From an uncultured Kordia sp. (GTDB lineage: Bacteria > Bacteroidota > Bacteroidia > Flavobacteriales > Flavobacteriaceae), in contig NZ_CANLEA010000019.1 in the NCBI RefSeq assembly GCF_947489565.1, forward strand, positions 1 through 64,000: a stretch of 64,000 bases of DNA, in the 5' to 3' direction. Below are positions 1-64,000 of the stretch, one piece after another; the stretch's first letter is position 1; every line of letters begins with the position of its first letter. The position numbers and the translations under genes were made by a program. A model generated the notes under the pieces. It did no database searches, was not told the DNA's origin, and was given only the letters and a program-made list of their open reading frames with translations.

Positions 1-252
1 AAAGACGTTTTGAGTTTATAATTTTGCCCAATCATATCTAAAAGCAAAGCATGTCCAAGAGCAAAGCAAGTCTAAAAATCTAACAGCAAAGCGTTCTAAG
101 AGCGCAGCGCGTCTAACATCAAACATTTCTCGATACAATTTTTTACAAAAATCACTCGAAAAGACGTTTTGAGTTCATCATTTTATTCAATACATCTAAA
201 AGCAAAGCGTTCTAACAGCGCAGCGATCTAATATCTAACAGCGATAGCGACC
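1..252. repeat. Intergenic array of degenerate TCTAA-AGC-AGCG short repeats
   Basis: Non-coding stretch made of degenerate units like TCTAAAAGCAAAGCG and TCTAACAGCGCAGCG, densest at about 37-125 and 195-252. A 16-base direct repeat (AAAGACGTTTTGAGTT) at 1-16 and 160-175 punctuates the array. The same kind of unit recurs at 29971-30072 in front of lpd. Unit length and spacing are irregular, which rules out a CRISPR array. Function unknown. Confidence 0.6.
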
Positions 253-255
253 TAT

Positions 256-1404
256 TTAATAAGAAACATAATCTACAATTTCCAAACCATACCCAATCAT
301 ACCAACACGTTTTTCTTGATGTGTATTGGTCACTAATTTGATTTTACTAATATTGATGTCATGTAGAATTTGCGCTCCAATTCCGAAGTCTTTTGAGTCC
401 ATTTTAATCTTTGGCGCTTTGTATTCGCCATCTGTTTGTAAGGCTTTCAATTCTTTGATTCTGTGCAATAAATTCAACGAACTGTGATCTTGATTGATAA
501 AAATAATAGCACCTTTTCCTTCGTCATTGATCAAACGGAACATATCGTCCAATTTCTTATCAGCGTTGTTGGTCAAAGTTCCTAAAATATCATCATTTAC
601 TAAAGTAGAATTGATACGTGTGAGTACAGGTTCATCTGCTGACCAGCTTCCTTTGGTTAAGGAAATATGGACTCTATTATTGGTAGTTTGTAGATACGCA
701 CGCATGCGGAATTCTCCGAAACGTGTTTGTACATTAAAATCTTCTTTTTTCTCAATCAAAGAATCGTGCTCCATTCGGTACGCCACTAAGTCTTCTATAG
801 AAACAATTTTTAAATCAAAATTTTTAGCAACTTCCAGCAATTGTGGCAAACGTGCCATGGTACCGTCTTCGTTCATGATTTCTACAATGACACCAGCAGG
901 TTGCAAACCAGCCAAACGTGCAAAATCAATGGCAGCTTCTGTATGACCTGTTCTACGCAATACGCCACCTTCTTTCGCTTTTAACGGAAAAATATGTCCA
1001 GGACGTGCCAAATCAAAAGGTCTTGTGTTTTTATCGATTAAAGCTTGCACCGTTTTAGAACGATCGGAAGCAGAAATTCCAGTCGTAACACCGTTTCCTT
1101 TCAAATCTACAGAAATGGTAAAAGCAGTTTCCATCGGATCGGTATTGTTGCTCACCATCATTCCCAATTGCAATTCTTTACAACGATTTTCTGTCAAAGG
1201 CGCACAAATTAAACCACGACCATGCGTTGCCATAAAGTTGATCATTTCTGGAGTTACCTTTTCAGCAGCAGCTAAAAAATCACCTTCATTTTCACGATTT
1301 TCATCGTCAACTACAATGATTACTTTTCCTTGTCGGATGTCTTCAATGGCTTCATGGATGCTATGTAATTGCGTTTCGGCTTTCACTTTTGTAGTTGCTG
1401 TCAT
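256..1404 (-). CDS. ribBA: RibBA: DHBP synthase fused to a degenerate GTP cyclohydrolase II domain
   Basis: The first half (about residues 1-205) is 3,4-dihydroxy-2-butanone-4-phosphate synthase of riboflavin synthesis, with the hallmark DDENRENEGD, THGRGLICAPL and RPGHIFPL-type segments. The second half has the GTP cyclohydrolase II fold (starts near FGEFRMRAYLQ), but where active enzymes have the zinc-binding C-x10-C-x-C segment this one reads NSTLVNDDILGTLTNN with no cysteine, and EGRG has become EGKG. So only the first activity is well supported. The start is the ATG at 1404 (MTATTKVK); a longer in-frame ATG at 1446 lies upstream of a good -7 box at 1424-1431. It is the last gene of the conserved ftsK-lolA-lptF/G-ribBA order, separated here by a peptide gene and a terminator. 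Confidence 0.93.
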   Translation of the reverse strand: MTATTKVKAETQLHSIHEAIEDIRQGKVIIVVDDENRENEGDFLAAAEKVTPEMINFMATHGRGLICAPLTENRCKELQLGMMVSNNTDPMETAFTISVDLKGNGVTTGISASDRSKTVQALIDKNTRPFDLARPGHIFPLKAKEGGVLRRTGHTEAAIDFARLAGLQPAGVIVEIMNEDGTMARLPQLLEVAKNFDLKIVSIEDLVAYRMEHDSLIEKKEDFNVQTRFGEFRMRAYLQTTNNRVHISLTKGSWSADEPVLTRINSTLVNDDILGTLTNNADKKLDDMFRLINDEGKGAIIFINQDHSSLNLLHRIKELKALQTDGEYKAPKIKMDSKDFGIGAQILHDINISKIKLVTNTHQEKRVGMIGYGLEIVDYVSY

Positions 1405-1423
1405 TTTGAATATAATTTGCTCA

Positions 1424-1431
1424 CAAAAATA
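1424..1431 (-). promoter_or_regulatory. -7 promoter element of ribBA
   Basis: Read on the minus strand this is TATTTTTG, an exact match to the Bacteroidota -7 consensus TAnnTTTG. It lies 20 bases before the chosen ribBA start, giving a short leader. No clean -33 TTG is present at the usual spacing. Confidence 0.45.
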
Positions 1432-1513
1432 AGGATTCTTATTCAATCTGCTTTATAAAAAGATAGTAAAGATTGATATGAGTATTGGACAAAATTATGA
1501 GATGCATTTCATT

Positions 1514-1562
1514 AAAAAAGTTCCTACAATACTTATAAATAATAAATAGGATAGGAACTTAA
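1514..1562 (-). terminator. Terminator after the GG-leader peptide
   Basis: Minus-strand inverted repeat AAGTTCCTA (1552-1560) and TAGGAACTT (1518-1526) with a long AT-rich loop, followed by a T run. It separates the peptide gene from ribBA. Confidence 0.55.
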
Positions 1563-1586
1563 AAATAATTTTAAAGATACACTGTT

Positions 1587-1712
1587 TTAGCAGCAAACCC
1601 ATTTTTCTCCATTAAAATAAAGACAAGCGCATACCAATCCGCCAGTAACTTCTTTTTGAGTTTTTTTGTCTAATTCTTGCACGTCTTCTAGCGCTAAAAT
1701 GTTTTGTAACAT
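1587..1712 (-). CDS. 41-residue double-glycine leader peptide (bacteriocin/ComC-type)
   Basis: Short gene: leader MLQNILALEDVQELDKK, then TQKEVTGG, then a 16-residue tail LVCACLYFNGEKWVCC with four cysteines. A short amphipathic leader ending in GG is the signature of peptides cut and exported by C39-peptidase ABC transporters. This leader (MLxNIL.LexvqeL.K..Q) is a different type from the MKK-LKSL leaders elsewhere in the window. It has its own downstream inverted-repeat terminator and sits between lptF/G and ribBA in an otherwise housekeeping string. No transporter or modifying enzyme is nearby. The family logic is established; the cargo function is unknown. Confidence 0.75.
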   Translation of the reverse strand: MLQNILALEDVQELDKKTQKEVTGGLVCACLYFNGEKWVCC

Positions 1713-1781
1713 GATATAAAGTTTTTGGTTATGTATAAAAGTTACAAAACCAAATTACTGTTACCCAAAAGGATAGAAGGT

Positions 1782-3788
1782 TTATAGATTCTTCTTAGTT
1801 TCTCTGTGCATTTCTTTTTTGATACGCGATCTTACGATAAAGAATGTAACAAAGTAAAATACAAAACCAATAATAGAAATGGTTTGAATGTTCGCTTTTT
1901 TCTTAGCCTTTACGCCAATGCCATCCATAATATTACGCAAGAAAATATTGGAACGCACAAATCTGTAAATGAACAAGATTCCAAAGATAATTGCTGAGGC
2001 AAGCAAGCCATAAAACATCCAGTCTTTCAATTCCATATTATTATTTAAAATTGGCAATGAAAGCGCTGAAATAATAAATGGGACATAATAGAAGAATGAA
2101 AGTTTTGAAGCTTTTAAGTATGAAGAATAGGTTTTTTCAATATCCTTATTAGTGTCATTTTCAAAAACTCCCAATACTTTTAGTCGTCCTTGTGTAATTC
2201 CACGATCGCCTAAAATTCCAATAGCTAAACTTCGTTCGCCATCACTGTAGTTGTACTTGCGATAGTTTTGAACGACATCCATTAATTGTGTGTCACTTAG
2301 AGCAGTTAACTTATCAGTACTTTGTCTGTCAGTTTCTGTAATGACAGCCAATTCTGTAGTTTTAGCTTCATTTTCGTCTTCAGTAAGTTTCACAAATAAC
2401 CCTTTCAATGAGAAACTAAACAATCCTTGATCAGAAGTAGCTCTACGTGTAAAGTAAATACTCAGCGGAAACATAATCATCGTGGAGAGCCACGTTCCCA
2501 GCCATGGAGGAATACTTCCATCTTCGGCACTGTTTTTTCCAAAAATTCCAATAAAGTGATATGCTAAAAACAAACAAATGGCAATAACCATAGGCAATCC
2601 AATTCCACCTTTACGGATAATAGCTCCTAACGGCGCACCGACAAAGAATAGAATGATACATGCAATGGCAACGGCAAATTTATCATGCATAAATATTTTA
2701 TGATGATTCATCTTTTTCTCCATTCGCTTAAAGCGATTCTCCGTATTTTCAAGTGTTGTACGACGTCCTTTGATGTTGGTGATAGAAATATCTAAGGCAC
2801 GTTTTTTATTCTTTAAAGAAAGTACATCCAGAATATTGTCAGTAGTACTTATAGAGTCCAAAGGAACTCTGTTGGTAGAATCTTTTTCAATGATCACAAT
2901 TCCAGTACGTTTGTACATATTGTCACCAAAACCTATTTTTTCTTGCTTGTATTTCTTTTCGTAAACCGCAGTTGTATCAATCAATTGACCTACAGTAAAC
3001 ATTTTATAGGTTCCATTACTTTCATCATTAAAATCGACTTTGTTTACCTCACGCAAGTCAATATTCATGGTATATTTTTCAAACGAAACTTTGGCGTGTT
3101 GCAAGCGCAAAATCTCTTTTGGATCGGTAGATTTTACATCTTCATAACGATTTCCATCAAACAATACCATTTGTAAGATATCGGAATCAGGACTGCTTTT
3201 CAGCTCACCACTTTTAGACTTTAATACCACACGATTCTTCTTATCATTCGATTTCTCGTGAATAATTACTTTATCTAGCAGTTGATCGTTATCACCGTAT
3301 TTTTTATCTACTTTAATATTGATGTTTCCGATGTCGTTAAAAACACCTTCACCAATGGCCAAAGCAGGTTTTTTCTTTGCTAAGTTTTTACGAAGATTGT
3401 ATTGTTTGAATTCTGACCAAGGAATTACATTGTTATTAAAGAAAAACGTTCCAATACCAAGCAATACAATAAATACTACTAAGCTTCGCATGGCGCGTTG
3501 TAACGAAATTCCTGTGGATTTCATTGCAGCAAATTCATAGCTTTCTGCAAATCGACCAAAAGTCATAATAGAAGATACTAAAATACTTAATGGAAGTACT
3601 AATGGAATTAGCTTAGGCGCTGTGTATAGTAAGAATTTTAAAATGATTCCTACGTCCAGTCCTTTTCCTGCCAATTCTCCTATAAAAAGCCAAACGGTTT
3701 GTAATATAAATATGAACATAAATATTACAAACACGGTAAGGAACGTTAAGAGGTAACTCTTAAGTATGTATCTATCAAGTATTTTCAA
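1782..3788 (-). CDS. LptF/LptG-family LPS export permease
   Basis: Inner-membrane permease of the Lpt bridge that extracts LPS and feeds it to LptC/A. Three N-terminal membrane segments (about residues 10-40, 55-75, 98-118) carry the family pattern LDRYILKSYL and FGRFAESYEFAAMKSTG. A long periplasmic jellyroll region (about 130-360) follows, then three membrane segments (about 370-440). An extra C-terminal part with two more membrane segments (about 565-645) brings the total to 668 residues, far above the ~360 of E. coli LptF/G but usual for Bacteroidota. It begins 5 bases after lolA, so the two are surely co-transcribed; lipoprotein and LPS transport are thus coupled. I cannot decide between LptF and LptG. 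Confidence 0.9.
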   Translation of the reverse strand: MKILDRYILKSYLLTFLTVFVIFMFIFILQTVWLFIGELAGKGLDVGIILKFLLYTAPKLIPLVLPLSILVSSIMTFGRFAESYEFAAMKSTGISLQRAMRSLVVFIVLLGIGTFFFNNNVIPWSEFKQYNLRKNLAKKKPALAIGEGVFNDIGNINIKVDKKYGDNDQLLDKVIIHEKSNDKKNRVVLKSKSGELKSSPDSDILQMVLFDGNRYEDVKSTDPKEILRLQHAKVSFEKYTMNIDLREVNKVDFNDESNGTYKMFTVGQLIDTTAVYEKKYKQEKIGFGDNMYKRTGIVIIEKDSTNRVPLDSISTTDNILDVLSLKNKKRALDISITNIKGRRTTLENTENRFKRMEKKMNHHKIFMHDKFAVAIACIILFFVGAPLGAIIRKGGIGLPMVIAICLFLAYHFIGIFGKNSAEDGSIPPWLGTWLSTMIMFPLSIYFTRRATSDQGLFSFSLKGLFVKLTEDENEAKTTELAVITETDRQSTDKLTALSDTQLMDVVQNYRKYNYSDGERSLAIGILGDRGITQGRLKVLGVFENDTNKDIEKTYSSYLKASKLSFFYYVPFIISALSLPILNNNMELKDWMFYGLLASAIIFGILFIYRFVRSNIFLRNIMDGIGVKAKKKANIQTISIIGFVFYFVTFFIVRSRIKKEMHRETKKNL

Positions 3789-3793
3789 GTAGC

Positions 3794-4441
3794 CTAATTT
3801 TTATCTATATAATAGTCCTCGTATTTCGATTCGTCAAATATAAATAAGCTTTTTGATAAAGGCTGATTCGTTTTAAAAGAATTAACAGTTAAAGTGGTAT
3901 TTGTGCCATTTTTTCCTGTTTCTAGTAAATTGTAAATATGTTTTGTTTTTACATCAATTCCCAATAAAACACTTTTAATATCTGATTCTGAGTTTGTTGG
4001 AGTTAATTTGATGTATTGAATTTTTCTGCCACGTACATTTTGTAAAATATCCCATTCGTAAGAATATCCTTTTTTATAGAAGGTAAGCATTTCAGAAGGA
4101 GATAATCCTGTTTCATCATCTTCGGCATCCGAAATAGTTACTTCTTCGTTTGCAGGCACAATTGTATATACTTTTTTAGTATCGTAGATTTTTGTAAAAC
4201 CTAAAAAGTTTAGCAAATATTTATCGCCTTCAAGCGTTACATTTCCTTTCGATTCTTGCTTGGTATTTGCTTCTTTATTATTCAACTCATATTTAAAGTC
4301 GATCTGAATATTGTTGTAACTATTTACTTTGGCGGAAACTTCATCTAATAGTTTTTTTGCTTTTTGAGCATTTTGCGCACTTACATTCAATGTAAACACT
4401 CCTAATACCAACACTAAAACTAATTTTTTCATTTTATCCAT
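3794..4441 (-). CDS. lolA: Outer-membrane lipoprotein carrier LolA
   Basis: Periplasmic chaperone moving lipoproteins from LolCDE to the outer membrane. A signal peptide (MKKLVLVLVLGVFTLNVSAQ after a three-residue MDK extension) precedes a LolA beta-barrel with the usual early pattern AKKLLDEVSAKVNSYNNIQIDF and later YDTKKVYTIVP and GIDVKTKHIYNLLETG. Length 215 residues is normal. The ATG at 4441 overlaps the ftsK stop by 8 bases; the ATG at 4432 (MKKL) is equally possible. Translational coupling to ftsK is likely. This gene order is widespread in Flavobacteriia. Confidence 0.9.
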   Translation of the reverse strand: MDKMKKLVLVLVLGVFTLNVSAQNAQKAKKLLDEVSAKVNSYNNIQIDFKYELNNKEANTKQESKGNVTLEGDKYLLNFLGFTKIYDTKKVYTIVPANEEVTISDAEDDETGLSPSEMLTFYKKGYSYEWDILQNVRGRKIQYIKLTPTNSESDIKSVLLGIDVKTKHIYNLLETGKNGTNTTLTVNSFKTNQPLSKSLFIFDESKYEDYYIDKN

Positions 4442-6908
4442 TTTTTTCGTTTTCTAATAATTGTTCTAAAGCTAAAATATCTGGAACAAGCACTTGTCGC
4501 GCCTTGCTTCCCTCAAATTGACCTACGATTCCAGCCGCTTCCAATTGATCAATTAATCGCCCTGCACGATTGTAGCCTAATTTTAATTTTCGTTGTAATA
4601 ACGAGGCCGAACCTTGCTGTGCAATTACGATAACTTCTGCTGCTTGACGGAACAGTTTGTCTCTATCTGAAATGTCTATATCAAGACTTGTGCCACTTTC
4701 TTCACCTGAGTATTCTGGTAAGATAAAGGCATCAGGATACGCTTTCTGAGCTCCGATAAAATCAGTGATTTTCTCAACTTCTGGCGTATCTACAAAAGCA
4801 CATTGTATACGAATTAAATCGTTTCCTTGTGTGTATAACATATCACCACGACCAATTAATTGATCGGCTCCTGAATTATCTAAAATGGTACGAGAATCTA
4901 TTTTCGACATTACGCGGAAAGCGACTCTGGCAGGGAAATTCGCTTTAATCATACCTGTAATTACATTTACAGAAGGTCTTTGTGTCGCAATAATTAAATG
5001 TATTCCAATAGCACGTGCCAACTGAGCTAAACGAGCAATTGGTGTTTCTACTTCTTTTCCTGCCGTCATGATTAAATCGGCAAATTCATCCACCACTAAG
5101 ACGATATATGGTAAAAACTTATGTCCGTCATTCGGATTCAGCTTTCGAGCTTTAAATTTTGTATTGTATTCCACAATATTACGGCACAAGGCATTCTTGA
5201 GTAAATCGTAACGCTGATCCATTTCAATACAAAGAGAATTCAGCGTGTTAATTACTTTAGAATTGTCTGTGATAATCGCTTCTTCAGAATCTGGAAGTTT
5301 TGCTAAATAGTGACGTTCTATTTTATTGAACAATGTCAATTCCACTTTTTTCGGATCTACCAAGACAAACTTTACTTCCGCAGGATGTTTTTTGTATAAG
5401 ATAGAAGTCAAAATACAATTCAGTCCCACCGATTTACCTTGTCCAGTTGCTCCCGCCATCAATAAATGCGGCATTTTGGCTAAATCAACTACCAAAGTTT
5501 CGTTGCTAATCGTTTTTCCAAACGCAATTGGCAATTGCATTTCGGCTTCTTGAAACTTCTTGGAAGCTATTGCCGAACGCATGGAAACGATTGCAGGTTT
5601 CTTATTGGGAACTTCAATACCAATTGTACCTTTTCCAGGCATTGGCGCAATAATACGAATTCCTAACGCAGCCAATGAAAGTGCAATATCATCTTCTAAA
5701 TTTTTAATCTTAGAGATACGTACACCGGCTTCTGGTATGATTTCGTACAGCGTTACCGTTGGTCCAACTGTTGCTTTGATACTTGCAATTTCTATTTTGT
5801 AATTGCGAAGCGTGGTCACAATTTGGTTTTTATTTCCTTCGAGTTCTTCCTGATTGATGGTGATAGAACTACCGTTGGTATAATCTTTTAAGAGTTCAAT
5901 GGTTGGAAAGCGGAAATTACCCAATTCTAAGGTTGGATCAAATTCTCCGTGTTCTTTGACAAGTTTGTCCGACAAATTTTCGGTAACCGTTTTTTCTTCT
6001 ACAATCTTCTCAACTTGAATCGTGGTTTCTTCTTCTTCTTTTGGAATTTCTACTTCAAAAGAAGTGTCTTTTACATCGGAATCTTTATTTGTGGTATCTC
6101 TTACAGAATGATTTTTAATCGTTGGTTGTACATTTTCAACCGATAATTCAAACTCTGACTTTTCAGTTTCTGTTGTATTGTCTTTTGTTTCTGGAATTTC
6201 AGCGGTAACAGTATCTTCTGTTGGAGTTGTTTCTTCAGTTGTTGAAGTATTTTCTGTGGTTTCCGTTGGAATCTCTTCTTCTGCAAAATCTTCTTTGATA
6301 GAAGATTTACGTTTGTTGATATATTCGGTAACGTGTTCTGGCGTAAGCTTCAAACGAAATACACCATAGATAATGGCTCCGAAAACTAACAACAATCCTA
6401 CACCAATTTTACCAATATATACTTGTAAATACGAGTTAATTTCAAAACCAATAGTTCCTCCTAAAATAGGCGCTGAGTTAAAGAAGAATCCTAAAAAGAC
6501 AGAAAGCCAAATTACAATAACACTTCCCCAAAACCATCTGTTAAATAACTTCTTTTTGATATCCATTAATAGGTACAAGCCAGTGACAAATAGTAAACTT
6601 GCAAATATAAATGATGCAATTCCAAATCCTTCATAGATAAAGAAATTGCTAATGCCAGCTCCAAACTTTTGCATCCAATTTTGTGTTTGAGCTGTGCCAT
6701 CGGTATTTGCTAACGCACTTTGATCGACTTGACCCGTAAAAAAATACGAAGCAAAAGCAACAAACAAGGCAATTGCAAATAACATGAGTAAACTCCCCAA
6801 TATAATTTGATGCTGTCGGGTAAAAGTAAAGTCAGGTTTTTTGAATTTAGAACCTTTAGAAGTTTTTTTTGTTGTTTTAGATTTTTTTTCGGTTTTCTTC
6901 TTTGCCAT
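4434..6908 (-). CDS. ftsK: DNA translocase FtsK
   Basis: Septal DNA pump that clears chromosome termini and activates XerCD at dif. Four membrane segments lie in the first ~190 residues. An acidic low-complexity Thr/Glu linker follows (about 205-300). The motor has Walker A GATGQGKS (about residues 482-489), Walker B VVDEFADLIM (about 604) and the stretch IATQRPSVNVITG. The C-terminal gamma winged helix (LLQRKLKLGYNRAGRLIDQLE) recognises KOPS-type polar sequences. At 824 residues it has a much shorter linker than E. coli FtsK, as usual in Bacteroidota. It is the first gene of the lolA-lptF/G string. Confidence 0.96.
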   Translation of the reverse strand: MAKKKTEKKSKTTKKTSKGSKFKKPDFTFTRQHQIILGSLLMLFAIALFVAFASYFFTGQVDQSALANTDGTAQTQNWMQKFGAGISNFFIYEGFGIASFIFASLLFVTGLYLLMDIKKKLFNRWFWGSVIVIWLSVFLGFFFNSAPILGGTIGFEINSYLQVYIGKIGVGLLLVFGAIIYGVFRLKLTPEHVTEYINKRKSSIKEDFAEEEIPTETTENTSTTEETTPTEDTVTAEIPETKDNTTETEKSEFELSVENVQPTIKNHSVRDTTNKDSDVKDTSFEVEIPKEEEETTIQVEKIVEEKTVTENLSDKLVKEHGEFDPTLELGNFRFPTIELLKDYTNGSSITINQEELEGNKNQIVTTLRNYKIEIASIKATVGPTVTLYEIIPEAGVRISKIKNLEDDIALSLAALGIRIIAPMPGKGTIGIEVPNKKPAIVSMRSAIASKKFQEAEMQLPIAFGKTISNETLVVDLAKMPHLLMAGATGQGKSVGLNCILTSILYKKHPAEVKFVLVDPKKVELTLFNKIERHYLAKLPDSEEAIITDNSKVINTLNSLCIEMDQRYDLLKNALCRNIVEYNTKFKARKLNPNDGHKFLPYIVLVVDEFADLIMTAGKEVETPIARLAQLARAIGIHLIIATQRPSVNVITGMIKANFPARVAFRVMSKIDSRTILDNSGADQLIGRGDMLYTQGNDLIRIQCAFVDTPEVEKITDFIGAQKAYPDAFILPEYSGEESGTSLDIDISDRDKLFRQAAEVIVIAQQGSASLLQRKLKLGYNRAGRLIDQLEAAGIVGQFEGSKARQVLVPDILALEQLLENEKNG

Positions 6909-7075
6909 TTAGAGATTGCTATTTACTGCAAAAAATGCAAATTATGCTTACTGCGCAAGATATTTAAAATTAATCTTTATGCGAAACGTTTTTCCGTAAA
7001 ATACGAGTATATATAATGAATAGGAGTGAAGTTGTGCTTTGAAGCAAATATTTATACAAAGAAATGTAAGAAAAA

Positions 7076-7098
7076 GAAAAAGCGAGATTGCTCCCGCT
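7076..7098 (-). terminator. Terminator of precursor peptide gene 7140-7319
   Basis: On the minus strand AGCGGGAGCAATCTCGCT (7081-7098) folds into a stem with a G-U pair and runs into T-rich sequence. It is a near copy of the hairpins at 7627-7642 and 8014-8031, each just behind a related precursor gene. Confidence 0.7.
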
Positions 7099-7139
7099 AG
7101 TATTCTATTTTAATAAGGTGAAAAATATTTAGAAGAGTT

Positions 7140-7319
7140 TTATTCTTCGTTTGGACATGTTAAAGAAGGACAATATCCTTTTGTAATTTCTGTAACACAA
7201 ATAAGTAAAGAATTCCAAAGTGTTATTGAAGCTGCTTTTCCTCCTTGTACTTGGTCAGAATCTAACTTGCTAACGGTCGTCTTTTTTAAAGATAAATTTT
7301 TAATTGATCTTTTTTTCAT
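7140..7319 (-). CDS. RiPP-type precursor peptide, 59 residues (GG leader)
   Basis: The leader MKKRSIKNLSLKKTTVSKL, then DSDQVQGG, matches the Bacteroidota natural-product-precursor pattern (MKK-xLKxLxLxKxxIxxL...GG). The tail KAASITLWNSLLICVTEITK ends in GYCPSLTCPNEE and has three cysteines and several Ser/Thr. It is the first of three tandem precursor genes on the minus strand and is followed by the shared-type hairpin. Its core does not resemble the next two. Tail chemistry (lanthionine, disulfide or other) cannot be read from the sequence, and no modifying enzyme is in the window. Confidence 0.8.
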   Translation of the reverse strand: MKKRSIKNLSLKKTTVSKLDSDQVQGGKAASITLWNSLLICVTEITKGYCPSLTCPNEE

Positions 7320-7626
7320 GATTTTAAATTTTATGGTTTATAAAGGAACTAAATTAGGTTAAAAAGAAGTAGGAAAAATAATTACTTGTCTAGATTTATG
7401 AATTATAAGTCCTGTTTTAAAGTATTTTTAGAACAGATATATATGAGGTTAAAATGATTACATTCACATTATTGATATGTTCTATTTTATAGTTGATTTC
7501 TTTTGATTTGACTAAAAACTCATTTTTTATAAGTAGTTATCTGTTTATTTTTGGAAGAAGCACAAAAGCTAGCATGATTATTATTTTTATGAAGTCTATT
7601 TACAAAAACTAATAATCAATAAAAAA
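7320..7626. other. AT-rich intergenic region
   Basis: About 300 bases with very high A+T and no open frame resembling a precursor or other protein. It must hold the promoter of the precursor gene at 7140-7319; I could not identify a convincing TAnnTTTG box. Confidence 0.4.
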
Positions 7627-7642
7627 GCGGGATTTCTCCCGC
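7627..7642 (-). terminator. Terminator of precursor peptide gene 7651-7842
   Basis: A perfect GCGGGA/TCCCGC stem with a 4-base loop, followed on the minus strand by a T run, only 8 bases after the stop codon. Second member of the three-copy hairpin family. Confidence 0.8.
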
Positions 7643-7650
7643 CTCATTTT

Positions 7651-7842
7651 TTAGCTTCTGTTATCTTCGTTTTTTAGATCACAGTTTATAATGCCGCATG
7701 TATGTTTTATAGGCCCAACACAACCTGTGTTAGCACAACCTATGAGACTTTCAATTGGAGCAGCTCCACCTTTTACAAGATTATCAAGAATAGAAATTGA
7801 TTTTTTGTTTAGGTCCAAACTTTTTAGGTTTCTTTTTTTCAT
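7651..7842 (-). CDS. RiPP-type precursor peptide, 63 residues, TGCVGPI core (copy 1)
   Basis: Leader MKKRNLKSLDLNKKSISIL then DNLVKGG, the class seen on flavobacterial lanthipeptide-like precursors. The core after GG carries four cysteines and the block TGCVGPIKHTCGIINCDLK. The neighbour at 8041-8229 has almost the same block (TGCVGPIRKTCGIINCEIK), while the residues just after GG differ (AAPIESLIGCAN here). A shared cysteine frame with a variable N-terminal core points to a recent duplication, or to a two-peptide product. A strong terminator lies 8 bases downstream. No LanB/LanC, YcaO or radical SAM gene is adjacent. Confidence 0.85.
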   Translation of the reverse strand: MKKRNLKSLDLNKKSISILDNLVKGGAAPIESLIGCANTGCVGPIKHTCGIINCDLKNEDNRS

Positions 7843-8013
7843 AATGTGGAATATTGTAGTTAATAAGTCAACAATGTATAAAAAGAAGTTGCTTGAAAAC
7901 TGACATTTAAACTGACATTTTTCGCAAAGAGTTTGTGAATCTGATTTTAGGAATATGAATGAAGAACTTTTATATGTTTAAATGCACAATGATGAAACAT
8001 TTGAAAAAGAAAA

Positions 8014-8031
8014 AGCGGGATTGCTCCCGCT
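8014..8031 (-). terminator. Terminator of precursor peptide gene 8041-8229
   Basis: A perfect AGCGGGA-TTGC-TCCCGCT hairpin, followed on the minus strand by TTTTTC, 9 bases after the stop. Third member of the hairpin family. Confidence 0.8.
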
Positions 8032-8040
8032 ATGTTTTCA

Positions 8041-8229
8041 TTAGGCACAGAAATCGGTTTTGATTTCACAATTAATGATACCACATGTTTTTCGAATTGG
8101 TCCAACACAACCCGTTGCTTGTGGACATTCTTTGTAACTAGGAATCGCGACTCCTCCTTTCAATACATTTTCTAAATTAGAAATTGATTTTTTGTTAAGT
8201 GCCAGTGTTTTTAGCTCTTGTTTTTTCAT
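8041..8229 (-). CDS. RiPP-type precursor peptide, 62 residues, TGCVGPI core (copy 2)
   Basis: Leader MKKQELKTLALNKKSISNLE then NVLKGG; core VAIPSYKECPQA followed by TGCVGPIRKTCGIINCEIK and DFCA, five cysteines in all. Four of them align with the cysteines of the 7651-7842 peptide and the block around them is nearly identical, so the two genes are paralogues. It has its own terminator. Thr residues beside the Cys would allow lanthionine rings if a dehydratase exists elsewhere; that is inference. Confidence 0.85.
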   Translation of the reverse strand: MKKQELKTLALNKKSISNLENVLKGGVAIPSYKECPQATGCVGPIRKTCGIINCEIKTDFCA

Positions 8230-8334
8230 AATGATAATTGTTTTTTTGATTGAATGATATCATTAAGGTAAGAAAAAAAAGAAAGCGACTGTAGTTTTTT
8301 ATGTTTTTTTAACAATAGAGAATTCGGTAGTGTA

Positions 8335-8694
8335 CTATATCATTTTTGGAATATAGATGAAGCAACCAATAATAACGGCTGCTACAGCAAAGATAAATAC
8401 GGCTCCAGCAGCTAAATCTTTGATAAGTCCTATTTTTTTGTGATGTTCGGGATGTATGAAGTCTGCAATTTCTTCAATGGCAGTATTGAGTCCTTCCAAA
8501 CTCATAATAAGTCCAATAATAAGAATTTGGACAATCCATTCAGTTCTGGAAATTTCAAAATAAAATCCAGCAATGGTCACTAAAACACCAATGAAAAATT
8601 GAGCTTTTACACTAGCTTCAGTGGTAATGAGCAGATATGCGCCTTTAAACGCATATCCAACTCCTCTTATTCTTCCTTTAATGAATTTAATCAT
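8335..8694 (-). CDS. Diacylglycerol kinase family protein (DgkA-like)
   Basis: Small integral membrane kinase of the prokaryotic DgkA/undecaprenol kinase family. Visible: an N-terminal amphipathic stretch, KAQFFIGVLVTIAGF, then EWIVQILIIGLIMSLEGLNTAIEEIADF containing the family motif (E-x-x-NTAIE) near residue 70, and KDLAAGAVFIFAVAA near 90-105. Three membrane helices, 119 residues, typical. It likely recycles diacylglycerol or undecaprenol by phosphorylation. The start overlaps the tpx stop by 8 bases, so the two are translationally coupled although their functions seem unrelated. Confidence 0.88.
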   Translation of the reverse strand: MIKFIKGRIRGVGYAFKGAYLLITTEASVKAQFFIGVLVTIAGFYFEISRTEWIVQILIIGLIMSLEGLNTAIEEIADFIHPEHHKKIGLIKDLAAGAVFIFAVAAVIIGCFIYIPKMI

Positions 8695-9193
8695 CTAATA
8701 ATGCTTCCAAAGCTGCTTTATAATTAGGCTCGTCTACAATTTCTGCAACTTGCTCAGTATGTTTTACAGTTCCGTTTTCGTCAATAACCACCACCACACG
8801 AGAATGTAATGTCTCTAAAGGTCCGTCAACAAAATTTAAACCGTAATCTTTTCCAAAGCTTCCACTTTTATAATCAGAAAGGTTAATGACATTGTCCAAA
8901 CCTTCTGCACCACAAAAACGTGCTTGTGCAAATGGTAAATCGTGAGAAATACACAATACCTTAGTGTTTTCTAATTCGCTAGCTTCTCTATTAAAAGTAC
9001 GTACTGAAGTGGCACACGTTCCTGTATCAATACTAGGAAAAATGTTTAACACTACTTTAGATCCTTTATAATCTGCTAAAGTTTTTGTAGATAAATCTGT
9101 TGCTGTCAATGCAAAATCAGGAGCTGCAGCTCCAACTTCTGGTAAATTTCCCGAAGTATGAAATTCGTTTCCTTGTAAGGTTACTGATGCCAT
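8687..9193 (-). CDS. tpx: Thiol peroxidase Tpx
   Basis: Atypical 2-Cys peroxiredoxin that reduces hydrogen and lipid peroxides with thioredoxin. The peroxidatic Cys60 lies in SIDTGTCATSVRTFN and the resolving Cys94 in FAQARFCGAEG, the Tpx pair. Length 168 residues is standard. The gene is divergent from katG across about 210 bases, so one regulatory region may serve both peroxide-defence genes; no OxyR-like site was resolved. Downstream dgkA overlaps its stop. Confidence 0.95.
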   Translation of the reverse strand: MASVTLQGNEFHTSGNLPEVGAAAPDFALTATDLSTKTLADYKGSKVVLNIFPSIDTGTCATSVRTFNREASELENTKVLCISHDLPFAQARFCGAEGLDNVINLSDYKSGSFGKDYGLNFVDGPLETLHSRVVVVIDENGTVKHTEQVAEIVDEPNYKAALEALLDD

Positions 9194-9378
9194 GGTTAAT
9201 TTGTTTTAATAATTTCTAAAAATAGCTATTTTCTCATCCAAAAATGGTAAATTATCGTTAATTTTTTAACAACTTACATATAGTAAAAATCTATTATAAA
9301 ATAAAAACAATCAATTTGTTTTATTAATAATGTATATATAATTAACTAATTTTAGAACACTTAAAAAACACAGTATAA

Positions 9379-11577
<2,199 letters not shown>

Positions 11578-11604
11578 TTAATATACATCAAAAAGTATTA
11601 AAAG

Positions 11605-11633
11605 GAGCTGTCAGAAAAGACAGCTCTTTTTGT
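11605..11633 (+). terminator. Terminator of katG
   Basis: A perfect GAGCTGTC/GACAGCTC stem with a 6-base A-rich loop, then a T run. Confidence 0.85.
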
Positions 11634-11675
11634 TTTAATTCGTATATTTAAGTTATTAATCTTAAATATATTGCT

Positions 11676-11774
11676 ATGTGAGAAAAGTTTGAAGTTTATG
11701 AAATGCAAAGCCCTCAAATGATTTATGGAGGAGAAATAAGTACACAAGTTGGTTCTGAACCAGATCTTGAGTGA
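11676..11774 (+). pseudogene. Possible broken GG-type small peptide gene
   Basis: The frame reads ATG, immediately TGA, then EKFEVYEMQSPQMIYGG followed by EISTQVGSEPDLE and a stop. Apart from the second codon the frame is open for 33 codons, and the MIYGGE segment looks like a double-glycine cut site. It is followed by a hairpin with a T run at about 11840-11872. It could be an inactivated secreted-peptide gene, or translation could start at the inner ATG (23 residues). Evidence is pattern only. Confidence 0.25.
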
Positions 11775-11839
11775 TTTGTATAATCCTTTGATATAATCCT
11801 TATAAATACAGAGATCACAATAAAGAATTCTTTGTAATG

Positions 11840-11875
11840 GAGCTATCTAAAAAGGTAGCTTCTTTTTTTGTTTTT
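11840..11875 (+). terminator. Hairpin with T run, plus strand
   Basis: An AGCTATC-TAAAAA-GGTAGCT stem followed by a long T run. It would end a transcript from the possible peptide remnant at 11676-11774, the only candidate gene upstream besides katG, which has its own terminator. Confidence 0.6.
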
Positions 11876-11908
11876 TTCTTAGATAAAGTAAACTTCTAGT
11901 GATACATA

Positions 11909-11947
11909 AAAAAATCGTCTATAAAGTAAAATTTATAGACGATTTCT
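11909..11947 (-). terminator. Terminator of the prx-trx operon
   Basis: A long inverted repeat AAATCGTCTATAAA / TTTATAGACGATTT just past the stop of the gene ending at 11967, with T-rich flanks on both strands. Confidence 0.8.
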
Positions 11948-11966
11948 TTATGTATAGTACAATTTA

Positions 11967-12224
11967 TTACTTATCAATAGAACCCATAACACGTTGCATA
12001 AAACTATTCAACGCTTCTTTTCTTGGCGTTCCTTCTTTCTCCATTTTATGTACTTCAATAGCGCCGTACATATTTGAGATCAATTCACCAATAACGTCCA
12101 ATTCTTCATCTTTTAAGGATGGAACTTCGGTTAGTGCTTCCAACGTGTCAATAGTTTCAATAACATAATCTTCGTCATTTTCAGCAATAAATTGTGTTAA
12201 GTGTTTAATTACAGGTAATTTCAT
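11967..12224 (-). CDS. Small acidic protein of the peroxiredoxin-thioredoxin operon
   Basis: 85 residues, acidic and helical in appearance, with no cysteine, signal or membrane segment. Opening MKLPVIKHLTQFIAENDEDY; a Glu/Asp/Leu-rich middle (LEALTEVPSLKDEELDVIGELI). It follows thioredoxin by about 50 bases in the order prx-trx-this gene. I recall a small flavobacterial family with this position (DUF6952), but that is from memory and unverified. A role in peroxide metabolism is guilt by association only. Confidence 0.8.
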   Translation of the reverse strand: MKLPVIKHLTQFIAENDEDYVIETIDTLEALTEVPSLKDEELDVIGELISNMYGAIEVHKMEKEGTPRKEALNSFMQRVMGSIDK

Positions 12225-12275
12225 TAAAAAACGTGTTTTTTATTTCCGTAAAAATGGAAATCTTATTCTAATTAA

Positions 12276-12584
12276 TTAAGCAACTTCTTCAACAAGTTCT
12301 TTAAGAACATCGAATTTGTTAGTCTGAACTTGATTTACAAACGCTCCATTTTTAAAAGTAGCGAATGTTGGCAAATTGTCTACAGTAGCCAATTGTCTTG
12401 ATTCTGGAAACTTCTCAGCATCAGCAATCACAAAAGTTACTCCTTCTAACTCACGAGCTAGTTTCTTAACTTTTGGCTTCATAATGCGGCAGTTTCCACA
12501 CCAAGAAGCAGAATATTGTACCACAACAGTATCGTTGCTGGCAACCAATTCTTGCAAGTTATCTTGATTTAATTCTTGAACCAT
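12276..12584 (-). CDS. Thioredoxin-family protein with CGNC active site
   Basis: 102 residues, thioredoxin fold. The redox site is SWCGNCRIMKP (Cys29, Cys32) instead of the usual WCGPC, so the proline that tunes redox potential is Asn. The cis-Pro segment is NLPTFATF. Cytoplasmic. It is encoded 11 bases after the 2-Cys peroxiredoxin, so it is probably the dedicated electron donor; that role is inference from the operon. Confidence 0.92.
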   Translation of the reverse strand: MVQELNQDNLQELVASNDTVVVQYSASWCGNCRIMKPKVKKLARELEGVTFVIADAEKFPESRQLATVDNLPTFATFKNGAFVNQVQTNKFDVLKELVEEVA

Positions 12585-12595
12585 AACTAGTGTAA

Positions 12596-13237
12596 TTAAA
12601 CGTTTGCAGCTAAATATTCAGCAACACCGTTTCTGTTAGCGTTCATTGCTTCTTTTCCTTCTTCCCAGTTTGCTGGACAAACTTCTCCTTTTTCTTGAAC
12701 GTGCGTGTATGCATCAATCAAACGGATATATTCGTTTACGTTTCTACCAACTGGCATATGGTTGATTCCTTCATGGAAAACAGTTCCTTCTTCGTCAATT
12801 AAGTAGGTAGCTCTGTATGTTACGTTGTCACCTTCAACTTGAACCGTTCCAGTTTCTTCGTCGTATACTTCGTTTGTAATATCTAAAATACCTAAAATGC
12901 TAGATAAGTTACGATTGCTATCAGCTAATAAAGGATATGTTACACCTTCAATTCCTCCGTTATCTTTTTCAGTGTTTAACCATGCAAAGTGTACTTCTGG
13001 AGTATCACAAGAAGCTCCAACTACAATTGTATTTCTTTTTTCAAATTCTCCTAAAGCAGCTTGAAACGCGTGTAATTCTGTTGGGCAAACAAATGTAAAA
13101 TCTTTTGGGTACCAGAATAACAATACTTTTTTCTTGTTGTTTACTGCTTCATCTAAGATGTTTAATTTGAAAGTATCTCCCATTTCGTTCATTGCATCAA
13201 CATTCAAGTTTGGGAATTTTTTTCCTACGAAAGCCAT
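12596..13237 (-). CDS. Typical 2-Cys peroxiredoxin (AhpC/Prx1 type)
   Basis: Peroxide reductase of the cytosol. The peroxidatic Cys51 is in the hallmark DFTFVCPTELHAF; the resolving Cys187 is in GEVCPANWEEG. The 213-residue length fits the family. It heads a three-gene operon with a CGNC thioredoxin and a small acidic protein. Its intergenic region (13238-13580) is shared with the divergent kinase gene. With tpx and katG this makes three peroxide-removing enzymes within 5 kb. Confidence 0.95.
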   Translation of the reverse strand: MAFVGKKFPNLNVDAMNEMGDTFKLNILDEAVNNKKKVLLFWYPKDFTFVCPTELHAFQAALGEFEKRNTIVVGASCDTPEVHFAWLNTEKDNGGIEGVTYPLLADSNRNLSSILGILDITNEVYDEETGTVQVEGDNVTYRATYLIDEEGTVFHEGINHMPVGRNVNEYIRLIDAYTHVQEKGEVCPANWEEGKEAMNANRNGVAEYLAANV

Positions 13238-13580
13238 ATTATTTTGTGTTTAAAATTTATGTTATTAACGGCTGCAAATATAGATAAGTAACGAAGAGAA
13301 TTTTACAAAGAAAATTTGATTTTCCTATCAATCCATAGGAACTGTTTATGGTACATATTAAGCGATTGTTTACCAGTAAATTGTGTGTGTGAAACGAGGA
13401 GAAAAAAAGCATTTATTTTTTACAGAAACTTCAAAAATAGGGCAGATGTCGTATTCTTTAAAAAGCGAGATAGACGGATATTTGTAATTAGATCATATGC
13501 GTACGACTTATCATCATTTTTTGGAATTGTACTTAAAAGCCTGTACCTTAATTTCCGATTGCCTAACTAATTATGAACCA
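13238..13580. other. Divergent intergenic region, prx and sensor kinase
   Basis: About 340 bases between two divergent genes. An open frame of 84 codons (13316-13570) has no recognisable features and unusual composition, and I take it as chance. GGATATTTG near 13477-13485 is close to, but not exactly, a -7 box for the kinase gene. Confidence 0.4.
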
Positions 13581-15548
13581 ATGAATACATTCACCAAAAG
13601 TATTGTGCAAATAGTTACGTTGTTACTGTGTTTACAAGTAACTGCACAAACCAATCAAGCAATTATAGATAGCATTGGTAATGTTACGCAAGCCATGGAA
13701 AACGATTCTCTACGTGTGCAATACCTACATAAAGTGTTTTTTAAATATGCGTATTCTAAGCCGGAAATTGCTCGTGAACTTTCAGAAATTGCCATTCAAA
13801 AAAGTGAAACGATTGAAAATACTTTTTTAAAGACACGTTCCTTATTGCGAAAGGGAATTTACTTTGATATTGTGGGAAAAAAAGATAGTTCCTTGTTTTG
13901 GTATGATGAAGCCTATGAAATCGCTAAAAAGGCAGCGGATAAAGACGCAATGGCTTCGGTGTATAATAATAAAGGCTTGATTTATTGGGGAAAAGAAGAA
14001 TACAAAACGGCAATGGATTACTACCTGAGTTCGTATGAAATATTCAAAGATCTAGGGCAGCAAAGAGGACAGGCAAATAGTTTGAATAATATAGGTTTGT
14101 TACTTTCAAAATTAGAACGTCACAAAGAATCGAATACGTATCATAAACGCAGTTTAGCCATCAGGCAGGAAACTAAGGATACGTATGGAATTGGCGCTTC
14201 GTACACGAATATGGTGATGAATTTCTCTGCGCTGAAACAATTGGATTCTTGTATATATTATGGACAAAAATCGGTGGTGACCAAAAAGAAAGTGAATGAT
14301 GTAAAAGGATTGGCCACAAGTTATAATAGTTTAGGAAAAACCTATCAGCAATTAAAACAAAGCGATTCCGCAGTGTTATATCTAAAAAAAGCAGACGAAA
14401 TTTACCAGCGATTTAATGCTCGAAAACACCGCGCCAAAAACATTCAACTATTAGGAATTGCTTATTACAATCAAGGAAAATACCAAGCAGCTGTAGATGC
14501 GTATACTATTGCCTTAGATAATATAGATGATGATCAAGCAATGATTAAAAGTAAGGCAGTGCGCAGAATGGCAAATGCTTACAGAGAATTGGGCGATTTT
14601 GAAAAGGCTTCGCAGTATTATCAAGAAACTATCAAATTGCAGGATACCATTCAAAAAGAAAAGGAAACCATAGCAACGAATGAAATTTTTGAAAAATACC
14701 AATCGGCTGAAAAAGAGAAAGAAATATTATTGCAACGCGCGCAAATAGCAGAGAAAAATGCAAGCATATCTCAAAAAAACACTACGATTTATGGAATGAT
14801 TGCTGGCGTATTGGTATTGCTGGCGTTAGGATATTTATTGTATAATCAACAAAAGCTAAAAAATAGGCAATTACAGAAAGAAAACGAATTGAAAGATGCC
14901 TTAATCAAAGTAGAAACACAGAATAAATTGCACGAACAACGTTTGAAAATTTCGCGTGATTTGCATGATAATATTGGTTCGCAATTGACTTTTATTATTT
15001 CTTCGATTGACAATTTAAAATACGGACTCAAAGATGAAAATCCAGCTTTTCTAGATCGGTTGTCAAATATTAATTTCTTTACTCGAAATACGATCAATCA
15101 GTTGCGAGACACGATTTGGGCAATGAACATGGACGCAATTCATTTTGAAGATTTAGAGCAGCGTATGATGAATCATATCGGACAAGCCAGCATTTTAACA
15201 GGTGCTGAAATTGAATTTACCAATGAAGTTTCCGAAAGCACTACGTTTTCTTCGTTGGTCGGAATTAATATCTTTAGAATCATGCAAGAAGCGATTAACA
15301 ATGCTATAAAACATGCAAATTCCAAAGAAATCACAATTCATTTTCAAGAAAAAAATGATCAATATGTATTGGCTATTTCTGATGACGGAAAAGGTTTTGA
15401 TACAACTGAAGATGCTGCTGGAAATGGTTTGGAAAATATGCAATTACGCGCCGAAGAAATCTATGGGAAACTGAATGTCATTTCTCAGAAAAATCATGGA
15501 ACTACGATACATTTAACGATTGATAAAACGGTTGCAGATAAAATTTAA
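13581..15548 (+). CDS. Membrane sensor histidine kinase with periplasmic TPR domain
   Basis: A signal-like N-terminus (MNTFTKSIVQIVTLLLCLQVTAQ) supports the ATG at 13581 over the longer frame from 13497. TPR-like repeats (YNNKGLIYWGKEEYKTAMDY, NSLNNIGLLL and similar) cover about residues 40-385. One membrane helix (MIAGVLVLLALGYLLY, about 405-420) and a coiled coil come next. The NarL/DegS-type core has phosphoacceptor His ~462 in ISRDLHDNIGSQL, and an ATPase domain with EAINNAIKHA, DDGKGFD and GNGLENM. Its partner regulator follows 6 bases downstream. The input signal is unknown. Confidence 0.93.
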   Translation: MNTFTKSIVQIVTLLLCLQVTAQTNQAIIDSIGNVTQAMENDSLRVQYLHKVFFKYAYSKPEIARELSEIAIQKSETIENTFLKTRSLLRKGIYFDIVGKKDSSLFWYDEAYEIAKKAADKDAMASVYNNKGLIYWGKEEYKTAMDYYLSSYEIFKDLGQQRGQANSLNNIGLLLSKLERHKESNTYHKRSLAIRQETKDTYGIGASYTNMVMNFSALKQLDSCIYYGQKSVVTKKKVNDVKGLATSYNSLGKTYQQLKQSDSAVLYLKKADEIYQRFNARKHRAKNIQLLGIAYYNQGKYQAAVDAYTIALDNIDDDQAMIKSKAVRRMANAYRELGDFEKASQYYQETIKLQDTIQKEKETIATNEIFEKYQSAEKEKEILLQRAQIAEKNASISQKNTTIYGMIAGVLVLLALGYLLYNQQKLKNRQLQKENELKDALIKVETQNKLHEQRLKISRDLHDNIGSQLTFIISSIDNLKYGLKDENPAFLDRLSNINFFTRNTINQLRDTIWAMNMDAIHFEDLEQRMMNHIGQASILTGAEIEFTNEVSESTTFSSLVGINIFRIMQEAINNAIKHANSKEITIHFQEKNDQYVLAISDDGKGFDTTEDAAGNGLENMQLRAEEIYGKLNVISQKNHGTTIHLTIDKTVADKI

Positions 15549-15554
15549 TCATCT

Positions 15555-16205
15555 ATGAATTATAAAATCGCCATTGCGGAAGACAATACTTTTTTAGCCA
15601 ATGCTTTGATTGAAAAATTATCGTTTTTTAAAGAAGAATTGCAGTATCTATTTCGTGCTCGAGATGGAAAAGAATTGGTGGAAAAGCTAGAAAATAACCA
15701 AGAAATCGATTTGATTTTGATGGATATAAAAATGCCAAACATGAATGGTATTGAAGCAACTCAAATCATTAAAAAGCGTTTTCCTACAATTAAAATTGTG
15801 ATGATTACTGTATTTGATGATGATGAAAATATTTTGCAATCCATTCAATCGGGCGCAAATGGTTATTTACTCAAAGAAGCTACCGCAGACGAATTGCACA
15901 AAGGAATTTTGGATGTCATGAAAGGTGGCGCAACGATGACTCCGAGTATAGCAATGAAAGCATTAAAAATATTACAAACCGCAGAAGTCCCGCAATATGT
16001 CGAAAATGAGAACATCAAACTTAGCAAACGTGAAAAAGAAGTTCTAGAACAGTTGAGCAAAGGTTTGGGCTATCAGGTAATTGCTGAAAAGCTGTTTGTG
16101 TCTCCATCTACCATTCGGAAGCATATTGAAAATATTTATAGAAAACTCCAAGTTCACAACAAAATAGAAGCTGTAGAAAAGGCACGGAAACATCGATTGT
16201 TATAA
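15555..16205 (+). CDS. NarL/LuxR-family response regulator
   Basis: 216 residues. The receiver domain has acidic pocket EDN near residue 10, phospho-acceptor Asp57 (LILMDIKMPNMNG) and conserved Lys ~107 (YLLKEA). The C-terminal GerE/LuxR helix-turn-helix starts at KLSKREKEVLEQLSKG and includes SPSTIRKHIENIYRKL. It follows the TPR histidine kinase by 6 bases, so the two are a cognate pair. Targets are unknown. Confidence 0.95.
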   Translation: MNYKIAIAEDNTFLANALIEKLSFFKEELQYLFRARDGKELVEKLENNQEIDLILMDIKMPNMNGIEATQIIKKRFPTIKIVMITVFDDDENILQSIQSGANGYLLKEATADELHKGILDVMKGGATMTPSIAMKALKILQTAEVPQYVENENIKLSKREKEVLEQLSKGLGYQVIAEKLFVSPSTIRKHIENIYRKLQVHNKIEAVEKARKHRLL

Positions 16206-16206
16206 A

Positions 16207-16241
16207 CAAAAAATCCTCTCTACTGAGAGGATTTTTTTTAT
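16207..16241. terminator. Bidirectional terminator
   Basis: AAATCCTCTC-TACT-GAGAGGATTT with T runs on both sides. It ends the kinase-regulator operon and probably the convergent NhaC gene. Confidence 0.8.
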
Positions 16242-16256
16242 GTGTATAAAAAACAA

Positions 16257-17753
16257 TTAAGCTGTTTTGGTAGTCAATTGCTTTATTTTAATCTTAAAAG
16301 CTGCAAATATCAACGTTGTAAATGGACTTAGAATACTGAAAAATACATAAGGTATATAAGAAGTAACACCCGCTTCTCCAAACAATACTTTAGAATGGTA
16401 TGCTCCACAAGTATTCCATGGAATTAATACAGACGTTACTGTTCCAGAATCTTCTAAGGTTCTACTTAAGTTTTCTGGAGCTAAGCCCTTATCTTCATAG
16501 GCTTTTTTAAACATTTTCCCAGGAACAACTAAAGCTAAATATTGATCGGATGCTGTTAAATTTAATGCTAAACAACTCGCAACGGTACTTGCAAACAATC
16601 CAAATATACTTGTCGCCATTTTTAATAAAGCTTCGGTAATTCTTGCCAATGCACCAATACCATCCATAACACCACCAAAAACCATCGCACAAATAATTAA
16701 CCAAATAGTGCCCAACATACCTTTCATTCCTCCAGCTGTGAATAAATCATTAAGCTCAGTACTAGCAGTTTCAACACTTGTATCTACTGTTAATGCGTTC
16801 ATGATTCCTTTGTAAGCAGACTCAAAGGTTAAAGAATCTGATCCGGCTATGCTGGCAACAATATCAGGCTGAGCAATCAATGCAGCTGCTGCACCTAATA
16901 ATGATCCAACTAATAATGCTATTAAAGGAGGTGTTTTTTTAACAATCATGATAATTACAATGATGGGAACAATGAAAAGCCAAGGACTTATGGTAAAAGC
17001 TCCATCAATAGCAGCTAGTTTATCATCAATTTGTGGAGTTCCTGTTGTATCTATATTTAGTCCAATAATGGCAAAAATAATCAGCGTTACTACTATTGTT
17101 GGTATTGTTGTTAGTGCCATATATCTGATATGACTGAACAATTCTCCTCCAGCCATTGCAGGTGCTAAGTTTGTAGTATCACTCAATGGAGACATTTTAT
17201 CACCAAAATATGCTCCAGAAAGTACAGCTCCTGCGGTCATTCCTGTAGAGATTCCTAAAGTTTCACCAATACCTATTAAAGCGATACCAACAGTAGCTGA
17301 GGTTGTCCAACTACTTCCCGTAGCAATAGAGATAATAGCACATATGACAACACAAGCAACTAAAAATATGGTTGGATTTAATATTTGTAAACCGTAATAA
17401 ATCATCGTAGGAATAATTCCGCTAATCAACCAAGTTCCCGCTAAAGAACCTACCATCAGCAAAATTAATAAAGCTCCTGTAGTAGATTTTACATTTTCTG
17501 CAACTTCTTCTAGCATTCGTTTATAAGAAACTTTATTCCGAAAGCCAACAATTGCAGCGACAGCGGCTCCTAATAAAAGAACGAATTGATTACTACCGCT
17601 TAGTGCATCATCCCCAAAAACATAAATATTATAAGCAAGCATACCTACTAAGGCTATCACGGGAAGTAAAGCTTCCCATATACTTAATTCTTTATTGCTA
17701 ATAATGGTTTGGTCGTTTGCCTGAATTTCAGAAATATTGTTTTCTTCTTGCAT
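16257..17753 (-). CDS. nhaC: NhaC-family Na+/H+ antiporter
   Basis: 498 residues, about 11 membrane segments, NhaC family. Conserved stretches include SGSNQFVLLLGAAVAAIVGF, ATGSSWTTSATVGIALIGIG, GAVLSGAYFGDKMSPLSDTT and, near the end, RTLEDSGTVTSVLIPWNTCG. It exports Na+ against H+, which fits a marine organism. Monocistronic, with a terminator shared with the convergent regulator gene. Confidence 0.92.
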   Translation of the reverse strand: MQEENNISEIQANDQTIISNKELSIWEALLPVIALVGMLAYNIYVFGDDALSGSNQFVLLLGAAVAAIVGFRNKVSYKRMLEEVAENVKSTTGALLILLMVGSLAGTWLISGIIPTMIYYGLQILNPTIFLVACVVICAIISIATGSSWTTSATVGIALIGIGETLGISTGMTAGAVLSGAYFGDKMSPLSDTTNLAPAMAGGELFSHIRYMALTTIPTIVVTLIIFAIIGLNIDTTGTPQIDDKLAAIDGAFTISPWLFIVPIIVIIMIVKKTPPLIALLVGSLLGAAAALIAQPDIVASIAGSDSLTFESAYKGIMNALTVDTSVETASTELNDLFTAGGMKGMLGTIWLIICAMVFGGVMDGIGALARITEALLKMATSIFGLFASTVASCLALNLTASDQYLALVVPGKMFKKAYEDKGLAPENLSRTLEDSGTVTSVLIPWNTCGAYHSKVLFGEAGVTSYIPYVFFSILSPFTTLIFAAFKIKIKQLTTKTA

Positions 17754-17824
17754 AGTTTGTAAGGTTAGTTTCCTAGCGTAATGTTACGATTTTGTAAAGA
17801 AGTATGCAAATCATTTTGGTTACG

Positions 17825-17832
17825 TACCTTTG
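17825..17832 (+). promoter_or_regulatory. -7 promoter element for gene 17857
   Basis: TACCTTTG, an exact TAnnTTTG match, 25 bases before the ATG. No TTG at the normal spacing. Confidence 0.45.
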
Positions 17833-17856
17833 CAAACTTAGAAATACTATGAATTT

Positions 17857-18978
17857 ATGGATTCGTTAACGCAAGTTGTACTTGGCGCTGCCTGTGGAGA
17901 AGCAGCAATGGGGAAAAAAATAGGCAACAAAGCATTGCTTTTTGGTGCTATTGGTGGAACTATTCCTGATTTGGATGTTTTTATTGGAAATTGGTTGTAC
18001 AGCAATAAAATTGACGCAATGTTATTCCATAGAGGATTTATGCATTCCATACTTTTTGCAGTATTAGCTTCGTTTTTACTTGGTTGGCTCACATACAAAG
18101 GATATGAAAGTGGTAAAAAGAATCGAATTATCAAATCAGTATTTTTATTTTTTGAGAAATTTAAAAAAACTAAATTCCTTTTTAGATCGCATAATAAGTA
18201 TGCAAATGAAACAATAACCACACAAAAAGATTGGATTTGGCTGTTTTTCTTGTCCATCTTTACACATCCACTTTTAGATTGCTTTACAGGATATGGAACG
18301 CAATTGTTTTTGCCTTTTAGTGATTATCGCGTTGCTTTTAGTAATATTTCTGTTGTGGATCCTTTATATACATTGCCTTTTTTAATCTGTTTGATAGTGC
18401 TAATGTTTTACAGACGCACAAATCCGAAACGAAAATTTTGGTTAAAACTTGGTGTGGGAATTAGTTCTGTATATATGTTATTTACGATTGGAAATAAATT
18501 CTATATCAATTCAGTTTTTGAAAAATCGATGGCAGCACAAGGAATTACCTATCAGCGTTACAATACCGAAGCAAGTATTTTGAATAATATTTTATGGTAT
18601 GGAATTGCGGAAACCGAAACAGAATATCATGTTGCTTTTTATTCTTTGTTTGATACGAAAGATGTTTTTACCGATTGGAAAACAATTCCTAAAAATCATG
18701 ATTTAATTCCAAAATCAAATCCCGACTTGGCAAGTTTGGCTTGGTTTAGTAATGATTACTACAATTTAGAGGAAAAAGAAGATGGAATCTATATGTACAG
18801 CGATTTGCGATATCCGTCAATTGATACTGGAAATGGAAAATCTGCAGTGTTTTCATTTGCAATTTTTATAGATGGTGATCGACTCAATATGAAGCCTTTC
18901 GGAAGACCTCGATTTGATAAAGACACCACTATTTGGGATGTTTTAGGCATTTTTTGGGAACGAATTAAAGGAAAGTAA
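17857..18978 (+). CDS. Membrane-bound metal-dependent hydrolase (YdjM/YfhO-like family)
   Basis: 373 residues. The N-terminus MDSLTQVVLGAACGEAAMG, then GTIPDLDVF, HRGFMHS and THPLLDCFTGYG, form the His/Asp pattern of the putative membrane-bound metal hydrolase family (Pfam YdjM). Four membrane helices cover the first ~210 residues; the C-terminal third is soluble. The substrate is unknown in the whole family. It has its own -7 box and is convergent with two small cysteine-rich genes. Confidence 0.85.
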   Translation: MDSLTQVVLGAACGEAAMGKKIGNKALLFGAIGGTIPDLDVFIGNWLYSNKIDAMLFHRGFMHSILFAVLASFLLGWLTYKGYESGKKNRIIKSVFLFFEKFKKTKFLFRSHNKYANETITTQKDWIWLFFLSIFTHPLLDCFTGYGTQLFLPFSDYRVAFSNISVVDPLYTLPFLICLIVLMFYRRTNPKRKFWLKLGVGISSVYMLFTIGNKFYINSVFEKSMAAQGITYQRYNTEASILNNILWYGIAETETEYHVAFYSLFDTKDVFTDWKTIPKNHDLIPKSNPDLASLAWFSNDYYNLEEKEDGIYMYSDLRYPSIDTGNGKSAVFSFAIFIDGDRLNMKPFGRPRFDKDTTIWDVLGIFWERIKGK

Positions 18979-18983
18979 TATGT

Positions 18984-19229
18984 TTAATCTCTATGCAAAT
19001 GACGTTTGCAAGTCTCACAAATCACTCTGCCAATTTCCATACATTTTATTTGTGCAACAGTTTTTGATTGACATGCAAAATGAGTTTTAATAGTTTCATT
19101 ATAGCGCATCTTATTACAAACAGATTTTGAAACGGTCAAACATTCACCAGAAGTATCTTTCTTTGATTTGAATACATGCAATTGTTCACTAATGCTTTCT
19201 TTTAGTGTATACAAAGTAGTGTCGCTCAT
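18984..19229 (-). CDS. Six-cysteine small protein, paralogue A
   Basis: 81 residues with six cysteines (near residues 30, 38, 53, 63, 71, 74) and a C-terminal GRVICETCKRHLHRD. The next gene (19344-19595) encodes a paralogue with the same cysteine order and GRDICTTCVSHLYMD. The spaced C and CxxC pattern suggests a small zinc-binding fold, but I recognise no family. No signal peptide. Ends 5 bases from the convergent hydrolase gene. Confidence 0.75.
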   Translation of the reverse strand: MSDTTLYTLKESISEQLHVFKSKKDTSGECLTVSKSVCNKMRYNETIKTHFACQSKTVAQIKCMEIGRVICETCKRHLHRD

Positions 19230-19343
19230 ACAGTTAAAATTAAATGATCATGATTTAAGAGAGGAACTATGTATAGGGGAATATTCTTTTCGTGAAAATT
19301 AAAAATTAGCTCAAAACTATCAAAAAATAGTTTCTGTAACATT

Positions 19344-19595
19344 TTAAATCTTATCCATATACAAATGGCTTACGCAAGTGGTACAAATATCACGACCTAT
19401 TTTGGCACACTGTGTACGTGCGCGTTCTTCAGGTTGACAGGAAAAAATAGTGCGTGAATCTTCATTTATGTCCATGCGTCCGCAAATAGACTTTTCATGT
19501 GCGCGACATTCGTTTTCTTCTGTTGGATTTGCTAAAAAAAGATGTAATTCTCCATTCGACTTTCGCTCCCGTAATATGTAAACATTTTTAGGCAT
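19344..19595 (-). CDS. Six-cysteine small protein, paralogue B
   Basis: 83 residues. Six cysteines align with those of the 18984-19229 product: NEC, SIC, FSCQ, TQC, DICTTC. Both begin with a short strand-like segment (YILRERKSNGELHLF here; YTLKESISEQLHVF in the paralogue). Spacing between the genes is 114 bases. This is a tandem duplication of an unrecognised, probably metal-binding cytosolic protein. Confidence 0.75.
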   Translation of the reverse strand: MPKNVYILRERKSNGELHLFLANPTEENECRAHEKSICGRMDINEDSRTIFSCQPEERARTQCAKIGRDICTTCVSHLYMDKI

Positions 19596-19740
19596 ACGTT
19601 GATATTCTAGTATTAAATTCTATTCAGTGCTAATAATAATTAAAAAGAATCAGCAAAAATTACGGGAATCCGTAACGGGATATAAATATTTTTTAATCAG
19701 GTATTAATACCTAGGTAAATTCTTTTATTTTTGTAGGTCA

Positions 19741-19775
19741 ATAAAAAAAAGGAACACCTTTCGATGCTCCTTTTT
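19741..19775 (-). terminator. Terminator of the beta-helix gene (35-base repeat, copy 1)
   Basis: The 35 bases here are identical to 21327-21361. On the minus strand they form an 11-pair stem (with two G-U pairs) closed by a GAAA tetraloop and flanked by T runs. Each copy follows a minus-strand gene. Confidence 0.85.
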
Positions 19776-19793
19776 AAACATGATTTTTATATT

Positions 19794-21101
19794 CTAAGGA
19801 GCAACACTAGCACTAGCATCTTGAATGATGGTACTTGTAATTTCATTGTAAATGTCACCTAACGAATTTCCTGAATAATGATTTACTCCAATTTTTATAT
19901 TGAATGGAGCTCTAGTAGGATTTGTTGAATCAGAGGCAGGAATTGAATTTTCTTTAACTACAATTCCATATTTTTGAGTGCCAACGCCAACTCCTTGTCC
20001 ATAAAGATGGTTTCCGCTTAAAATGACATGTACACTATCAAATTCGACACGAATTCCTCCGTATGGTGGATTTCCGTTCTCACCATCATAATCTTGCTCA
20101 TTGTTTCCGCATACATTTCCTGTGACTGAAATATGAGAAGAACCAAAAATAGAAATTCCGCATCTGTTGTTTTGATCTGCAGTATTGTTTGAAACAACTC
20201 CGTAATGGCAACGCTCAATTGCATAACCTAAGTCACCACCATTTCGAGCTGTATTTCCATAACATTTTAATCGAATAATATCTTTCAAACTAATTAAATC
20301 AGCAGCGCCACCTTGTACAGTTGAATCCTTTGCAGGAAAGCTTAAGCTTGGACCAATAATAGTATTATCTGCTATTATAATATTTTCATGATGAGCAGAA
20401 GTGCCATCAAAATCTGTATCGGCACAGGTCATATAAATACCATGTATACCAGGTTCGTTAGGTGGCTGTGGGCTAATTGTAATGTGGTTTCCTCGTATGA
20501 TTACATCACTACAATAATGTGCAGCCGTTTGTGAACCTTGTAAATGAATTGCATGTCCATTTAGGTTGTTGAAATGATTATCTTCAATTCTTAAATTTTG
20601 ATTTCTTTGATGAAAAAATATTCCGCTATTTAAATTATCAAATGTACAATTCTTAATAATCACATTATTTATTGAAAATTTAAACATGATCGCTTGATAA
20701 CCTTGATTGAAATTTTTGAAATCGCAATTGATTACTTTTACATTTGCGCCAGATAAAAATATTAGTCCGTGAGTTGTGTTAAAGCCACCGCCATTAAATT
20801 CAACACCATCAATTGTTACTGAATATGTAGTTGACTGAGGCGCAAAATTCATAAAAGAATATACTCCATCGGCAAGTGCTTTTATAACAGTTTTTCCATG
20901 TGAAGATCTAAACGTTAAATTGCTATAGATAGTTAATTGTGAAGATATTAAAATAGTTCTGTTGCCAGGGAGAATGATTTCTCCACCGCCTTGAGAATTA
21001 GCATGGTTAATAATTAATTGAAAATTGACTTTATCATCAGTAGTTCCATCAGCAGCGATAGGACTTAGACCAAAGCCTGGGTTTAAAACATCGTAAATCA
21101 T
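19794..21101 (-). CDS. Right-handed parallel beta-helix protein (pectate-lyase-3-like)
   Basis: 435 residues. The N-terminus has the pattern of pectate-lyase-3/tailspike beta-helix proteins (PIAADGTTDDKVNFQ, then GGGEIILPGNRTILISSQLTI). Repeating strands such as NVIIKNCTFDNLNSGIFF, NLRIEDNHFNNLNGHAIHL and GVVSNNTADQNNRCGISIFG build the solenoid. No signal peptide, no T9SS domain and no membrane segment are visible, which is unusual for a polysaccharide-active beta-helix. Substrate and location cannot be assigned. Monocistronic. Confidence 0.85.
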   Translation of the reverse strand: MIYDVLNPGFGLSPIAADGTTDDKVNFQLIINHANSQGGGEIILPGNRTILISSQLTIYSNLTFRSSHGKTVIKALADGVYSFMNFAPQSTTYSVTIDGVEFNGGGFNTTHGLIFLSGANVKVINCDFKNFNQGYQAIMFKFSINNVIIKNCTFDNLNSGIFFHQRNQNLRIEDNHFNNLNGHAIHLQGSQTAAHYCSDVIIRGNHITISPQPPNEPGIHGIYMTCADTDFDGTSAHHENIIIADNTIIGPSLSFPAKDSTVQGGAADLISLKDIIRLKCYGNTARNGGDLGYAIERCHYGVVSNNTADQNNRCGISIFGSSHISVTGNVCGNNEQDYDGENGNPPYGGIRVEFDSVHVILSGNHLYGQGVGVGTQKYGIVVKENSIPASDSTNPTRAPFNIKIGVNHYSGNSLGDIYNEITSTIIQDASASVAP

Positions 21102-21326
21102 AATAATATTGTTTAAAGTTAATAATGTTCAAAGAACGCAATATGATTATCGATTTTAGCAGAAATACTGTTAACGAATCTGTAGTTTCAGTGCTTTGAT
21201 AGATGCATGGAATTATAGGTTTTTAGAAGGCCTAATCTATAATTCATATTCGAATTTTGATTTGTTTTATAAGTACATTTTTTATACCAAACCTTTTATG
21301 GGAATCATAAATAAAACTTAAAAAAA

Positions 21327-21361
21327 ATAAAAAAAAGGAACACCTTTCGATGCTCCTTTTT
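21327..21361 (-). terminator. Terminator of the PLP enzyme gene (35-base repeat, copy 2)
   Basis: Identical over 35 bases to 19741-19775; same 11-pair stem with GAAA loop and T runs. Lies 25 bases after the stop at 21386. Confidence 0.85.
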
Positions 21362-21385
21362 TACCGTAAACTAAACTTTGCAATA

Positions 21386-22600
21386 TTATACCATTGCAGA
21401 CTCCAGGATATTCAGTTCTTTCATACATTTTTTCATAATGACATACGTTCGTTGAATATCGTTGTCCAAACCAACCGAAAAACGAATCAAGCCATCCGTT
21501 AAGCCCATTTCGGCTTGTTCATCTTCTGGAATTTCTGAGGAAGTTGAAGTTCCTGGAGCACTAAATAGTGTCTTATAAAAACCTAGACTCACTGCTAGGT
21601 ATCCTAAATTTTTTTGTTGCATTAATTCCATCAAATCATTGGCTTTATCAATACTGCCAACATCGATGGTTAACATTCCGCCAAAGCCATAATCAGCGTT
21701 CATCATGCTTTTAAATAATTCATGCGATGGATGCGATGACAATCCCGGATATACCGTTTTTAAACCATCAGCTTCAAACATTTTTGCCAAATACATAGCA
21801 TTATAACTATGTTGCTTCATGCGAATGTGTAATGTGCGTAAATTTTTCAATACAGAAGCAGCACGCAAACTGTCCATCGTTGCACCTAATAACATGCTTG
21901 CACCATCATTTACATTGCGCAATTGATCAATAAAATCTTGTGAAGCACAAACTACGCCGCCAACGGTATCACTTGCTCCATTGATAAATTTCGTTAAACT
22001 GTGAATTACAACGTCAGCTCCTAATTTTGCTGGAGCAATCGATAATGGAGAAAAAGTATTATCAACCACCAATTGTAAGTTATATTTCTTTGCTAGTTTG
22101 GCAAGTGCCGAAATATCAGCAACTTCCAACAAAGGATTGCTGACCGATTCACAGTAGATCACTTTCGTATTTTGGGTAATGGCAGCTTCTACCATTTCTA
22201 GTTTTGTAATATCTACAAAAGATGTTTCAATATTGAATCGAGGTGTAAAGTTCTTTAAAAAAGCATACGTTCCACCATAAATAGTTCTGCTAGATACAAT
22301 ATGATCGCCATTTTTACACAATTGCAATAATACCGGTGTAATAGCGCCCATTCCGGAAGCAGAAACATTAGCGGTTTCTGTTCCTTCCATCGCAGCCAAT
22401 GCTTCGCCCAAATACAAATTACTTGGCGAAGTATGTCTAGAATATAAATAACAACCATCCGCATTGCCTTCAAAAGTATCAAACATAGTTTTTGCTGAAA
22501 GAAATGTATAGGTAGAAGAATCGGAAATGGAAGGGTTTACGCCTCCAAATTCGCCAAAATACTGTAAATCTTGAATGTTATTTGCGGGATTAAATTTCAT
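21386..22600 (-). CDS. PLP-dependent Cys/Met metabolism enzyme (methionine gamma-lyase / cystathionine synthase family)
   Basis: 404 residues from the ATG at 22600 (MKFNPANNIQDLQ); an upstream ATG at 22621 is possible. Fold-type I PLP enzyme: YSRHTSPSN near the N-terminus, SGMGAITPVLLQL, the PLP-contacting VDNTFSPL, and the Schiff-base Lys ~204 in SLTKFINGASDTVGG. The family includes methionine gamma-lyase, cystathionine gamma-synthase/lyase and O-acylhomoserine sulfhydrylase; sequence alone does not separate them here. It is divergent from an Lrp/AsnC regulator, the usual arrangement for amino-acid catabolism genes, which favours a lyase. Confidence 0.87.
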   Translation of the reverse strand: MKFNPANNIQDLQYFGEFGGVNPSISDSSTYTFLSAKTMFDTFEGNADGCYLYSRHTSPSNLYLGEALAAMEGTETANVSASGMGAITPVLLQLCKNGDHIVSSRTIYGGTYAFLKNFTPRFNIETSFVDITKLEMVEAAITQNTKVIYCESVSNPLLEVADISALAKLAKKYNLQLVVDNTFSPLSIAPAKLGADVVIHSLTKFINGASDTVGGVVCASQDFIDQLRNVNDGASMLLGATMDSLRAASVLKNLRTLHIRMKQHSYNAMYLAKMFEADGLKTVYPGLSSHPSHELFKSMMNADYGFGGMLTIDVGSIDKANDLMELMQQKNLGYLAVSLGFYKTLFSAPGTSTSSEIPEDEQAEMGLTDGLIRFSVGLDNDIQRTYVIMKKCMKELNILESAMV

Positions 22601-22754
22601 AGTAATACCTTTTATTGACAATCAAAATTCAATATAATAGGAATAAAAATCAATGATTATTTGAAATAAAAGAAAATAAAACTATATATTTAACTTATAA
22701 ATGAAAATATTGCTAAATGATAGTTTTTAAAACTCGAATTATAGATTTTTTTAC

Positions 22755-23216
22755 ATGTTAAAACTTGATCAAACCGATAAAACATTACTTGCGTTATTAC
22801 AAACCGATAGCAAGCAAACCAATAAAGAACTTTCTAACAAACTTAATCTTTCTGTAACTGCTGTATATGAGCGAATTAAGAAACTTGAAAGAGAAGGTAT
22901 TATTAAAAAGTATGTTGCTTTATTAGACAAAAAACCAATAGCCAAAAGTTTTATGGCGTATTGTCATGTGCGTTTGACCCAGCATTCCAAAGAGTTTGTA
23001 ATGAAATTTGAACGAGAGATTACGAAGCTGGAAGAAGTCTTAGAATGCTATCACGTAAGTGGCGATTACGATTATATTTTAAAAATTTTAGTAAAAGATA
23101 TGGAGGCGTATCGCGACTTTATGGTCACAAAATTAACTGCAATACCCAATATTGGAAACACACATAGTATATTTGTCATTGGAGAGGTAAAACATACAAC
23201 AGCAATTTCTGTATAA
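22755..23216 (+). CDS. Lrp/AsnC-family transcriptional regulator
   Basis: 153 residues. N-terminal winged helix-turn-helix (LDQTDKTLLALLQTDSKQTNKEL, NLSVTAVYERIKKLEREGIIKKY) and C-terminal RAM ligand-binding domain (HVSGDYDYILKILVKDMEAYRDF). It is divergent from the PLP sulfur-amino-acid gene over about 150 bases and probably controls it in response to an amino acid. Target and ligand are inferred from position. Confidence 0.93.
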   Translation: MLKLDQTDKTLLALLQTDSKQTNKELSNKLNLSVTAVYERIKKLEREGIIKKYVALLDKKPIAKSFMAYCHVRLTQHSKEFVMKFEREITKLEEVLECYHVSGDYDYILKILVKDMEAYRDFMVTKLTAIPNIGNTHSIFVIGEVKHTTAISV

Positions 23217-23252
23217 TACAGAAATTTCTTATTTTTATTTTTTTAGGAATAC

Positions 23253-24155
23253 ATGGAGAATTATTTATCGCAAGAATTTTTATACATGCTGAGCATTCCT
23301 ATACATGGGACAGCTATTATAGGAGAAATGGTATATTCTCATTATATCAAGCGAAAATTATATACCGTAGGCGATACCGCTACAAATGTTTATATGGCAA
23401 CATTAAACTTTTTGTTAGATCTTTTAATGAAAGGAATTGCCTTTGGAGTTTTGTATTTCTTTTATCACTATCGAATTTTTGATTTTGCGCCTGAATTTGG
23501 AATCACCTATTGGATTATGGTATTTCTATTGCAAGATTTTGCCTATTACGTACATCATTATGTAGATCATTACAGTCGTTTCTTTTGGGCTGTACATGTA
23601 ACACACCACAATTCAGAGCATTTTAATATCTCTACAGGATTTAGATCGCCAGTATTTCAACCCTTATACCGTTATATATTTTTCTTACCTTTAGCTTTAT
23701 TCGGATTTCATCCTTTGCACATTATTGGAGTATATGCAATACTTCAAATTTATGGGACTTTAATACATACGGAATCTGTTAAGAAAATGGGCGTTTTAGA
23801 GTGGATTTTAGTTACACCTTCACATCACAGAGTACATCACGCGTCTAACGGGAAATATTTGGATAAAAATATGGGAATGTTTCTTATTATTTGGGATCGT
23901 ATCTTCGGAACGTTTCAAAAAGAAGAAGACGATTATGAACCCATTAAATATGGTTTAACCTCAACAATAGAAGATAAAGGACCTGTAAATATTGTTTTTC
24001 ATGAATGGAAATCGATTTGGGAAGATGTGAAACGACCAGATATAAATTGGAAACAGCGATTAAAATATATTTTTTATCCACCAGGTTGGAGTCATGATGG
24101 ATCTCGAAAAACCTCCAGACAAATTCAACAAGAAATCAAAGAAAAAACAGTATAA
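23253..24155 (+). CDS. Sterol desaturase / fatty acid hydroxylase family protein
   Basis: 300 residues, four to five membrane helices. The di-iron histidine boxes are visible: HHYVDH (about 107-112), HVTHHNSEHFN (about 121-131) and HRVHHA (about 196-201). The family hydroxylates or desaturates lipids at an oxo-bridged di-iron centre in the membrane. The substrate cannot be told. It is followed after one base by a CPBP-family membrane protein, so the two are probably co-translated. Confidence 0.88.
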   Translation: MENYLSQEFLYMLSIPIHGTAIIGEMVYSHYIKRKLYTVGDTATNVYMATLNFLLDLLMKGIAFGVLYFFYHYRIFDFAPEFGITYWIMVFLLQDFAYYVHHYVDHYSRFFWAVHVTHHNSEHFNISTGFRSPVFQPLYRYIFFLPLALFGFHPLHIIGVYAILQIYGTLIHTESVKKMGVLEWILVTPSHHRVHHASNGKYLDKNMGMFLIIWDRIFGTFQKEEDDYEPIKYGLTSTIEDKGPVNIVFHEWKSIWEDVKRPDINWKQRLKYIFYPPGWSHDGSRKTSRQIQQEIKEKTV

Positions 24156-24156
24156 C

Positions 24157-24789
24157 ATGCAGTTACAACGTACTTCATACAAACTTACAGAATTCTTCAT
24201 CTTATTTATTGTATTGCCTGTAAGTCTGGTATTGGAGTATTCACCTTACATCAAAGCAGGTTTAGTAGTTTCCGGCTTTATATATATTATTTGGATGCTA
24301 CTCAAAGTCGAAAAACAAGAATTTAAAATTGGTAAATTTTTAGATTGGAAACAATTTTGGCGACGCACACTGGTGTTATTAGTCACAATTAGCATACTGA
24401 CCATTGCATATGTATACTTTACAGATGCTTCTAAATTATTTATCGTAGTTCGCACCAAACCGTTGCTTTGGCTTGTCATTCTGTTTGTATACAGTATCTT
24501 TTCGGTATATCCACAGGAATTGATATATCGTACATTTTTCTTTGCACGGTATGAATCGTTATTCAAAGACAAGAATTTACTTGTATTCGTCAATGCAATA
24601 GTTTTCTGTCTGGCGCATTTATTATTTAATAATACGCTGGTGTTAATCTTAACTTTTTTAGGTGGAATTTTGTTTGCGCTTACATTTCAAAAAACACGTT
24701 CCTCTTTACTAGTTTCCATAGAACATGCCATTTACGGATGTTGGTTGTTTACGGTTGGAATGGGCGAAATGTTAGGATTTCCAGTATAA
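24157..24789 (+). CDS. CPBP-family intramembrane protease-like protein
   Basis: 210 residues from the ATG at 24157, one base after the previous stop; a frame opening at 24094 inside the upstream gene is less likely. About seven hydrophobic segments. The motifs fit CPBP/Rce1-like proteins: PQELIYRTFFF (position of EExxxR, but the first Glu is Gln) and FCLAHLLFNN (FxxxH). The Glu-to-Gln change questions glutamate-protease activity, although many bacterial members vary here. Substrate unknown. Confidence 0.8.
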   Translation: MQLQRTSYKLTEFFILFIVLPVSLVLEYSPYIKAGLVVSGFIYIIWMLLKVEKQEFKIGKFLDWKQFWRRTLVLLVTISILTIAYVYFTDASKLFIVVRTKPLLWLVILFVYSIFSVYPQELIYRTFFFARYESLFKDKNLLVFVNAIVFCLAHLLFNNTLVLILTFLGGILFALTFQKTRSSLLVSIEHAIYGCWLFTVGMGEMLGFPV

Positions 24790-24790
24790 G

Positions 24791-25468
24791 CTATCTCAAT
24801 CGATCTTTTAAAATAGCTTTGTAACTTTTACTGACTGGAATTTTTACCGTATTGATAATTACATGATTTTGATCGAATACTTCAATGCGTTCTAATTGTA
24901 TAATATATGATTTATGCACCTGAATAAAGTTAGCAGGTAACTTTGTCAATGCTTCTGAAACACTTTCTCTAGCTAAAATTTTGTTTGAAGTTGTATGATA
25001 TGTCATATAATTGCCTTCTTTTTCTAAATACAATATTGTTTCTGTTGCAATTTGAAATGTCTGATATCCGCTTTTTATGATGATGCGCTCAGAAATCTTT
25101 GTTTCTTTTGGAATAGGATTCGGTTTTAACTTATCGATAGCTTTTACAAAGCGTTGAAATGTAATGGGTTTTAATAAATAATCACTAGCATTCAATTCAT
25201 AACTTTCCACGGCATATTCAGAATAAGCAGTCGTAAAAATAATATGTGTAGATTTCGGAATAATCTTAGCGGCTTGTATGCCTGATAAATTGGGCATATT
25301 GATATCTAAAAAAACAATATCGGGCTTTTGCTTTTCTATATAAAGTAGTGCTTCTACAGGATTTCGAAATGTTTGCATGCACTCAATATTGGGAATTCTA
25401 TCGCAATAATTTTCAAGTAATTCTATCGCTTTTGGCTCGTCATCTACAATAATAGCTTTTAAAATCAT
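24791..25468 (-). CDS. LytTR-family response regulator
   Basis: 225 residues. Receiver domain with IIVDDEPKA at the N-terminus and phospho-acceptor Asp55 (IVFLDINMPNLSG), then a LytTR DNA-binding domain (about 120-225; YLEKEGNYMTYHT, FIQVHKSYIIQLERIE, IPVSKSYKAILKDRL). Its ATG overlaps the stop of the sensor kinase by 4 bases, so translation is coupled. Convergent with the CPBP gene, ending two bases from its stop. Confidence 0.94.
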   Translation of the reverse strand: MILKAIIVDDEPKAIELLENYCDRIPNIECMQTFRNPVEALLYIEKQKPDIVFLDINMPNLSGIQAAKIIPKSTHIIFTTAYSEYAVESYELNASDYLLKPITFQRFVKAIDKLKPNPIPKETKISERIIIKSGYQTFQIATETILYLEKEGNYMTYHTTSNKILARESVSEALTKLPANFIQVHKSYIIQLERIEVFDQNHVIINTVKIPVSKSYKAILKDRLR

Positions 25469-26514
25469 GTATTTAGTTTTAAGATGACTTCATAAGTGTT
25501 CTGTTCTTCTTTAATAGTCAATGAATGTTTATTAGGATACAAAATAGCCAATCTTCTTTTTACATTTTGCAATCCCACACCAGAATCTTCTTTAGTAAAA
25601 GTATCATTTTTAGATTTTGCGACTATAGAATTGCGACATTCAAAAATCAACTCAGAAGCTTCTAGATGCAAAGAAATATGAATAAAAGATGGTTCATAAA
25701 TAGAAATTCCATGCTTAAAAGCGTTTTCAACCAAAGGAATAAAAACGGTAGGGGCAATGGTTTTATCTAACACTGTTGGATCAACCGTAAAACGAATGTC
25801 TATCGGATCTTTTTCATCAAATCGCAGTCTATTAAGTTGGATGTAACTTTCTATAAAATGCACTTCTTTTTCAACAGAAATTAAATCATCTCCTGTAGCA
25901 TATAATAAAAAACGAAGCATCTCAGACAATTGTGCAATACTGCTGGAAACTTCTGTTTGCTGGTGTTTTTCGGCAATAGATAGCATATTATTCAACGCAT
26001 TGAACAAAAAATGAGGATTTATCTGAGATTTTAAAAGCTTCAATTCGGCGGCCAATCGATCTTCTTTTAAGCGTTGTTTCAAAGCTTCTTCTTTCTGCCA
26101 TCGCAAAACCATCAAATGCACAAAAGAAGTTCCTACAAAAAAGATATACAACCATATATTTACCAGAAATGTTTCAAACATAAAAAAGTTGAAACCATAG
26201 ATAAATCCGAACTTTAAATAATCGACTAAAAAAGCAACGGATGTGCTTAACAAAAGAAAAATAATGTATTTGCCAAATGCTTTTTGATCGATGAATCTTG
26301 ATAAAAAACAGACATTAAAGTAATACAAAATCATTTTGATGAGTATGCCAATTGAACTTCCATAAATCGCCATTGTATCATACTCAATGGTAACAGTTTC
26401 TATACCGTCAACAATTTCAACTTCGCGATTTACGGGACTGAAAATCATGAAAATAACGCAAGCGCAAATAGTCCAAAACACGATGTTTAAACCTATGGAT
26501 ATGATTTTTTTCAT
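25465..26514 (-). CDS. LytS-type sensor histidine kinase
   Basis: 349 residues from the ATG at 26514 (MKKIISIGLNIVFW); the frame is open further upstream but without signal-like sequence. Four membrane helices in the first ~140 residues, then His_kinase domain LKSQINPHFLFNALNNMLS with the conserved His, and a C-terminal ATPase (PLVENAFKHGI, GVGLQNVKRRL). It works with the LytTR regulator in the same overlapping pair. The stimulus is unknown. Confidence 0.92.
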   Translation of the reverse strand: MKKIISIGLNIVFWTICACVIFMIFSPVNREVEIVDGIETVTIEYDTMAIYGSSIGILIKMILYYFNVCFLSRFIDQKAFGKYIIFLLLSTSVAFLVDYLKFGFIYGFNFFMFETFLVNIWLYIFFVGTSFVHLMVLRWQKEEALKQRLKEDRLAAELKLLKSQINPHFLFNALNNMLSIAEKHQQTEVSSSIAQLSEMLRFLLYATGDDLISVEKEVHFIESYIQLNRLRFDEKDPIDIRFTVDPTVLDKTIAPTVFIPLVENAFKHGISIYEPSFIHISLHLEASELIFECRNSIVAKSKNDTFTKEDSGVGLQNVKRRLAILYPNKHSLTIKEEQNTYEVILKLNT

Positions 26515-26700
26515 ATTCAAAAATAAGTTTAAAAAAGGAAAAGCCTTTCTATTAAATCCAATATGTGACAAACGTGCTTTTAAATGGTATAAAAAAACAA
26601 AACAATGTAAAAATACCATGAAAAAGGAGTGTTATACCATTTTATTGTGAACTCTGAGTTGAACCAGTACTTTCGAATAGAATCTAAAAAAACGAACAGT

Positions 26701-28116
26701 ATGAAAAAAGTAGTATTAGCAGTATGTGTATTTATGTTTTATACGTATTGCAAAGGGCAAAATTCAACGCCTAACGAAGTGAAAAAGAAAATTGAAACCT
26801 ATTTAAATACTCTAGGAGAAAAAGGGTTTTCGGGAAGTGTTTTGGTGGCGTACAAAGGTAAAAAGCTAGTTTCAGATGGATATGGATTGGCAGATAGAGA
26901 AAAAAATGTCAAAAACACAAAACAAACGGTCTTTGATATCGGATCTATCACGAAACAATTTACCGCAGCAGGTATTTTAAAGCTGGAAATGCAAGGGGAA
27001 TTAGCGGTTGATGATAAAATTTCTAAATATTTTAAGAACGTTCCCAAAGACAAGCAAGCAATTACAATACACCATTTATTGACACATTCAGCTGGTTTGC
27101 CACCTGCTATTGGAGATGATTATGAACACATTACAAAAGCTGATTTTTTACATAAAACATTCAAAGAAAAACTTGCATTCAATGTCGGATCAGCGTATGA
27201 ATATTCAAATGTTGGATATACATTATTAGCAATGATTATTGAAAAAGTATCAGGCGAAACCTATGAAAACTATTTGTATAAGAATTTGTGGAAGCCTGCA
27301 AAAATGGATCAAACTGGATACGAACGCCCTAATTATAATCCAAAAGAAATAGCTGTTGGTTACAGAACTACCAAAACGTTTGGGAAGCCAAATGAAAAAT
27401 GGGATGCAAACGGTCCGTCGTGGCATTTAAAAGGAAATGGAGGTATATTATCTACAGTTGAAGATATGTATAAATGGCATAAAGCTTTGGTTGGAACAAA
27501 AATACTGAGTACAAATGCCAAGCAAAAATATTACACCAAGTATATTGAAGAAGGCGAAGATGCAGGTTCATATTACGGTTATGGTTGGGCAATTTTTCCA
27601 ACTCCTAGAAACACAGAATTGATAGCTCATAATGGAGGAAACGGTGTATTCTTTGCAGATTTTTGGAGATATCTAACGGAAGACATTGTCATTTTTTCTG
27701 CGAATAATGCTATTTCAGCAGACTATGAACGTATCAACATGGAAATTGCAGGAATCATACTTAGAAAAGATTATGAACCCAATACTGACTTAGGCGAAAC
27801 GCGTGAAGGAGATTTTGATAAAGTGGAATTAGAGCAATTGGCAATGACTTTTTTAAGTACAATTCAGAAAAAAGATAAAGTTGCTTGGAAAGAATTTATA
27901 GAAACACAAACCATGGATCATTTTGCAAAAATGATCTCTATGGAAAAACATCTGGAAATGTTTGCTAAAATTCATGAGAAAGTAAAAAACAAAAAACTAA
28001 CAGAAGTACGCTTAGAAGGCGATGAGCTTATCCTAATCTTAACAGACAAAGAGTTAATTCTAAATCTAGAAGTACAAAACGAAGTACTCAAGGTTGCGGG
28101 AATCTTTATAGAATAA
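26701..28116 (+). CDS. Secreted serine hydrolase, beta-lactamase (class C) fold
   Basis: 471 residues from the ATG at 26701; signal peptide MKKVVLAVCVFMFYTYCKGQ. The catalytic SxxK is Ser82-Ile-Thr-Lys85 (FDIGSITKQF), the Tyr motif is YSN (YEYSNVGYTLL), and an HNG segment (ELIAHNGGNGVF) follows. The C-terminal ~120 residues are an extra domain common in these Bacteroidota hydrolases. The family covers esterases, D-aminopeptidases and penicillin-binding-like enzymes; the substrate is unknown and antibiotic resistance should not be assumed. Confidence 0.9.
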   Translation: MKKVVLAVCVFMFYTYCKGQNSTPNEVKKKIETYLNTLGEKGFSGSVLVAYKGKKLVSDGYGLADREKNVKNTKQTVFDIGSITKQFTAAGILKLEMQGELAVDDKISKYFKNVPKDKQAITIHHLLTHSAGLPPAIGDDYEHITKADFLHKTFKEKLAFNVGSAYEYSNVGYTLLAMIIEKVSGETYENYLYKNLWKPAKMDQTGYERPNYNPKEIAVGYRTTKTFGKPNEKWDANGPSWHLKGNGGILSTVEDMYKWHKALVGTKILSTNAKQKYYTKYIEEGEDAGSYYGYGWAIFPTPRNTELIAHNGGNGVFFADFWRYLTEDIVIFSANNAISADYERINMEIAGIILRKDYEPNTDLGETREGDFDKVELEQLAMTFLSTIQKKDKVAWKEFIETQTMDHFAKMISMEKHLEMFAKIHEKVKNKKLTEVRLEGDELILILTDKELILNLEVQNEVLKVAGIFIE

Positions 28117-28447
28117 TCTAAAAGTGTTAGTATTAAGTTTATCGAAGTGAAGCATTTTAAGAGTAACTCGAATCTAAAAACCTAAGAAAAATACATATCA
28201 AGTAAGTCGACATATGATAAATTTATGATATTTTATGCAGTATGTAATATTTCTAACAAAAAATGCAACTTAGTTGCATTTACGTAACTTTATCCTTATT
28301 AAAGCTGTTTTTTTTAACAATGTTCTTTAATGTATCAATATTTTTTTTGTTAAAAAAATAAAAAAACCATAAAAAGAGTAAGTAGAACTTTTCTTTAGCA
28401 TTGAAAATATATAGATAATATTGTGCATAACCAATAAATTAAATAAC
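28117..28447. other. Intergenic region before the subtilase gene
   Basis: About 330 bases, very AT-rich. It holds an inverted repeat AATGCAAC-TTA-GTTGCATT at 28262-28280 with no T run on either side, more like an operator than a terminator. No open frame of note. Confidence 0.4.
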
Positions 28448-29731
28448 ATGAAAAACAATTTCAAATTACTCTATGTATTACTATTAGTATTTATCACATC
28501 CTGTTCAACGGATACTGTAACAACAACCGATGACGTGATAGAGGGAAAATCTGATGTGCTTGCAAAAAAGCTAGACCAAGCGGAAGTTATACCAGGTGAA
28601 TACATCATAGTGTACAAAAAAGATGCAACAACTAGTAAGATGAGTTATGCTGCTACGAGAAGAGGATTAACTCCAGAACTGAAAAAAGTTCAAGATTACT
28701 ACAAAGAAAGATCATTAGCTACATTAAAGTTAATTGGTAGAAGTGAAAAAAACCTAGGATTTGTCTACACGGGTGCTATTCAAGGTTTTCATGCTAAAAA
28801 TCTATCTGTTGACGATGTAGAGGTTTTATTAAGAGACGAAACTATCGATTTTATTGAGCCAAATCGTAGAGTTGTAAGTAACTTACCTAAGCCAAAGAAT
28901 CCTCAAGGAGTAAAATTACCAACACAAAGCGAAGTAATCAACAAAGCTGACAGTTTCTTGCCAAGTGGAGACTTTTTACCATGGGGCGTAGATTATACAG
29001 GTAGAGGCGACAATGCAGGTACAAATAGATATGCATTTGTAATCGATACAGGAATTGATCAACATCCAGACTTAACGATTGATACTGGATTATCTGCAAG
29101 TTTCTTTCCAGGAGAAAACTGGGTTGACAGAAACGGTCATGGTACACACGTAGCAGGAACAATTGGAGCTAAAGCGAATGGTTCTGGTGTTATTGGAGTA
29201 GCGTATGGTACAACATTAGTAGCAATTAAAGTTCTTGGAGGAACACAAGGAACTGGTTCTGATGCTGGAATTATTGCGGGTGTCGATTATACGTATAATA
29301 ATTCTCTTGCAGGAGACGTATTTAACTATTCTGTTGGATACCGTACGAGAAGAACAAATCAAGCAATAGACAATGCATTTACAACATTAGATAACAAAAT
29401 TTACGGAGCTTTGGCAGCAGGTAATAGCAATGACAACACGCTATACTACTCTCCACAACGTTTACAAACGAGCCGTACTTGGATGGTTGGTAACTTAACT
29501 CGTAGCATCACTCCAAATGGTTCTTCATGTTTTGGAGCATCAGTAGATAGATGGGCACCAGGTACAGATGTTTGGTCAACTTGGTTAAACGGTCAGTACA
29601 ACAGAATTTCAGGAACTTCTATGGCATCTCCACACGTAGCAGGAATACTTGCAGTTCGAGGAAACAATTCAGTTGGGACTAACGGAAACACAAGCAAAGG
29701 CGGCTTTACTGCTCCAAACGCAAGAAGATAA
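28448..29731 (+). CDS. S8-family subtilisin-like protease, lipoprotein
   Basis: 427 residues from the ATG at 28448. Lipoprotein signal (KLLYVLLLVFITSCSTD; lipobox TSC). An I9-type propeptide spans about residues 45-145 (EYIIVYKKDATT ... IDFIEPNRRV). The catalytic triad is Asp200 (FVIDTGIDQHPDL), His231 (RNGHGTHVAGT) and Ser391 (SGTSMASPHVAG), with the oxyanion Asn in ALAAGNSND. It ends about 35 residues after the Ser, without a T9SS sorting domain. Probably outer-membrane-anchored and nutritional. Confidence 0.93.
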   Translation: MKNNFKLLYVLLLVFITSCSTDTVTTTDDVIEGKSDVLAKKLDQAEVIPGEYIIVYKKDATTSKMSYAATRRGLTPELKKVQDYYKERSLATLKLIGRSEKNLGFVYTGAIQGFHAKNLSVDDVEVLLRDETIDFIEPNRRVVSNLPKPKNPQGVKLPTQSEVINKADSFLPSGDFLPWGVDYTGRGDNAGTNRYAFVIDTGIDQHPDLTIDTGLSASFFPGENWVDRNGHGTHVAGTIGAKANGSGVIGVAYGTTLVAIKVLGGTQGTGSDAGIIAGVDYTYNNSLAGDVFNYSVGYRTRRTNQAIDNAFTTLDNKIYGALAAGNSNDNTLYYSPQRLQTSRTWMVGNLTRSITPNGSSCFGASVDRWAPGTDVWSTWLNGQYNRISGTSMASPHVAGILAVRGNNSVGTNGNTSKGGFTAPNARR

Positions 29732-29782
29732 GTTTTACTTCTTCATTTACACCTTATACGTTACAGTCTTAAAAACGGATGA

Positions 29783-29823
29783 AATCTCAGGTAAGATAAC
29801 TTTCTTATCTGAGATTTTTTTAT
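29783..29823 (+). terminator. Terminator of the subtilase gene
   Basis: AAATCTCAG ... CTGAGATTT inverted repeat with further partial pairing inside, then a T run. About 50 bases past the stop. Confidence 0.8.
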
Positions 29824-29970
29824 AAGTTTTTGGCGCGCTTTATTTTGCTTGAATAGGTAATCAGACAAACATATCATAAAAATAGAAAGAACCTTTTTTG
29901 TTTGATATTATTTTTCTACTAATTATGATGTTTAATTGTATTTCCTAAAACAAAACACTTCCGAAAGAAA

Positions 29971-30072
29971 AAGCTAAAACCAAAGTGAAGCAAGTCTAAA
30001 AGCGTAGCGCTCTAAAGCAACGCGCGTCTAAATATCTAAGAACAACACGCATCTAACAATCTAACATCAAAG
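29971..30072. repeat. TCTAA-AGC-type short repeat array before lpd
   Basis: Units such as GTCTAAAAGCGTAGCG, CTCTAAAGCAACGCG and ATCTAACAATCTAACATC. They are of the same type as the array at 1-252. The array stops just before the -33 element of the lpd promoter. Confidence 0.55.
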
Positions 30073-30074
30073 CA

Positions 30075-30104
30075 TTGCACAACCCTAAAATAGTTGTACT
30101 TTTG
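30075..30104 (+). promoter_or_regulatory. Bacteroidota promoter of lpd
   Basis: TTG (30075-30077), a 19-base spacer, then TACTTTTG (30097-30104): both elements match the -33 TTG / -7 TAnnTTTG consensus. The expected start of transcription near 30111 excludes the upstream in-frame ATG at 30094 and fixes the lpd start at 30145. Confidence 0.7.
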
Positions 30105-30144
30105 TATTCTTGAAAAACAAAATAGTTCAAAAAACACAAGAAAT

Positions 30145-31551
30145 ATGAATTCATACGATGTAGCTGTAATTGGCTCTGGTCCCGGTGGATATGTTGCTGC
30201 AATACGTTGTGCGCAACTAGGAATGAAAACTGCAATTATTGAAAAATATAGCACTTTAGGTGGAACTTGCTTAAATGTAGGTTGTATTCCATCAAAGGCA
30301 TTGCTAGATTCTTCACACCATTATGAAGAAGCTATCAAACACTTTGATACACACGGAATCGAAATTTCAGGAGATGTAAAAGTAAATCTTGAAAAAATGA
30401 TTGCGCGTAAGCAAGCTGTAGTTGATCAAACAACTGGCGGAATTGATTTCTTGATGAAAAAGAATAAAATAGATGTATATGTAGGTTTGGGTAGTTTTAA
30501 AGATGCTACACATGTAAACATTGCAAAAAGTGATGGTTCTTCGGAAGAAATTGAAGCGAAAAATATCATCATCGCAACAGGAAGTAAACCTTCTAACTTG
30601 CCATTTATCACTTTAGATAAAGAACGCGTTATTACTTCAACAGAAGCATTAAAACTGAAAGAAATTCCAAAACATCTTTTAGTAATTGGTGGTGGCGTTA
30701 TTGGTTTAGAATTAGGTCAAGTATACAAGCGTCTTGGAGCAGAAGTTACCGTAATTGAATATGCTGATAGAATTATTGGCGGAATGGATGCGGGACTTTC
30801 TAAAGAATTAACAAAAGTATTAAAAAAGCAAAAATTCAAAATCAATACATCTCATGGTGTAAAATCTGTAGAACGTGTTGGTGATGAGGTGATTGTAAAA
30901 GCAGATAACAAAAAAGGTCAAGAAGTAGAATTTAAAGGTGATTACTGTTTAGTTTCTGTAGGACGTCGTCCATATACAGACGGATTAAATGCAGAAGCAG
31001 CTGGCGTAAAATTAGATGATCGTGGAAGAGTAGAAGTAAACGCTCATTTACAAACAAACGTTTCAAACATCTATGCAATTGGTGATGTGGTAAAAGGAGC
31101 TATGTTGGCACATAAAGCTTCTGAAGAAGGTTCAATGGTTGCAGAAATTATTGCAGGACAAAAACCACATATCGATTACAATTTAATTCCAGGTGTTGTT
31201 TATACATGGCCAGAAGTTGCTGCTGTTGGAAAAACTGAGCAAGAATTAAAAGATGCTGGTGTTGCGTACAAAGCAGGACAATTTCCAATGCGTGCTTTAG
31301 GTAGAAGTAGAGCAAGTATGGATTTAGATGGTTTTATTAAAATCTTAGCAGATGCAACTACAGATGAAATCTTAGGTGTACATATGATTGGCGCTAGAGC
31401 AGCCGATTTAATAGCGGAAGCTGTAGTAGCGATGGAATACAGAGCTTCTGCGGAAGATATCGCAAGAATGTCACATGCACATCCAACATTTGCAGAAGCC
31501 ATCAAAGAAGCAGCCCTAGCAGCTACAGAAGATAGAGCATTGCACGTGTAA
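30145..31551 (+). CDS. lpd: Dihydrolipoyl dehydrogenase (E3)
   Basis: 468 residues. FAD/NAD(P)-dependent disulfide oxidoreductase serving 2-oxoacid dehydrogenase complexes. FAD site GSGPGGYVAAIRCAQLG, redox disulfide GGTCLNVGCIPSKALL, NAD site VIGGGVIGLELGQVY, and the C-terminal active-site His in SHAHPTFAEAIKEA. Start by promoter position. Monocistronic, not linked here to E1/E2 genes. Confidence 0.96.
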   Translation: MNSYDVAVIGSGPGGYVAAIRCAQLGMKTAIIEKYSTLGGTCLNVGCIPSKALLDSSHHYEEAIKHFDTHGIEISGDVKVNLEKMIARKQAVVDQTTGGIDFLMKKNKIDVYVGLGSFKDATHVNIAKSDGSSEEIEAKNIIIATGSKPSNLPFITLDKERVITSTEALKLKEIPKHLLVIGGGVIGLELGQVYKRLGAEVTVIEYADRIIGGMDAGLSKELTKVLKKQKFKINTSHGVKSVERVGDEVIVKADNKKGQEVEFKGDYCLVSVGRRPYTDGLNAEAAGVKLDDRGRVEVNAHLQTNVSNIYAIGDVVKGAMLAHKASEEGSMVAEIIAGQKPHIDYNLIPGVVYTWPEVAAVGKTEQELKDAGVAYKAGQFPMRALGRSRASMDLDGFIKILADATTDEILGVHMIGARAADLIAEAVVAMEYRASAEDIARMSHAHPTFAEAIKEAALAATEDRALHV

Positions 31552-31572
31552 TATACAGAACATATAATAAAA

Positions 31573-31606
31573 GAAAACTCCAACAAATTTGTTGGAGTTT
31601 TTTTTG
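31573..31606 (+). terminator. Terminator of lpd
   Basis: AAAACTCCAACAAATTTGTT followed by GGAG and a run of eight T: a stem of AACTCCAACAAA paired with its complement. Confidence 0.85.
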
Positions 31607-31687
31607 TCTAAACTGTAAGTTCTTATATTTTTTATCGACTTCTGAATTAATAACCTCGGTAAAGCCTAAAAAAGTAACAACACAACT

Positions 31688-32350
31688 ATGAATTCTCTTT
31701 GGTATTTTAATGATGTAAATCTCTTTAATATCTTATGTCCGCACAAGTTCAAAAAGTATAAAAAAAGCCATGAATTTGACGCGTATAAGAAGCAAGATTA
31801 TATTTATTTTGAAGATGATTCTGCCAATAAAGTATATCTAATTGACAAAGGAAAAGTAAAGTTAGGATACTATACGGAAGATGGAGAAGAAGTGGTAAAA
31901 TCAATTTTATCAAAAGGCGAATTGTTTGGAGAAAAAGCAATTTTAGGAGAGGAAAAACGAAACGAATTTGCACAGTCTGTAGACAACTCAACATCTATAT
32001 GTCAGATATCTGTAGACACGATGCATGACTTAATGAGAGACAATCAAACTTTTACTTTAAAGATTTATAAGTTCATTGGTTTTCGTATCAAAAAATTAGA
32101 AAGAAGATTACAATTATTATTATTCAAAGACACCAAAACACGCTTGTTAGAATTCCTAAAAGAACTGTGTGAAGAGTACGGATATGAATGTCCAAAAACA
32201 GGTGATCATGTGGTGAATCATCCATACACGCAAAAAGATATTGCAAGCTTAATTGGTACTTCGCGTCCTACATTAAATATCATTATGAACGAATTAAAAG
32301 AAGCAAATATTATAGATTTTAATCGAAAAGAAATTCGTTTTATACATTAA
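31688..32350 (+). CDS. Crp/Fnr-family transcriptional regulator
   Basis: 220 residues. Cyclic-nucleotide-binding-type beta barrel (about 30-130; IYFEDDSANKVYLIDKGKVKLGY, LSKGELFGEKAILG) and a C-terminal Crp-type helix-turn-helix (YTQKDIASLIGTSRPTLNIIMNELKEANII). There is no N-terminal cysteine cluster, so it is not an oxygen-sensing Fnr. Upstream lpd has its own terminator. The downstream gene's promoter carries a 16-base palindrome of CRP/FNR geometry (32581-32596), a possible target site. Confidence 0.93.
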   Translation: MNSLWYFNDVNLFNILCPHKFKKYKKSHEFDAYKKQDYIYFEDDSANKVYLIDKGKVKLGYYTEDGEEVVKSILSKGELFGEKAILGEEKRNEFAQSVDNSTSICQISVDTMHDLMRDNQTFTLKIYKFIGFRIKKLERRLQLLLFKDTKTRLLEFLKELCEEYGYECPKTGDHVVNHPYTQKDIASLIGTSRPTLNIIMNELKEANIIDFNRKEIRFIH

Positions 32351-32401
32351 AAAAACACTATATTTAGAAGCAATAAAAAGGTTAAGTTTTTAGCCAAAAA
32401 G

Positions 32402-32443
32402 AAGCCCGAAATTGACATGACATCATGACAGTTTCGGGTTTTT
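32402..32443 (+). terminator. Terminator of the Crp/Fnr gene
   Basis: CCCGAAA ... TTTCGGG stem with a long partly paired loop, then a T run. Confidence 0.75.
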
Positions 32444-32580
32444 AATATCTGTTAAATTTTTAATTCAGATAAACTTATTTAAATAATTGATATTTAATTA
32501 TTTAAAATACATTTGATTCTTAGTGAGTTGCGTTTTAAAAAGTGAGTTTTTTTCGAAAAAAAAGCAAATTTTTTCAGAAG

Positions 32581-32625
32581 TGTTAGCTAGCTAACATTTT
32601 ACGTGATTTTGCTGCAATACATTTG
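32581..32625 (+). promoter_or_regulatory. 16-base palindrome plus -7 box upstream of the RskA-like lipoprotein gene
   Basis: TGTTAGCTAGCTAACA (32581-32596) is a perfect palindrome with TGTTA half-sites separated by six bases, the geometry of CRP/FNR operators. TACATTTG (32618-32625) is an exact -7 box 27 bases before the ATG. The palindrome centre lies about 43 bases upstream of the predicted transcript start, an activator-like position. Confidence 0.55.
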
Positions 32626-32651
32626 TAACATAATCATAAAAAATACTCGCA

Positions 32652-33545
32652 ATGATAAAAAAAATGTTTTTGGGATTAGCGCTAGGACTCTTCGCTATCT
32701 CATGTAGTAATGATGATGATGCCACAGTTGCGTTATCAAACTTAAATGTAAATCTTAATGGATTAGAAAATCTTGGTGCAGACTTCGTTTATGAAGGATG
32801 GATTATTGTAAATGGAAGCCCAGTATCAACGGGAACATTTACTGTAAATGATTCAGGAGCTTTATCAAGAACTTCTTTTGCAATAAACTCAGATCAATTA
32901 GCTTCGGCAACGGCATTTGTATTGTCAATTGAGCCAGCAGTTGATCCAGATCCAGCACCAGCACCAACAAAATTATTAGCAGGTGATTTCTCAGGAAACA
33001 CAGCAACTGTAGGATTAGGTCCTGTAACAAGCAATGGAGACTTTAACAGTGCTTCAGGAAATTTCTTTTTAAGAACTCCAACTGATGAAATGCCAGGCGC
33101 TGGAAATAACGGAAACGATCAATATGGTGTTTGGTTCGGTAACCCAGGTATGCCGCCAACAGCAGGTTTGAACTTACCTCCTTTAGCAGATGGTTGGAAA
33201 TACGAAGGTTGGGTTGTAGTTGACGGAGTTGGACCTTTAACAACTGGAACTTTTACAACACTTGGAGCTGTTGATGAGTTTAACGGTTTCAGCGGAGCTG
33301 AAAATACAGTTGGACCTCCAGTTCCAGGAGAAGACTTTTTCCTCAATGCCCCTGCAGGTTTTACATTTCCACTAGATGTACGCGGACGTACCGTAGTAAT
33401 CTCTGTAGAACCTAGCCCAGATAACAGTCCTGCACCATTCCTATTAAAGCCCCTATTAGGAACAGCAGGAAACGATACTGCGCCAGCAACACACGATCTT
33501 AACCTGAACGCTTCGTCGTTCCCAACAGGAACAATAGTGCGATAA
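32652..33545 (+). CDS. Lipoprotein with two RskA-C-like (anti-sigma-K) domains
   Basis: 297 residues. Lipoprotein signal MIKKMFLGLALGLFAISCSNDDD. Two homologous halves: YEGWIIVNGSPVSTGTFTV ... LSIEPAVDPDPAPAPTKLL and YEGWVVVDGVGPLTTGTFTT ... ISVEPSPDNSPAPFLLKPLL. The pattern (Y-x-x-W-x-V-x-G-x-P-x-x-x-G-x-F, then VxxEPxxxxxPaP) resembles the extracytoplasmic C-terminal domain of anti-sigma-K factors, but here there is no cytoplasmic anti-sigma part or membrane helix. It sits 300 bases behind a Crp/Fnr gene. Function unknown. Confidence 0.8.
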   Translation: MIKKMFLGLALGLFAISCSNDDDATVALSNLNVNLNGLENLGADFVYEGWIIVNGSPVSTGTFTVNDSGALSRTSFAINSDQLASATAFVLSIEPAVDPDPAPAPTKLLAGDFSGNTATVGLGPVTSNGDFNSASGNFFLRTPTDEMPGAGNNGNDQYGVWFGNPGMPPTAGLNLPPLADGWKYEGWVVVDGVGPLTTGTFTTLGAVDEFNGFSGAENTVGPPVPGEDFFLNAPAGFTFPLDVRGRTVVISVEPSPDNSPAPFLLKPLLGTAGNDTAPATHDLNLNASSFPTGTIVR

Positions 33546-33571
33546 TCTTTATGATTATTATCGTTAGATTG

Positions 33572-33606
33572 AAAACACGTTATCAGTTTTGATAGCGTGT
33601 TTTTTT
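33572..33606 (+). terminator. Terminator of the lipoprotein gene
   Basis: AACACGTTATCA-GTTT-TGATAGCGTGTT stem (one G-U pair) followed by a T run. Confidence 0.85.
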
Positions 33607-33711
33607 ACATTGAGATATTGCTAGATTATTAAATATTCTTCATTTCAAAAATCTCAATACAAGTAATTTAGTTTGTATATTATTTTTACTACTATAATTT
33701 CATAGCTAAGA

Positions 33712-35010
33712 TTAGCTCTTGTAAACCCATGCATTGAAAAAGTCGTCTAATTCTACACCTGATGATTCTTCAAAAGCATTCTGAAAATCAATAGTTTCGA
33801 CTGACTTTCCAAAATATTTGGTAGTGTACAATTTGATTGCTTTCCAAAATACCTCATCACCTAATTTTTCTCTTAATAAGTGCAATACATACGCGCCTTT
33901 AAAATAGACTAAGTTTCGGTCATCACTGGTCGGATTTGACCAATTTGCAAACACCAGCGGTTTATCGTTCCCTCGCTTTTTTATGGCTTTATATACGTTG
34001 TAGTATGAATCGATATCGGATTGATACTTTTTTTCTCCGAAGCGATGTTGGTTATATGCAGCAGACATGTACGTTGCCATGGCTTCGTTCAGCCAAAAGT
34101 GATTCCAATTTTTACAAGTAACTCGATTTCCCCACCATTGATGCGCCAGTTCATGTGAAATCAAATTGGATTCAGTGCTATCTTTCAATACTAACTTTCC
34201 ATAGCTGTCTTTCAAGGTTGAATACCCAGACATTTCTTGATAATGCGCTCCAATAAGTATTTGGGAATACGTGGATTGATAATATTTCACACCAGATTTC
34301 TCTTCAAAAAAAGAAATTATCTTGGGCGTTTCTTGAAAGATAGTTTTGAGCTGATTGTTAGTATACTCTCGTGAGTAATATCTCAGTAGTACATCTCCAG
34401 ATTTTTCTTCCACTAGATTGAAATTACCAATAGCAAATCCGTAGGTGTAAGTAGGTGATTCATACTGTTGCTGATAAGAATATTGTATTTTACTTTTCTT
34501 TCGAGATCGGTTTACTAATTCGCCACTAGCAATGCAGTCTTGATCTGCTGGAACAGTTATATTTAAATGAAATAAGGCTTTGTCTCCAGGTGCATCATTG
34601 CAGATCATCCATTGGCTTGTAGAATATACCGTAAAGGCTTGTTCACTATCTGAATCAAACAAAAGTCCGGTTGTTGGATTTCCGTGATAATCGATGGTAA
34701 GTTCGTTTTCCTTTTTTTCTCTATCCGATAGTTTTATGGTTACATTACCATTCCTATTCTTGAAGCTGATGACATTGTCTCCCGTCACCTTATCGATGCT
34801 AAGATTTCCTGATTTAAAGACTACAGTATTCGCATTAGTTTCGATTTGAAACTTAATGACAACTGTACCTCGAATGTATTTCTTACCAATATCAGGCTCA
34901 ATGGTCAAGTGATAACTAATAACATCTAATTCAAAATTTTTAGAACCAACTTGGGCAAATAATGCGAGCCAAACGATTATTGAAAAGATGAATATGTGCT
35001 TAGAATACAT
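33712..35010 (-). CDS. M1-family metallopeptidase (short form), secreted
   Basis: 432 residues with signal peptide MYSKHIFIFSIIVWLALFAQVGS. Zinc site HELAHQWWG (about residue 287) and the third ligand Glu in WLNEAMATYM, spaced HExxH-x18-E. An N-terminal beta domain (YHLTIEPDIGKKYIRGTVVIKF) is present. It stops after the thermolysin-like catalytic domain and lacks the ~400-residue C-terminal HEAT domain of classical aminopeptidase N. The exopeptidase motif (GxMEN) is not obvious: the segment at that place reads HYQEMSGYSTL. Substrate range uncertain. Confidence 0.88.
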   Translation of the reverse strand: MYSKHIFIFSIIVWLALFAQVGSKNFELDVISYHLTIEPDIGKKYIRGTVVIKFQIETNANTVVFKSGNLSIDKVTGDNVISFKNRNGNVTIKLSDREKKENELTIDYHGNPTTGLLFDSDSEQAFTVYSTSQWMICNDAPGDKALFHLNITVPADQDCIASGELVNRSRKKSKIQYSYQQQYESPTYTYGFAIGNFNLVEEKSGDVLLRYYSREYTNNQLKTIFQETPKIISFFEEKSGVKYYQSTYSQILIGAHYQEMSGYSTLKDSYGKLVLKDSTESNLISHELAHQWWGNRVTCKNWNHFWLNEAMATYMSAAYNQHRFGEKKYQSDIDSYYNVYKAIKKRGNDKPLVFANWSNPTSDDRNLVYFKGAYVLHLLREKLGDEVFWKAIKLYTTKYFGKSVETIDFQNAFEESSGVELDDFFNAWVYKS

Positions 35011-35244
35011 TTTTTAATGAGAGATGACTTGTTTGTATATCGTTTTACATTGGGATTAAAGATAGCTAAAAGTATGAAAGTGTTGAGGTTTCAATAGGAA
35101 TACGTTTGGATATCAATTTCTTTCGAAAAGTACTTTGAAGTGACTTTTTTAATGAACAATCTCTTTTCTCTAGAAACACTCCATGCTGAAAGTTTTGTGA
35201 CTCCTCACGACTAAATCCGTATCTTTCACTTTTTAAAAGCACAT

Positions 35245-35823
35245 ATGAAACTTACTCGGAAACATTGGAGCAATATTATTTTTGTGGTCATTATTGCATT
35301 GATCATTTTTACGCCTGTTGGAACATTTGTCAAAGTTAAACTAAATCAAGCTAAGATGTTATTCTTCAGTCCAAGCACTATTGAGGAAGCCGAAAGAGTA
35401 AATATAAGCGACTTTCATTGGAATTTGGTAGATGATTCCGGAAAAAAAGTAAACTTCAAGGAAATGGAAGGAGACATCATTCTGGTAAACTTCTGGGCGA
35501 CTTGGTGTCCGCCATGTGTTGCAGAAATGCCAAGTTTGAACAATCTGTATAAAGATTATGGCGATAAAATTACGTTTGTGTTTTTGGCGAATGATGACAA
35601 AGAAAAAGTAAATTCGTATTTAGAAAAGAATGGCTATGACTTACCTGTGTATTACACAAAAGCAAATGAACCCAAAGAATTAATATCTCCAGGAATTCCA
35701 ACCACGTTTTTAATTGACGATCAAGGGAATATTGTCATGAAAGAAGTCGGATCGTACAATTGGAATAGTACAAACGTTCGCAATCAAATAGATGAATTGT
35801 TGGCTTTTTCGTTAGCGGAGTAA
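35245..35823 (+). CDS. TlpA/ResA-like membrane-anchored thioredoxin
   Basis: 192 residues. One N-terminal membrane anchor (IIFVVIIALIIFTPVGTFV, about 11-29), then a periplasmic thioredoxin fold with WATWCPPC (Cys88, Cys91) and cis-Pro in GIPTTFLIDDQG. This matches the TlpA/ResA group reducing periplasmic disulfides (cytochrome c maturation or general repair). It precedes a hypothetical gene by 20 bases, possibly co-transcribed. Confidence 0.92.
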   Translation: MKLTRKHWSNIIFVVIIALIIFTPVGTFVKVKLNQAKMLFFSPSTIEEAERVNISDFHWNLVDDSGKKVNFKEMEGDIILVNFWATWCPPCVAEMPSLNNLYKDYGDKITFVFLANDDKEKVNSYLEKNGYDLPVYYTKANEPKELISPGIPTTFLIDDQGNIVMKEVGSYNWNSTNVRNQIDELLAFSLAE

Positions 35824-35843
35824 GCTGTTTATATTCTTTTGCA

Positions 35844-36299
35844 ATGAATTGGAAATTAAAATACACTGTATTTAAAATAAAAGTTCTTCAGAAAATACAG
35901 TACTTCATTTATAAACTAAAGTCTGCTGTTGGAATCAAAAAAATTGGATTTAAAAAATTTGATAGTTTGGTCATTATGGAATTGTTAAATCAATATAAAC
36001 CAGATCTTTTTACTATGAATGTGGTGTCTATTCAAGATAATTTAGATACTGCAAATCTTGAAGTTATTCATGATCAAGGAATTCGCCTTGATAAATCAGA
36101 TTATTTGTCAATTATATTAAATCTGAAAAAACGACAAGTTAGGATTGTAAAAGGAAAAAATCTTAATAAATATATAGATGATTCTATGGAATCGGAAATA
36201 GTGAAAGAAATGCAATCTAAAATAACAACTGGAGAAATTATTTTTGGACTTCATTTAGGCATGAAAAGAATACAGAAATGTCTTGCTAAACAGAAATAA
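35844..36299 (+). CDS. Hypothetical protein, 151 residues
   Basis: No family recognised. Basic, Lys/Ile-rich N-terminus (MNWKLKYTVFKIKVLQK), no signal peptide or membrane helix, one cysteine near the end. The middle alternates hydrophobic and charged residues (DSLVIMELLNQYKPDLFTM). Follows the TlpA-like gene by 20 bases in the same direction. Codon use fits the neighbourhood, so I take it as real. Confidence 0.65.
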   Translation: MNWKLKYTVFKIKVLQKIQYFIYKLKSAVGIKKIGFKKFDSLVIMELLNQYKPDLFTMNVVSIQDNLDTANLEVIHDQGIRLDKSDYLSIILNLKKRQVRIVKGKNLNKYIDDSMESEIVKEMQSKITTGEIIFGLHLGMKRIQKCLAKQK

Positions 36300-36464
36300 G
36301 ATTTATAAAGCTTATTGTAAATACTAAAACCTGAATATTTTACGCAACCTATTTATTAAAAATGTATCTCATATATAAAGTTAATAACTAAGTGTACTAA
36401 AACTTAAGTTTACCTCTATATCAACATCACTTTGGTGTTTGACTCATATTTTTAAAACTGTAGA

Positions 36465-38906
36465 ATGCTAAAATGTATATCAAATTTATTGTGTAAAACA
36501 CTCTTACTACTATTTATCTGTTCCTATTCATCTGTAAAAGCCCAAACAATAGAGGTTTTAAATATTCCAACTACATATGGAAGTAGATATGCAGTATATC
36601 AGGGTTTCTCACTTGAAGGAACTCAATTAGATTATGCAAGGGAGAAACTTTTAGAACCTGCAAATTTTGGACCTGGTGGAATTATTCATAATAGTATAAA
36701 TATAACAAGTGATTTTGGGGATCTTAATTCTATTACTAGTGTAAGTCAGCTAAATTCGTATGATATTATTTTTATTGGTTCTGTTTTTGGTAATAGCGGT
36801 TCTTTTACGGAATCAGAAATTGACATTTTAAAAGCATGGTCTGCTCAAGAAAAAAAGGTCATGATCATTGCAGAACAACCTTTAGGCAATCCAGTTTCTA
36901 CGGCACTTGGCTTTCCTTTAACTGATGATAATGTCGATCCATCAACGGCAACAGTAGATGATAATGCTAGAAATATTAATATTTTTTCAGGTCCTTTTGG
37001 GTCTGTGTCACAAATATCACAAGCTGGAACCTCACAAGGTTATTTTTTATCAAGTTGTATTGCGCCTGCTTTGAGTAGAAATGCCAATGGAGATGCAACG
37101 ATATTATATGATACAAGGTATAATGATATACTTATAGCTGATACTGGATTTTTTCAAGATTCTCGAATGCAAAGCAGTACTTCAATACTCTATAATTCAG
37201 AAAGAGCTTGGGCTAATCTCTGGGCTTGGGCAATTAGAGAAGTATTATTAGGAACAACACCTATTGCCTTAACCGATGGTGGAGAAGCTGAGGTAGTTAC
37301 TCCATCGCCAGCTTGCGAAGGTGCAGAAGTTGCTATTGTAGTTTCCAATAATGTTGGTAGTGTTACTACGTGGGAAACCTCTACTGATAATGGCAACTCG
37401 TGGAGTCAAATTACTTCAACAAGTAATCCATTAATCTATGATAATGCTGTTGATGGACAAAAATTTAGAGCAGTTACGTCTGTTGGTATAGGATGTCCCG
37501 ATTATGTTTCGTCTGAAACAACCGTTAGTATAGTAGCCAATCCATTGGCGAATCAGCCTGTAAATATGGAATTTTGTGATGATGCTGGTAATAATGGAAT
37601 TGGATTATTTGATTTAACGACTCAAAACGCAACTATTTTAGGTTCACAATCTGATGTTGATTTTACAGTAAGATATTATACAAATGCTATTAGAACAGAT
37701 GAAATCAGTGCTACAGATGTAACTTCATTTAACAATACATCTAACCCACAAGAAATTTTTGTCAGAGTAGAAAATAATACAACTTTATGTGTGAATGATG
37801 AAATTAGCTTTTTGTTATTAGCAAACACACTTCCTGTAGCAAATCAGCCAGAAGATATGATAGTGTGTGTAGATCAAAGTAATGGATATTTTGCAAGTTT
37901 CGATTTGACTTCTCAGAATGCAACCATTTTAGGAACACAATCAGCATCAGACTTTACAGTTCACTATTATAGAGATGCTGCTCGATTAGACGAAATTCTT
38001 GGTTCCGATTTGATAACGTTTACGAATACTGTCAATCCTCAAGAGATTTTTGTGAGTTTATATAATGATGATTCAACATGTGTAGATGATAGTGTAAGTT
38101 TTCAATTAGTAGTTAACTTACTGCCAGAAATTACGCTTGAAGATGAATATGTACTATGTCTTGATGCAGATGGAAATAGTATTGACGCTATAAATGCCCC
38201 TTTTTTAAACAGTCCTCCAATCGAGACATTGTTGAATGAGGCAACATATTCATTTGAATGGTATTATGGCTCAACAGTGACTAATGCTAATCTTATTGTT
38301 GGAGAAACAAATAGTTCTTTTGCGCCTACAACTGCGGGCGATTATACAGTCGTAGCAACTAATATTCTTACCCAATGCTCTTCACAATCTACCACTACGG
38401 TTATTGGATCATATCCTCCTGAATCAATTTCAATAGGACAGATTACGGAATCACCATTTTCTGGAAACGATACTATAGAAGTAAACGTTACAGGAAACGG
38501 AACTTATGAGTATAGTTTAAATAACGGACCATGGCAAATATCCAATATATTTCCTAATGTTTCTGGATGTGATAATGTGGTTTACGTTAGAGATTTGATT
38601 AACTGTAATGAAATTTCAGAAAGCATAAGCATATTAGATTATCCTAAATTTTTTACACCTAACGGAGACGGATATAATGATACTTGGAACATTCAATGTA
38701 GATCTAGTTTTCCAAATGCGAAAGTGTATATTTTTGATAGGTATGGAAAGTTATTAAAAATACTAGGTCCAAATGAAATTGGTTGGGACGGAACGTATCA
38801 TGGCAATAAAATGCCAACAAGTGATTATTGGTTTAGTGTAGAATATGAGAGCTCTTTTGATAATGTAAGAAAACGATTTGCATCACATTTTACCTTAAAA
38901 AGATAA
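36465..38906 (+). CDS. Large T9SS type B secreted protein (gliding-motility C-terminal domain)
   Basis: 813 residues. Signal peptide ending SYSSVKAQ. The C-terminal ~90 residues are the CHU_C/type B sorting domain: FFTPNGDGYNDTWNI, YIFDRYGKLLKIL, GWDGTYHGNKMPTSDYWF. Two tandem ~95-residue repeats lie near residues 360-550 (each with LTTQNATILGSQS-like and NPQEIFV segments). An Ig/PKD-like segment follows (TTAGDYTVVATN). Exported through the type IX system and attached at the surface; type B proteins usually need a SprF partner, which is not adjacent. An N-terminal domain of about 250 residues is unassigned. Confidence 0.9.
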   Translation: MLKCISNLLCKTLLLLFICSYSSVKAQTIEVLNIPTTYGSRYAVYQGFSLEGTQLDYAREKLLEPANFGPGGIIHNSINITSDFGDLNSITSVSQLNSYDIIFIGSVFGNSGSFTESEIDILKAWSAQEKKVMIIAEQPLGNPVSTALGFPLTDDNVDPSTATVDDNARNINIFSGPFGSVSQISQAGTSQGYFLSSCIAPALSRNANGDATILYDTRYNDILIADTGFFQDSRMQSSTSILYNSERAWANLWAWAIREVLLGTTPIALTDGGEAEVVTPSPACEGAEVAIVVSNNVGSVTTWETSTDNGNSWSQITSTSNPLIYDNAVDGQKFRAVTSVGIGCPDYVSSETTVSIVANPLANQPVNMEFCDDAGNNGIGLFDLTTQNATILGSQSDVDFTVRYYTNAIRTDEISATDVTSFNNTSNPQEIFVRVENNTTLCVNDEISFLLLANTLPVANQPEDMIVCVDQSNGYFASFDLTSQNATILGTQSASDFTVHYYRDAARLDEILGSDLITFTNTVNPQEIFVSLYNDDSTCVDDSVSFQLVVNLLPEITLEDEYVLCLDADGNSIDAINAPFLNSPPIETLLNEATYSFEWYYGSTVTNANLIVGETNSSFAPTTAGDYTVVATNILTQCSSQSTTTVIGSYPPESISIGQITESPFSGNDTIEVNVTGNGTYEYSLNNGPWQISNIFPNVSGCDNVVYVRDLINCNEISESISILDYPKFFTPNGDGYNDTWNIQCRSSFPNAKVYIFDRYGKLLKILGPNEIGWDGTYHGNKMPTSDYWFSVEYESSFDNVRKRFASHFTLKR

Positions 38907-38967
38907 CTTGTGTTAATTTTTAAAAACTTGTTGTGTGAAGTAAGAATAAATGAGTTGCTTAAAAAAT

Positions 38968-39420
38968 TTACTTTCGCTTAAAATACTTTCGAGGAACCCA
39001 CAACATTCCAAAGCATTCTCCATCACCTTTCCCTAGGTGTTTGTGATGAATTTTATGTGCTCTTCGAACTCCTTTAGCATACCAATTGTTGGCATTGCGG
39101 AACATCTTGAAACGCTGATGAATAAAGATATCATGTACAATAAAATAGGCGAGTCCGTAAGCAAAAATACCAAGTCCAATAGGCAATCCTAACCAAAATA
39201 TCTCAAATTTCCACAGTAAAAAACAACCAATACTTACAATGGCGTAAAAGATGAAAAAAGCATCGTTACGTTCAAACCATGAATCGTGATCTTTGTGATG
39301 ATGATCTTTGTGTAGCGACCATAAAAAACCGTGCATTACGTACTTGTGCGTTGCCCAAGCCATGAATTCCATGATGCAAAAAGTTGCTAAAAAAGCGGTG
39401 ATCCAAATAAGGGTATTCAT
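38968..39420 (-). CDS. crtZ: Beta-carotene hydroxylase CrtZ-like
   Basis: 150 residues, four membrane helices. Di-iron histidine boxes: HKYVMH, HKDHHHKDH, HDIFIHQRF and HKIHHKHLG, the CrtZ arrangement. It adds 3-hydroxyls to beta-ionone rings, giving zeaxanthin from beta-carotene. Third gene of crtI-crtB-crtZ; starts 10 bases after crtB. A lycopene cyclase gene does not follow, so ring formation must be encoded elsewhere. Confidence 0.92.
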   Translation of the reverse strand: MNTLIWITAFLATFCIMEFMAWATHKYVMHGFLWSLHKDHHHKDHDSWFERNDAFFIFYAIVSIGCFLLWKFEIFWLGLPIGLGIFAYGLAYFIVHDIFIHQRFKMFRNANNWYAKGVRRAHKIHHKHLGKGDGECFGMLWVPRKYFKRK

Positions 39421-39430
39421 TGTTTTTAAT

Positions 39431-40270
39431 TTATATCAAGTTTAACTGATAATTTACATACGACTTTGCTAATAACGCCATTTTTTGATAATTCGGAATG
39501 CGAATTCGTGTGTTTTTAATTTTCTTAGAAGGCGTTCGCTTTAACTTATGTAATAATTTTGAATAATATTTATATGCTGTAAACACGCCAAACTTTGCTT
39601 CCATAGGTAATTTTGCAATTCCTTCCAGACCGAGTTTGAAATCGTGTTCAATTTCTGCTATAATTTTTTGTTTGGATGCTTCGTCCAAGTTTTTTAAATC
39701 AGCATCTGGGAAATACGTACGATCCAAATCTTCAAAATCTGCCTTTAAATCACGTAAAAAATTCACTTTCTGAAATGCTGAACCTAAAGACATCGCCGAA
39801 GACTTTAACTCTTCATATTTTTCCTCATTTCCTTTTACAAATACTTTCAAACACATCAAACCTACTACATCTGCCGAACCATAAATATATTCTTTATATT
39901 CTTCGTCTGTTAAATATACTTTTTTGTCTAAATCTTGACGCATACTTTTCATAAAAGCATCAATCAAGTGTATTGGAATGTCGTATTTATGAACCGTGTG
40001 TTGAAATGAATTTAAAATTGGATTCAAACTAATCTTATGTTCCATCGCCGAATCCCAATCTGCTTGAAACTTATCTAGCAAAAATTCTTTGTCGTACTCG
40101 TGAAAAGAATCTACGATTTCATCTGCAAAACGCACAAAACCATAAATATTATAAATGTCTTGTCGGATAGAAGGTGCTAACATTTTCGTCGCTAGTGAAA
40201 AAGACGTACTGTACGATTTCGTAACAAGCGTACTACAATTATAAGAAACAGAATCAAATAGTGCTTTCAT
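39431..40270 (-). CDS. crtB: Phytoene synthase CrtB
   Basis: 279 residues. Joins two geranylgeranyl diphosphates into phytoene. The first Asp-rich motif is in YGFVRFADEIVDSF (about 44-57), the second in NFLRDLKADFEDLDRTYFP (about 170-188). Soluble and membrane-associated. The start lies 17 bases inside the end of crtI, so the two are translationally coupled. Squalene synthase is the close alternative, but the operon decides. Confidence 0.95.
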   Translation of the reverse strand: MKALFDSVSYNCSTLVTKSYSTSFSLATKMLAPSIRQDIYNIYGFVRFADEIVDSFHEYDKEFLLDKFQADWDSAMEHKISLNPILNSFQHTVHKYDIPIHLIDAFMKSMRQDLDKKVYLTDEEYKEYIYGSADVVGLMCLKVFVKGNEEKYEELKSSAMSLGSAFQKVNFLRDLKADFEDLDRTYFPDADLKNLDEASKQKIIAEIEHDFKLGLEGIAKLPMEAKFGVFTAYKYYSKLLHKLKRTPSKKIKNTRIRIPNYQKMALLAKSYVNYQLNLI

Positions 40271-41738
40271 GAGTATTTGGTTGATGTTTGGTGATTAATT
40301 CGGCTACCAATTTCCCAGAAATTAACGCTGGAGGAACTCCAGGACCAGGAACTGTTAATTGACCAGTAAAATATAAGTTTGATACTTTTTTACTTTTCAA
40401 ATTAGGTCTTAAAAATGCAGTTTGAAGCAGCGTATTGGCCATTCCGTATGCATTTCCTTTATAGGAATTGTACTCTTTTACGAAGTCATTTACACAAAAG
40501 GACTCTTTAAAGATAACATGATTTAATATATTTTGTTGCGTAATTTCCTGAAATCTGTCCATAATAATGTCAAAATATTGATCACGGAGTTCAGGCGTAT
40601 CTTCCAAGCCTGGCGCAATAGGAATTAAAAAGAATCCTCCTTCTTTTCCTTCTGGCGCTGCTGCTGAATCTGTCATTGAAGGAAAGTTGGCGTAAAATAA
40701 AGGTTCTTTTGGCCAAGAGGCTTTATCGTAAATTACATGTGCATGCGCGTCAAAATCTACATCAAAAAACAAAGTATGATGCGATACATTTTCAATTTTT
40801 TTATCAAAACCTACATAAAATAGGAGTGAAGAAGGTGCAAATGTTTTCTTACTCCAATAATTTTCAGAGTATTGACGATATTTTGTATCTAACAAGGTTT
40901 CTGAATGGTGATAATCGGCTCCAGAAAGCACAATATCACCTTCATATTCGCCATGTTCAGTAAGTACTTTTGTGGCTTGTTTTCCTTCTACAGCAATCTT
41001 TACGACATTTTCATTCGTCTTAATAGTTACACCTAAGCTTTTTGCTAAGGTTTCCATTGCCTGAATAATGCTGTACATGCCGCCATCAGGATGCCAAGTT
41101 CCCAATCCGAAATCGGCATAATTCATAAAACTATAAAAGGAAGGTGTATCACTCGGTTTTGCTCCTAGAAATAATACAGGAAATTCTAATATCTTAATCA
41201 ATCGGTCATTCTTAAACTCTTTGCGAACATCACGTTTAATATTGCTAAAAAACTGACCAATCTTTTTAATTGTTTTCGTGTTGATTAATTCTAAAGGAGA
41301 AACTCCAGGTTTGTAAACCAAATCTTTGATGGCTACATTATAATTGTCTTCAGCATTTGAAATAAACTTTCGGAGTTTAGCACTGCTTCCTTTTTCTTCT
41401 TCTTCAAAAGCAGCACATATTTTTTCTAAAGTATCTTCAATACGAATGGAATCGTTTTTTCCAAAATACACTTCATATGCTGGATTGAGTTTCTCTAAAT
41501 GATAAAAGTCAGAAGGTTTGGTATTAAAATCGCTAAAAAAGCGCTCAAAAACATCTGGCATCCAATACCAAGAAGGTCCTAAATCAAAAGTAAATCCATC
41601 TCTTTTCAGTTGTCTAGCCCTGCCGCCAACGGTTGCGTTTTTTTCAAGGATAGTGACATCATAACCTGCTTGAGCTAAGTAACAAGAAGCAGATAAGGAG
41701 GAAAATCCAGAACCTATAATTATAGTTTTTAATTTCAT
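40254..41738 (-). CDS. crtI: Phytoene desaturase CrtI
   Basis: 494 residues. FAD-dependent desaturase with N-terminal dinucleotide site IIGSGFSSLSASCYLAQAG and VGGRARQLKRDGFTFDLGPSWY, and the C-terminal FAD segment NLYFTGQLTVPGPGVPPAL. It converts phytoene to lycopene. First gene of the operon; its own promoter (41740-41798) contains a dyad identical in layout to that before the MerR gene. Confidence 0.96.
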   Translation of the reverse strand: MKLKTIIIGSGFSSLSASCYLAQAGYDVTILEKNATVGGRARQLKRDGFTFDLGPSWYWMPDVFERFFSDFNTKPSDFYHLEKLNPAYEVYFGKNDSIRIEDTLEKICAAFEEEEKGSSAKLRKFISNAEDNYNVAIKDLVYKPGVSPLELINTKTIKKIGQFFSNIKRDVRKEFKNDRLIKILEFPVLFLGAKPSDTPSFYSFMNYADFGLGTWHPDGGMYSIIQAMETLAKSLGVTIKTNENVVKIAVEGKQATKVLTEHGEYEGDIVLSGADYHHSETLLDTKYRQYSENYWSKKTFAPSSLLFYVGFDKKIENVSHHTLFFDVDFDAHAHVIYDKASWPKEPLFYANFPSMTDSAAAPEGKEGGFFLIPIAPGLEDTPELRDQYFDIIMDRFQEITQQNILNHVIFKESFCVNDFVKEYNSYKGNAYGMANTLLQTAFLRPNLKSKKVSNLYFTGQLTVPGPGVPPALISGKLVAELITKHQPNTHESTI

Positions 41739-41739
41739 T

Positions 41740-41798
41740 GTTTAACAAATGTAGTAAAAAGTTAAACAAAAATAAAATTGAATTTTAGATTTCTTCAA
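41740..41798 (-). promoter_or_regulatory. crtI promoter with candidate MerR/CarH operator
   Basis: Minus strand: -33 TTG (41796-41798), a 21-base spacer, -7 TATTTTTG (41767-41774). Immediately downstream, over the expected transcript start, is the inverted repeat GTTTAAC (41740-41746) and GTTAAAC (41761-41767), arms starting 21 bases apart. The same arrangement is at 42684-42718. A repressor bound here would block crtI. Confidence 0.7.
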
Positions 41799-42681
41799 CT
41801 AAGTCAATGATAGACTTAAAAACCTTAAGATTTTTGTAGTTTTTTGTGTTCCTGACATGCTTAGATTGGTATCCAAGAAGCCATAAATGATTATTGTCAA
41901 GTCCTATCTGTTCATTAAACTCATCCAAGTAATCTTCAAGTTTATCTTCTGACGGTGTTACCGTAAAGTAAGAAATAAAATGCAATTCTGGAAAAAAGTT
42001 ATGCACATTTGTCAAGCTGTCTATCGGAATCGTTTGTCCAAGGTAGATGGTATGATAGCCTTTTAGCTGTAATTCGTAGTTTAAATACAACAACCCAATT
42101 TCGTGAATTTCATTCTCAGGTAAATACAAAACAAAAGTTTTGGTCTTATTTGATTTTTCTAAAGATTGAATACGTTCTGTATTTAGAATAATCTTCTGTT
42201 TTACTAGGCTTGAGATGAAATGTTCGTGTGCTGGATTTATGGTTTGTGTATGCCACAAGACACCTAATTCATTCAATAAAGGAATGAATGTGTCATAAAA
42301 AATCTCACGAAAAGATTTTTCGGCTAATAATTTATTGTAAGTATTATAGAAAAGGCTGTAATCAAAATTAAGCATTGATAGCTTAAAAGAATTCAATGCT
42401 TGGTTGTGGATATTTTTCTCAGTAGCAATCTCTCTGACAAGAATGTGAATCTTATCTTCAGGGATTTGAGCAATCTTTGAGATCTTATATCCGTTTTTAT
42501 AAAGTAATGTAATGTTGAGGAGTTTTTGTAAACTCTTTATGTCGTAAGTACGTATATTTGTATCTGTTCGCTCAGGTGCCAGTAAATCATATCTCTTTTC
42601 CCAAATACGAATAGTGTGTGCTTTGACTCCAGAGAGATTCTCCAAATCTTTTATACTAAACTTTGTTTTTACAGCATCCAT
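41785..42681 (-). CDS. MerR-family cobalamin-binding photoreceptor-like regulator (CarH/LitR type)
   Basis: 298 residues. N-terminal MerR helix-turn-helix (KDLENLSGVKAHTIRIWEKR) followed by a B12-binding module. All signature residues of CarH are here: Trp143-His144 and Glu153-His154 in VLWHTQTINPAHEHF (W-x9-EH, with His144 matching the upper axial ligand), and Glu191-x-His193-x-x-Gly196 (ENEIHEIGLLYL) for the lower ligand. GYHTIYLGQTIP follows as in CarH. In CarH, adenosylcobalamin-bound tetramers repress carotenoid genes in the dark and light breaks them. It lies directly upstream of crtI, with a shared dyad at both promoters. Confidence 0.9.
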   Translation of the reverse strand: MDAVKTKFSIKDLENLSGVKAHTIRIWEKRYDLLAPERTDTNIRTYDIKSLQKLLNITLLYKNGYKISKIAQIPEDKIHILVREIATEKNIHNQALNSFKLSMLNFDYSLFYNTYNKLLAEKSFREIFYDTFIPLLNELGVLWHTQTINPAHEHFISSLVKQKIILNTERIQSLEKSNKTKTFVLYLPENEIHEIGLLYLNYELQLKGYHTIYLGQTIPIDSLTNVHNFFPELHFISYFTVTPSEDKLEDYLDEFNEQIGLDNNHLWLLGYQSKHVRNTKNYKNLKVFKSIIDLVEEI

Positions 42682-42683
42682 TC

Positions 42684-42718
42684 GTTTATCCTTTTTCTAA
42701 ATAGCTTAAACAAAAATA
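42684..42718 (-). promoter_or_regulatory. MerR gene promoter with candidate autoregulatory operator
   Basis: TATTTTTG (-7 box, minus strand, 42711-42718) overlaps the dyad CTTAAAC (42705-42711) and GTTTATC (42684-42690). Arm starts are 21 bases apart exactly as at crtI, and 13 bases (TTAAACAAAAATA) are identical between the two promoters. No clear -33 TTG. Confidence 0.65.
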
Positions 42719-42785
42719 CTAATTTTATCGGTATTTTACTTGCTTTATTTCACTTTCCTTTTATTAAGAATGGTTCTAAATAAAA

Positions 42786-42815
42786 AAGACTACCATTTCT
42801 GATAGTCTTTTAAAA
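42786..42815 (-). terminator. Terminator of precursor peptide gene 42831-43043
   Basis: AAAAGACTA ... TAGTCTTTT inverted repeat with T runs on both strands, 16 bases past the stop. It insulates the peptide gene from the MerR gene downstream. Confidence 0.75.
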
Positions 42816-42830
42816 ATTATTTCTCAATAA

Positions 42831-43043
42831 TTAACATTTTTCCAATGTTTCACAATTGTACTGTATTGAATATAAGTAACATACTAATGGTTGAACCGTC
42901 AATGCTATAGTACAATTTCCGATCGGTCTGGCACAAGTGATGGTAAATCCATCAGTCTTGTTTACACCACCAACGATGGTCTCGTTTAAAGAAGAAACTA
43001 CTTGTTTTTCTAGGCTTAATGATTTTAACTTTCTTTTTTTCAT
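42831..43043 (-). CDS. RiPP-type precursor peptide, 70 residues (GG leader)
   Basis: Leader MKKRKLKSLSLEKQVVSSL then NETIVGG, the Bacteroidota precursor pattern. The tail of 44 residues has five cysteines (ITCARPIGNCTIALTVQ, LVCYLYS, QYNCETLEKC) and several Thr. No similarity to the other cores except cysteine content. It stands alone between the crt regulator and the T9SS protease, with its own terminator. Confidence 0.8.
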   Translation of the reverse strand: MKKRKLKSLSLEKQVVSSLNETIVGGVNKTDGFTITCARPIGNCTIALTVQPLVCYLYSIQYNCETLEKC

Positions 43044-43193
43044 GTTGATAAGTTTTAAAATGTTTAGGTTAAAACTATAAAGAACAAGAATGCCGAAAAA
43101 CTAAAGCTAGTCGGTATTTATAAATAGCGACCGTTTTGCTGTCCAAATTGATAAATTTTGATGTATTTGTACAGTATTTCAGTGCTTTATGTT

Positions 43194-43224
43194 AAAAAAG
43201 GCGAACTGCGAGTTCGCCTTTTAG
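43194..43224 (-). terminator. Terminator of the T9SS protease gene
   Basis: AAAAGGCGAACT-GCG-AGTTCGCCTTTT, a 12-pair stem with a 3-base loop and T run, 25 bases past the stop. Confidence 0.88.
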
Positions 43225-43248
43225 GGTATTTTATTTTGTGTAAACTAC

Positions 43249-45207
43249 TTATTTTTTGATAATTTTTTCGGTAAATGTTTTTGATTTGGTAAGAACTTTT
43301 ACAAAATACATTCCTTGTAAGCTTCGTTGAATATCTACTGAAATTTTATCCTTGTTATCAAAATCAATCGATTGAATCAATTCTCCTTTAAAGTCTAGAA
43401 TTTGAAGTATTCCGCTTTCTTTTTCTTCAAAATACACAGAAAATGCTCCTTGATTTGGATTTGGAGCAATATAGATCTTTTGCACTTCTTCTTCAGAAAC
43501 TTCTTGGTCAAGAGATTCATCAATAAAAGCGATTGGTTCATCATTGCTTCTACTTACAAACGAACCTGTACATCCCTCAATATATGCTCTAAAAACAGAA
43601 CCATTCAACGCATCAAATCCTGGTGCTAAAACAACTTCTGTTCCCGCATGATAAATCGCGGTAGCCCCTGAACTTATGGTATTTGAAGCCGTAATATCAT
43701 TAGAAGCTTCTTGCGTGTCTGTTCCCGATAGTACATTTGTAGTAATGTTTAATGAAACAGGACAAGGAGTTAATAATGCTGCAGCTGCGCAGACATCAAT
43801 CAATCCGTGACCGTAATTGTTATCTTGTCCTGTAGTTCCTAAATCGATGGCTGTTGACATCAACGCATCTTTAATAGTATCTACAGTGGCATTTGGATCT
43901 ACTTGTCTTAACAACGCAACTGCTCCAGCTACATGTGGTGCAGCCATAGAAGTTCCGTTAAAAGAAGAATATCCACCACCAGGTATTGATGATCTAACAG
44001 ATGATCCACGTGCAACAACCTCTGGTTTTATAGCCAAAAGCGGATCTGCGGTACAGGTAGAAGGACCTCTACTACTGTACGAAGCAATATTTGCTCCTGT
44101 AGCATCTAAAGCGCCAACCGAAAAAGTATTATACGCTGTCGTAGCTCTGTCGGAAGGCGTTCGCAGTGTACTGCTTCCAAATCCTCCTTCATTTCCAGCG
44201 GCAAAAACAACGACAACTGTAGCTGCTTCTACATTATCTATTACAGACCAAAATGTAGTGTCACATGCCGATGGAACATGTCCGTATATTGGACTTAATC
44301 CCCAAGAGTTAGAACTTACATCTGGCACATCATCTACCGTAGTTGGATCTCCATCTGGATCAACAGTCCATTGAAACGCTAACAATGCATTGGAAATCGT
44401 ATTGCTAATACCGCCAATGTCAATTACACCTGCAGAAATCCATTCAGCATCATACGCAACACCAATAATATCTCCGGTGGTACTTCCTAAAATTGTTCCC
44501 ATGGTATGAGTTCCGTGCGAACCAGAATCTACTGGATACGTAGGCGAGAGTCCATTTGGATCAAACCATGCTTCTCCCGGTGTAACTCCCGTAGCATTTC
44601 CACGCCATTTTGTTGTCAATGCGGGATGACTTGCATCTACTCCAGTATCTAAATGTGACACCAAACGTCCTGCTCCTGTATATCCTTGCGCCCACATACA
44701 ATCTGCATTGATAAGCGTAACTCCAGGTTCAACACCAGAAGTGCTTATGGAAGCAGCTGTTGTTCTGTCTGCTGGAAGAATAGAAGTAATGAGATAATCT
44801 AAATATACAAACGCAACGTCTTTGTGTTGACTGATTTCTACGACTGTCTTAGCTTTTCCTTTTACGAGTACGGCATTAATGATCCAAAGTGGTTGAAAGG
44901 CACTTATATCGCCTCTTCTTTTTTGCATACTTAAGTAGGATACAAGATCTTTTTGGGTATTTCCAGCTTTGTTTTGAAGCATGGTGACCACTTGCTCATG
45001 TAATTGTTGTCTTGTTAGACTTTCTTGATTTCTCTTTAACTCAGTTAACTCTACTTGATCAGAGAGCATTACAATAAATGAAACTTGCTCTTCAGATTGT
45101 TTCGTTTTGAGTTGTTCTAGTAAATTTTCGTCAATTTTTTCTTGGGCTATACCTGAATACCAAACAAAAGAGAGAAAACTTAGTATATATATAGATAAGT
45201 TTTTCAT
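43249..45207 (-). CDS. Subtilisin-like (S8) protease with T9SS type A sorting domain
   Basis: 652 residues. Signal peptide MKNLSIYILSFLSFVWYSGIAQ; propeptide to ~140. Catalytic Asp in SHLDTGVDASHPAL, His in GSHGTHTMGT, Ser in NGTSMAAPHVAG. A cysteine-bounded module after the protease domain (LNITTNVLSG ... ATAIYHAGTEVVLAPGF) is the '3-coathanger stack' seen in secreted flavobacterial proteins. The last ~75 residues are a type A sorting domain (IYIAPNPNQGAFSVYF ... FTEKIIKK). Secreted by T9SS, probably digesting external protein. It starts 25 bases after the beta-head protein gene, so they form an operon. Confidence 0.93.
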   Translation of the reverse strand: MKNLSIYILSFLSFVWYSGIAQEKIDENLLEQLKTKQSEEQVSFIVMLSDQVELTELKRNQESLTRQQLHEQVVTMLQNKAGNTQKDLVSYLSMQKRRGDISAFQPLWIINAVLVKGKAKTVVEISQHKDVAFVYLDYLITSILPADRTTAASISTSGVEPGVTLINADCMWAQGYTGAGRLVSHLDTGVDASHPALTTKWRGNATGVTPGEAWFDPNGLSPTYPVDSGSHGTHTMGTILGSTTGDIIGVAYDAEWISAGVIDIGGISNTISNALLAFQWTVDPDGDPTTVDDVPDVSSNSWGLSPIYGHVPSACDTTFWSVIDNVEAATVVVVFAAGNEGGFGSSTLRTPSDRATTAYNTFSVGALDATGANIASYSSRGPSTCTADPLLAIKPEVVARGSSVRSSIPGGGYSSFNGTSMAAPHVAGAVALLRQVDPNATVDTIKDALMSTAIDLGTTGQDNNYGHGLIDVCAAAALLTPCPVSLNITTNVLSGTDTQEASNDITASNTISSGATAIYHAGTEVVLAPGFDALNGSVFRAYIEGCTGSFVSRSNDEPIAFIDESLDQEVSEEEVQKIYIAPNPNQGAFSVYFEEKESGILQILDFKGELIQSIDFDNKDKISVDIQRSLQGMYFVKVLTKSKTFTEKIIKK

Positions 45208-45232
45208 AATGTTATTGTTTTAAGGATAGCAC

Positions 45233-46336
45233 TTATTTTTTATTGATTTCTTTGTCTAATTTTTCAGATAATGCATCAACTTGTTTTTGTAGTTTGATGA
45301 TATAAAGTGTCAACTCTTCTATTTTTTCTTGTTGAATACGTGTAATATCTCCCAATTCAACACCTTGTGCTTCAACTTGCTTTTCAGAAGGAACATTAGG
45401 TAAATGACCATTTTCTTTAATGAAACTTTCTACTTCATTGATTGGAAGTAAATCATAATCTGCATCAAAAACATAATCAGCCCAACCTGTGCGCACACGT
45501 ACTTCTTCTGTTAAAATTCCTCCTTTAACGTATAAACTGTATGCACTTGTATTTGCGCCACCAACACTATTTGGCAATTGATTCGTGTTGATTCCTACTT
45601 TATCTTGATCAAACTCACCATAAATTAATGGAGTAGAAGTGGTTGTCACATCAATGTACAATTTTTCGTTTCCAGTTTCATTGTATCCAGCGTCATTTCC
45701 TAAGAAAACATTTAAATAACCGCTAGAATTGTTATATCCAGAACGATAGCCTAAAAATACATTGTACTTTCCTTCTTTAATTACGCGACCACTTTCAGTA
45801 CCAACAGCAACATTATAGTTTCCACCTGGCGCACCGCTAGATCCAAATCCAGAATTGTTTCCAACATATACATTTCCAAATCCTTCTGCATTATAATATC
45901 CAGCAGCGGCTCCTAACAAGGTGTTGTGAAATCCATCGGTATTATTTTGTCCTGCACCACTTCCTATAGTAGTATTATAACCACCAGTATTGATTCTACC
46001 AGTATAAGCTCCAATAAAAGTATTATTATTTCCTTTACTAGATCTTCCTGCACTTGAACCCATAAATGTATTGTTGTAACTCACAGAGTCATCGCGTCCT
46101 GCTTGAGATCCAAAGTAAGAGTTATTGCTTCCAGTAGTTGTAGCTCTACCACTAAAATGCCCAAAGAAACTGTTGTTAAAAGCTGTAGCAGAAGGACCTG
46201 AAAAGTATCCAACGTACGTAGCATTAGTACCTCCAGTACCTGAGCCAGTTCCGAAATTAGTAACCTGTGCTTGTAAAGCATTTACTGAAAATAAAGCGAT
46301 TCCCGCCATTAACAGATTGAAAATTGTTTTTTTCAT
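45233..46336 (-). CDS. Secreted protein with YadA-head-like repeats and tail-fibre-like C-terminus
   Basis: 367 residues with signal peptide ending NALQAQ. Residues ~40-225 consist of ~22-26-residue repeats of the form N-x-x-x-G-x-x-A/S-G-x-x-x (NTFMGSSAGRSSKGNN, NTFIGAYTGRINTGGY, NTLLGAAAGYYNAEGF), like the beta-roll heads of trimeric adhesins. The C-terminus (VRVRTGWADYVFDADYDLLP, ENGHLPNVPSEKQVEAQG, then a coiled coil) resembles the tail-fibre/endosialidase-type ending common in Bacteroidota. It is upstream in the same operon as the T9SS protease. No sorting domain or membrane anchor. Confidence 0.82.
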   Translation of the reverse strand: MKKTIFNLLMAGIALFSVNALQAQVTNFGTGSGTGGTNATYVGYFSGPSATAFNNSFFGHFSGRATTTGSNNSYFGSQAGRDDSVSYNNTFMGSSAGRSSKGNNNTFIGAYTGRINTGGYNTTIGSGAGQNNTDGFHNTLLGAAAGYYNAEGFGNVYVGNNSGFGSSGAPGGNYNVAVGTESGRVIKEGKYNVFLGYRSGYNNSSGYLNVFLGNDAGYNETGNEKLYIDVTTTSTPLIYGEFDQDKVGINTNQLPNSVGGANTSAYSLYVKGGILTEEVRVRTGWADYVFDADYDLLPINEVESFIKENGHLPNVPSEKQVEAQGVELGDITRIQQEKIEELTLYIIKLQKQVDALSEKLDKEINKK

Positions 46337-46525
46337 AATTAAAATATTTATTTGTTTTTGGTTACTTAAATGTACACTAAAAGACTGCTCTTAAAGTAGG
46401 TTTTAGACGTATCATTTGTACGTTTTTACGTAATCGTTATTCAGATAAAATACTTATTATGAGTAGTTTATGTTGTGAGTTGTTAGGAGAGGTAGGAATG
46501 TAAAGTTTGTGAAGTGTTTTGATTA

Positions 46526-46771
46526 TTATTTTGTAAATGAAGTATTCAATTTGCCAAGAAGAAGCATGATTAAATAAAATAGAAAAGCACCTACCAAACC
46601 GCTTAAAAAGAATAACACAATATCAAAAAAGAAATCGTTTTTCAAATGTTTTAAATTGGTAACGGCATATTCATCAAAACCATAAAAAGTAATTACCCAG
46701 CACGCACCAAACAGCAGTGATATTAATGAAGCTCTTAAAAAAGTACGAATGTATTTTAGATATGCGCGCAT
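46526..46771 (-). CDS. Small membrane protein, 81 residues
   Basis: Two predicted membrane helices (about LRASLISLLFGACWVITFYGF and FDIVLFFLSGLVGAFLFYLIMLLLG) around a short charged loop. Basic N-terminus. No family recognised. Isolated gene in an AT-rich area. Confidence 0.6.
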   Translation of the reverse strand: MRAYLKYIRTFLRASLISLLFGACWVITFYGFDEYAVTNLKHLKNDFFFDIVLFFLSGLVGAFLFYLIMLLLGKLNTSFTK

Positions 46772-46946
46772 ACTGTAAAAGTATGGAAAAGTATTAACAT
46801 AGCATGGGACGCGTCCTAAAAAAACGTTACTACTTTTTTAGGAAAAGCCTTCCATTTAGAAGTGTCTTTAGCAAAACAAAGAATAGTTTGATACATTTCA
46901 TTGATCACTAAAAAATAACCAAACACACAAATTTTAAGTGATTTTA

Positions 46947-46954
46947 TAAATTTG
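46947..46954 (+). promoter_or_regulatory. -7 promoter element for gene 47026
   Basis: TAAATTTG matches TAnnTTTG. Transcription would begin near 46961, downstream of an in-frame ATG at 46954, supporting the start at 47026. Confidence 0.4.
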
Positions 46955-47025
46955 TGCATGAGAAAAATGTTTTTTATCTCGAAAAGTTTGATATTAGCCG
47001 CTTTAATTCTATAAAACCCATCATC

Positions 47026-47388
47026 ATGAAACCTATAAAAACAGTATTTTTAGTTGTCATCATTTTTAGTTTTTTATCTTTTCAAAAAACAGATTCTTTA
47101 CTAGGAAAGTGGGAAATGTTTAAAATGGAATCTGCAGAAGGTGAAATCTTTGAAGCAGGAGGAAATTGGATGGAATTTATGAAAGATGGAGTATTAAAAG
47201 GTGGAAAGTCTCTTGCAACTACTGATAGACAAGGAAACTGGGAATACAACACCAAAACTAAAGAAGTAACTATAAGTTCGCCAGAAAAACGTCCTGGTGA
47301 AGGTACTTTTAAAGTCACTTGGATTGATGCCAAAACGATTTATATTACGATCGATAGAGGCAGAAAAGTATATATGAGAAGAATTTAG
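47026..47388 (+). CDS. Small secreted lipocalin-like protein
   Basis: 120 residues from the ATG at 47026. Signal peptide MKPIKTVFLVVIIFSFLSFQK. The mature part begins LLGKWEMFKMESAEGE, continues with alternating beta strands (GNWEYNTKTKEVTISS, FKVTWIDAKTIYITI) and looks like the small lipocalin-like barrel common in Bacteroidota. Ligand unknown. Ends 28 bases before an ATP-grasp gene; they may be co-transcribed. Confidence 0.75.
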   Translation: MKPIKTVFLVVIIFSFLSFQKTDSLLGKWEMFKMESAEGEIFEAGGNWMEFMKDGVLKGGKSLATTDRQGNWEYNTKTKEVTISSPEKRPGEGTFKVTWIDAKTIYITIDRGRKVYMRRI

Positions 47389-47416
47389 CAATACAAATTG
47401 CGTAGTACAATGTGTC

Positions 47417-48235
47417 ATGAAAACAATTTTAGTCGTTAACGGAGAAAAATATTGGAAAGATATTTTGCCTGCATATACTGTGGTTCAAAAATCTATTCAA
47501 CATACTTCTTGGATTTTAAAATCGGGAAAGTTATTTGTGGCTGATCGTGATGGCGTTGTACAACCTGATGCAATTTTGTGGCGTGTTGGAGCTATAAAGC
47601 CTACAGAAATACAAACGACTGCTTTAGATTTGATTGCTTTGGCAGGAATTCCTTGTGTGAACTCTCCTGAAACTTTAAAGATCGGATTTGACCGTTTGTC
47701 AATGTTAGCCACTATAAAAAAGCTTGGTTTATCTGTGATTGACTTCGACGTGGTGACAAAATCTACCAACTTAAAAAACATTAAAATGGATTTCCCTTTT
47801 GTTGTGAAAGTTGGGAATTATCATGGTGGATTTGGGAAAGTTTTGGTAGAAGATGAACGCAAATGGCAAGACATTCAAGATTTACTTTTTGTAACAGAGC
47901 ATTATATTACCGTAGAACCATACATAAACTATGTGCGTGATATTCGATACATCGCCATTAACGATAAAGTTTGGGCAATGTCGCGAAAAGGCAAGTTTTG
48001 GAAAGCTAATATTGAAACGACCGATTTTGAAGAGTTTGAACCCGAAGAAGCCTTGGTAAACGATTTGAAAATGTTGCAAAATGCTATCGGAGCCGATATT
48101 ATTGCCATCGATATTTTGGAAGAAGAAAACGGAAATCTACATATTGTAGAATACAATGACATTCCAGGATTATCGGGCTTTTCAGATGAACTCAAATACG
48201 AACTGGCAGCCGTACTTACCAGAGCGCTAAGTTAA
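47417..48235 (+). CDS. ATP-grasp enzyme (RimK-like)
   Basis: 272 residues. The ATP-grasp fold is shown by FPFVVKVGNYHGGFGKVLVE (nucleotide lysine and loop), a middle beta segment RDIRYIAINDKVWAMSRKG, and the metal-binding end ENGNLHIVEYNDIPGLSGF (E-x-N). An N-terminal Rossmann-like domain holds PDAILWRVG. Such enzymes ligate a carboxylate to an amine or thiol; RimK-type glutamate ligases and peptide cyclases are relatives. It is followed by an MBL-fold gene 115 bases later. The substrate cannot be inferred. Confidence 0.83.
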   Translation: MKTILVVNGEKYWKDILPAYTVVQKSIQHTSWILKSGKLFVADRDGVVQPDAILWRVGAIKPTEIQTTALDLIALAGIPCVNSPETLKIGFDRLSMLATIKKLGLSVIDFDVVTKSTNLKNIKMDFPFVVKVGNYHGGFGKVLVEDERKWQDIQDLLFVTEHYITVEPYINYVRDIRYIAINDKVWAMSRKGKFWKANIETTDFEEFEPEEALVNDLKMLQNAIGADIIAIDILEEENGNLHIVEYNDIPGLSGFSDELKYELAAVLTRALS

Positions 48236-48349
48236 TTACAAACTTACATACAGAAAATACCGTTGCGAACTCGTTCGTAAAGCTGGTTGTGGAATTTAAT
48301 TTTCTACACTATTTAATCAAAAAATAAAAAATACTATATACATTACATC

Positions 48350-49300
48350 ATGTTTACAGCAGAAGTAAAAAGCAAGATAGCAGAAGATATTGCTATTATG
48401 GTACGTCCAGACAATCATCCTTGGAATTACCTTTGTGAATGCGGAGATGCCGCAGCAATTACCGTAAAAGAATTTCAAAATGCGAATGCTATATTTATCA
48501 GTCATACGCATATTGATCATTTTGTGAATTTCGATTCTGTGATTCGTCACCAGTTGGGAATTCAGCGTCGTATTGTTATTTGCGGACCTAAAGGTTTGGC
48601 AACACAAGTACAGGCGCGCATTCGTAGTTATTCTTGGAATTTAATTCAAGAAGGTGCCATTAGTTACGAAATCAGAGAATTGGTTTCCGAAAATGAAATC
48701 GCGGTATACGAAGTAGAGCCGCCAACTTGGGAATTGAAAAAACTCAAAACCATCAACGGAAATGTGTTGTTTGAAGAAAAAGATTTTCAGGTAACAGGTA
48801 TTTTGTTAGATCATAAAATTCCAACTTTAGCCTATAAATTTCAAGAATTTGATACCGTAAAAATTGATATCAAAGCAAGCGGTTTTAAAGGAGGAAAGTG
48901 GGTAAAAGAACTCAAAGATGCTTTTGAGCAAGAAGATTCAGAAAAGATCATTCAAGTGGAAGATCAAGAATTTAAGGCAAACGAGTTGTTTCAATGGTTG
49001 CACATTCAAAAAGGAGATGTTGTGGGAATTATTATGGATCATGCCGCAAACGCGGACAATCATGCGAAAATCAAAGCACATTTCGCGAATGCGAGAACCG
49101 TATTTGTAGAGAGTTTTTATAAAGATGAAGACAAAGAATTGGCAGACGCAAACTACCATAGTTACGCTTCCATGTCTGGTAAAATTATGAAAGCGTGCAA
49201 CATAGAAGAACCAATTCCGGTACATTTTTCCAGAAAATACAAGGAAGAAGACATCGCGCAATTGATTCGCGAATTTAATGCTGCATTGGCAAATTCATAA
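48350..49300 (+). CDS. Metallo-beta-lactamase-fold hydrolase (RNase Z-like)
   Basis: 316 residues. Metal site SHTHIDHF (51-58) followed later by an Asp/His pair (IIMDHAANADNHAKI), in the order seen in RNase Z/ElaC-like MBL proteins. No signal peptide. The segment between is longer and the substrate-binding exosite of true tRNase Z is not evident. It follows the ATP-grasp gene in the same direction. Function open. Confidence 0.82.
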   Translation: MFTAEVKSKIAEDIAIMVRPDNHPWNYLCECGDAAAITVKEFQNANAIFISHTHIDHFVNFDSVIRHQLGIQRRIVICGPKGLATQVQARIRSYSWNLIQEGAISYEIRELVSENEIAVYEVEPPTWELKKLKTINGNVLFEEKDFQVTGILLDHKIPTLAYKFQEFDTVKIDIKASGFKGGKWVKELKDAFEQEDSEKIIQVEDQEFKANELFQWLHIQKGDVVGIIMDHAANADNHAKIKAHFANARTVFVESFYKDEDKELADANYHSYASMSGKIMKACNIEEPIPVHFSRKYKEEDIAQLIREFNAALANS

Positions 49301-49371
49301 CTTTACTAAGTCAAATAAGAGGTTTACTCATTCAAGGTTTCATACCATAATTACGAACTGTAGTTTTGAGT

Positions 49372-50103
49372 ATGAAACCTTTTGTATATCTACTAATTTC
49401 TTTTGTGTTGGTGAGTTGTAGTTCAATATCAACTCCGTGTTATATGGGCGTATTGCCTTTTGCAGAACGAGCTCGTTTGAATGATTCTATAAATTTGAAA
49501 TTAGAAGAAGCCAATCGAAAGAAAGTTTTGGTAACAGCAGACATCTCAAAAATCAACAAGGATTTAAAACTGTCAGATTCACTCACATATCCAACTGAAA
49601 TTCGAATCTATACTGGTGGCGGAATCACCAATTACAGTTCTCTTTTTAGAATGTATAAAACGGAGAAAGGGAAGTGGAATGCAGATTTTTATGAACATTA
49701 TGATGAAGTTATCGGTCGAGCCGAATTGAAAACGAATCGTAAAAAACTCACTGCTAAAAATGAATTGGAGTTTGTGTTTAAAAACTTAGTCCGAAGTTAT
49801 ATTTTAGAATTACCAAGTTTAGATAAAATTCAGTGGAAACTCAAAAAAAGAGGTGAAATAAATCGATTAAAATACAAACGAAAAGGGAAAACAAAAGTAG
49901 AATATGAAACAATGTTTTCAGAAGTAGCAATTTTAGACGGAGAAACGTACACTATACAAAGTAAAACGAATAAAAAGTCACACACGTTTACTTATAGCAA
50001 TCCTGAAAGTTATTTGAAACATTTTCCAGAAATTGACGAATTAATTTACATGAATGAAATTTTAAATACCCTTAAAAACGAGTTTGATATTTGGAAGGAT
50101 TAA
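49372..50103 (+). CDS. Hypothetical lipoprotein, 243 residues
   Basis: Start at the ATG 49372 gives MKPFVYLLISFVLVSCSSIS, a clean lipoprotein signal with lipobox VSC. The rest is charged (ITKLEEANRKK-like helices, then KKRGEINRLKYKRKGKTK) without a known domain. TAGTTTTG at 49361-49368 looks like a -7 box but is too close to the ATG to be its promoter unless the start is further downstream. No operon partner is obvious. Confidence 0.65.
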   Translation: MKPFVYLLISFVLVSCSSISTPCYMGVLPFAERARLNDSINLKLEEANRKKVLVTADISKINKDLKLSDSLTYPTEIRIYTGGGITNYSSLFRMYKTEKGKWNADFYEHYDEVIGRAELKTNRKKLTAKNELEFVFKNLVRSYILELPSLDKIQWKLKKRGEINRLKYKRKGKTKVEYETMFSEVAILDGETYTIQSKTNKKSHTFTYSNPESYLKHFPEIDELIYMNEILNTLKNEFDIWKD

Positions 50104-50202
50104 TCATTTTTTGAAAAGGATAATTATTAAATAAGAATAAATATTTATTGTTTTTCAATAATAAATTAGCGTTATTTGATGTGTAATTGAAAATCTAGAT
50201 TC

Positions 50203-50724
50203 ATGGCATCAAAAACAGAAAAACTACTCAAACTCATGCGTTTCCTTGCGTGGTTAGCTTTTATTGGACTCTTAATCAAAGCAGGCGCTATTATCATGTC
50301 GTTCGGTGTAAGTATCCAAAATCCGGAAGCTTCTAAAGATTTATACAAAGGCATGGATTTGTCTCGCTACGCAGATGCAAGTTTTCTACACTATACTGTC
50401 ATTGTTTTTTATTACATTCTGTTGTATTTATTACAAGCGTACATTGCTTTGTTTATGGCGAAATTATTAAGTGCCATCAATATAGAAAAGCTTTTTACCA
50501 CTGCTGTTGTTGAGATTTTACAAAAAATAAGTATCACCATTTTTGTGGTTTGGATACTAGCAATGGTACACAACCTACATGTGATATTGTTAGATAAATA
50601 TGCAGAAATTGATGCAGAACCTTTTGCGAGCGAATATATCTTTTTAGCAGGAATTGTATATGTATTGGCAGAACTGTTCAAAAGAGGAGTGGAAATGCAG
50701 AAAGAAAACGAACTAACGGTATAA
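50203..50724 (+). CDS. DUF2975-family membrane protein
   Basis: 173 residues, four membrane helices (about 12-35, 64-88, 105-125, 140-155) with the DUF2975 layout. The following gene, 3 bases downstream, encodes a small YozG-type HTH protein; this pair is recurrent in many bacteria, the membrane protein presumably signalling to the HTH protein. No enzymatic motif. The pairing is known, the mechanism is not. Confidence 0.85.
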   Translation: MASKTEKLLKLMRFLAWLAFIGLLIKAGAIIMSFGVSIQNPEASKDLYKGMDLSRYADASFLHYTVIVFYYILLYLLQAYIALFMAKLLSAINIEKLFTTAVVEILQKISITIFVVWILAMVHNLHVILLDKYAEIDAEPFASEYIFLAGIVYVLAELFKRGVEMQKENELTV

Positions 50725-50727
50725 ATT

Positions 50728-50931
50728 ATGGCAATTATTGTTCACTTAGATGTCATGATGGCAAAACGCAAAATGTCGCTCAACGAACTTTCTGAAAAGG
50801 TAGAAGTGACGCTTTCCAATTTGTCTATTTTAAAAAATGGCAAAGCCAAAGCGATTCGTTTTTCAACCTTAATGGCCATATGTAAAGCTTTAGACTGTCA
50901 ACCTGGCGATATTTTGGAATATGTTGAGTAA
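50728..50931 (+). CDS. Small Xre-family regulator (YozG-like)
   Basis: 67 residues, almost entirely a helix-turn-helix: MMAKRKMSLNELSEKVEVTL then SNLSILKNGKAKAIRFSTL and the ending CKALDCQPGDILEYVE, which is the Cro/C1-type YozG pattern. Starts 3 bases after the DUF2975 gene and is certainly co-translated with it. Confidence 0.92.
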   Translation: MAIIVHLDVMMAKRKMSLNELSEKVEVTLSNLSILKNGKAKAIRFSTLMAICKALDCQPGDILEYVE

Positions 50932-50951
50932 CTTATAAGCAAAATAAACAT

Positions 50952-51266
50952 ATGGGAAAACTTAACTATTATAAATGGGCATTCCGTTTTACAATTTGGA
51001 TTTTGATTATTCAGATAGTACTATTTTTTTTAGGATTCAACTTTAATTTGTATTCACATGATATAGAGCAGTTCATAAGAATAATAAACTATCTAGTGAT
51101 GATTTCTTTGTTGTTATTTGTAACTGCTGTGATATTTTTGATTGTTGGATTCGTGAAACGCGAAGAGCAAAATTATCAATTCTGGATTGCCTTTTTATTG
51201 TGTATTGGATACGTGATTAATTTAGTTTTAGGTCAATTAGCCACAACTACTTATGTTATTTTTTAA
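50952..51266 (+). CDS. Membrane protein, 104 residues
   Basis: Three hydrophobic helices (ILIIQIVLFFLGF, LVMISLLLFVTAVIFLIVGFV, FLLCIGYVINLVLGQL). It begins 20 bases after the DUF2975-HTH pair in the same direction, so it may be a third member of that operon. No family recognised. Confidence 0.65.
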   Translation: MGKLNYYKWAFRFTIWILIIQIVLFFLGFNFNLYSHDIEQFIRIINYLVMISLLLFVTAVIFLIVGFVKREEQNYQFWIAFLLCIGYVINLVLGQLATTTYVIF

Positions 51267-51456
51267 AGCTTCCATAGAATTTACTGAACTAATAATACAT
51301 TACATATGGAACATAACTTATTCTCTTATGGAAATTCAAATAAATGATACAAATGATCTCATTTATGGAATCTTATATAAAATTTTTCTAAAAGAATTAG
51401 CACAAGCAAATCAATGCGAAATGTCAGATAATAAAAGGGTTGAAGCCGCTTTTTAA
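51253..51456 (+). CDS. Doubtful small ORF
   Basis: 67 codons overlapping the previous gene by 14 bases, or 42 codons if it starts at the inner ATG (MEIQINDTNDLIYGILYKIF). No domain, signal or homologous neighbour. Kept because of its position directly after a membrane-protein gene and lack of any alternative use for this stretch. Confidence 0.3.
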   Translation: MLFFKASIEFTELIIHYIWNITYSLMEIQINDTNDLIYGILYKIFLKELAQANQCEMSDNKRVEAAF

Positions 51457-51499
51457 TCTGAGAAAGAAGCATGGGTTTGAATGAAATTTCAAAATTTAA

Positions 51500-51530
51500 T
51501 TGTTTAAGTTAGGAATCCTAACTATATTTG
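51500..51530 (+). promoter_or_regulatory. Promoter with palindromic MarR-type operator, site 1
   Basis: TTG (51500-51502), a 20-base spacer, then TATATTTG (51523-51530): consensus -33 and -7. The perfect 15-base palindrome GTTAGGAATCCTAAC (51508-51522) fills the spacer and touches the -7 box, the classic place for a repressor. ATG of the downstream gene at 51565. Confidence 0.8.
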
Positions 51531-51564
51531 TTCCGCAATAATGCAAAACTAAAAAAAGAAACAC

Positions 51565-51798
51565 ATGAGTACATCAATTTTTTATCATGCAGGTTGTCCT
51601 GTATGTGTAAGCGCAGAACACGACATTATCAATTTAATAGGAGCAGAGAATGTTGAAATTGTTCATATCGGAGAAGAAAGATCCAGAATTGCAGAAGCAG
51701 AAGCCGTAGGAGTGAAGTCTGTTCCTGCATTGCTAACACCTACAAAAAATGTATTACATCTTAACTTTGGTGCTTCTATAGAGGATGTAAAAGCTTAA
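51565..51798 (+). CDS. Small thioredoxin/glutaredoxin-like protein with CPVC
   Basis: 77 residues. Starts STSIFYHAGCPVCVSAEHD with redox CPVC (Cys11, Cys14), then the cis-Pro segment VKSVPALLT. Shorter than thioredoxin and like mini-redoxins used in organic hydroperoxide or metal stress. It is preceded by site 1 of the GTTAGGAATCCTAAC palindrome. No signal peptide. Confidence 0.85.
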   Translation: MSTSIFYHAGCPVCVSAEHDIINLIGAENVEIVHIGEERSRIAEAEAVGVKSVPALLTPTKNVLHLNFGASIEDVKA

Positions 51799-51814
51799 TT
51801 TTTTAATCTAAATA

Positions 51815-51829
51815 GTTAGGAATCCTAAT
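51815..51829 (+). promoter_or_regulatory. Palindromic MarR-type operator, site 2
   Basis: GTTAGGAATCCTAAT differs from site 1 by the last base only. It lies 21 bases before the ATG at 51850, in the gap after the CPVC gene. Confidence 0.7.
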
Positions 51830-51849
51830 TTAAATATAAAAATGAAATT

Positions 51850-52572
51850 ATGAAATCAATTGTAGTAGTAATAAGTGCTGTCCTATTTGTTGCAGCAAGT
51901 ACGGTTTCTTGTGCGCAAGAAAGCGGATATAAAAATGATGATTTTGCTATTAAAAATGTAAAAGTCACACACAATACAGATTTAGCAGTTACGGTTTGGG
52001 AAATTAACGTTACCGGAAACGCAGGAAAGACACAACCTAAAAAAGCAGGACAGTTGGATGGAGCTCCAGTGTTAGGCTACGTTTTTCCAACAACATTGAA
52101 ACCAACAGATGTTGGATTCAGCATGACCGACGGAATTGTAGCATTAGCGCTCACATCGCATCCTGATTTTGATGACACACCATTGTGGGATGAAAATTCA
52201 GATAACATATTTGACAACGACGGAATCATTTGGCATCCGCATTGGGTAGTGTTGCACAAGGACGAACGTGTAGCTGGCGGACTTTCTGTAAAGCAAATTA
52301 AAAAAGATGATAAAACGGTTGTATTGCCACCAACAAATCCAGGAATGCCTATGTATATGGATTCTCCAGGTTATCCTGTGGTGACTAAAAAGAACACCAT
52401 CAAAGTCATTGTTCCTGATTACAGAATTAACAATAAAACAGATTTTAACTACGATGGTGTTGCTGCCTTTATGAAAGTAAATACGAGCAAACAAAATCTA
52501 CCAATGTTAGGCGTGTATGAAGTATTTAGTGTTGCGAGCGGAAATTTGTCATTACCTTATAAAGTACAGTAA
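51850..52572 (+). CDS. Secreted protein of the MarR-linked cluster, unknown family
   Basis: 240 residues. Signal peptide MKSIVVVISAVLFVAASTVSCAQ, possibly lipoprotein-like (VSC). The mature protein looks beta-rich and contains conserved-looking aromatic/histidine segments: WEINVTGNAGKTQPKKAGQ, VFPTTLKPTDVGF and GIIWHPHWVVLHKD. No enzyme motif I can name. Preceded by site 2 and followed after 2 bases by a DUF2024 gene, so the two are co-translated. Confidence 0.75.
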   Translation: MKSIVVVISAVLFVAASTVSCAQESGYKNDDFAIKNVKVTHNTDLAVTVWEINVTGNAGKTQPKKAGQLDGAPVLGYVFPTTLKPTDVGFSMTDGIVALALTSHPDFDDTPLWDENSDNIFDNDGIIWHPHWVVLHKDERVAGGLSVKQIKKDDKTVVLPPTNPGMPMYMDSPGYPVVTKKNTIKVIVPDYRINNKTDFNYDGVAAFMKVNTSKQNLPMLGVYEVFSVASGNLSLPYKVQ

Positions 52573-52574
52573 TT

Positions 52575-52838
52575 ATGAAAGTTTCAGTTTGGGATACATA
52601 CGTACAACGTACCGATGATCGTGTGATGCACTTTGATATTTTAGTGCCAAGTGATGTGACTGCGGAAGATACTATCTTTTCGTATGGGAACGATTATTTA
52701 CAATCGAAAGCTATAGAAGGAACGCAATTAACTGCGAAAGAATGTAAATTTTGTCATATCGAAAAGGCTTCCGATGAAGTCATTTCGGCGATAGCACAAA
52801 AGGGATATTTTATTATTGAAATGGAAAATTGTAATTAA
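52575..52838 (+). CDS. DUF2024-family protein
   Basis: 87 residues. MKVSVWDTYVQRTDDRVMHFDILVP and CKFCHIE (CxxC in a compact fold) with GYFIIEMENC at the end fit DUF2024, a small family often found beside stress genes. Two bases after the previous gene. No function known. Confidence 0.85.
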   Translation: MKVSVWDTYVQRTDDRVMHFDILVPSDVTAEDTIFSYGNDYLQSKAIEGTQLTAKECKFCHIEKASDEVISAIAQKGYFIIEMENCN

Positions 52839-52842
52839 TTTA

Positions 52843-52857
52843 ATTAGGATTACTAAC
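52843..52857 (+). promoter_or_regulatory. Palindromic MarR-type operator, site 3
   Basis: ATTAGGATTACTAAC, a degenerate form of the palindrome (outer half-sites kept, centre altered). It lies 36 bases before the ATG of the MarR gene itself, consistent with autoregulation. Confidence 0.6.
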
Positions 52858-52892
52858 TTAGCCTGTCGAAACTAAATTCGGCAGGTTTTCTT

Positions 52893-53495
52893 ATGAACAA
52901 TCAAAACACATTCAATCCAAACGTTTCTCAAGATGTTTCCAGTAAAATTGTCACTGGATTGGAGCGTATTTCAGAAGTTTTTAAACTATTACTTTGGAAG
53001 AAGGCAAAACATATTGGCTTGAGTCCAATTCAAATTCAAATTCTAATCTTTGTCGCTTTTCACAAATCGGAACTTTGCAATGTGAGTCATTTGGCAAAAG
53101 AGTTTAATATCACCAAACCTACGATTAGTGATGCGATTAAAGTATTGGTCAAAAAAGAAATGATTTTCAAAGATCATTCACCAACCGATCAACGAAGCTA
53201 TACGATTCAATTAACAGCCGCAGGAAAAGCAATTGTAGCAGAAACCAATGATTTTGCAGCACCTTTACAAGCGCAAGTCGATTCGTTTGATACAGCACAG
53301 TTAGATGATTTTTTCAATACCTTAAGTTCGTTAATCTACAAGCTCAATCAAAGTGAAATACTAACGGTTCAGCGAACTTGCTACGCGTGTAAATTCTACC
53401 AAAAGAATGATAATACCGATTATTGCAATTTGCTTCAAGCAACCTTAAAAAGTCAAGACATTCGTATAGATTGTCCTGAGTTTGAAGAGAAATAA
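52893..53495 (+). CDS. MarR-family regulator with C-terminal four-cysteine cluster
   Basis: 200 residues. Winged helix: LSPIQIQILIFVAFHKSE, CNVSHLAKEFNITKPTISDAIKVLVKK, then DQRSYTIQLTAAG. Unlike ordinary MarR proteins, the C-terminus carries Cys163, Cys166, Cys178 and Cys194 (RTCYACKFYQ ... DYCNLLQ ... DCPEFEE), a spacing that could hold zinc or an iron-sulfur cluster; Cys62 is extra. Palindromes at 51508, 51815 and 52843 precede this gene and its upstream neighbours, so it is the likely repressor. The signal is inferred to be redox or metal. Confidence 0.88.
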   Translation: MNNQNTFNPNVSQDVSSKIVTGLERISEVFKLLLWKKAKHIGLSPIQIQILIFVAFHKSELCNVSHLAKEFNITKPTISDAIKVLVKKEMIFKDHSPTDQRSYTIQLTAAGKAIVAETNDFAAPLQAQVDSFDTAQLDDFFNTLSSLIYKLNQSEILTVQRTCYACKFYQKNDNTDYCNLLQATLKSQDIRIDCPEFEEK

Positions 53496-53580
53496 TACGT
53501 GTTGATTCTAAAACAAACAACGAAAAATTATACATGTCTACAGTTGTAACAATACAAGCAAATATGATACTAATTGCACA

Positions 53581-55248
53581 ATGATCAACACTATTTCACT
53601 ACAACTCAAATATTTTTTTTCAAAGTTTACATTCCGCCGAAAAAAAGGAATTGAAGAGCGACTCAAAGCTTCTTATGGAAGTATAAAAGATGAGAATTTC
53701 CATTTTTCTAAGATTGAAAAATACTTTCTTCACAAAGATCATTCAAAAGCACATCAGGTCATTTCAGATAAAACCTGTAATGATTTAGATTTTGATGAGT
53801 TATTCATGTTTTTAGATCGAACACATTCTAAAATTGGACAACAATATTTATACAATAAACTTCGAACTATTCATCCAAATTCAGCACAAATGGAATTAGA
53901 TGAAGCGATTATTTCTGAATTATCTGAAAATGAAAAACTAAGAATTGAAGTTCAGAAAAAGTTAGAAAAACTCAATCATAAAGATGCTTATTATGTACGA
54001 GCTTTATTTCAAGAATCACACATTTCACCTCCAAAATGGTTTTCAAGCATCAAAATACTAAGCTTTCTTAGTTTCATAACCATTGTACTTTCTTTTTATA
54101 AGCCTATTTTCTTTGGTGTTTTTTCGGCAATCTTTTGCATCAATTTGATCATTCACTATTGGAATAAAAAGAATTTGGTACAGTATATAAACTCTATTCC
54201 GCAATTAATTCGATTAAATGCAGTTGCGGGACATTTATTTACAAACAAAAATTTGCAAAAGTTACAACCAAAGTTAACAGATGCAATACGAGTAATTCGT
54301 AGTGTAAAGAACAAAATGTCGTTTTTTCAATTGGAAGCCAACTTACAGGGAGAATTTGCCATTTTCGCATGGTTTGTATTTGAAATTTTTAAGATCACAT
54401 TTCTTATAGAGCCGTTACTTTTGTTCGGAGTTTTACGAAAATTAGAAACCAAAAGAAACGAAATAGAATCTGTTTTCACTTTTGTGGGACATGTAGACTT
54501 TTTGATTGCAATTGCTTCTGTGCGAGAAAGCGCAGTAAGGTATTGTATTCCAACAATTACTTCAAAAAGTGAAACTTGCGCAGATGAAATTCACCATCCA
54601 TTAATCCGTAATTGTGTAACCAACAATATTGATTTGCGTGATAAATCGTTATTACTTACAGGTTCTAATATGTCAGGAAAAACCTCATTCATTCGTGCAG
54701 TTGGAATTAACGTGATTACAGGTTTGACTATCAATACGTGCTTTGCGAAACAGATGTCGTTCCCGTGCATGCGGATATTTTCTGCAATTCGTATTAGTGA
54801 TGATTTAATGAATGACAAAAGTTATTATTTTGAAGAAGTCATCACCATCAAAGAAATGATTGCTGAAAGTGAAAAAGATACGATCAATCTGTTTTTATTA
54901 GATGAATTATTTAAAGGAACCAACACTGTAGAACGTATTTCGGCAGGAAAAGCTGTCTTATCCGCTTTAGCTAAAAATAACAATAAAGTATTGGTGTCTA
55001 CGCACGATATTGAATTGACGGACATGCTAGCGGAAAACTATGAATTGTACCACTTTAGTGAAATTGTAGAAGAAAATACGGTAGCTTTTGATTACAAATT
55101 GAAAGAAGGAAAACTCAAAAATAGAAACGCGATCAGAATACTAGAAATGAATCAATATCCTACAGCAATCATTCAAGAAGCTATCGCAATCTCCAAAACA
55201 TTAGATGACACGTATTTAAATCAAAAAAAAGACCAGCAAAACCACTGA
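53581..55248 (+). CDS. MutS-like ATPase with membrane helices (no mismatch domain)
   Basis: 555 residues. The C-terminal third is the MutS family ATPase: Walker A TGSNMSGKTSFIRA (about 361-374), Walker B NLFLLDELFKGTN and the signature VLVSTHDIELTDM. The N-terminal mismatch-recognition and connector domains are missing; instead two hydrophobic helices (FLSFITIVLSFYKPIFFGVF and following, about 160-200) lie beside the lever-like coil. Such proteins are known in Bacteroidota as MutS-related; they are not the housekeeping MutS. Role unknown, perhaps membrane-linked DNA or nucleic-acid transactions. Confidence 0.88.
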   Translation: MINTISLQLKYFFSKFTFRRKKGIEERLKASYGSIKDENFHFSKIEKYFLHKDHSKAHQVISDKTCNDLDFDELFMFLDRTHSKIGQQYLYNKLRTIHPNSAQMELDEAIISELSENEKLRIEVQKKLEKLNHKDAYYVRALFQESHISPPKWFSSIKILSFLSFITIVLSFYKPIFFGVFSAIFCINLIIHYWNKKNLVQYINSIPQLIRLNAVAGHLFTNKNLQKLQPKLTDAIRVIRSVKNKMSFFQLEANLQGEFAIFAWFVFEIFKITFLIEPLLLFGVLRKLETKRNEIESVFTFVGHVDFLIAIASVRESAVRYCIPTITSKSETCADEIHHPLIRNCVTNNIDLRDKSLLLTGSNMSGKTSFIRAVGINVITGLTINTCFAKQMSFPCMRIFSAIRISDDLMNDKSYYFEEVITIKEMIAESEKDTINLFLLDELFKGTNTVERISAGKAVLSALAKNNNKVLVSTHDIELTDMLAENYELYHFSEIVEENTVAFDYKLKEGKLKNRNAIRILEMNQYPTAIIQEAIAISKTLDDTYLNQKKDQQNH

Positions 55249-55255
55249 TCTTTTT
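55226..55255. terminator. Bidirectional terminator overlapping the MutS-like stop codon
   Basis: AAAAAGACCAG ... CTGATCTTTTT stem with T runs both ways; the stop codon of the + gene lies inside the right arm. It serves both convergent genes. Confidence 0.7.
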
Positions 55256-55276
55256 CTATACTAAAATTATCTTTTG

Positions 55277-56566
55277 TTAAAGATTGGGAACAATTACATG
55301 TCCGCCAACCCAACAATTCATTAAAATCTTTTCGCCACCTTTATAGCCTTTTTTGAAAATATCGGTTTTACTTGGCGCAGATTGCATATAGGTTGCCGCC
55401 AAACTACTCGCTTCACCTTTAACAGCGTTATCAACATTTCCCGCTTTGCGAGCAGTTTCGGCAGCTTTCCAATAAATGGCTCTTTTGGAAAAATCATCCG
55501 TTCCGCAAGCATTGGCACTCGAACCGTACAAGCGTGATAAGTTTAAATACGCTCTTCCAGCAGTTGGATCAGCTTTTGCAGCTTTTAAATAATACGAACG
55601 TGCTTTTGATTTCTGATTTTTCTTTTCAGCAGTTTTGCCTAATTTGTTCAACATCGCCGCTTTCTTAGCAGCATCCGTTTCCAATTCAATATATTGTGTC
55701 AAGTACATTTCCGCTTTTTCAGAATTGCCTTTGCGAGAATGAATTTGATACAAATAATATTTTGAATTCGCATTGGGTTCTATAGCGTCAATTGTTTCAA
55801 CCATTTCAACAAACAATGCATCATCTTCACATTTTTTAGCATCTAACTGTCCAGCGGCTTTTCGAAGCCAACCGATATTGGTGGCATTGGTTTCAAACTT
55901 TTTTTCCAACATCGGAATCAAAGTTTCACAAGTCGCCACCTTTTCAACATACACATTCATATTGGTGGTGAGTTTCTCTATAGCTTCTTTATTTTTCGGA
56001 GTTTTTTCTTTTTCAGAAGCTAACTTTTCTTTTACAAGCTCATGCTTTTCCATAAGATTTTCAAGCGAAATCCCGTATGTTCCAGCTTGATACATCTTGT
56101 AATACAACTCAAAGTAATAATACAAATTCACTGGATTCGTAAAATTTGCTTTGTCTTGAGTAAAAGCATCGTCAAACCATTTGTATTGTTCTGCAATTGT
56201 GCCGATGTTGTATTTAATCATCAAAGCGCCAATCTTTGGTAAAAAGACTCCTTTTTTAGTTTTCTCAGGAAAAAATGCCAATCGATCTTTTAGCAACTGA
56301 ATTAACGAGGAAGCTGCTTGTTTTTTGTCGGAGGCTTGTTTCAATTCATAATTGAGTAATTTTTCACCGTATGCATAAATCACATAATTTGTGGTAGCAC
56401 AATCTTTTCGAAGTTTTTCTAATTGTGGTGCGGCTTCTGCGTATCGCTTTGTTTTTACATTCTCTGCAAAAAGCGAAAGTGTTTCGTTACAATTGTGTTG
56501 GGCTTTCATCAAAAAGCTTGTCAACACACATAAAATGGTAACTTTCCATGTGTTTTTTGTGTTCAT
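55277..56566 (-). CDS. Secreted TPR-repeat protein
   Basis: 429 residues from the ATG at 56566 (MNTKNTWKVTILCVLTSFLMKAQ, signal peptide); the longer frame to 56590 adds only MKPIKIEI. Helical repeats of TPR character run through the protein, clearest near the C-terminus (KAARSYYLKAAKADPTAGRAYLNLSRLYG-like). Conserved Cys appear near the N-terminus and in SSANACGTDDF. Probably periplasmic and scaffold-like. No partner in the window. Confidence 0.82.
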   Translation of the reverse strand: MNTKNTWKVTILCVLTSFLMKAQHNCNETLSLFAENVKTKRYAEAAPQLEKLRKDCATTNYVIYAYGEKLLNYELKQASDKKQAASSLIQLLKDRLAFFPEKTKKGVFLPKIGALMIKYNIGTIAEQYKWFDDAFTQDKANFTNPVNLYYYFELYYKMYQAGTYGISLENLMEKHELVKEKLASEKEKTPKNKEAIEKLTTNMNVYVEKVATCETLIPMLEKKFETNATNIGWLRKAAGQLDAKKCEDDALFVEMVETIDAIEPNANSKYYLYQIHSRKGNSEKAEMYLTQYIELETDAAKKAAMLNKLGKTAEKKNQKSKARSYYLKAAKADPTAGRAYLNLSRLYGSSANACGTDDFSKRAIYWKAAETARKAGNVDNAVKGEASSLAATYMQSAPSKTDIFKKGYKGGEKILMNCWVGGHVIVPNL

Positions 56567-56729
56567 AATTTCAATTTTAATCGGTTTCAATAGAAAAGGT
56601 CACAAAATGTATACCGAAACGATCATTGAAAACGAGCAAAAACACATGGATTAGGATTACAGTAAATTCAATATAAATTATTTAGTGTATGCTGAAGAAT
56701 GAAGAAGCGACTGTAGAAGCCGCCAAATT

Positions 56730-56867
56730 TTAATCACATCCACGAACAGTGCGTGCAGTAGTTGTATTCCTAGTTCTTGTACTCCAGCCACCTTTTAGTT
56801 CGCTAGCACTGAAGCTGGAAATTGTTTTTTTAGCAAGTCTTAATGAAGTGAAATTTCTTTTTTTCAT
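56730..56867 (-). CDS. RiPP-type precursor peptide, 45 residues (GG leader)
   Basis: Leader MKKRNFTSLRLAKKTISSF then SASELKGG. The 18-residue core, WSTRTRNTTTARTVRGCD, is Thr/Arg-rich with one cysteine: seven Ser/Thr before a single Cys, unlike any other core here. It lacks a recognisable terminator within 100 bases. Too short for most gene finders. Confidence 0.72.
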   Translation of the reverse strand: MKKRNFTSLRLAKKTISSFSASELKGGWSTRTRNTTTARTVRGCD

Positions 56868-57019
56868 GATTTAAAAATTTGGGTTTATAATACTTGTAAA
56901 GTATAAAAACTAATGATAAATCATGTATAGAAAAACCATCACAGCATTACACGAAAACAATCTTACTTAAAAATGGTCTTAGGAAAGTTGGACATTTTTC
57001 ATTAACTCGATAGAAAACA

Positions 57020-57052
57020 TAAAAAATCCCAGCTTTGATGACTGGGACTTTT
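57020..57052 (-). terminator. Terminator of precursor peptide gene 57071-57346
   Basis: TCCCAG (57027-57032) and CTGGGA (57042-57047) with T runs on the minus strand, 20 bases past the stop. Confidence 0.75.
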
Positions 57053-57070
57053 CGTTTTTAAATTAAATTC

Positions 57071-57346
57071 TTAACACGGACTATCGATACTCTCTGCTAC
57101 TGAAGTACAATCTGCAAATAATGATTGAGGCGCACAGTTAACGGAACCTGTTGTGTTATACTCTAAGGATGTATCATCTTCTGACGGATCACAAGCTGTT
57201 ATAAACTCACTTGGACAACCAATTAAATTGCACCAAGAAATAGAATGCGTAGTTATGACTAACGATGCGTGTGAACCACCAACTATATGAAAGCTGGCAA
57301 TAGATTTTTTGTTGAGGTTTAAACTTTTAAGACTTTTTTTTCTCAT
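57071..57346 (-). CDS. RiPP-type precursor peptide, 91 residues (GG leader)
   Basis: From the ATG at 57346: leader MRKKSLKSLNLNKKSIASF then HIVGG, and a long core of 65 residues with seven cysteines. The upstream in-frame ATG at 57397 would add a hydrophobic stretch and spoil the leader, so it is rejected. The core has no repeat and no match to the other precursors. It is followed by a hairpin terminator. Confidence 0.8.
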   Translation of the reverse strand: MRKKSLKSLNLNKKSIASFHIVGGSHASLVITTHSISWCNLIGCPSEFITACDPSEDDTSLEYNTTGSVNCAPQSLFADCTSVAESIDSPC

Positions 57347-57559
57347 GATATATAATATTGGTTGTAGGAAAAGGTATAACAATAAATTGTAAATCATGTA
57401 CGGTAATTCCGTAATTAACTTTTATACAGTTGATTACGTGAGTGTTTTTTTGAAAAATACTAAGCATGCAAGTGCTTACGATACAAGTCACAAGCAGATA
57501 TTTACTGTGAGAAACACAAAAAAGAACTTTGTCTATTTAGATTTTATTTTTTAAACTGT

Positions 57560-59014
57560 TTATTCATCCACTTTGTAGAATTGGAATCTATTATTTCCCC
57601 AAACTAAGCCAATTTTATCGTTTTCAATTTGAAATGTTCCTTGATCGCCTATAGTCAAATCAATAAATTTTAAATCTCCTAAAGCTGTTAGAACTTTGGT
57701 ATCTCCATTGTTGGGATCGTTCACAAATAGCTTATTATTTTTAATGCTTATTTCAATAAAATAATCACCAATATTGGGAACTTGATAATTTAGCTTGTAT
57801 TTACCTGTGAATTTGCTGAGTTCTTCGTTGCTTAATTCGACGGTTTTAACAGTTCTTGTGTCACTTATTCCCAAGTCATAATGTTTAGAGATTGCTCTTG
57901 AAATTTCGTCAATCAGACTATTTCCATTATCCGCATTTGTCATAATAACCACAGCATATCCACGTTTTGTAAACGAGAGGAATCTATTGGTAAAACCAGC
58001 ATTTTTTCCACCGTGACGAAATATCAAAAAGTCTTCACCTGAATGTAACGAAGGACCTAATCCCCAATCGTTTTTGTGCTTCGTAAGCATTTTAACAACA
58101 GTTTCTTTTTGTAAAACCGCATTTTCTTTGCCTTTTAAAATTTCTTGAATTTCAATACAGTATTTTGCTAAATCGGATGGCGTAGTCCACAAACCTGCAG
58201 CAGCTTTCTCAGGGTAATTGTGCCACAATCCATCTATTATTTTTCCTTGAAAATCATACGCTGCACTTGCATTGGCTTCCCGATTAGCTAACGGTTGTTC
58301 AAACGTACTGTTTTCCATGTTCATAATTTCTAACACATTACTAGCCATATAGGTTTCTAATGACTGCTGCGTAACATCTTCAATCACTTTTTGAGCAATA
58401 GTATAACCTCCGCCAGAATAACGCCATATTGAACCAGGAACAGTGTCTACGAATATTTTAGAAGTATTTCCTTCTCCGTTTAAAACTTGAGTTGTCGTTG
58501 GAAATGTAGCCGATTGTTTATAACCCGGAAATCCGTGAACCGTTACACCAGCAGTATGCGTCAGTAATCTTCTAAGCGTGACTTTTTCGTTTTTTGTAAA
58601 CTCATTATCAGGAATTTTCCAATCTTTCAGATAATTATTTACATCTTCATCAAGATCAAGTATGCCTTTTTCAACTAATTGTAATACAGCTAATGCGGCT
58701 ATAGGTTTACTGATAGAACCTGCTTGAAACATCGTATTTTCGTCAACTTTAGCTCCCGTATTAGAATTTGCAATTCCGTATCCTTTTGCCCATTTTAATT
58801 TTCCATCTTCTACAACAGCGATACTCACTCCAGGAACTTTATAGAAGTTCATTCGATCCACAATATTAAACGTCTTTACAGGATCGCCTTCTACTTGTAT
58901 TCCTAATAACAAACCATTTTCGATCGTTTGAATTTCATTTAAATCTTGCTTTTTATCGGAGGTTTGACTTTGACATGAAATGCATATCAAAAAAATACAT
59001 ATTAATCTTTTCAT
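57560..59014 (-). CDS. Serine hydrolase, beta-lactamase (class C) fold, lipoprotein
   Basis: 484 residues. Lipoprotein signal MKRLICIFLICISCQSQ. Catalytic SxxK in FQAGSISKPIAAL, Tyr motif YSG in RYSGGGYTIAQ, and a later HGG (IFRHGGKNAGF) in place of KTG. A C-terminal beta-barrel-like domain of ~100 residues follows (KFTGKYKLNYQVP). Family members include D-aminopeptidases and esterases; specific substrate unknown. It lies between precursor peptide genes, but nothing in the sequence shows a link. Confidence 0.9.
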   Translation of the reverse strand: MKRLICIFLICISCQSQTSDKKQDLNEIQTIENGLLLGIQVEGDPVKTFNIVDRMNFYKVPGVSIAVVEDGKLKWAKGYGIANSNTGAKVDENTMFQAGSISKPIAALAVLQLVEKGILDLDEDVNNYLKDWKIPDNEFTKNEKVTLRRLLTHTAGVTVHGFPGYKQSATFPTTTQVLNGEGNTSKIFVDTVPGSIWRYSGGGYTIAQKVIEDVTQQSLETYMASNVLEIMNMENSTFEQPLANREANASAAYDFQGKIIDGLWHNYPEKAAAGLWTTPSDLAKYCIEIQEILKGKENAVLQKETVVKMLTKHKNDWGLGPSLHSGEDFLIFRHGGKNAGFTNRFLSFTKRGYAVVIMTNADNGNSLIDEISRAISKHYDLGISDTRTVKTVELSNEELSKFTGKYKLNYQVPNIGDYFIEISIKNNKLFVNDPNNGDTKVLTALGDLKFIDLTIGDQGTFQIENDKIGLVWGNNRFQFYKVDE

Positions 59015-59107
59015 CGGTTTGTTTGATTTTTCTGTTAATGTTGGATAAAGTTAACAAATACAAACCGAATAAAATACGGAATCGTATTATGAAAGCATTA
59101 AAGAAAA

Positions 59108-59140
59108 TAAAAAATCCCAACATGCTTGTTGAGATTACTA
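59108..59140 (-). terminator. Second hairpin downstream of precursor 59224
   Basis: Minus strand TCTCAACA-AGCA-TGTTGGGA followed by a T run. A backup terminator between the peptide gene and the serine hydrolase gene. Confidence 0.5.
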
Positions 59141-59180
59141 TAATCGATCTTTTTTGATGGAGAATTTGCAGTTACTACAT

Positions 59181-59202
59181 AAAAAAGCGAACCAAAGTCC
59201 GC
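59181..59202 (-). terminator. Terminator of precursor peptide gene 59224-59364
   Basis: Minus strand GCGGAC-TTTG-GTTCGC (one G-U pair) then TTTTTT, about 20 bases past the stop. Confidence 0.7.
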
Positions 59203-59223
59203 CTTTATGCTCTGATACGTTTC

Positions 59224-59364
59224 TATTTTTTAGAACCACAAATATGTGGGCAGGATCTTGTAATGTTTTGAATTGTTGTCAAGCCACCTTTTACTTCATT
59301 GGAAGTAATGCTAGCAATTGATTTCTTTTTAAGCTCTAATGATTTAAGATTCGTTGTTTTCATG
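59224..59364 (-). CDS. RiPP-type precursor peptide, 46 residues (GG leader)
   Basis: Leader MKTTNLKSLELKKKSIASI then TSNEVKGG, same pattern with KT in place of KK. The core is 19 residues, LTTIQNITRSCPHICGSKK, with two cysteines spaced C-x3-C and several Thr/Ser upstream. Position is exact to within a base or so. A terminator follows. It lies divergent from the penicillin-acylase-family gene, 160 bases away. Confidence 0.78.
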
Positions 59365-59527
59365 ATTAAGAATTTGGATTAAACTAAGCTTAAATATAAA
59401 AAACAAAATCCTGTTTTATAAACCAAAAAAACTGACATAACTGCCAGATTTTTTAATAAACATTCTTGTTCTTTGAATGCTGCTATAGTTTTGTTATAAA
59501 AGTTGTATTTTTAGTCAAAATGATACT

Positions 59528-61666
59528 ATGAATATTCAAGGCAGCGAACAAATTACCATTACCAGAAACTCACAAGGAATCCCAAAAGTGATTGCTAAAA
59601 ATGAATTAGATATTTATTTCGGAATGGGATATTGTCATGCAATGGATAGAGGATCACAAATGTTGCTAATGCGCATTTTAGGACAAGGAACTGCCTCAGA
59701 ACATTTGGCAAATGAACCTGAAATGCTTGAAATAGATCGTTTTTTTAGACAAATGAATTGGAATGGTCATCTTGAAAGCGAAATAGAAAAATTCACCAAA
59801 GAAGAAATCGAAAAATTAAAGGCCTATTGCGAAGGTGTCAAAGTATCGTTTTCTAAAAAAACTCCTTGGGCATTTAAAAATCTTTTAAAATATAAAAAGT
59901 TTGATTGGGAAATTTCAGATATCCTATTGTTAGGAAGAATGAGCGGATATTTGACTTTAGCACAATCGCAAGGTGAAATAGAACGACTTTTTATAGAAAT
60001 GGTACAAAAGGATACGCCAAGAGAAATGCTTGAAGAACTGTTTCCAGATATTTTAGATACGTATGATGAAGAGATTCTCAAGAAAATAAAATTACAAGGA
60101 AAAATTATTCCAGATGCAGTCAAATGGAATGCTATGATTGCTCCTTTAATGGCATCCAATAATTGGGTCGTGGCAGGTAAAAAAACGCAAAGCGGCATGC
60201 CGATTCTTTCTAATGATCCGCATTTGGAAATAAATCGAATTCCTACGGTATGGTATGAAATGCAATTTGAACTTGACGATAAAGCAGCATATACCGCAAC
60301 AATGCCTGGGATAAGCGCGATGCTTATTGGGAGAACTAAAGACTTGTCTTGGGGAGCAACCTATACTTTTATGGATGCGATGGATTCTTGGATAGAACAG
60401 TGTAAAGATGGAAAATACTTGAAAGATGGTGCATGGCACGATTTTACAGTTCGTAAAGAAATGATACATCGTAAAAAGGATTCAGATATTGAGTTTATAG
60501 TTTATGAAAACGACCACGGATTTTTGGAAGGGAATCCTTTTGAAGAAGGATATTATTTAGCAAATCGTTGGTCAGGGAGTCTAGGAGGTGCAGATTCAAT
60601 AAAAAGCGGTTTAAAGCTATGGAATGCTAAAAGTGTGCAAGAAGGAATGGAAGTTCTTGGAAAACTAGAAATGTCGTTTAATTGGGTACTTGCAGACGTT
60701 CAAGGGAATATTGGATATCAAATGTCAGGCTTATTACCGATACGAAAAAATGGAAATAATGGATTTGTACCGCTAATTGGCTGGGAAAAGGAAAATGATT
60801 GGCAAGGATTTTATCCGCATTCTGATTTACCAAGACGTTATAATCCTAAAGAAGGTTTTATTGCGACAGCGAATGAAAATTTGAGTCAATATGGAAAGGT
60901 GAATCCGCATACCATAACCATGGGAAGCTACAGAGCGGATAGAATATGTAAAATACTAGAAGCAGAAGAGAAAATTACCGTAGATTTTATAAAAGAAATG
61001 CATTATGACACCTATTCATTGCAAGCAGAAAAAATGATGCCTTTTATAAAAACGTTACTCCCGAAAACTGAAAATGGGGACATTCTTCAACATTGGGATT
61101 ATTGCTATGATACAGATTCAAAAGGTGCATATCTATTTGAACAAATTTATAGAACGCTTTACGCAGAAGTATTTGGGAAAGTACTCGGTAAAGATGTGAA
61201 TGACTTTTTACAAAATGAAACAGGCGTTTATATTGATTTTTACGCCAATTTTGATGCTATTTTATTAGCAGATCAATCCAAATGGTTTGGCGATAAAACC
61301 AAAACGGAAATCTATCGAGAAGCAATAGAGAAAGCTTTACAAACCAAAGCAAAACCTTGGGGAGATTTCAATCAATTTTACTTAACAGATATCTTACTAG
61401 GAGAGAAGCTACCTAAGTTTTTAGGGTTTAATAAAGGTCCATATCCTTTACCTGGAGGAAGAGCCACCATTCATCAAGGACAAGTCTATAAAAGTAATGG
61501 AAGACAGACTTCTTTTGCTCCTTCTTTCCGAATGGTTACAGATATGTCAACAGAAACTATTTTCACAAACATAGCTGGTGGAGTATCTGATAAGCGTTTT
61601 TCTAAATATTATACGAGTGATTTTAAAAATTGGCAATCTAAAATTTATAAGAAGATAGATTTATAA
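59528..61666 (+). CDS. Penicillin acylase family N-terminal-nucleophile hydrolase
   Basis: 712 residues. The family frame is clear: an N-terminal alpha part (GMGYCHAMDRGSQM), then nucleophile Ser ~210 in PLMASNNWVVAGKKTQSG (beta-chain N-terminus after self-cleavage), SNDPHLEINRIPTVW, GRTKDLSWGATYTFMD, and a late ATANENLSQYG. Relatives cleave penicillins or N-acyl-homoserine lactones. Here no signal peptide or lipobox is visible (it starts MNIQGSEQITITRNS), so the enzyme appears cytoplasmic, unlike most of the family. Substrate unknown; quorum-signal or peptide deacylation are possibilities only. Confidence 0.9.
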   Translation: MNIQGSEQITITRNSQGIPKVIAKNELDIYFGMGYCHAMDRGSQMLLMRILGQGTASEHLANEPEMLEIDRFFRQMNWNGHLESEIEKFTKEEIEKLKAYCEGVKVSFSKKTPWAFKNLLKYKKFDWEISDILLLGRMSGYLTLAQSQGEIERLFIEMVQKDTPREMLEELFPDILDTYDEEILKKIKLQGKIIPDAVKWNAMIAPLMASNNWVVAGKKTQSGMPILSNDPHLEINRIPTVWYEMQFELDDKAAYTATMPGISAMLIGRTKDLSWGATYTFMDAMDSWIEQCKDGKYLKDGAWHDFTVRKEMIHRKKDSDIEFIVYENDHGFLEGNPFEEGYYLANRWSGSLGGADSIKSGLKLWNAKSVQEGMEVLGKLEMSFNWVLADVQGNIGYQMSGLLPIRKNGNNGFVPLIGWEKENDWQGFYPHSDLPRRYNPKEGFIATANENLSQYGKVNPHTITMGSYRADRICKILEAEEKITVDFIKEMHYDTYSLQAEKMMPFIKTLLPKTENGDILQHWDYCYDTDSKGAYLFEQIYRTLYAEVFGKVLGKDVNDFLQNETGVYIDFYANFDAILLADQSKWFGDKTKTEIYREAIEKALQTKAKPWGDFNQFYLTDILLGEKLPKFLGFNKGPYPLPGGRATIHQGQVYKSNGRQTSFAPSFRMVTDMSTETIFTNIAGGVSDKRFSKYYTSDFKNWQSKIYKKIDL

Positions 61667-61703
61667 TATACTTTGATGGTATTATAAACTTTTATGAAAA
61701 TTG

Positions 61704-61738
61704 AAAAATCCCAACAGCAATGTTGGGATTTAATTTTT
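61704..61738 (+). terminator. Terminator of the penicillin acylase family gene
   Basis: AAATCCCAACA-GCAA-TGTTGGGATTT, an 11-pair stem, followed by T-rich sequence. Confidence 0.85.
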
Positions 61739-61974
61739 AGAAGAATTTCTTAATACTTCAAGTTTCTACAATCGTACTTTTTTGATAGAGGATTTAGCTT
61801 ATTAAAATGAGCTTAAAGTTCTTTTACATTGAACACTTTTCAATCTAACAACAACCAATCTTTCGTTTTCCACTAATTCATTTCATTTTTCCCTCAATTC
61901 ATTGCAATGCTATTTCAAAAACTGCCTCTTCAAGATACTTTTGGTGTGTTATTAATCATGAAATATTACACACT
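61739..61974. other. Intergenic region before the outer-membrane barrel gene
   Basis: About 235 bases past the terminator (308 between the genes), pyrimidine-rich on the plus strand (several CTTTTC and CATTT runs). No leader-type peptide or hairpin of note was seen. Confidence 0.4.
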
Positions 61975-64000
61975 ATGAAAACTATAATTACATTTTTAAT
62001 CACTTTTATTTGCTCTATTAGTTTTGGGCAGACTTTTAAAGGAAAAATAATCGACAAACAAAATCAACCTATTTCATTTGCGAATGTGGTTGCAAAAAAT
62101 ACAACTGATAATTCGCTAATTACTGGAGTGATTTCTGATGAACATGGAGCGTTCTCTATTGAAGTGAAAAATGTAAACATATATTTAGAAGTTAGTTTTG
62201 TTGGATTTATCACCAAGAAAATAAACCCTACTCAATCAAATATTGGAACAATTGTTTTAGAAGAAGGAGGACAGCAACTACAAGAAGTTGTAATAACGGC
62301 ACGTAAAAAACTCATTCAACAAAAAGTAGACAGGTTAATTTTTAATGTAGAAAATACCGTTGCTGGTACTGGAGGAACAGCACTTGATGCATTAAAAGCC
62401 ACACCAAGTGTAAATGTAGAAACGGATAAATTAGCTATTATAGGAAAAGGGAATGTTCGCGTAATGATTAATGATAGAATTGTACAATTATCAGGAAATG
62501 AACTCACTGCTTATTTGAACACCATTGCATCCGACGATATTAAAAATATTGAAGTCATTACAACGCCACCTTCAAAATATGATGCTGAAGGTAATAGCGG
62601 ACTTATCAATATTGTTTTAAAAAAATCAAAAGAAAACAGTTGGAATAATCAAATTAGAACTTCTTACACGCAAGCAACATACGCATTATTCAATTTTGGA
62701 AATACATTTAACTATAATAAAAACAAAGTAAGTGTAATTGCATCATTGAATGGAACAAAAGGACACACAGCACAGTTTAATGAATTTGATATTATTTACC
62801 CATCGGCATCTACCGAAACAAATCTTGACATGAAAAATAAAGAAAATATGATTTCAGGAAGACTCGGTTTAGATTATAAGTTAACCGATAATGCTACAGT
62901 TGGAATTTCATATATTGGTTCGTTTGAAGATAAAAGCATAAACGATGGTGGAAGAACACGTACAGACGATGGAAATGGAACGTTTACAATAAATCAAGGG
63001 AATGCTAATACAACTAATAAAAACCATTCAATCAATGCGCATTACATTCAAAAATTAGATACACTTGGTAGAAAATTAGCTATTGATGTCGATTATTTTA
63101 ATTTTAAAAATTCTTTCGATAGAAACTTTAGCAGTGAACAATTTATCACAAATCAAAACTATTTTGAAGCAAGAAATAACACCAATCAAAACATTAAAAA
63201 CTATAGTGGAAAAATAGATGTAGAGCATCCAAGCAAATGGGGAAGCTTTTCTTATGGAGTTAAAAGTACTGTTACAAAAACGGATAGTGATGTTGCCTTT
63301 TACAATACTACTACAGGCATTCCAGTTTTTGATCCTACGCAAAGTAATGAATTCATGTATTCTGAAAATATCAACGCTGTATATGCAGATATGTCTAAAC
63401 CATTAAATGAAAAATGGCAAGCAAAAATTGGACTTCGCTTTGAAAATACACGAACAAAAGGAGTTTCAAAAACAAACAATCAAACGGACATCAATACATA
63501 CAACAAACTATTTCCATCTGTATTTTTAGGATACAATCCAAGTGAAAAAAATATGTTTAATCTAAGCTATAGCAAAAGAATTCAACGACCAAGTTTTGAA
63601 CGTTTAAATCCGTTTCGTTTCTATATCAATTCAATTTCGTATCAAGAAGGAAATCCGTTTTTAAGACCACAAATTTCTGATAATTTAGAATTCACTCACA
63701 TTTACAAAGGAAAACTTATTAGTAAAGCATTTGTGAGTTATGTAGATGATGGATATTTCAATATTATCAAAGCAGAAGACGGAGCGCAACAAAGAATTGT
63801 AGTAACATTCGATAATTTTTATACAGCTTTTAATTATGGATTAACTGAAACTTTCATATACAATCCGACTCCATGGTGGAATACTACAACCCAAGCAACA
63901 TTATCAAAAATGGACACGCGTTATAAAGACGGATTTGATTTAGATGCTGAATTATTAAGCCAATGGAATTTTCAGTTTTACAATAGAAATACATTTCATT
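61975..64000 (+). CDS. Outer-membrane beta-barrel protein, TonB-receptor-like (cut by window end)
   Basis: Frame open from the ATG at 61975 to the end, at least 675 residues. Signal peptide MKTIITFLITFICSISFGQ; carboxypeptidase-like regulatory domain (KGKIIDKQNQPISFANVVAKN ... VSFVGFITKKI); plug-like part (QQKVDRLIFNVENTVAGTGG, RVMINDRIVQLSG, IEVITTPPSKYDAEGNSG), then barrel strands. This fits the 'outer membrane beta-barrel family protein' group of Bacteroidota rather than SusC (no LSLRG-type plug). The partner and substrate are unknown. The C-terminus is outside the window. Confidence 0.85.
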   Translation, partial: MKTIITFLITFICSISFGQTFKGKIIDKQNQPISFANVVAKNTTDNSLITGVISDEHGAFSIEVKNVNIYLEVSFVGFITKKINPTQSNIGTIVLEEGGQQLQEVVITARKKLIQQKVDRLIFNVENTVAGTGGTALDALKATPSVNVETDKLAIIGKGNVRVMINDRIVQLSGNELTAYLNTIASDDIKNIEVITTPPSKYDAEGNSGLINIVLKKSKENSWNNQIRTSYTQATYALFNFGNTFNYNKNKVSVIASLNGTKGHTAQFNEFDIIYPSASTETNLDMKNKENMISGRLGLDYKLTDNATVGISYIGSFEDKSINDGGRTRTDDGNGTFTINQGNANTTNKNHSINAHYIQKLDTLGRKLAIDVDYFNFKNSFDRNFSSEQFITNQNYFEARNNTNQNIKNYSGKIDVEHPSKWGSFSYGVKSTVTKTDSDVAFYNTTTGIPVFDPTQSNEFMYSENINAVYADMSKPLNEKWQAKIGLRFENTRTKGVSKTNNQTDINTYNKLFPSVFLGYNPSEKNMFNLSYSKRIQRPSFERLNPFRFYINSISYQEGNPFLRPQISDNLEFTHIYKGKLISKAFVSYVDDGYFNIIKAEDGAQQRIVVTFDNFYTAFNYGLTETFIYNPTPWWNTTTQATLSKMDTRYKDGFDLDAELLSQWNFQFYNRNTFH

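Follow-up and report, generated by a model that had tools for sequence, protein, structure and literature searches.

In the CarH systems described so far, an oligomer built on AdoCbl holds the operator in darkness until light, by breaking the Co-C bond, frees the promoter (PMC8156234). In the operator of Thermus thermophilus CarH (TtCarH), an 11-bp direct repeat stands three times in tandem (PMC9304148, PMC8156234); for TtCarH and B. megaterium CarH together, the number of tandem repeats bound is given as three or four, with TnnACA cores, and the myxococcal operator design is described as plastic (PMC9304148). The class II LitR proteins of Pseudomonas (PplR/PmlR) are LOV-controlled, recognize the site TGTACA-N12-TGTACA, and have a light-induced regulon in which phrB, cryB, and folE stand alongside the gene of the regulator itself (PMC9758184). 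Among flavobacteria, the myxol cluster of Nonlabens spongiae starts with a MerR-family gene and contains crtI and crtB (PMC11855829), a role in light-regulated expression has been suggested for TSPO in Dokdonia (PMC8243069), and marine species carry photolyase clusters that are enriched in proteorhodopsin strains, with no regulator named in the excerpts (PMC5932025). A different mechanism may operate in Chryseobacterium lacus, where light induces crt genes although the study's authors report no genes of a car or lit operon (PMC7064467). Within the open-licence literature, represented here by excerpts of the sources, we found no paper on a flavobacterial CarH operator or photolyase regulon, which is weak evidence of absence.

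The locus studied here lies in a 64-kb window, the whole stretch of Kordia DNA that was analysed, on contig C19 of a 6.42-Mb genome; with protein identities of 86-95%, Kordia species are its closest named relatives at the locus. A minus-strand run of four genes (carH-like, crtI, crtB, and a crtZ-type gene; Table 1) resembles the Nonlabens spongiae cluster in joining a MerR-family gene to crtI and crtB. The crtZ name is our assumption from position and histidine motifs, as the protein has no Pfam or NCBIfam match. We compared a set of 81 sequences, comprising the window and the best 80 of 128 relatives from a genome scan: crtI stands directly behind the regulator gene in all 80 of these best relatives, and the crtZ-type gene follows crtB in 79 of the 80, the contig of the remaining one stopping within crtI. 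We consider it quite probable that the MerR protein is a diverged CarH relative that serves as the dark repressor of a photoprotection regulon, with a CarH-like action on an inverted pair of half-sites.

Table 1. The carH-like locus, domains of its protein, and predicted operator sites in the genome that contains the window.
Feature	Position	Strand	Basis or remark
carH-like gene	41785..42681	-	298 aa; Pfam, TtCarH/LitR match, AF2 model
crtI, phytoene desaturase (bifunctional phytoene/3,4-desaturase model)	40254..41738	-	NCBIfam NF058655, 741.5 bits (cut-off 640)
crtB, phytoene synthase type	39431..40270	-	Pfam SQS_PSY 6.8e-48
crtZ-type hydroxylase	38968..39420	-	position and histidine motifs
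Operator dyad, carH promoter (predicted)	42684..42711	-	sense GTTTAAG-N14-GATAAAC
-7-type box TATTTTTG (TAnnTTTG), carH	42711..42718	-	last base common with dyad
Operator dyad, crtI promoter (predicted)	41740..41767	-	sense GTTTAAC-N14-GTTAAAC, 1 base before ATG
-7-type box TATTTTTG, crtI	41767..41774	-	last base common with dyad
MerR winged helix	residues 8-73 of carH-like protein		recognition helix RIWEKRY, 25-31
B12-binding four-helix domain	residues 97-164 of carH-like protein		W143, E153, H154
Rossmann part of carH-like protein			E191-x-H193-x-x-G196
Site before TetR_C_23/ABC1/flavin-reductase/DUF2867/photolyase operon	window's genome
Site before folE/SDR/TspO/photolyase operon	window's genome		includes small gene labelled SRPBCC by eye
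Site before fasciclin gene	window's genome
Site between divergent GDSL lipase and cryptochrome DASH + DPRP photolyase-related protein (PHR_C)	window's genome
Site before GLPGLI protein gene	window's genome
Site before GH9 secreted protein gene	window's genome
Sites before two secreted paralogues	window's genome, C8:72417 and C8:74268

Sequence and model together identify the MerR protein as a diverged flavobacterial relative of CarH. Pfam recognizes MerR_1 (7.6e-14) and B12-binding_2 (1.3e-08), and among proteins of solved structure Thermus CarH/LitR is the nearest in sequence (E 2.5e-12). An AlphaFold (AF2) model with a pLDDT of 83.9 matches the TtCarH cobalamin domain over 194 residues (Z 20, rmsd 2.5 A, 18% identity), and Foldseek pairs the model with TtCarH entries at 1.2e-13. 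The recognition helix, RIWEKRY at residues 25-31, is of the RxWERRY type and is unchanged across 22 aligned sequences. Residues W143, E153, and H154 of the Wx9EH motif at the upper face of AdoCbl are invariant in 81/81 sequences, as are E191, H193, and G196 of the D/ExHx2G/P lower-ligand motif; the original prediction had listed W143-H144, E153-H154, and E191-x-H193-x-x-G196, all of which are present and align with TtCarH. The published CarH B12 motif goes on with SxT/V...GG (PMC9304148). In the carH-like proteins, the S/T region is kept only loosely and the GG element is degenerate, the position after G270 being R, H, Y, Q, or K in all 81. The broader claim that every ligand-type residue is kept thus holds for Wx9EH and ExHxxG and fails for the degenerate SxT/V and GG elements and for H144, which varies outside Kordia. 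We use the name "CarH-like" rather than CarH because the SxT/V and GG elements are degenerate and the protein scores 67.3 bits against an NCBIfam CarH equivalog cut-off of 400. Residue 144 is His in nine of the 81 sequences, all from Kordia, and Gln in the other 72; H144 aligns with the upper-ligand residue of light-exposed TtCarH, the His that follows the Wx9EH Trp (PMC9304148), so the light-state chemistry may differ among genera. Homology and fold suggest that the protein binds AdoCbl, and the window's genome encodes a PduO-type cobalamin adenosyltransferase that could supply it, along with one further B12-binding_2 match besides the carH-like protein.

The promoters of carH and crtI share an unusual layout. 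On the coding (minus) strand of both, TATTTTTG runs into the first arm of a dyad, and we take these TAnnTTTG boxes to be the Bacteroidota -7 promoter consensus. The 13 identical bases that had been reported for the two promoters, TTAAACAAAAATA, are confirmed at 41762-41774 and 42706-42718, and so is the distance of 21 bases between arm starts, both at crtI (GTTTAAC at 41740-41746, GTTAAAC at 41761-41767) and at carH (GTTTATC at 42684-42690, CTTAAAC at 42705-42711). The exact string GTTTAAC-N14-GTTAAAC occurs at a single place in the 6.42-Mb genome, before crtI, and its reversed control occurs nowhere. With exact spacing, the crtI dyad recurs in 13 of the 81 loci (the window, eight other Kordia, and four other Flavobacteriaceae), a fourteenth locus has it with one base extra, and in the remaining loci no dyad lies closer to crtI than 80 nt. 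The expected conservation at related crtI promoters is accordingly borne out in those 13 loci and fails in 68 of the 81, which have no exactly spaced crtI dyad of their own. As a feature of flavobacteria generally, the crtI dyad is rejected, being found in 13/81 loci only.

The carH promoters themselves are far more uniform. Arm 1 reads TTTGTT[TC]A in 77/81 of them, TAnnTTTG is present in 75/81, and TnnACA lies at exactly +23 in 70/81, compared with seven occurrences at all other offsets from 10 to 31; the window itself counts among the 11 misses, as its second arm ends in ACG. Both consensus arms thus contain a TnnACA half-site, in inverted orientation. Tandem 11-bp CarH repeats were also sought and are rejected, since an in-phase TnnACA (+12) is seen in one promoter of 81. 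In most non-Kordia loci, arm 2 overlaps the carH start codon (ATGAACA). Of the 69 carH genes in the set that encode Asn at the second codon, 68 use AAC, compared with 41% AAC elsewhere in these genes, where AAT is commoner; this bias points to a DNA signal within the reading frame, with the reservation that the carH sequences are related and p-values can serve as a rough guide only. Among 116 distinct dyads, whose arms are themselves set by the search pattern, the open positions are biased as well: ahead of arm 1, 72% have T at -7 and 67% have A at -6, and G or C is nearly absent at 8-10 and 17-19. The non-Kordia carH promoters also show a second conserved element, AA.TTT, often AAATTTTAAC, about 44-47 nt 5' of the dyad.

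Genome-wide, we searched both strands for TTTGTTTAAY-N14-GWTAAACA with at most one mismatch, a count in which palindromic sites may appear twice. The pattern gave 130 matches against seven for the reversed control in 11 Kordia genomes (about 18-fold) and 485 against 48 in 120 Flavobacteriaceae genomes, one per genus. Looser scans were no better than control, with 22 against 17 at two mismatches and, for a slightly different pattern, 247 against 536 at three. Chance as the origin of the dyad is rejected, at up to one mismatch, by the enrichment over the reversed control and by the fixed gap: when exact arms were allowed a free gap of 8 to 24, a gap of 16 accounted for 75 of the 100 distinct sites listed from genomes with a close carH homologue. 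The matches also follow the regulator. At least two are present in 84 of the 87 genomes with a close carH homologue and in four of the 33 others (Fisher 3e-20, a count that takes in carH's own sites), while the reversed control has no association with carH presence (p 0.24). The 87 genomes average 5.26 matches, with one genome having none; the mean falls to 1.22 in the nine genomes with a distant homologue only and to 0.67 in the 24 without a homologue, 18 of which have zero. Ten of the 16 matches in this last group come from a single genome (G089), an assembly 81% complete in which no carH homologue was found. All 24 close-carH genomes with fully listed sites, a listing that covers genomes with matches only, have one or more sites elsewhere than at carH. 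Some dyads occur in pairs, separated by 40-45 bp, at fasciclin promoters (G000 C4:143407/143448, G054 C3:283200/283244, G059 C11:302754/302795) and at unannotated places (G044 C3:74807/74847, G027 C3:325308/325351, G005 C2:203869/203914), and such pairing could reflect cooperative binding by two oligomers.

Taken together, the co-occurrence with carH, the fixed gap, the constraint on a synonymous codon, and a tendency to change jointly with the recognition helix (see below) strongly support the dyad as the predicted operator of the carH-like protein, both at its own promoter and at crtI. The sites elsewhere in the genome define the predicted regulon. Among 30 loci listed in a search of the genus Kordia, 26 begin a regulon gene (crtI 8, with one site counted twice; DASH/GDSL 8; TetR-like 6; fasciclin 3; GLPGLI 1) and four lie elsewhere. 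In 20 hand-picked regions from other genera, sites precede the TetR-like operon (9), a hyp142/DUF2805 unit that runs on to folE or folE neighbours (7), fasciclin genes (5), crtI (2), and a GLPGLI gene (1), and four regions (L191, L194, L198, L200) have no regulon gene starting close behind the site. Several DNA-photorepair operons are thus predicted to be shut off in the dark alongside carH and the pigment genes. The original prediction, that the regulator acts on carotenoid synthesis and on itself, agrees with the dyads at both promoters and proves too narrow, as photolyase, cryptochrome, folE, TspO, and fasciclin units carry the site too; its central finding was correct, and understated. The small gene of the folE operon labelled SRPBCC has no family match. 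Three further observations concern individual sites. At the adjacent secreted paralogues (C8:72417 and C8:74268), near-identical dyads precede the gene starts by 24 nt. Two Kordia genomes (L142, L144) have an exact dyad some 185 nt upstream of a presumed panB ORF. The TetR_C_23 protein at the head of the photolyase operon (L115:5126-5785) has a TetR C-terminal domain and no Pfam TetR DNA-binding domain.

The operator letters vary in a way that can be set against the recognition helix. In seven of the nine genomes with a distant homologue only, the helix is RKWE[ST]RY, the other two having RIWERRY (G035) and RIWEQRY (G017), and in most of the nine, carH or the TetR-like gene is preceded by a TTTGTC[TAC]AA...GACA dyad. 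We scanned 41 loci (nine distant, 32 from other families), of which six lacked the motif pair, leaving 35. At up to two mismatches, the changed dyad stands upstream of five of eight RKWE[ST]RY proteins and the canonical dyad upstream of none, while the 27 proteins with other helices have four canonical dyads and no changed ones; reversed patterns and reversed sequences gave 0/35. Genome-wide, the changed dyad has 30 matches against 11 for the control in the seven RKWE genomes, half of the 30 in one genome (G076); in the remaining 32 it has 17 against 13. The diverged clade with RKWE[ST]RY in place of RIWEKRY thus appears mostly to use the mirrored dyad GTC...GAC, and in these sequences the operator letters tend to vary jointly with the recognition helix; the RKWE proteins possibly form a single clade, in which case this would be one evolutionary event. 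Outside the Flavobacteriaceae, the dyad before carH is often absent: at up to two mismatches, the canonical form is found in 3/26 loci with the motif pair, and six more loci lack the pair.

The two distant genomes with other helices behave differently. G017 has a canonical dyad with two mismatches before carH and zero matches of either kind at one mismatch. G035 has six canonical matches and no changed ones genome-wide, with a canonical dyad before the TetR-like gene, together with two TGTCTAAC arms before crtI and a mixed carH dyad that includes one TGTCCAA arm; it is either an intermediate or a blur. A strict one-to-one match of helix and operator is incompletely borne out, G035 being mixed. 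In the same genome, at L240:1920-1970 before crtI, the changed TGTCTAAC arms lie beside canonical TGTTTAA arms.

Could the dyad belong to another regulator, or to none? The TetR_C_23 protein might own it, with carH merely co-regulated, given that its C-terminal domain is of TetR type, that the dyad lies within 300 nt upstream of its gene in 17 of the 22 listed genomes that have it, and that changed dyads precede it too in G048, G050, and G076. We regard this as distinctly unlikely. Carriers of carH without a TetR-like match keep dyads away from carH (two in G082, one in G129, one in G088, two in G115), the operator letters track the CarH recognition helix in most cases, TnnACA is the known CarH half-site (PMC9304148), and Pfam finds no TetR DNA-binding domain in the candidate. 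Canonical counts in genomes with the TetR-like gene and no close carH give no clean argument, as the low ones (G017 0, G024 1, G048 0, G050 0, G069 1, G076 2) stem partly from changed letters, and G035 has six and G089 ten. That the conserved sequence is an extended -7 element followed by an A-rich translation start, with no operator at all, is highly improbable: arm 1 does overlap TAnnTTTG, and an A-rich stretch before ATG is typical of Bacteroidota starts, but such elements would leave aside the inverted symmetry with its fixed gap, the association with carH, the sites shared by divergent genes (GDSL/PHR_C), the synonymous constraint within the coding start, and the change, mirrored on the two arms, seen in another clade.

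A different question is whether a CarH-like repressor acts on the dyad without cobalamin control, through another ligand or with a partner, like CarA or class II LitR. The degenerate SxT/V and GG elements and the unconserved H144 would suit this, and class II LitR works via a LOV partner (PMC9758184). We nevertheless think it unlikely, as all 81 sequences keep the W, E, and H of Wx9EH together with the lower-ligand His and the whole cobalamin-domain fold is retained; moreover, CarA is described without the Wx9EH Trp (PMC9304148) and class II LitR without the Rossmann half (PMC9758184), unlike the carH-like proteins.

Returning to the AdoCbl-dependent repressor, we propose the following course of events, in which light response and repression are suggested by homology, fold, and operator position. 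In the dark, an AdoCbl-bound oligomer would sit on the 28-bp dyad, contacting two inverted TnnACA half-sites, and block transcription. With one base of its first arm in common with the -7 box and its second arm reaching the start codon, the dyad is placed where an occupying protein should prevent initiation, and this position would fit a repressor better than a MerR-type activator. In the light, the Co-C bond would be broken, the protein would leave the DNA, and the regulon would be expressed: carH, crtI(BZ), the TetR-like/ABC1/flavin-reductase/DUF2867/photolyase and folE/SDR/TspO/photolyase operons, cryptochrome-DASH/DPRP, and the fasciclins. As the operator also stands at the regulator's own gene, we expect light to raise the repressor too, which would reset the system in the dark. 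For the family as a whole, we find it reasonably likely that a CarH-related cobalamin photoreceptor is the Flavobacteriaceae-wide master dark repressor of photoprotection (carotenoids, several photolyases and cryptochromes, folE for pterin, TspO, and fasciclins) through one dyad, and that helix and operator have switched together from RIWE[KRQ]RY to RKWE[ST]RY and from GTTTAA to GTCTAA, mirrored in both arms.

If this is true, B12 supply and light would jointly control pigmentation and photorepair throughout a major family of heterotrophic marine bacteria, and the natural pairing of helix and operator would lend itself to recognition studies. The dyad already allows a regulon to be predicted from DNA alone, and it would represent a CarH-type operator whose half-sites are inverted, where those of known complexes stand in tandem.

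Compared with known systems, the Kordia protein has in common with TtCarH the MerR helix and B12 domains, the RxWE.RY recognition helix, the Wx9EH and ExHxxG motifs, the fold, and the TnnACA half-site; it differs in an identity of about 18% over the cobalamin domain, a degenerate rear B12 motif, and an inverted pair of half-sites at fixed spacing where TtCarH has tandem repeats. Photoregulation of crt genes by CarH, which we infer for Kordia, is the trait in common with the myxococcal CarH/CarA system, whose sites are mostly 11-bp repeats around -35, whereas the Kordia site is a strict dyad reaching from the -7 box as far as the start codon. Class II LitR was considered for the carH-like protein and rejected: its members have the four-helix B12 domain only, whereas the Kordia protein, by its model and fold match, also has the Rossmann half, and its site is unlike TGTACA-N12-TGTACA. 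The predicted Kordia regulon nevertheless resembles that of PplR/PmlR, which likewise unites photolyase, cryptochrome, and folE genes with the regulator's gene. CarH elsewhere governs carotenoid genes, whereas the predicted Kordia regulon takes in photorepair. What sets this CarH-like regulator apart from known CarH is its dyad operator together with that predicted regulon for photorepair.
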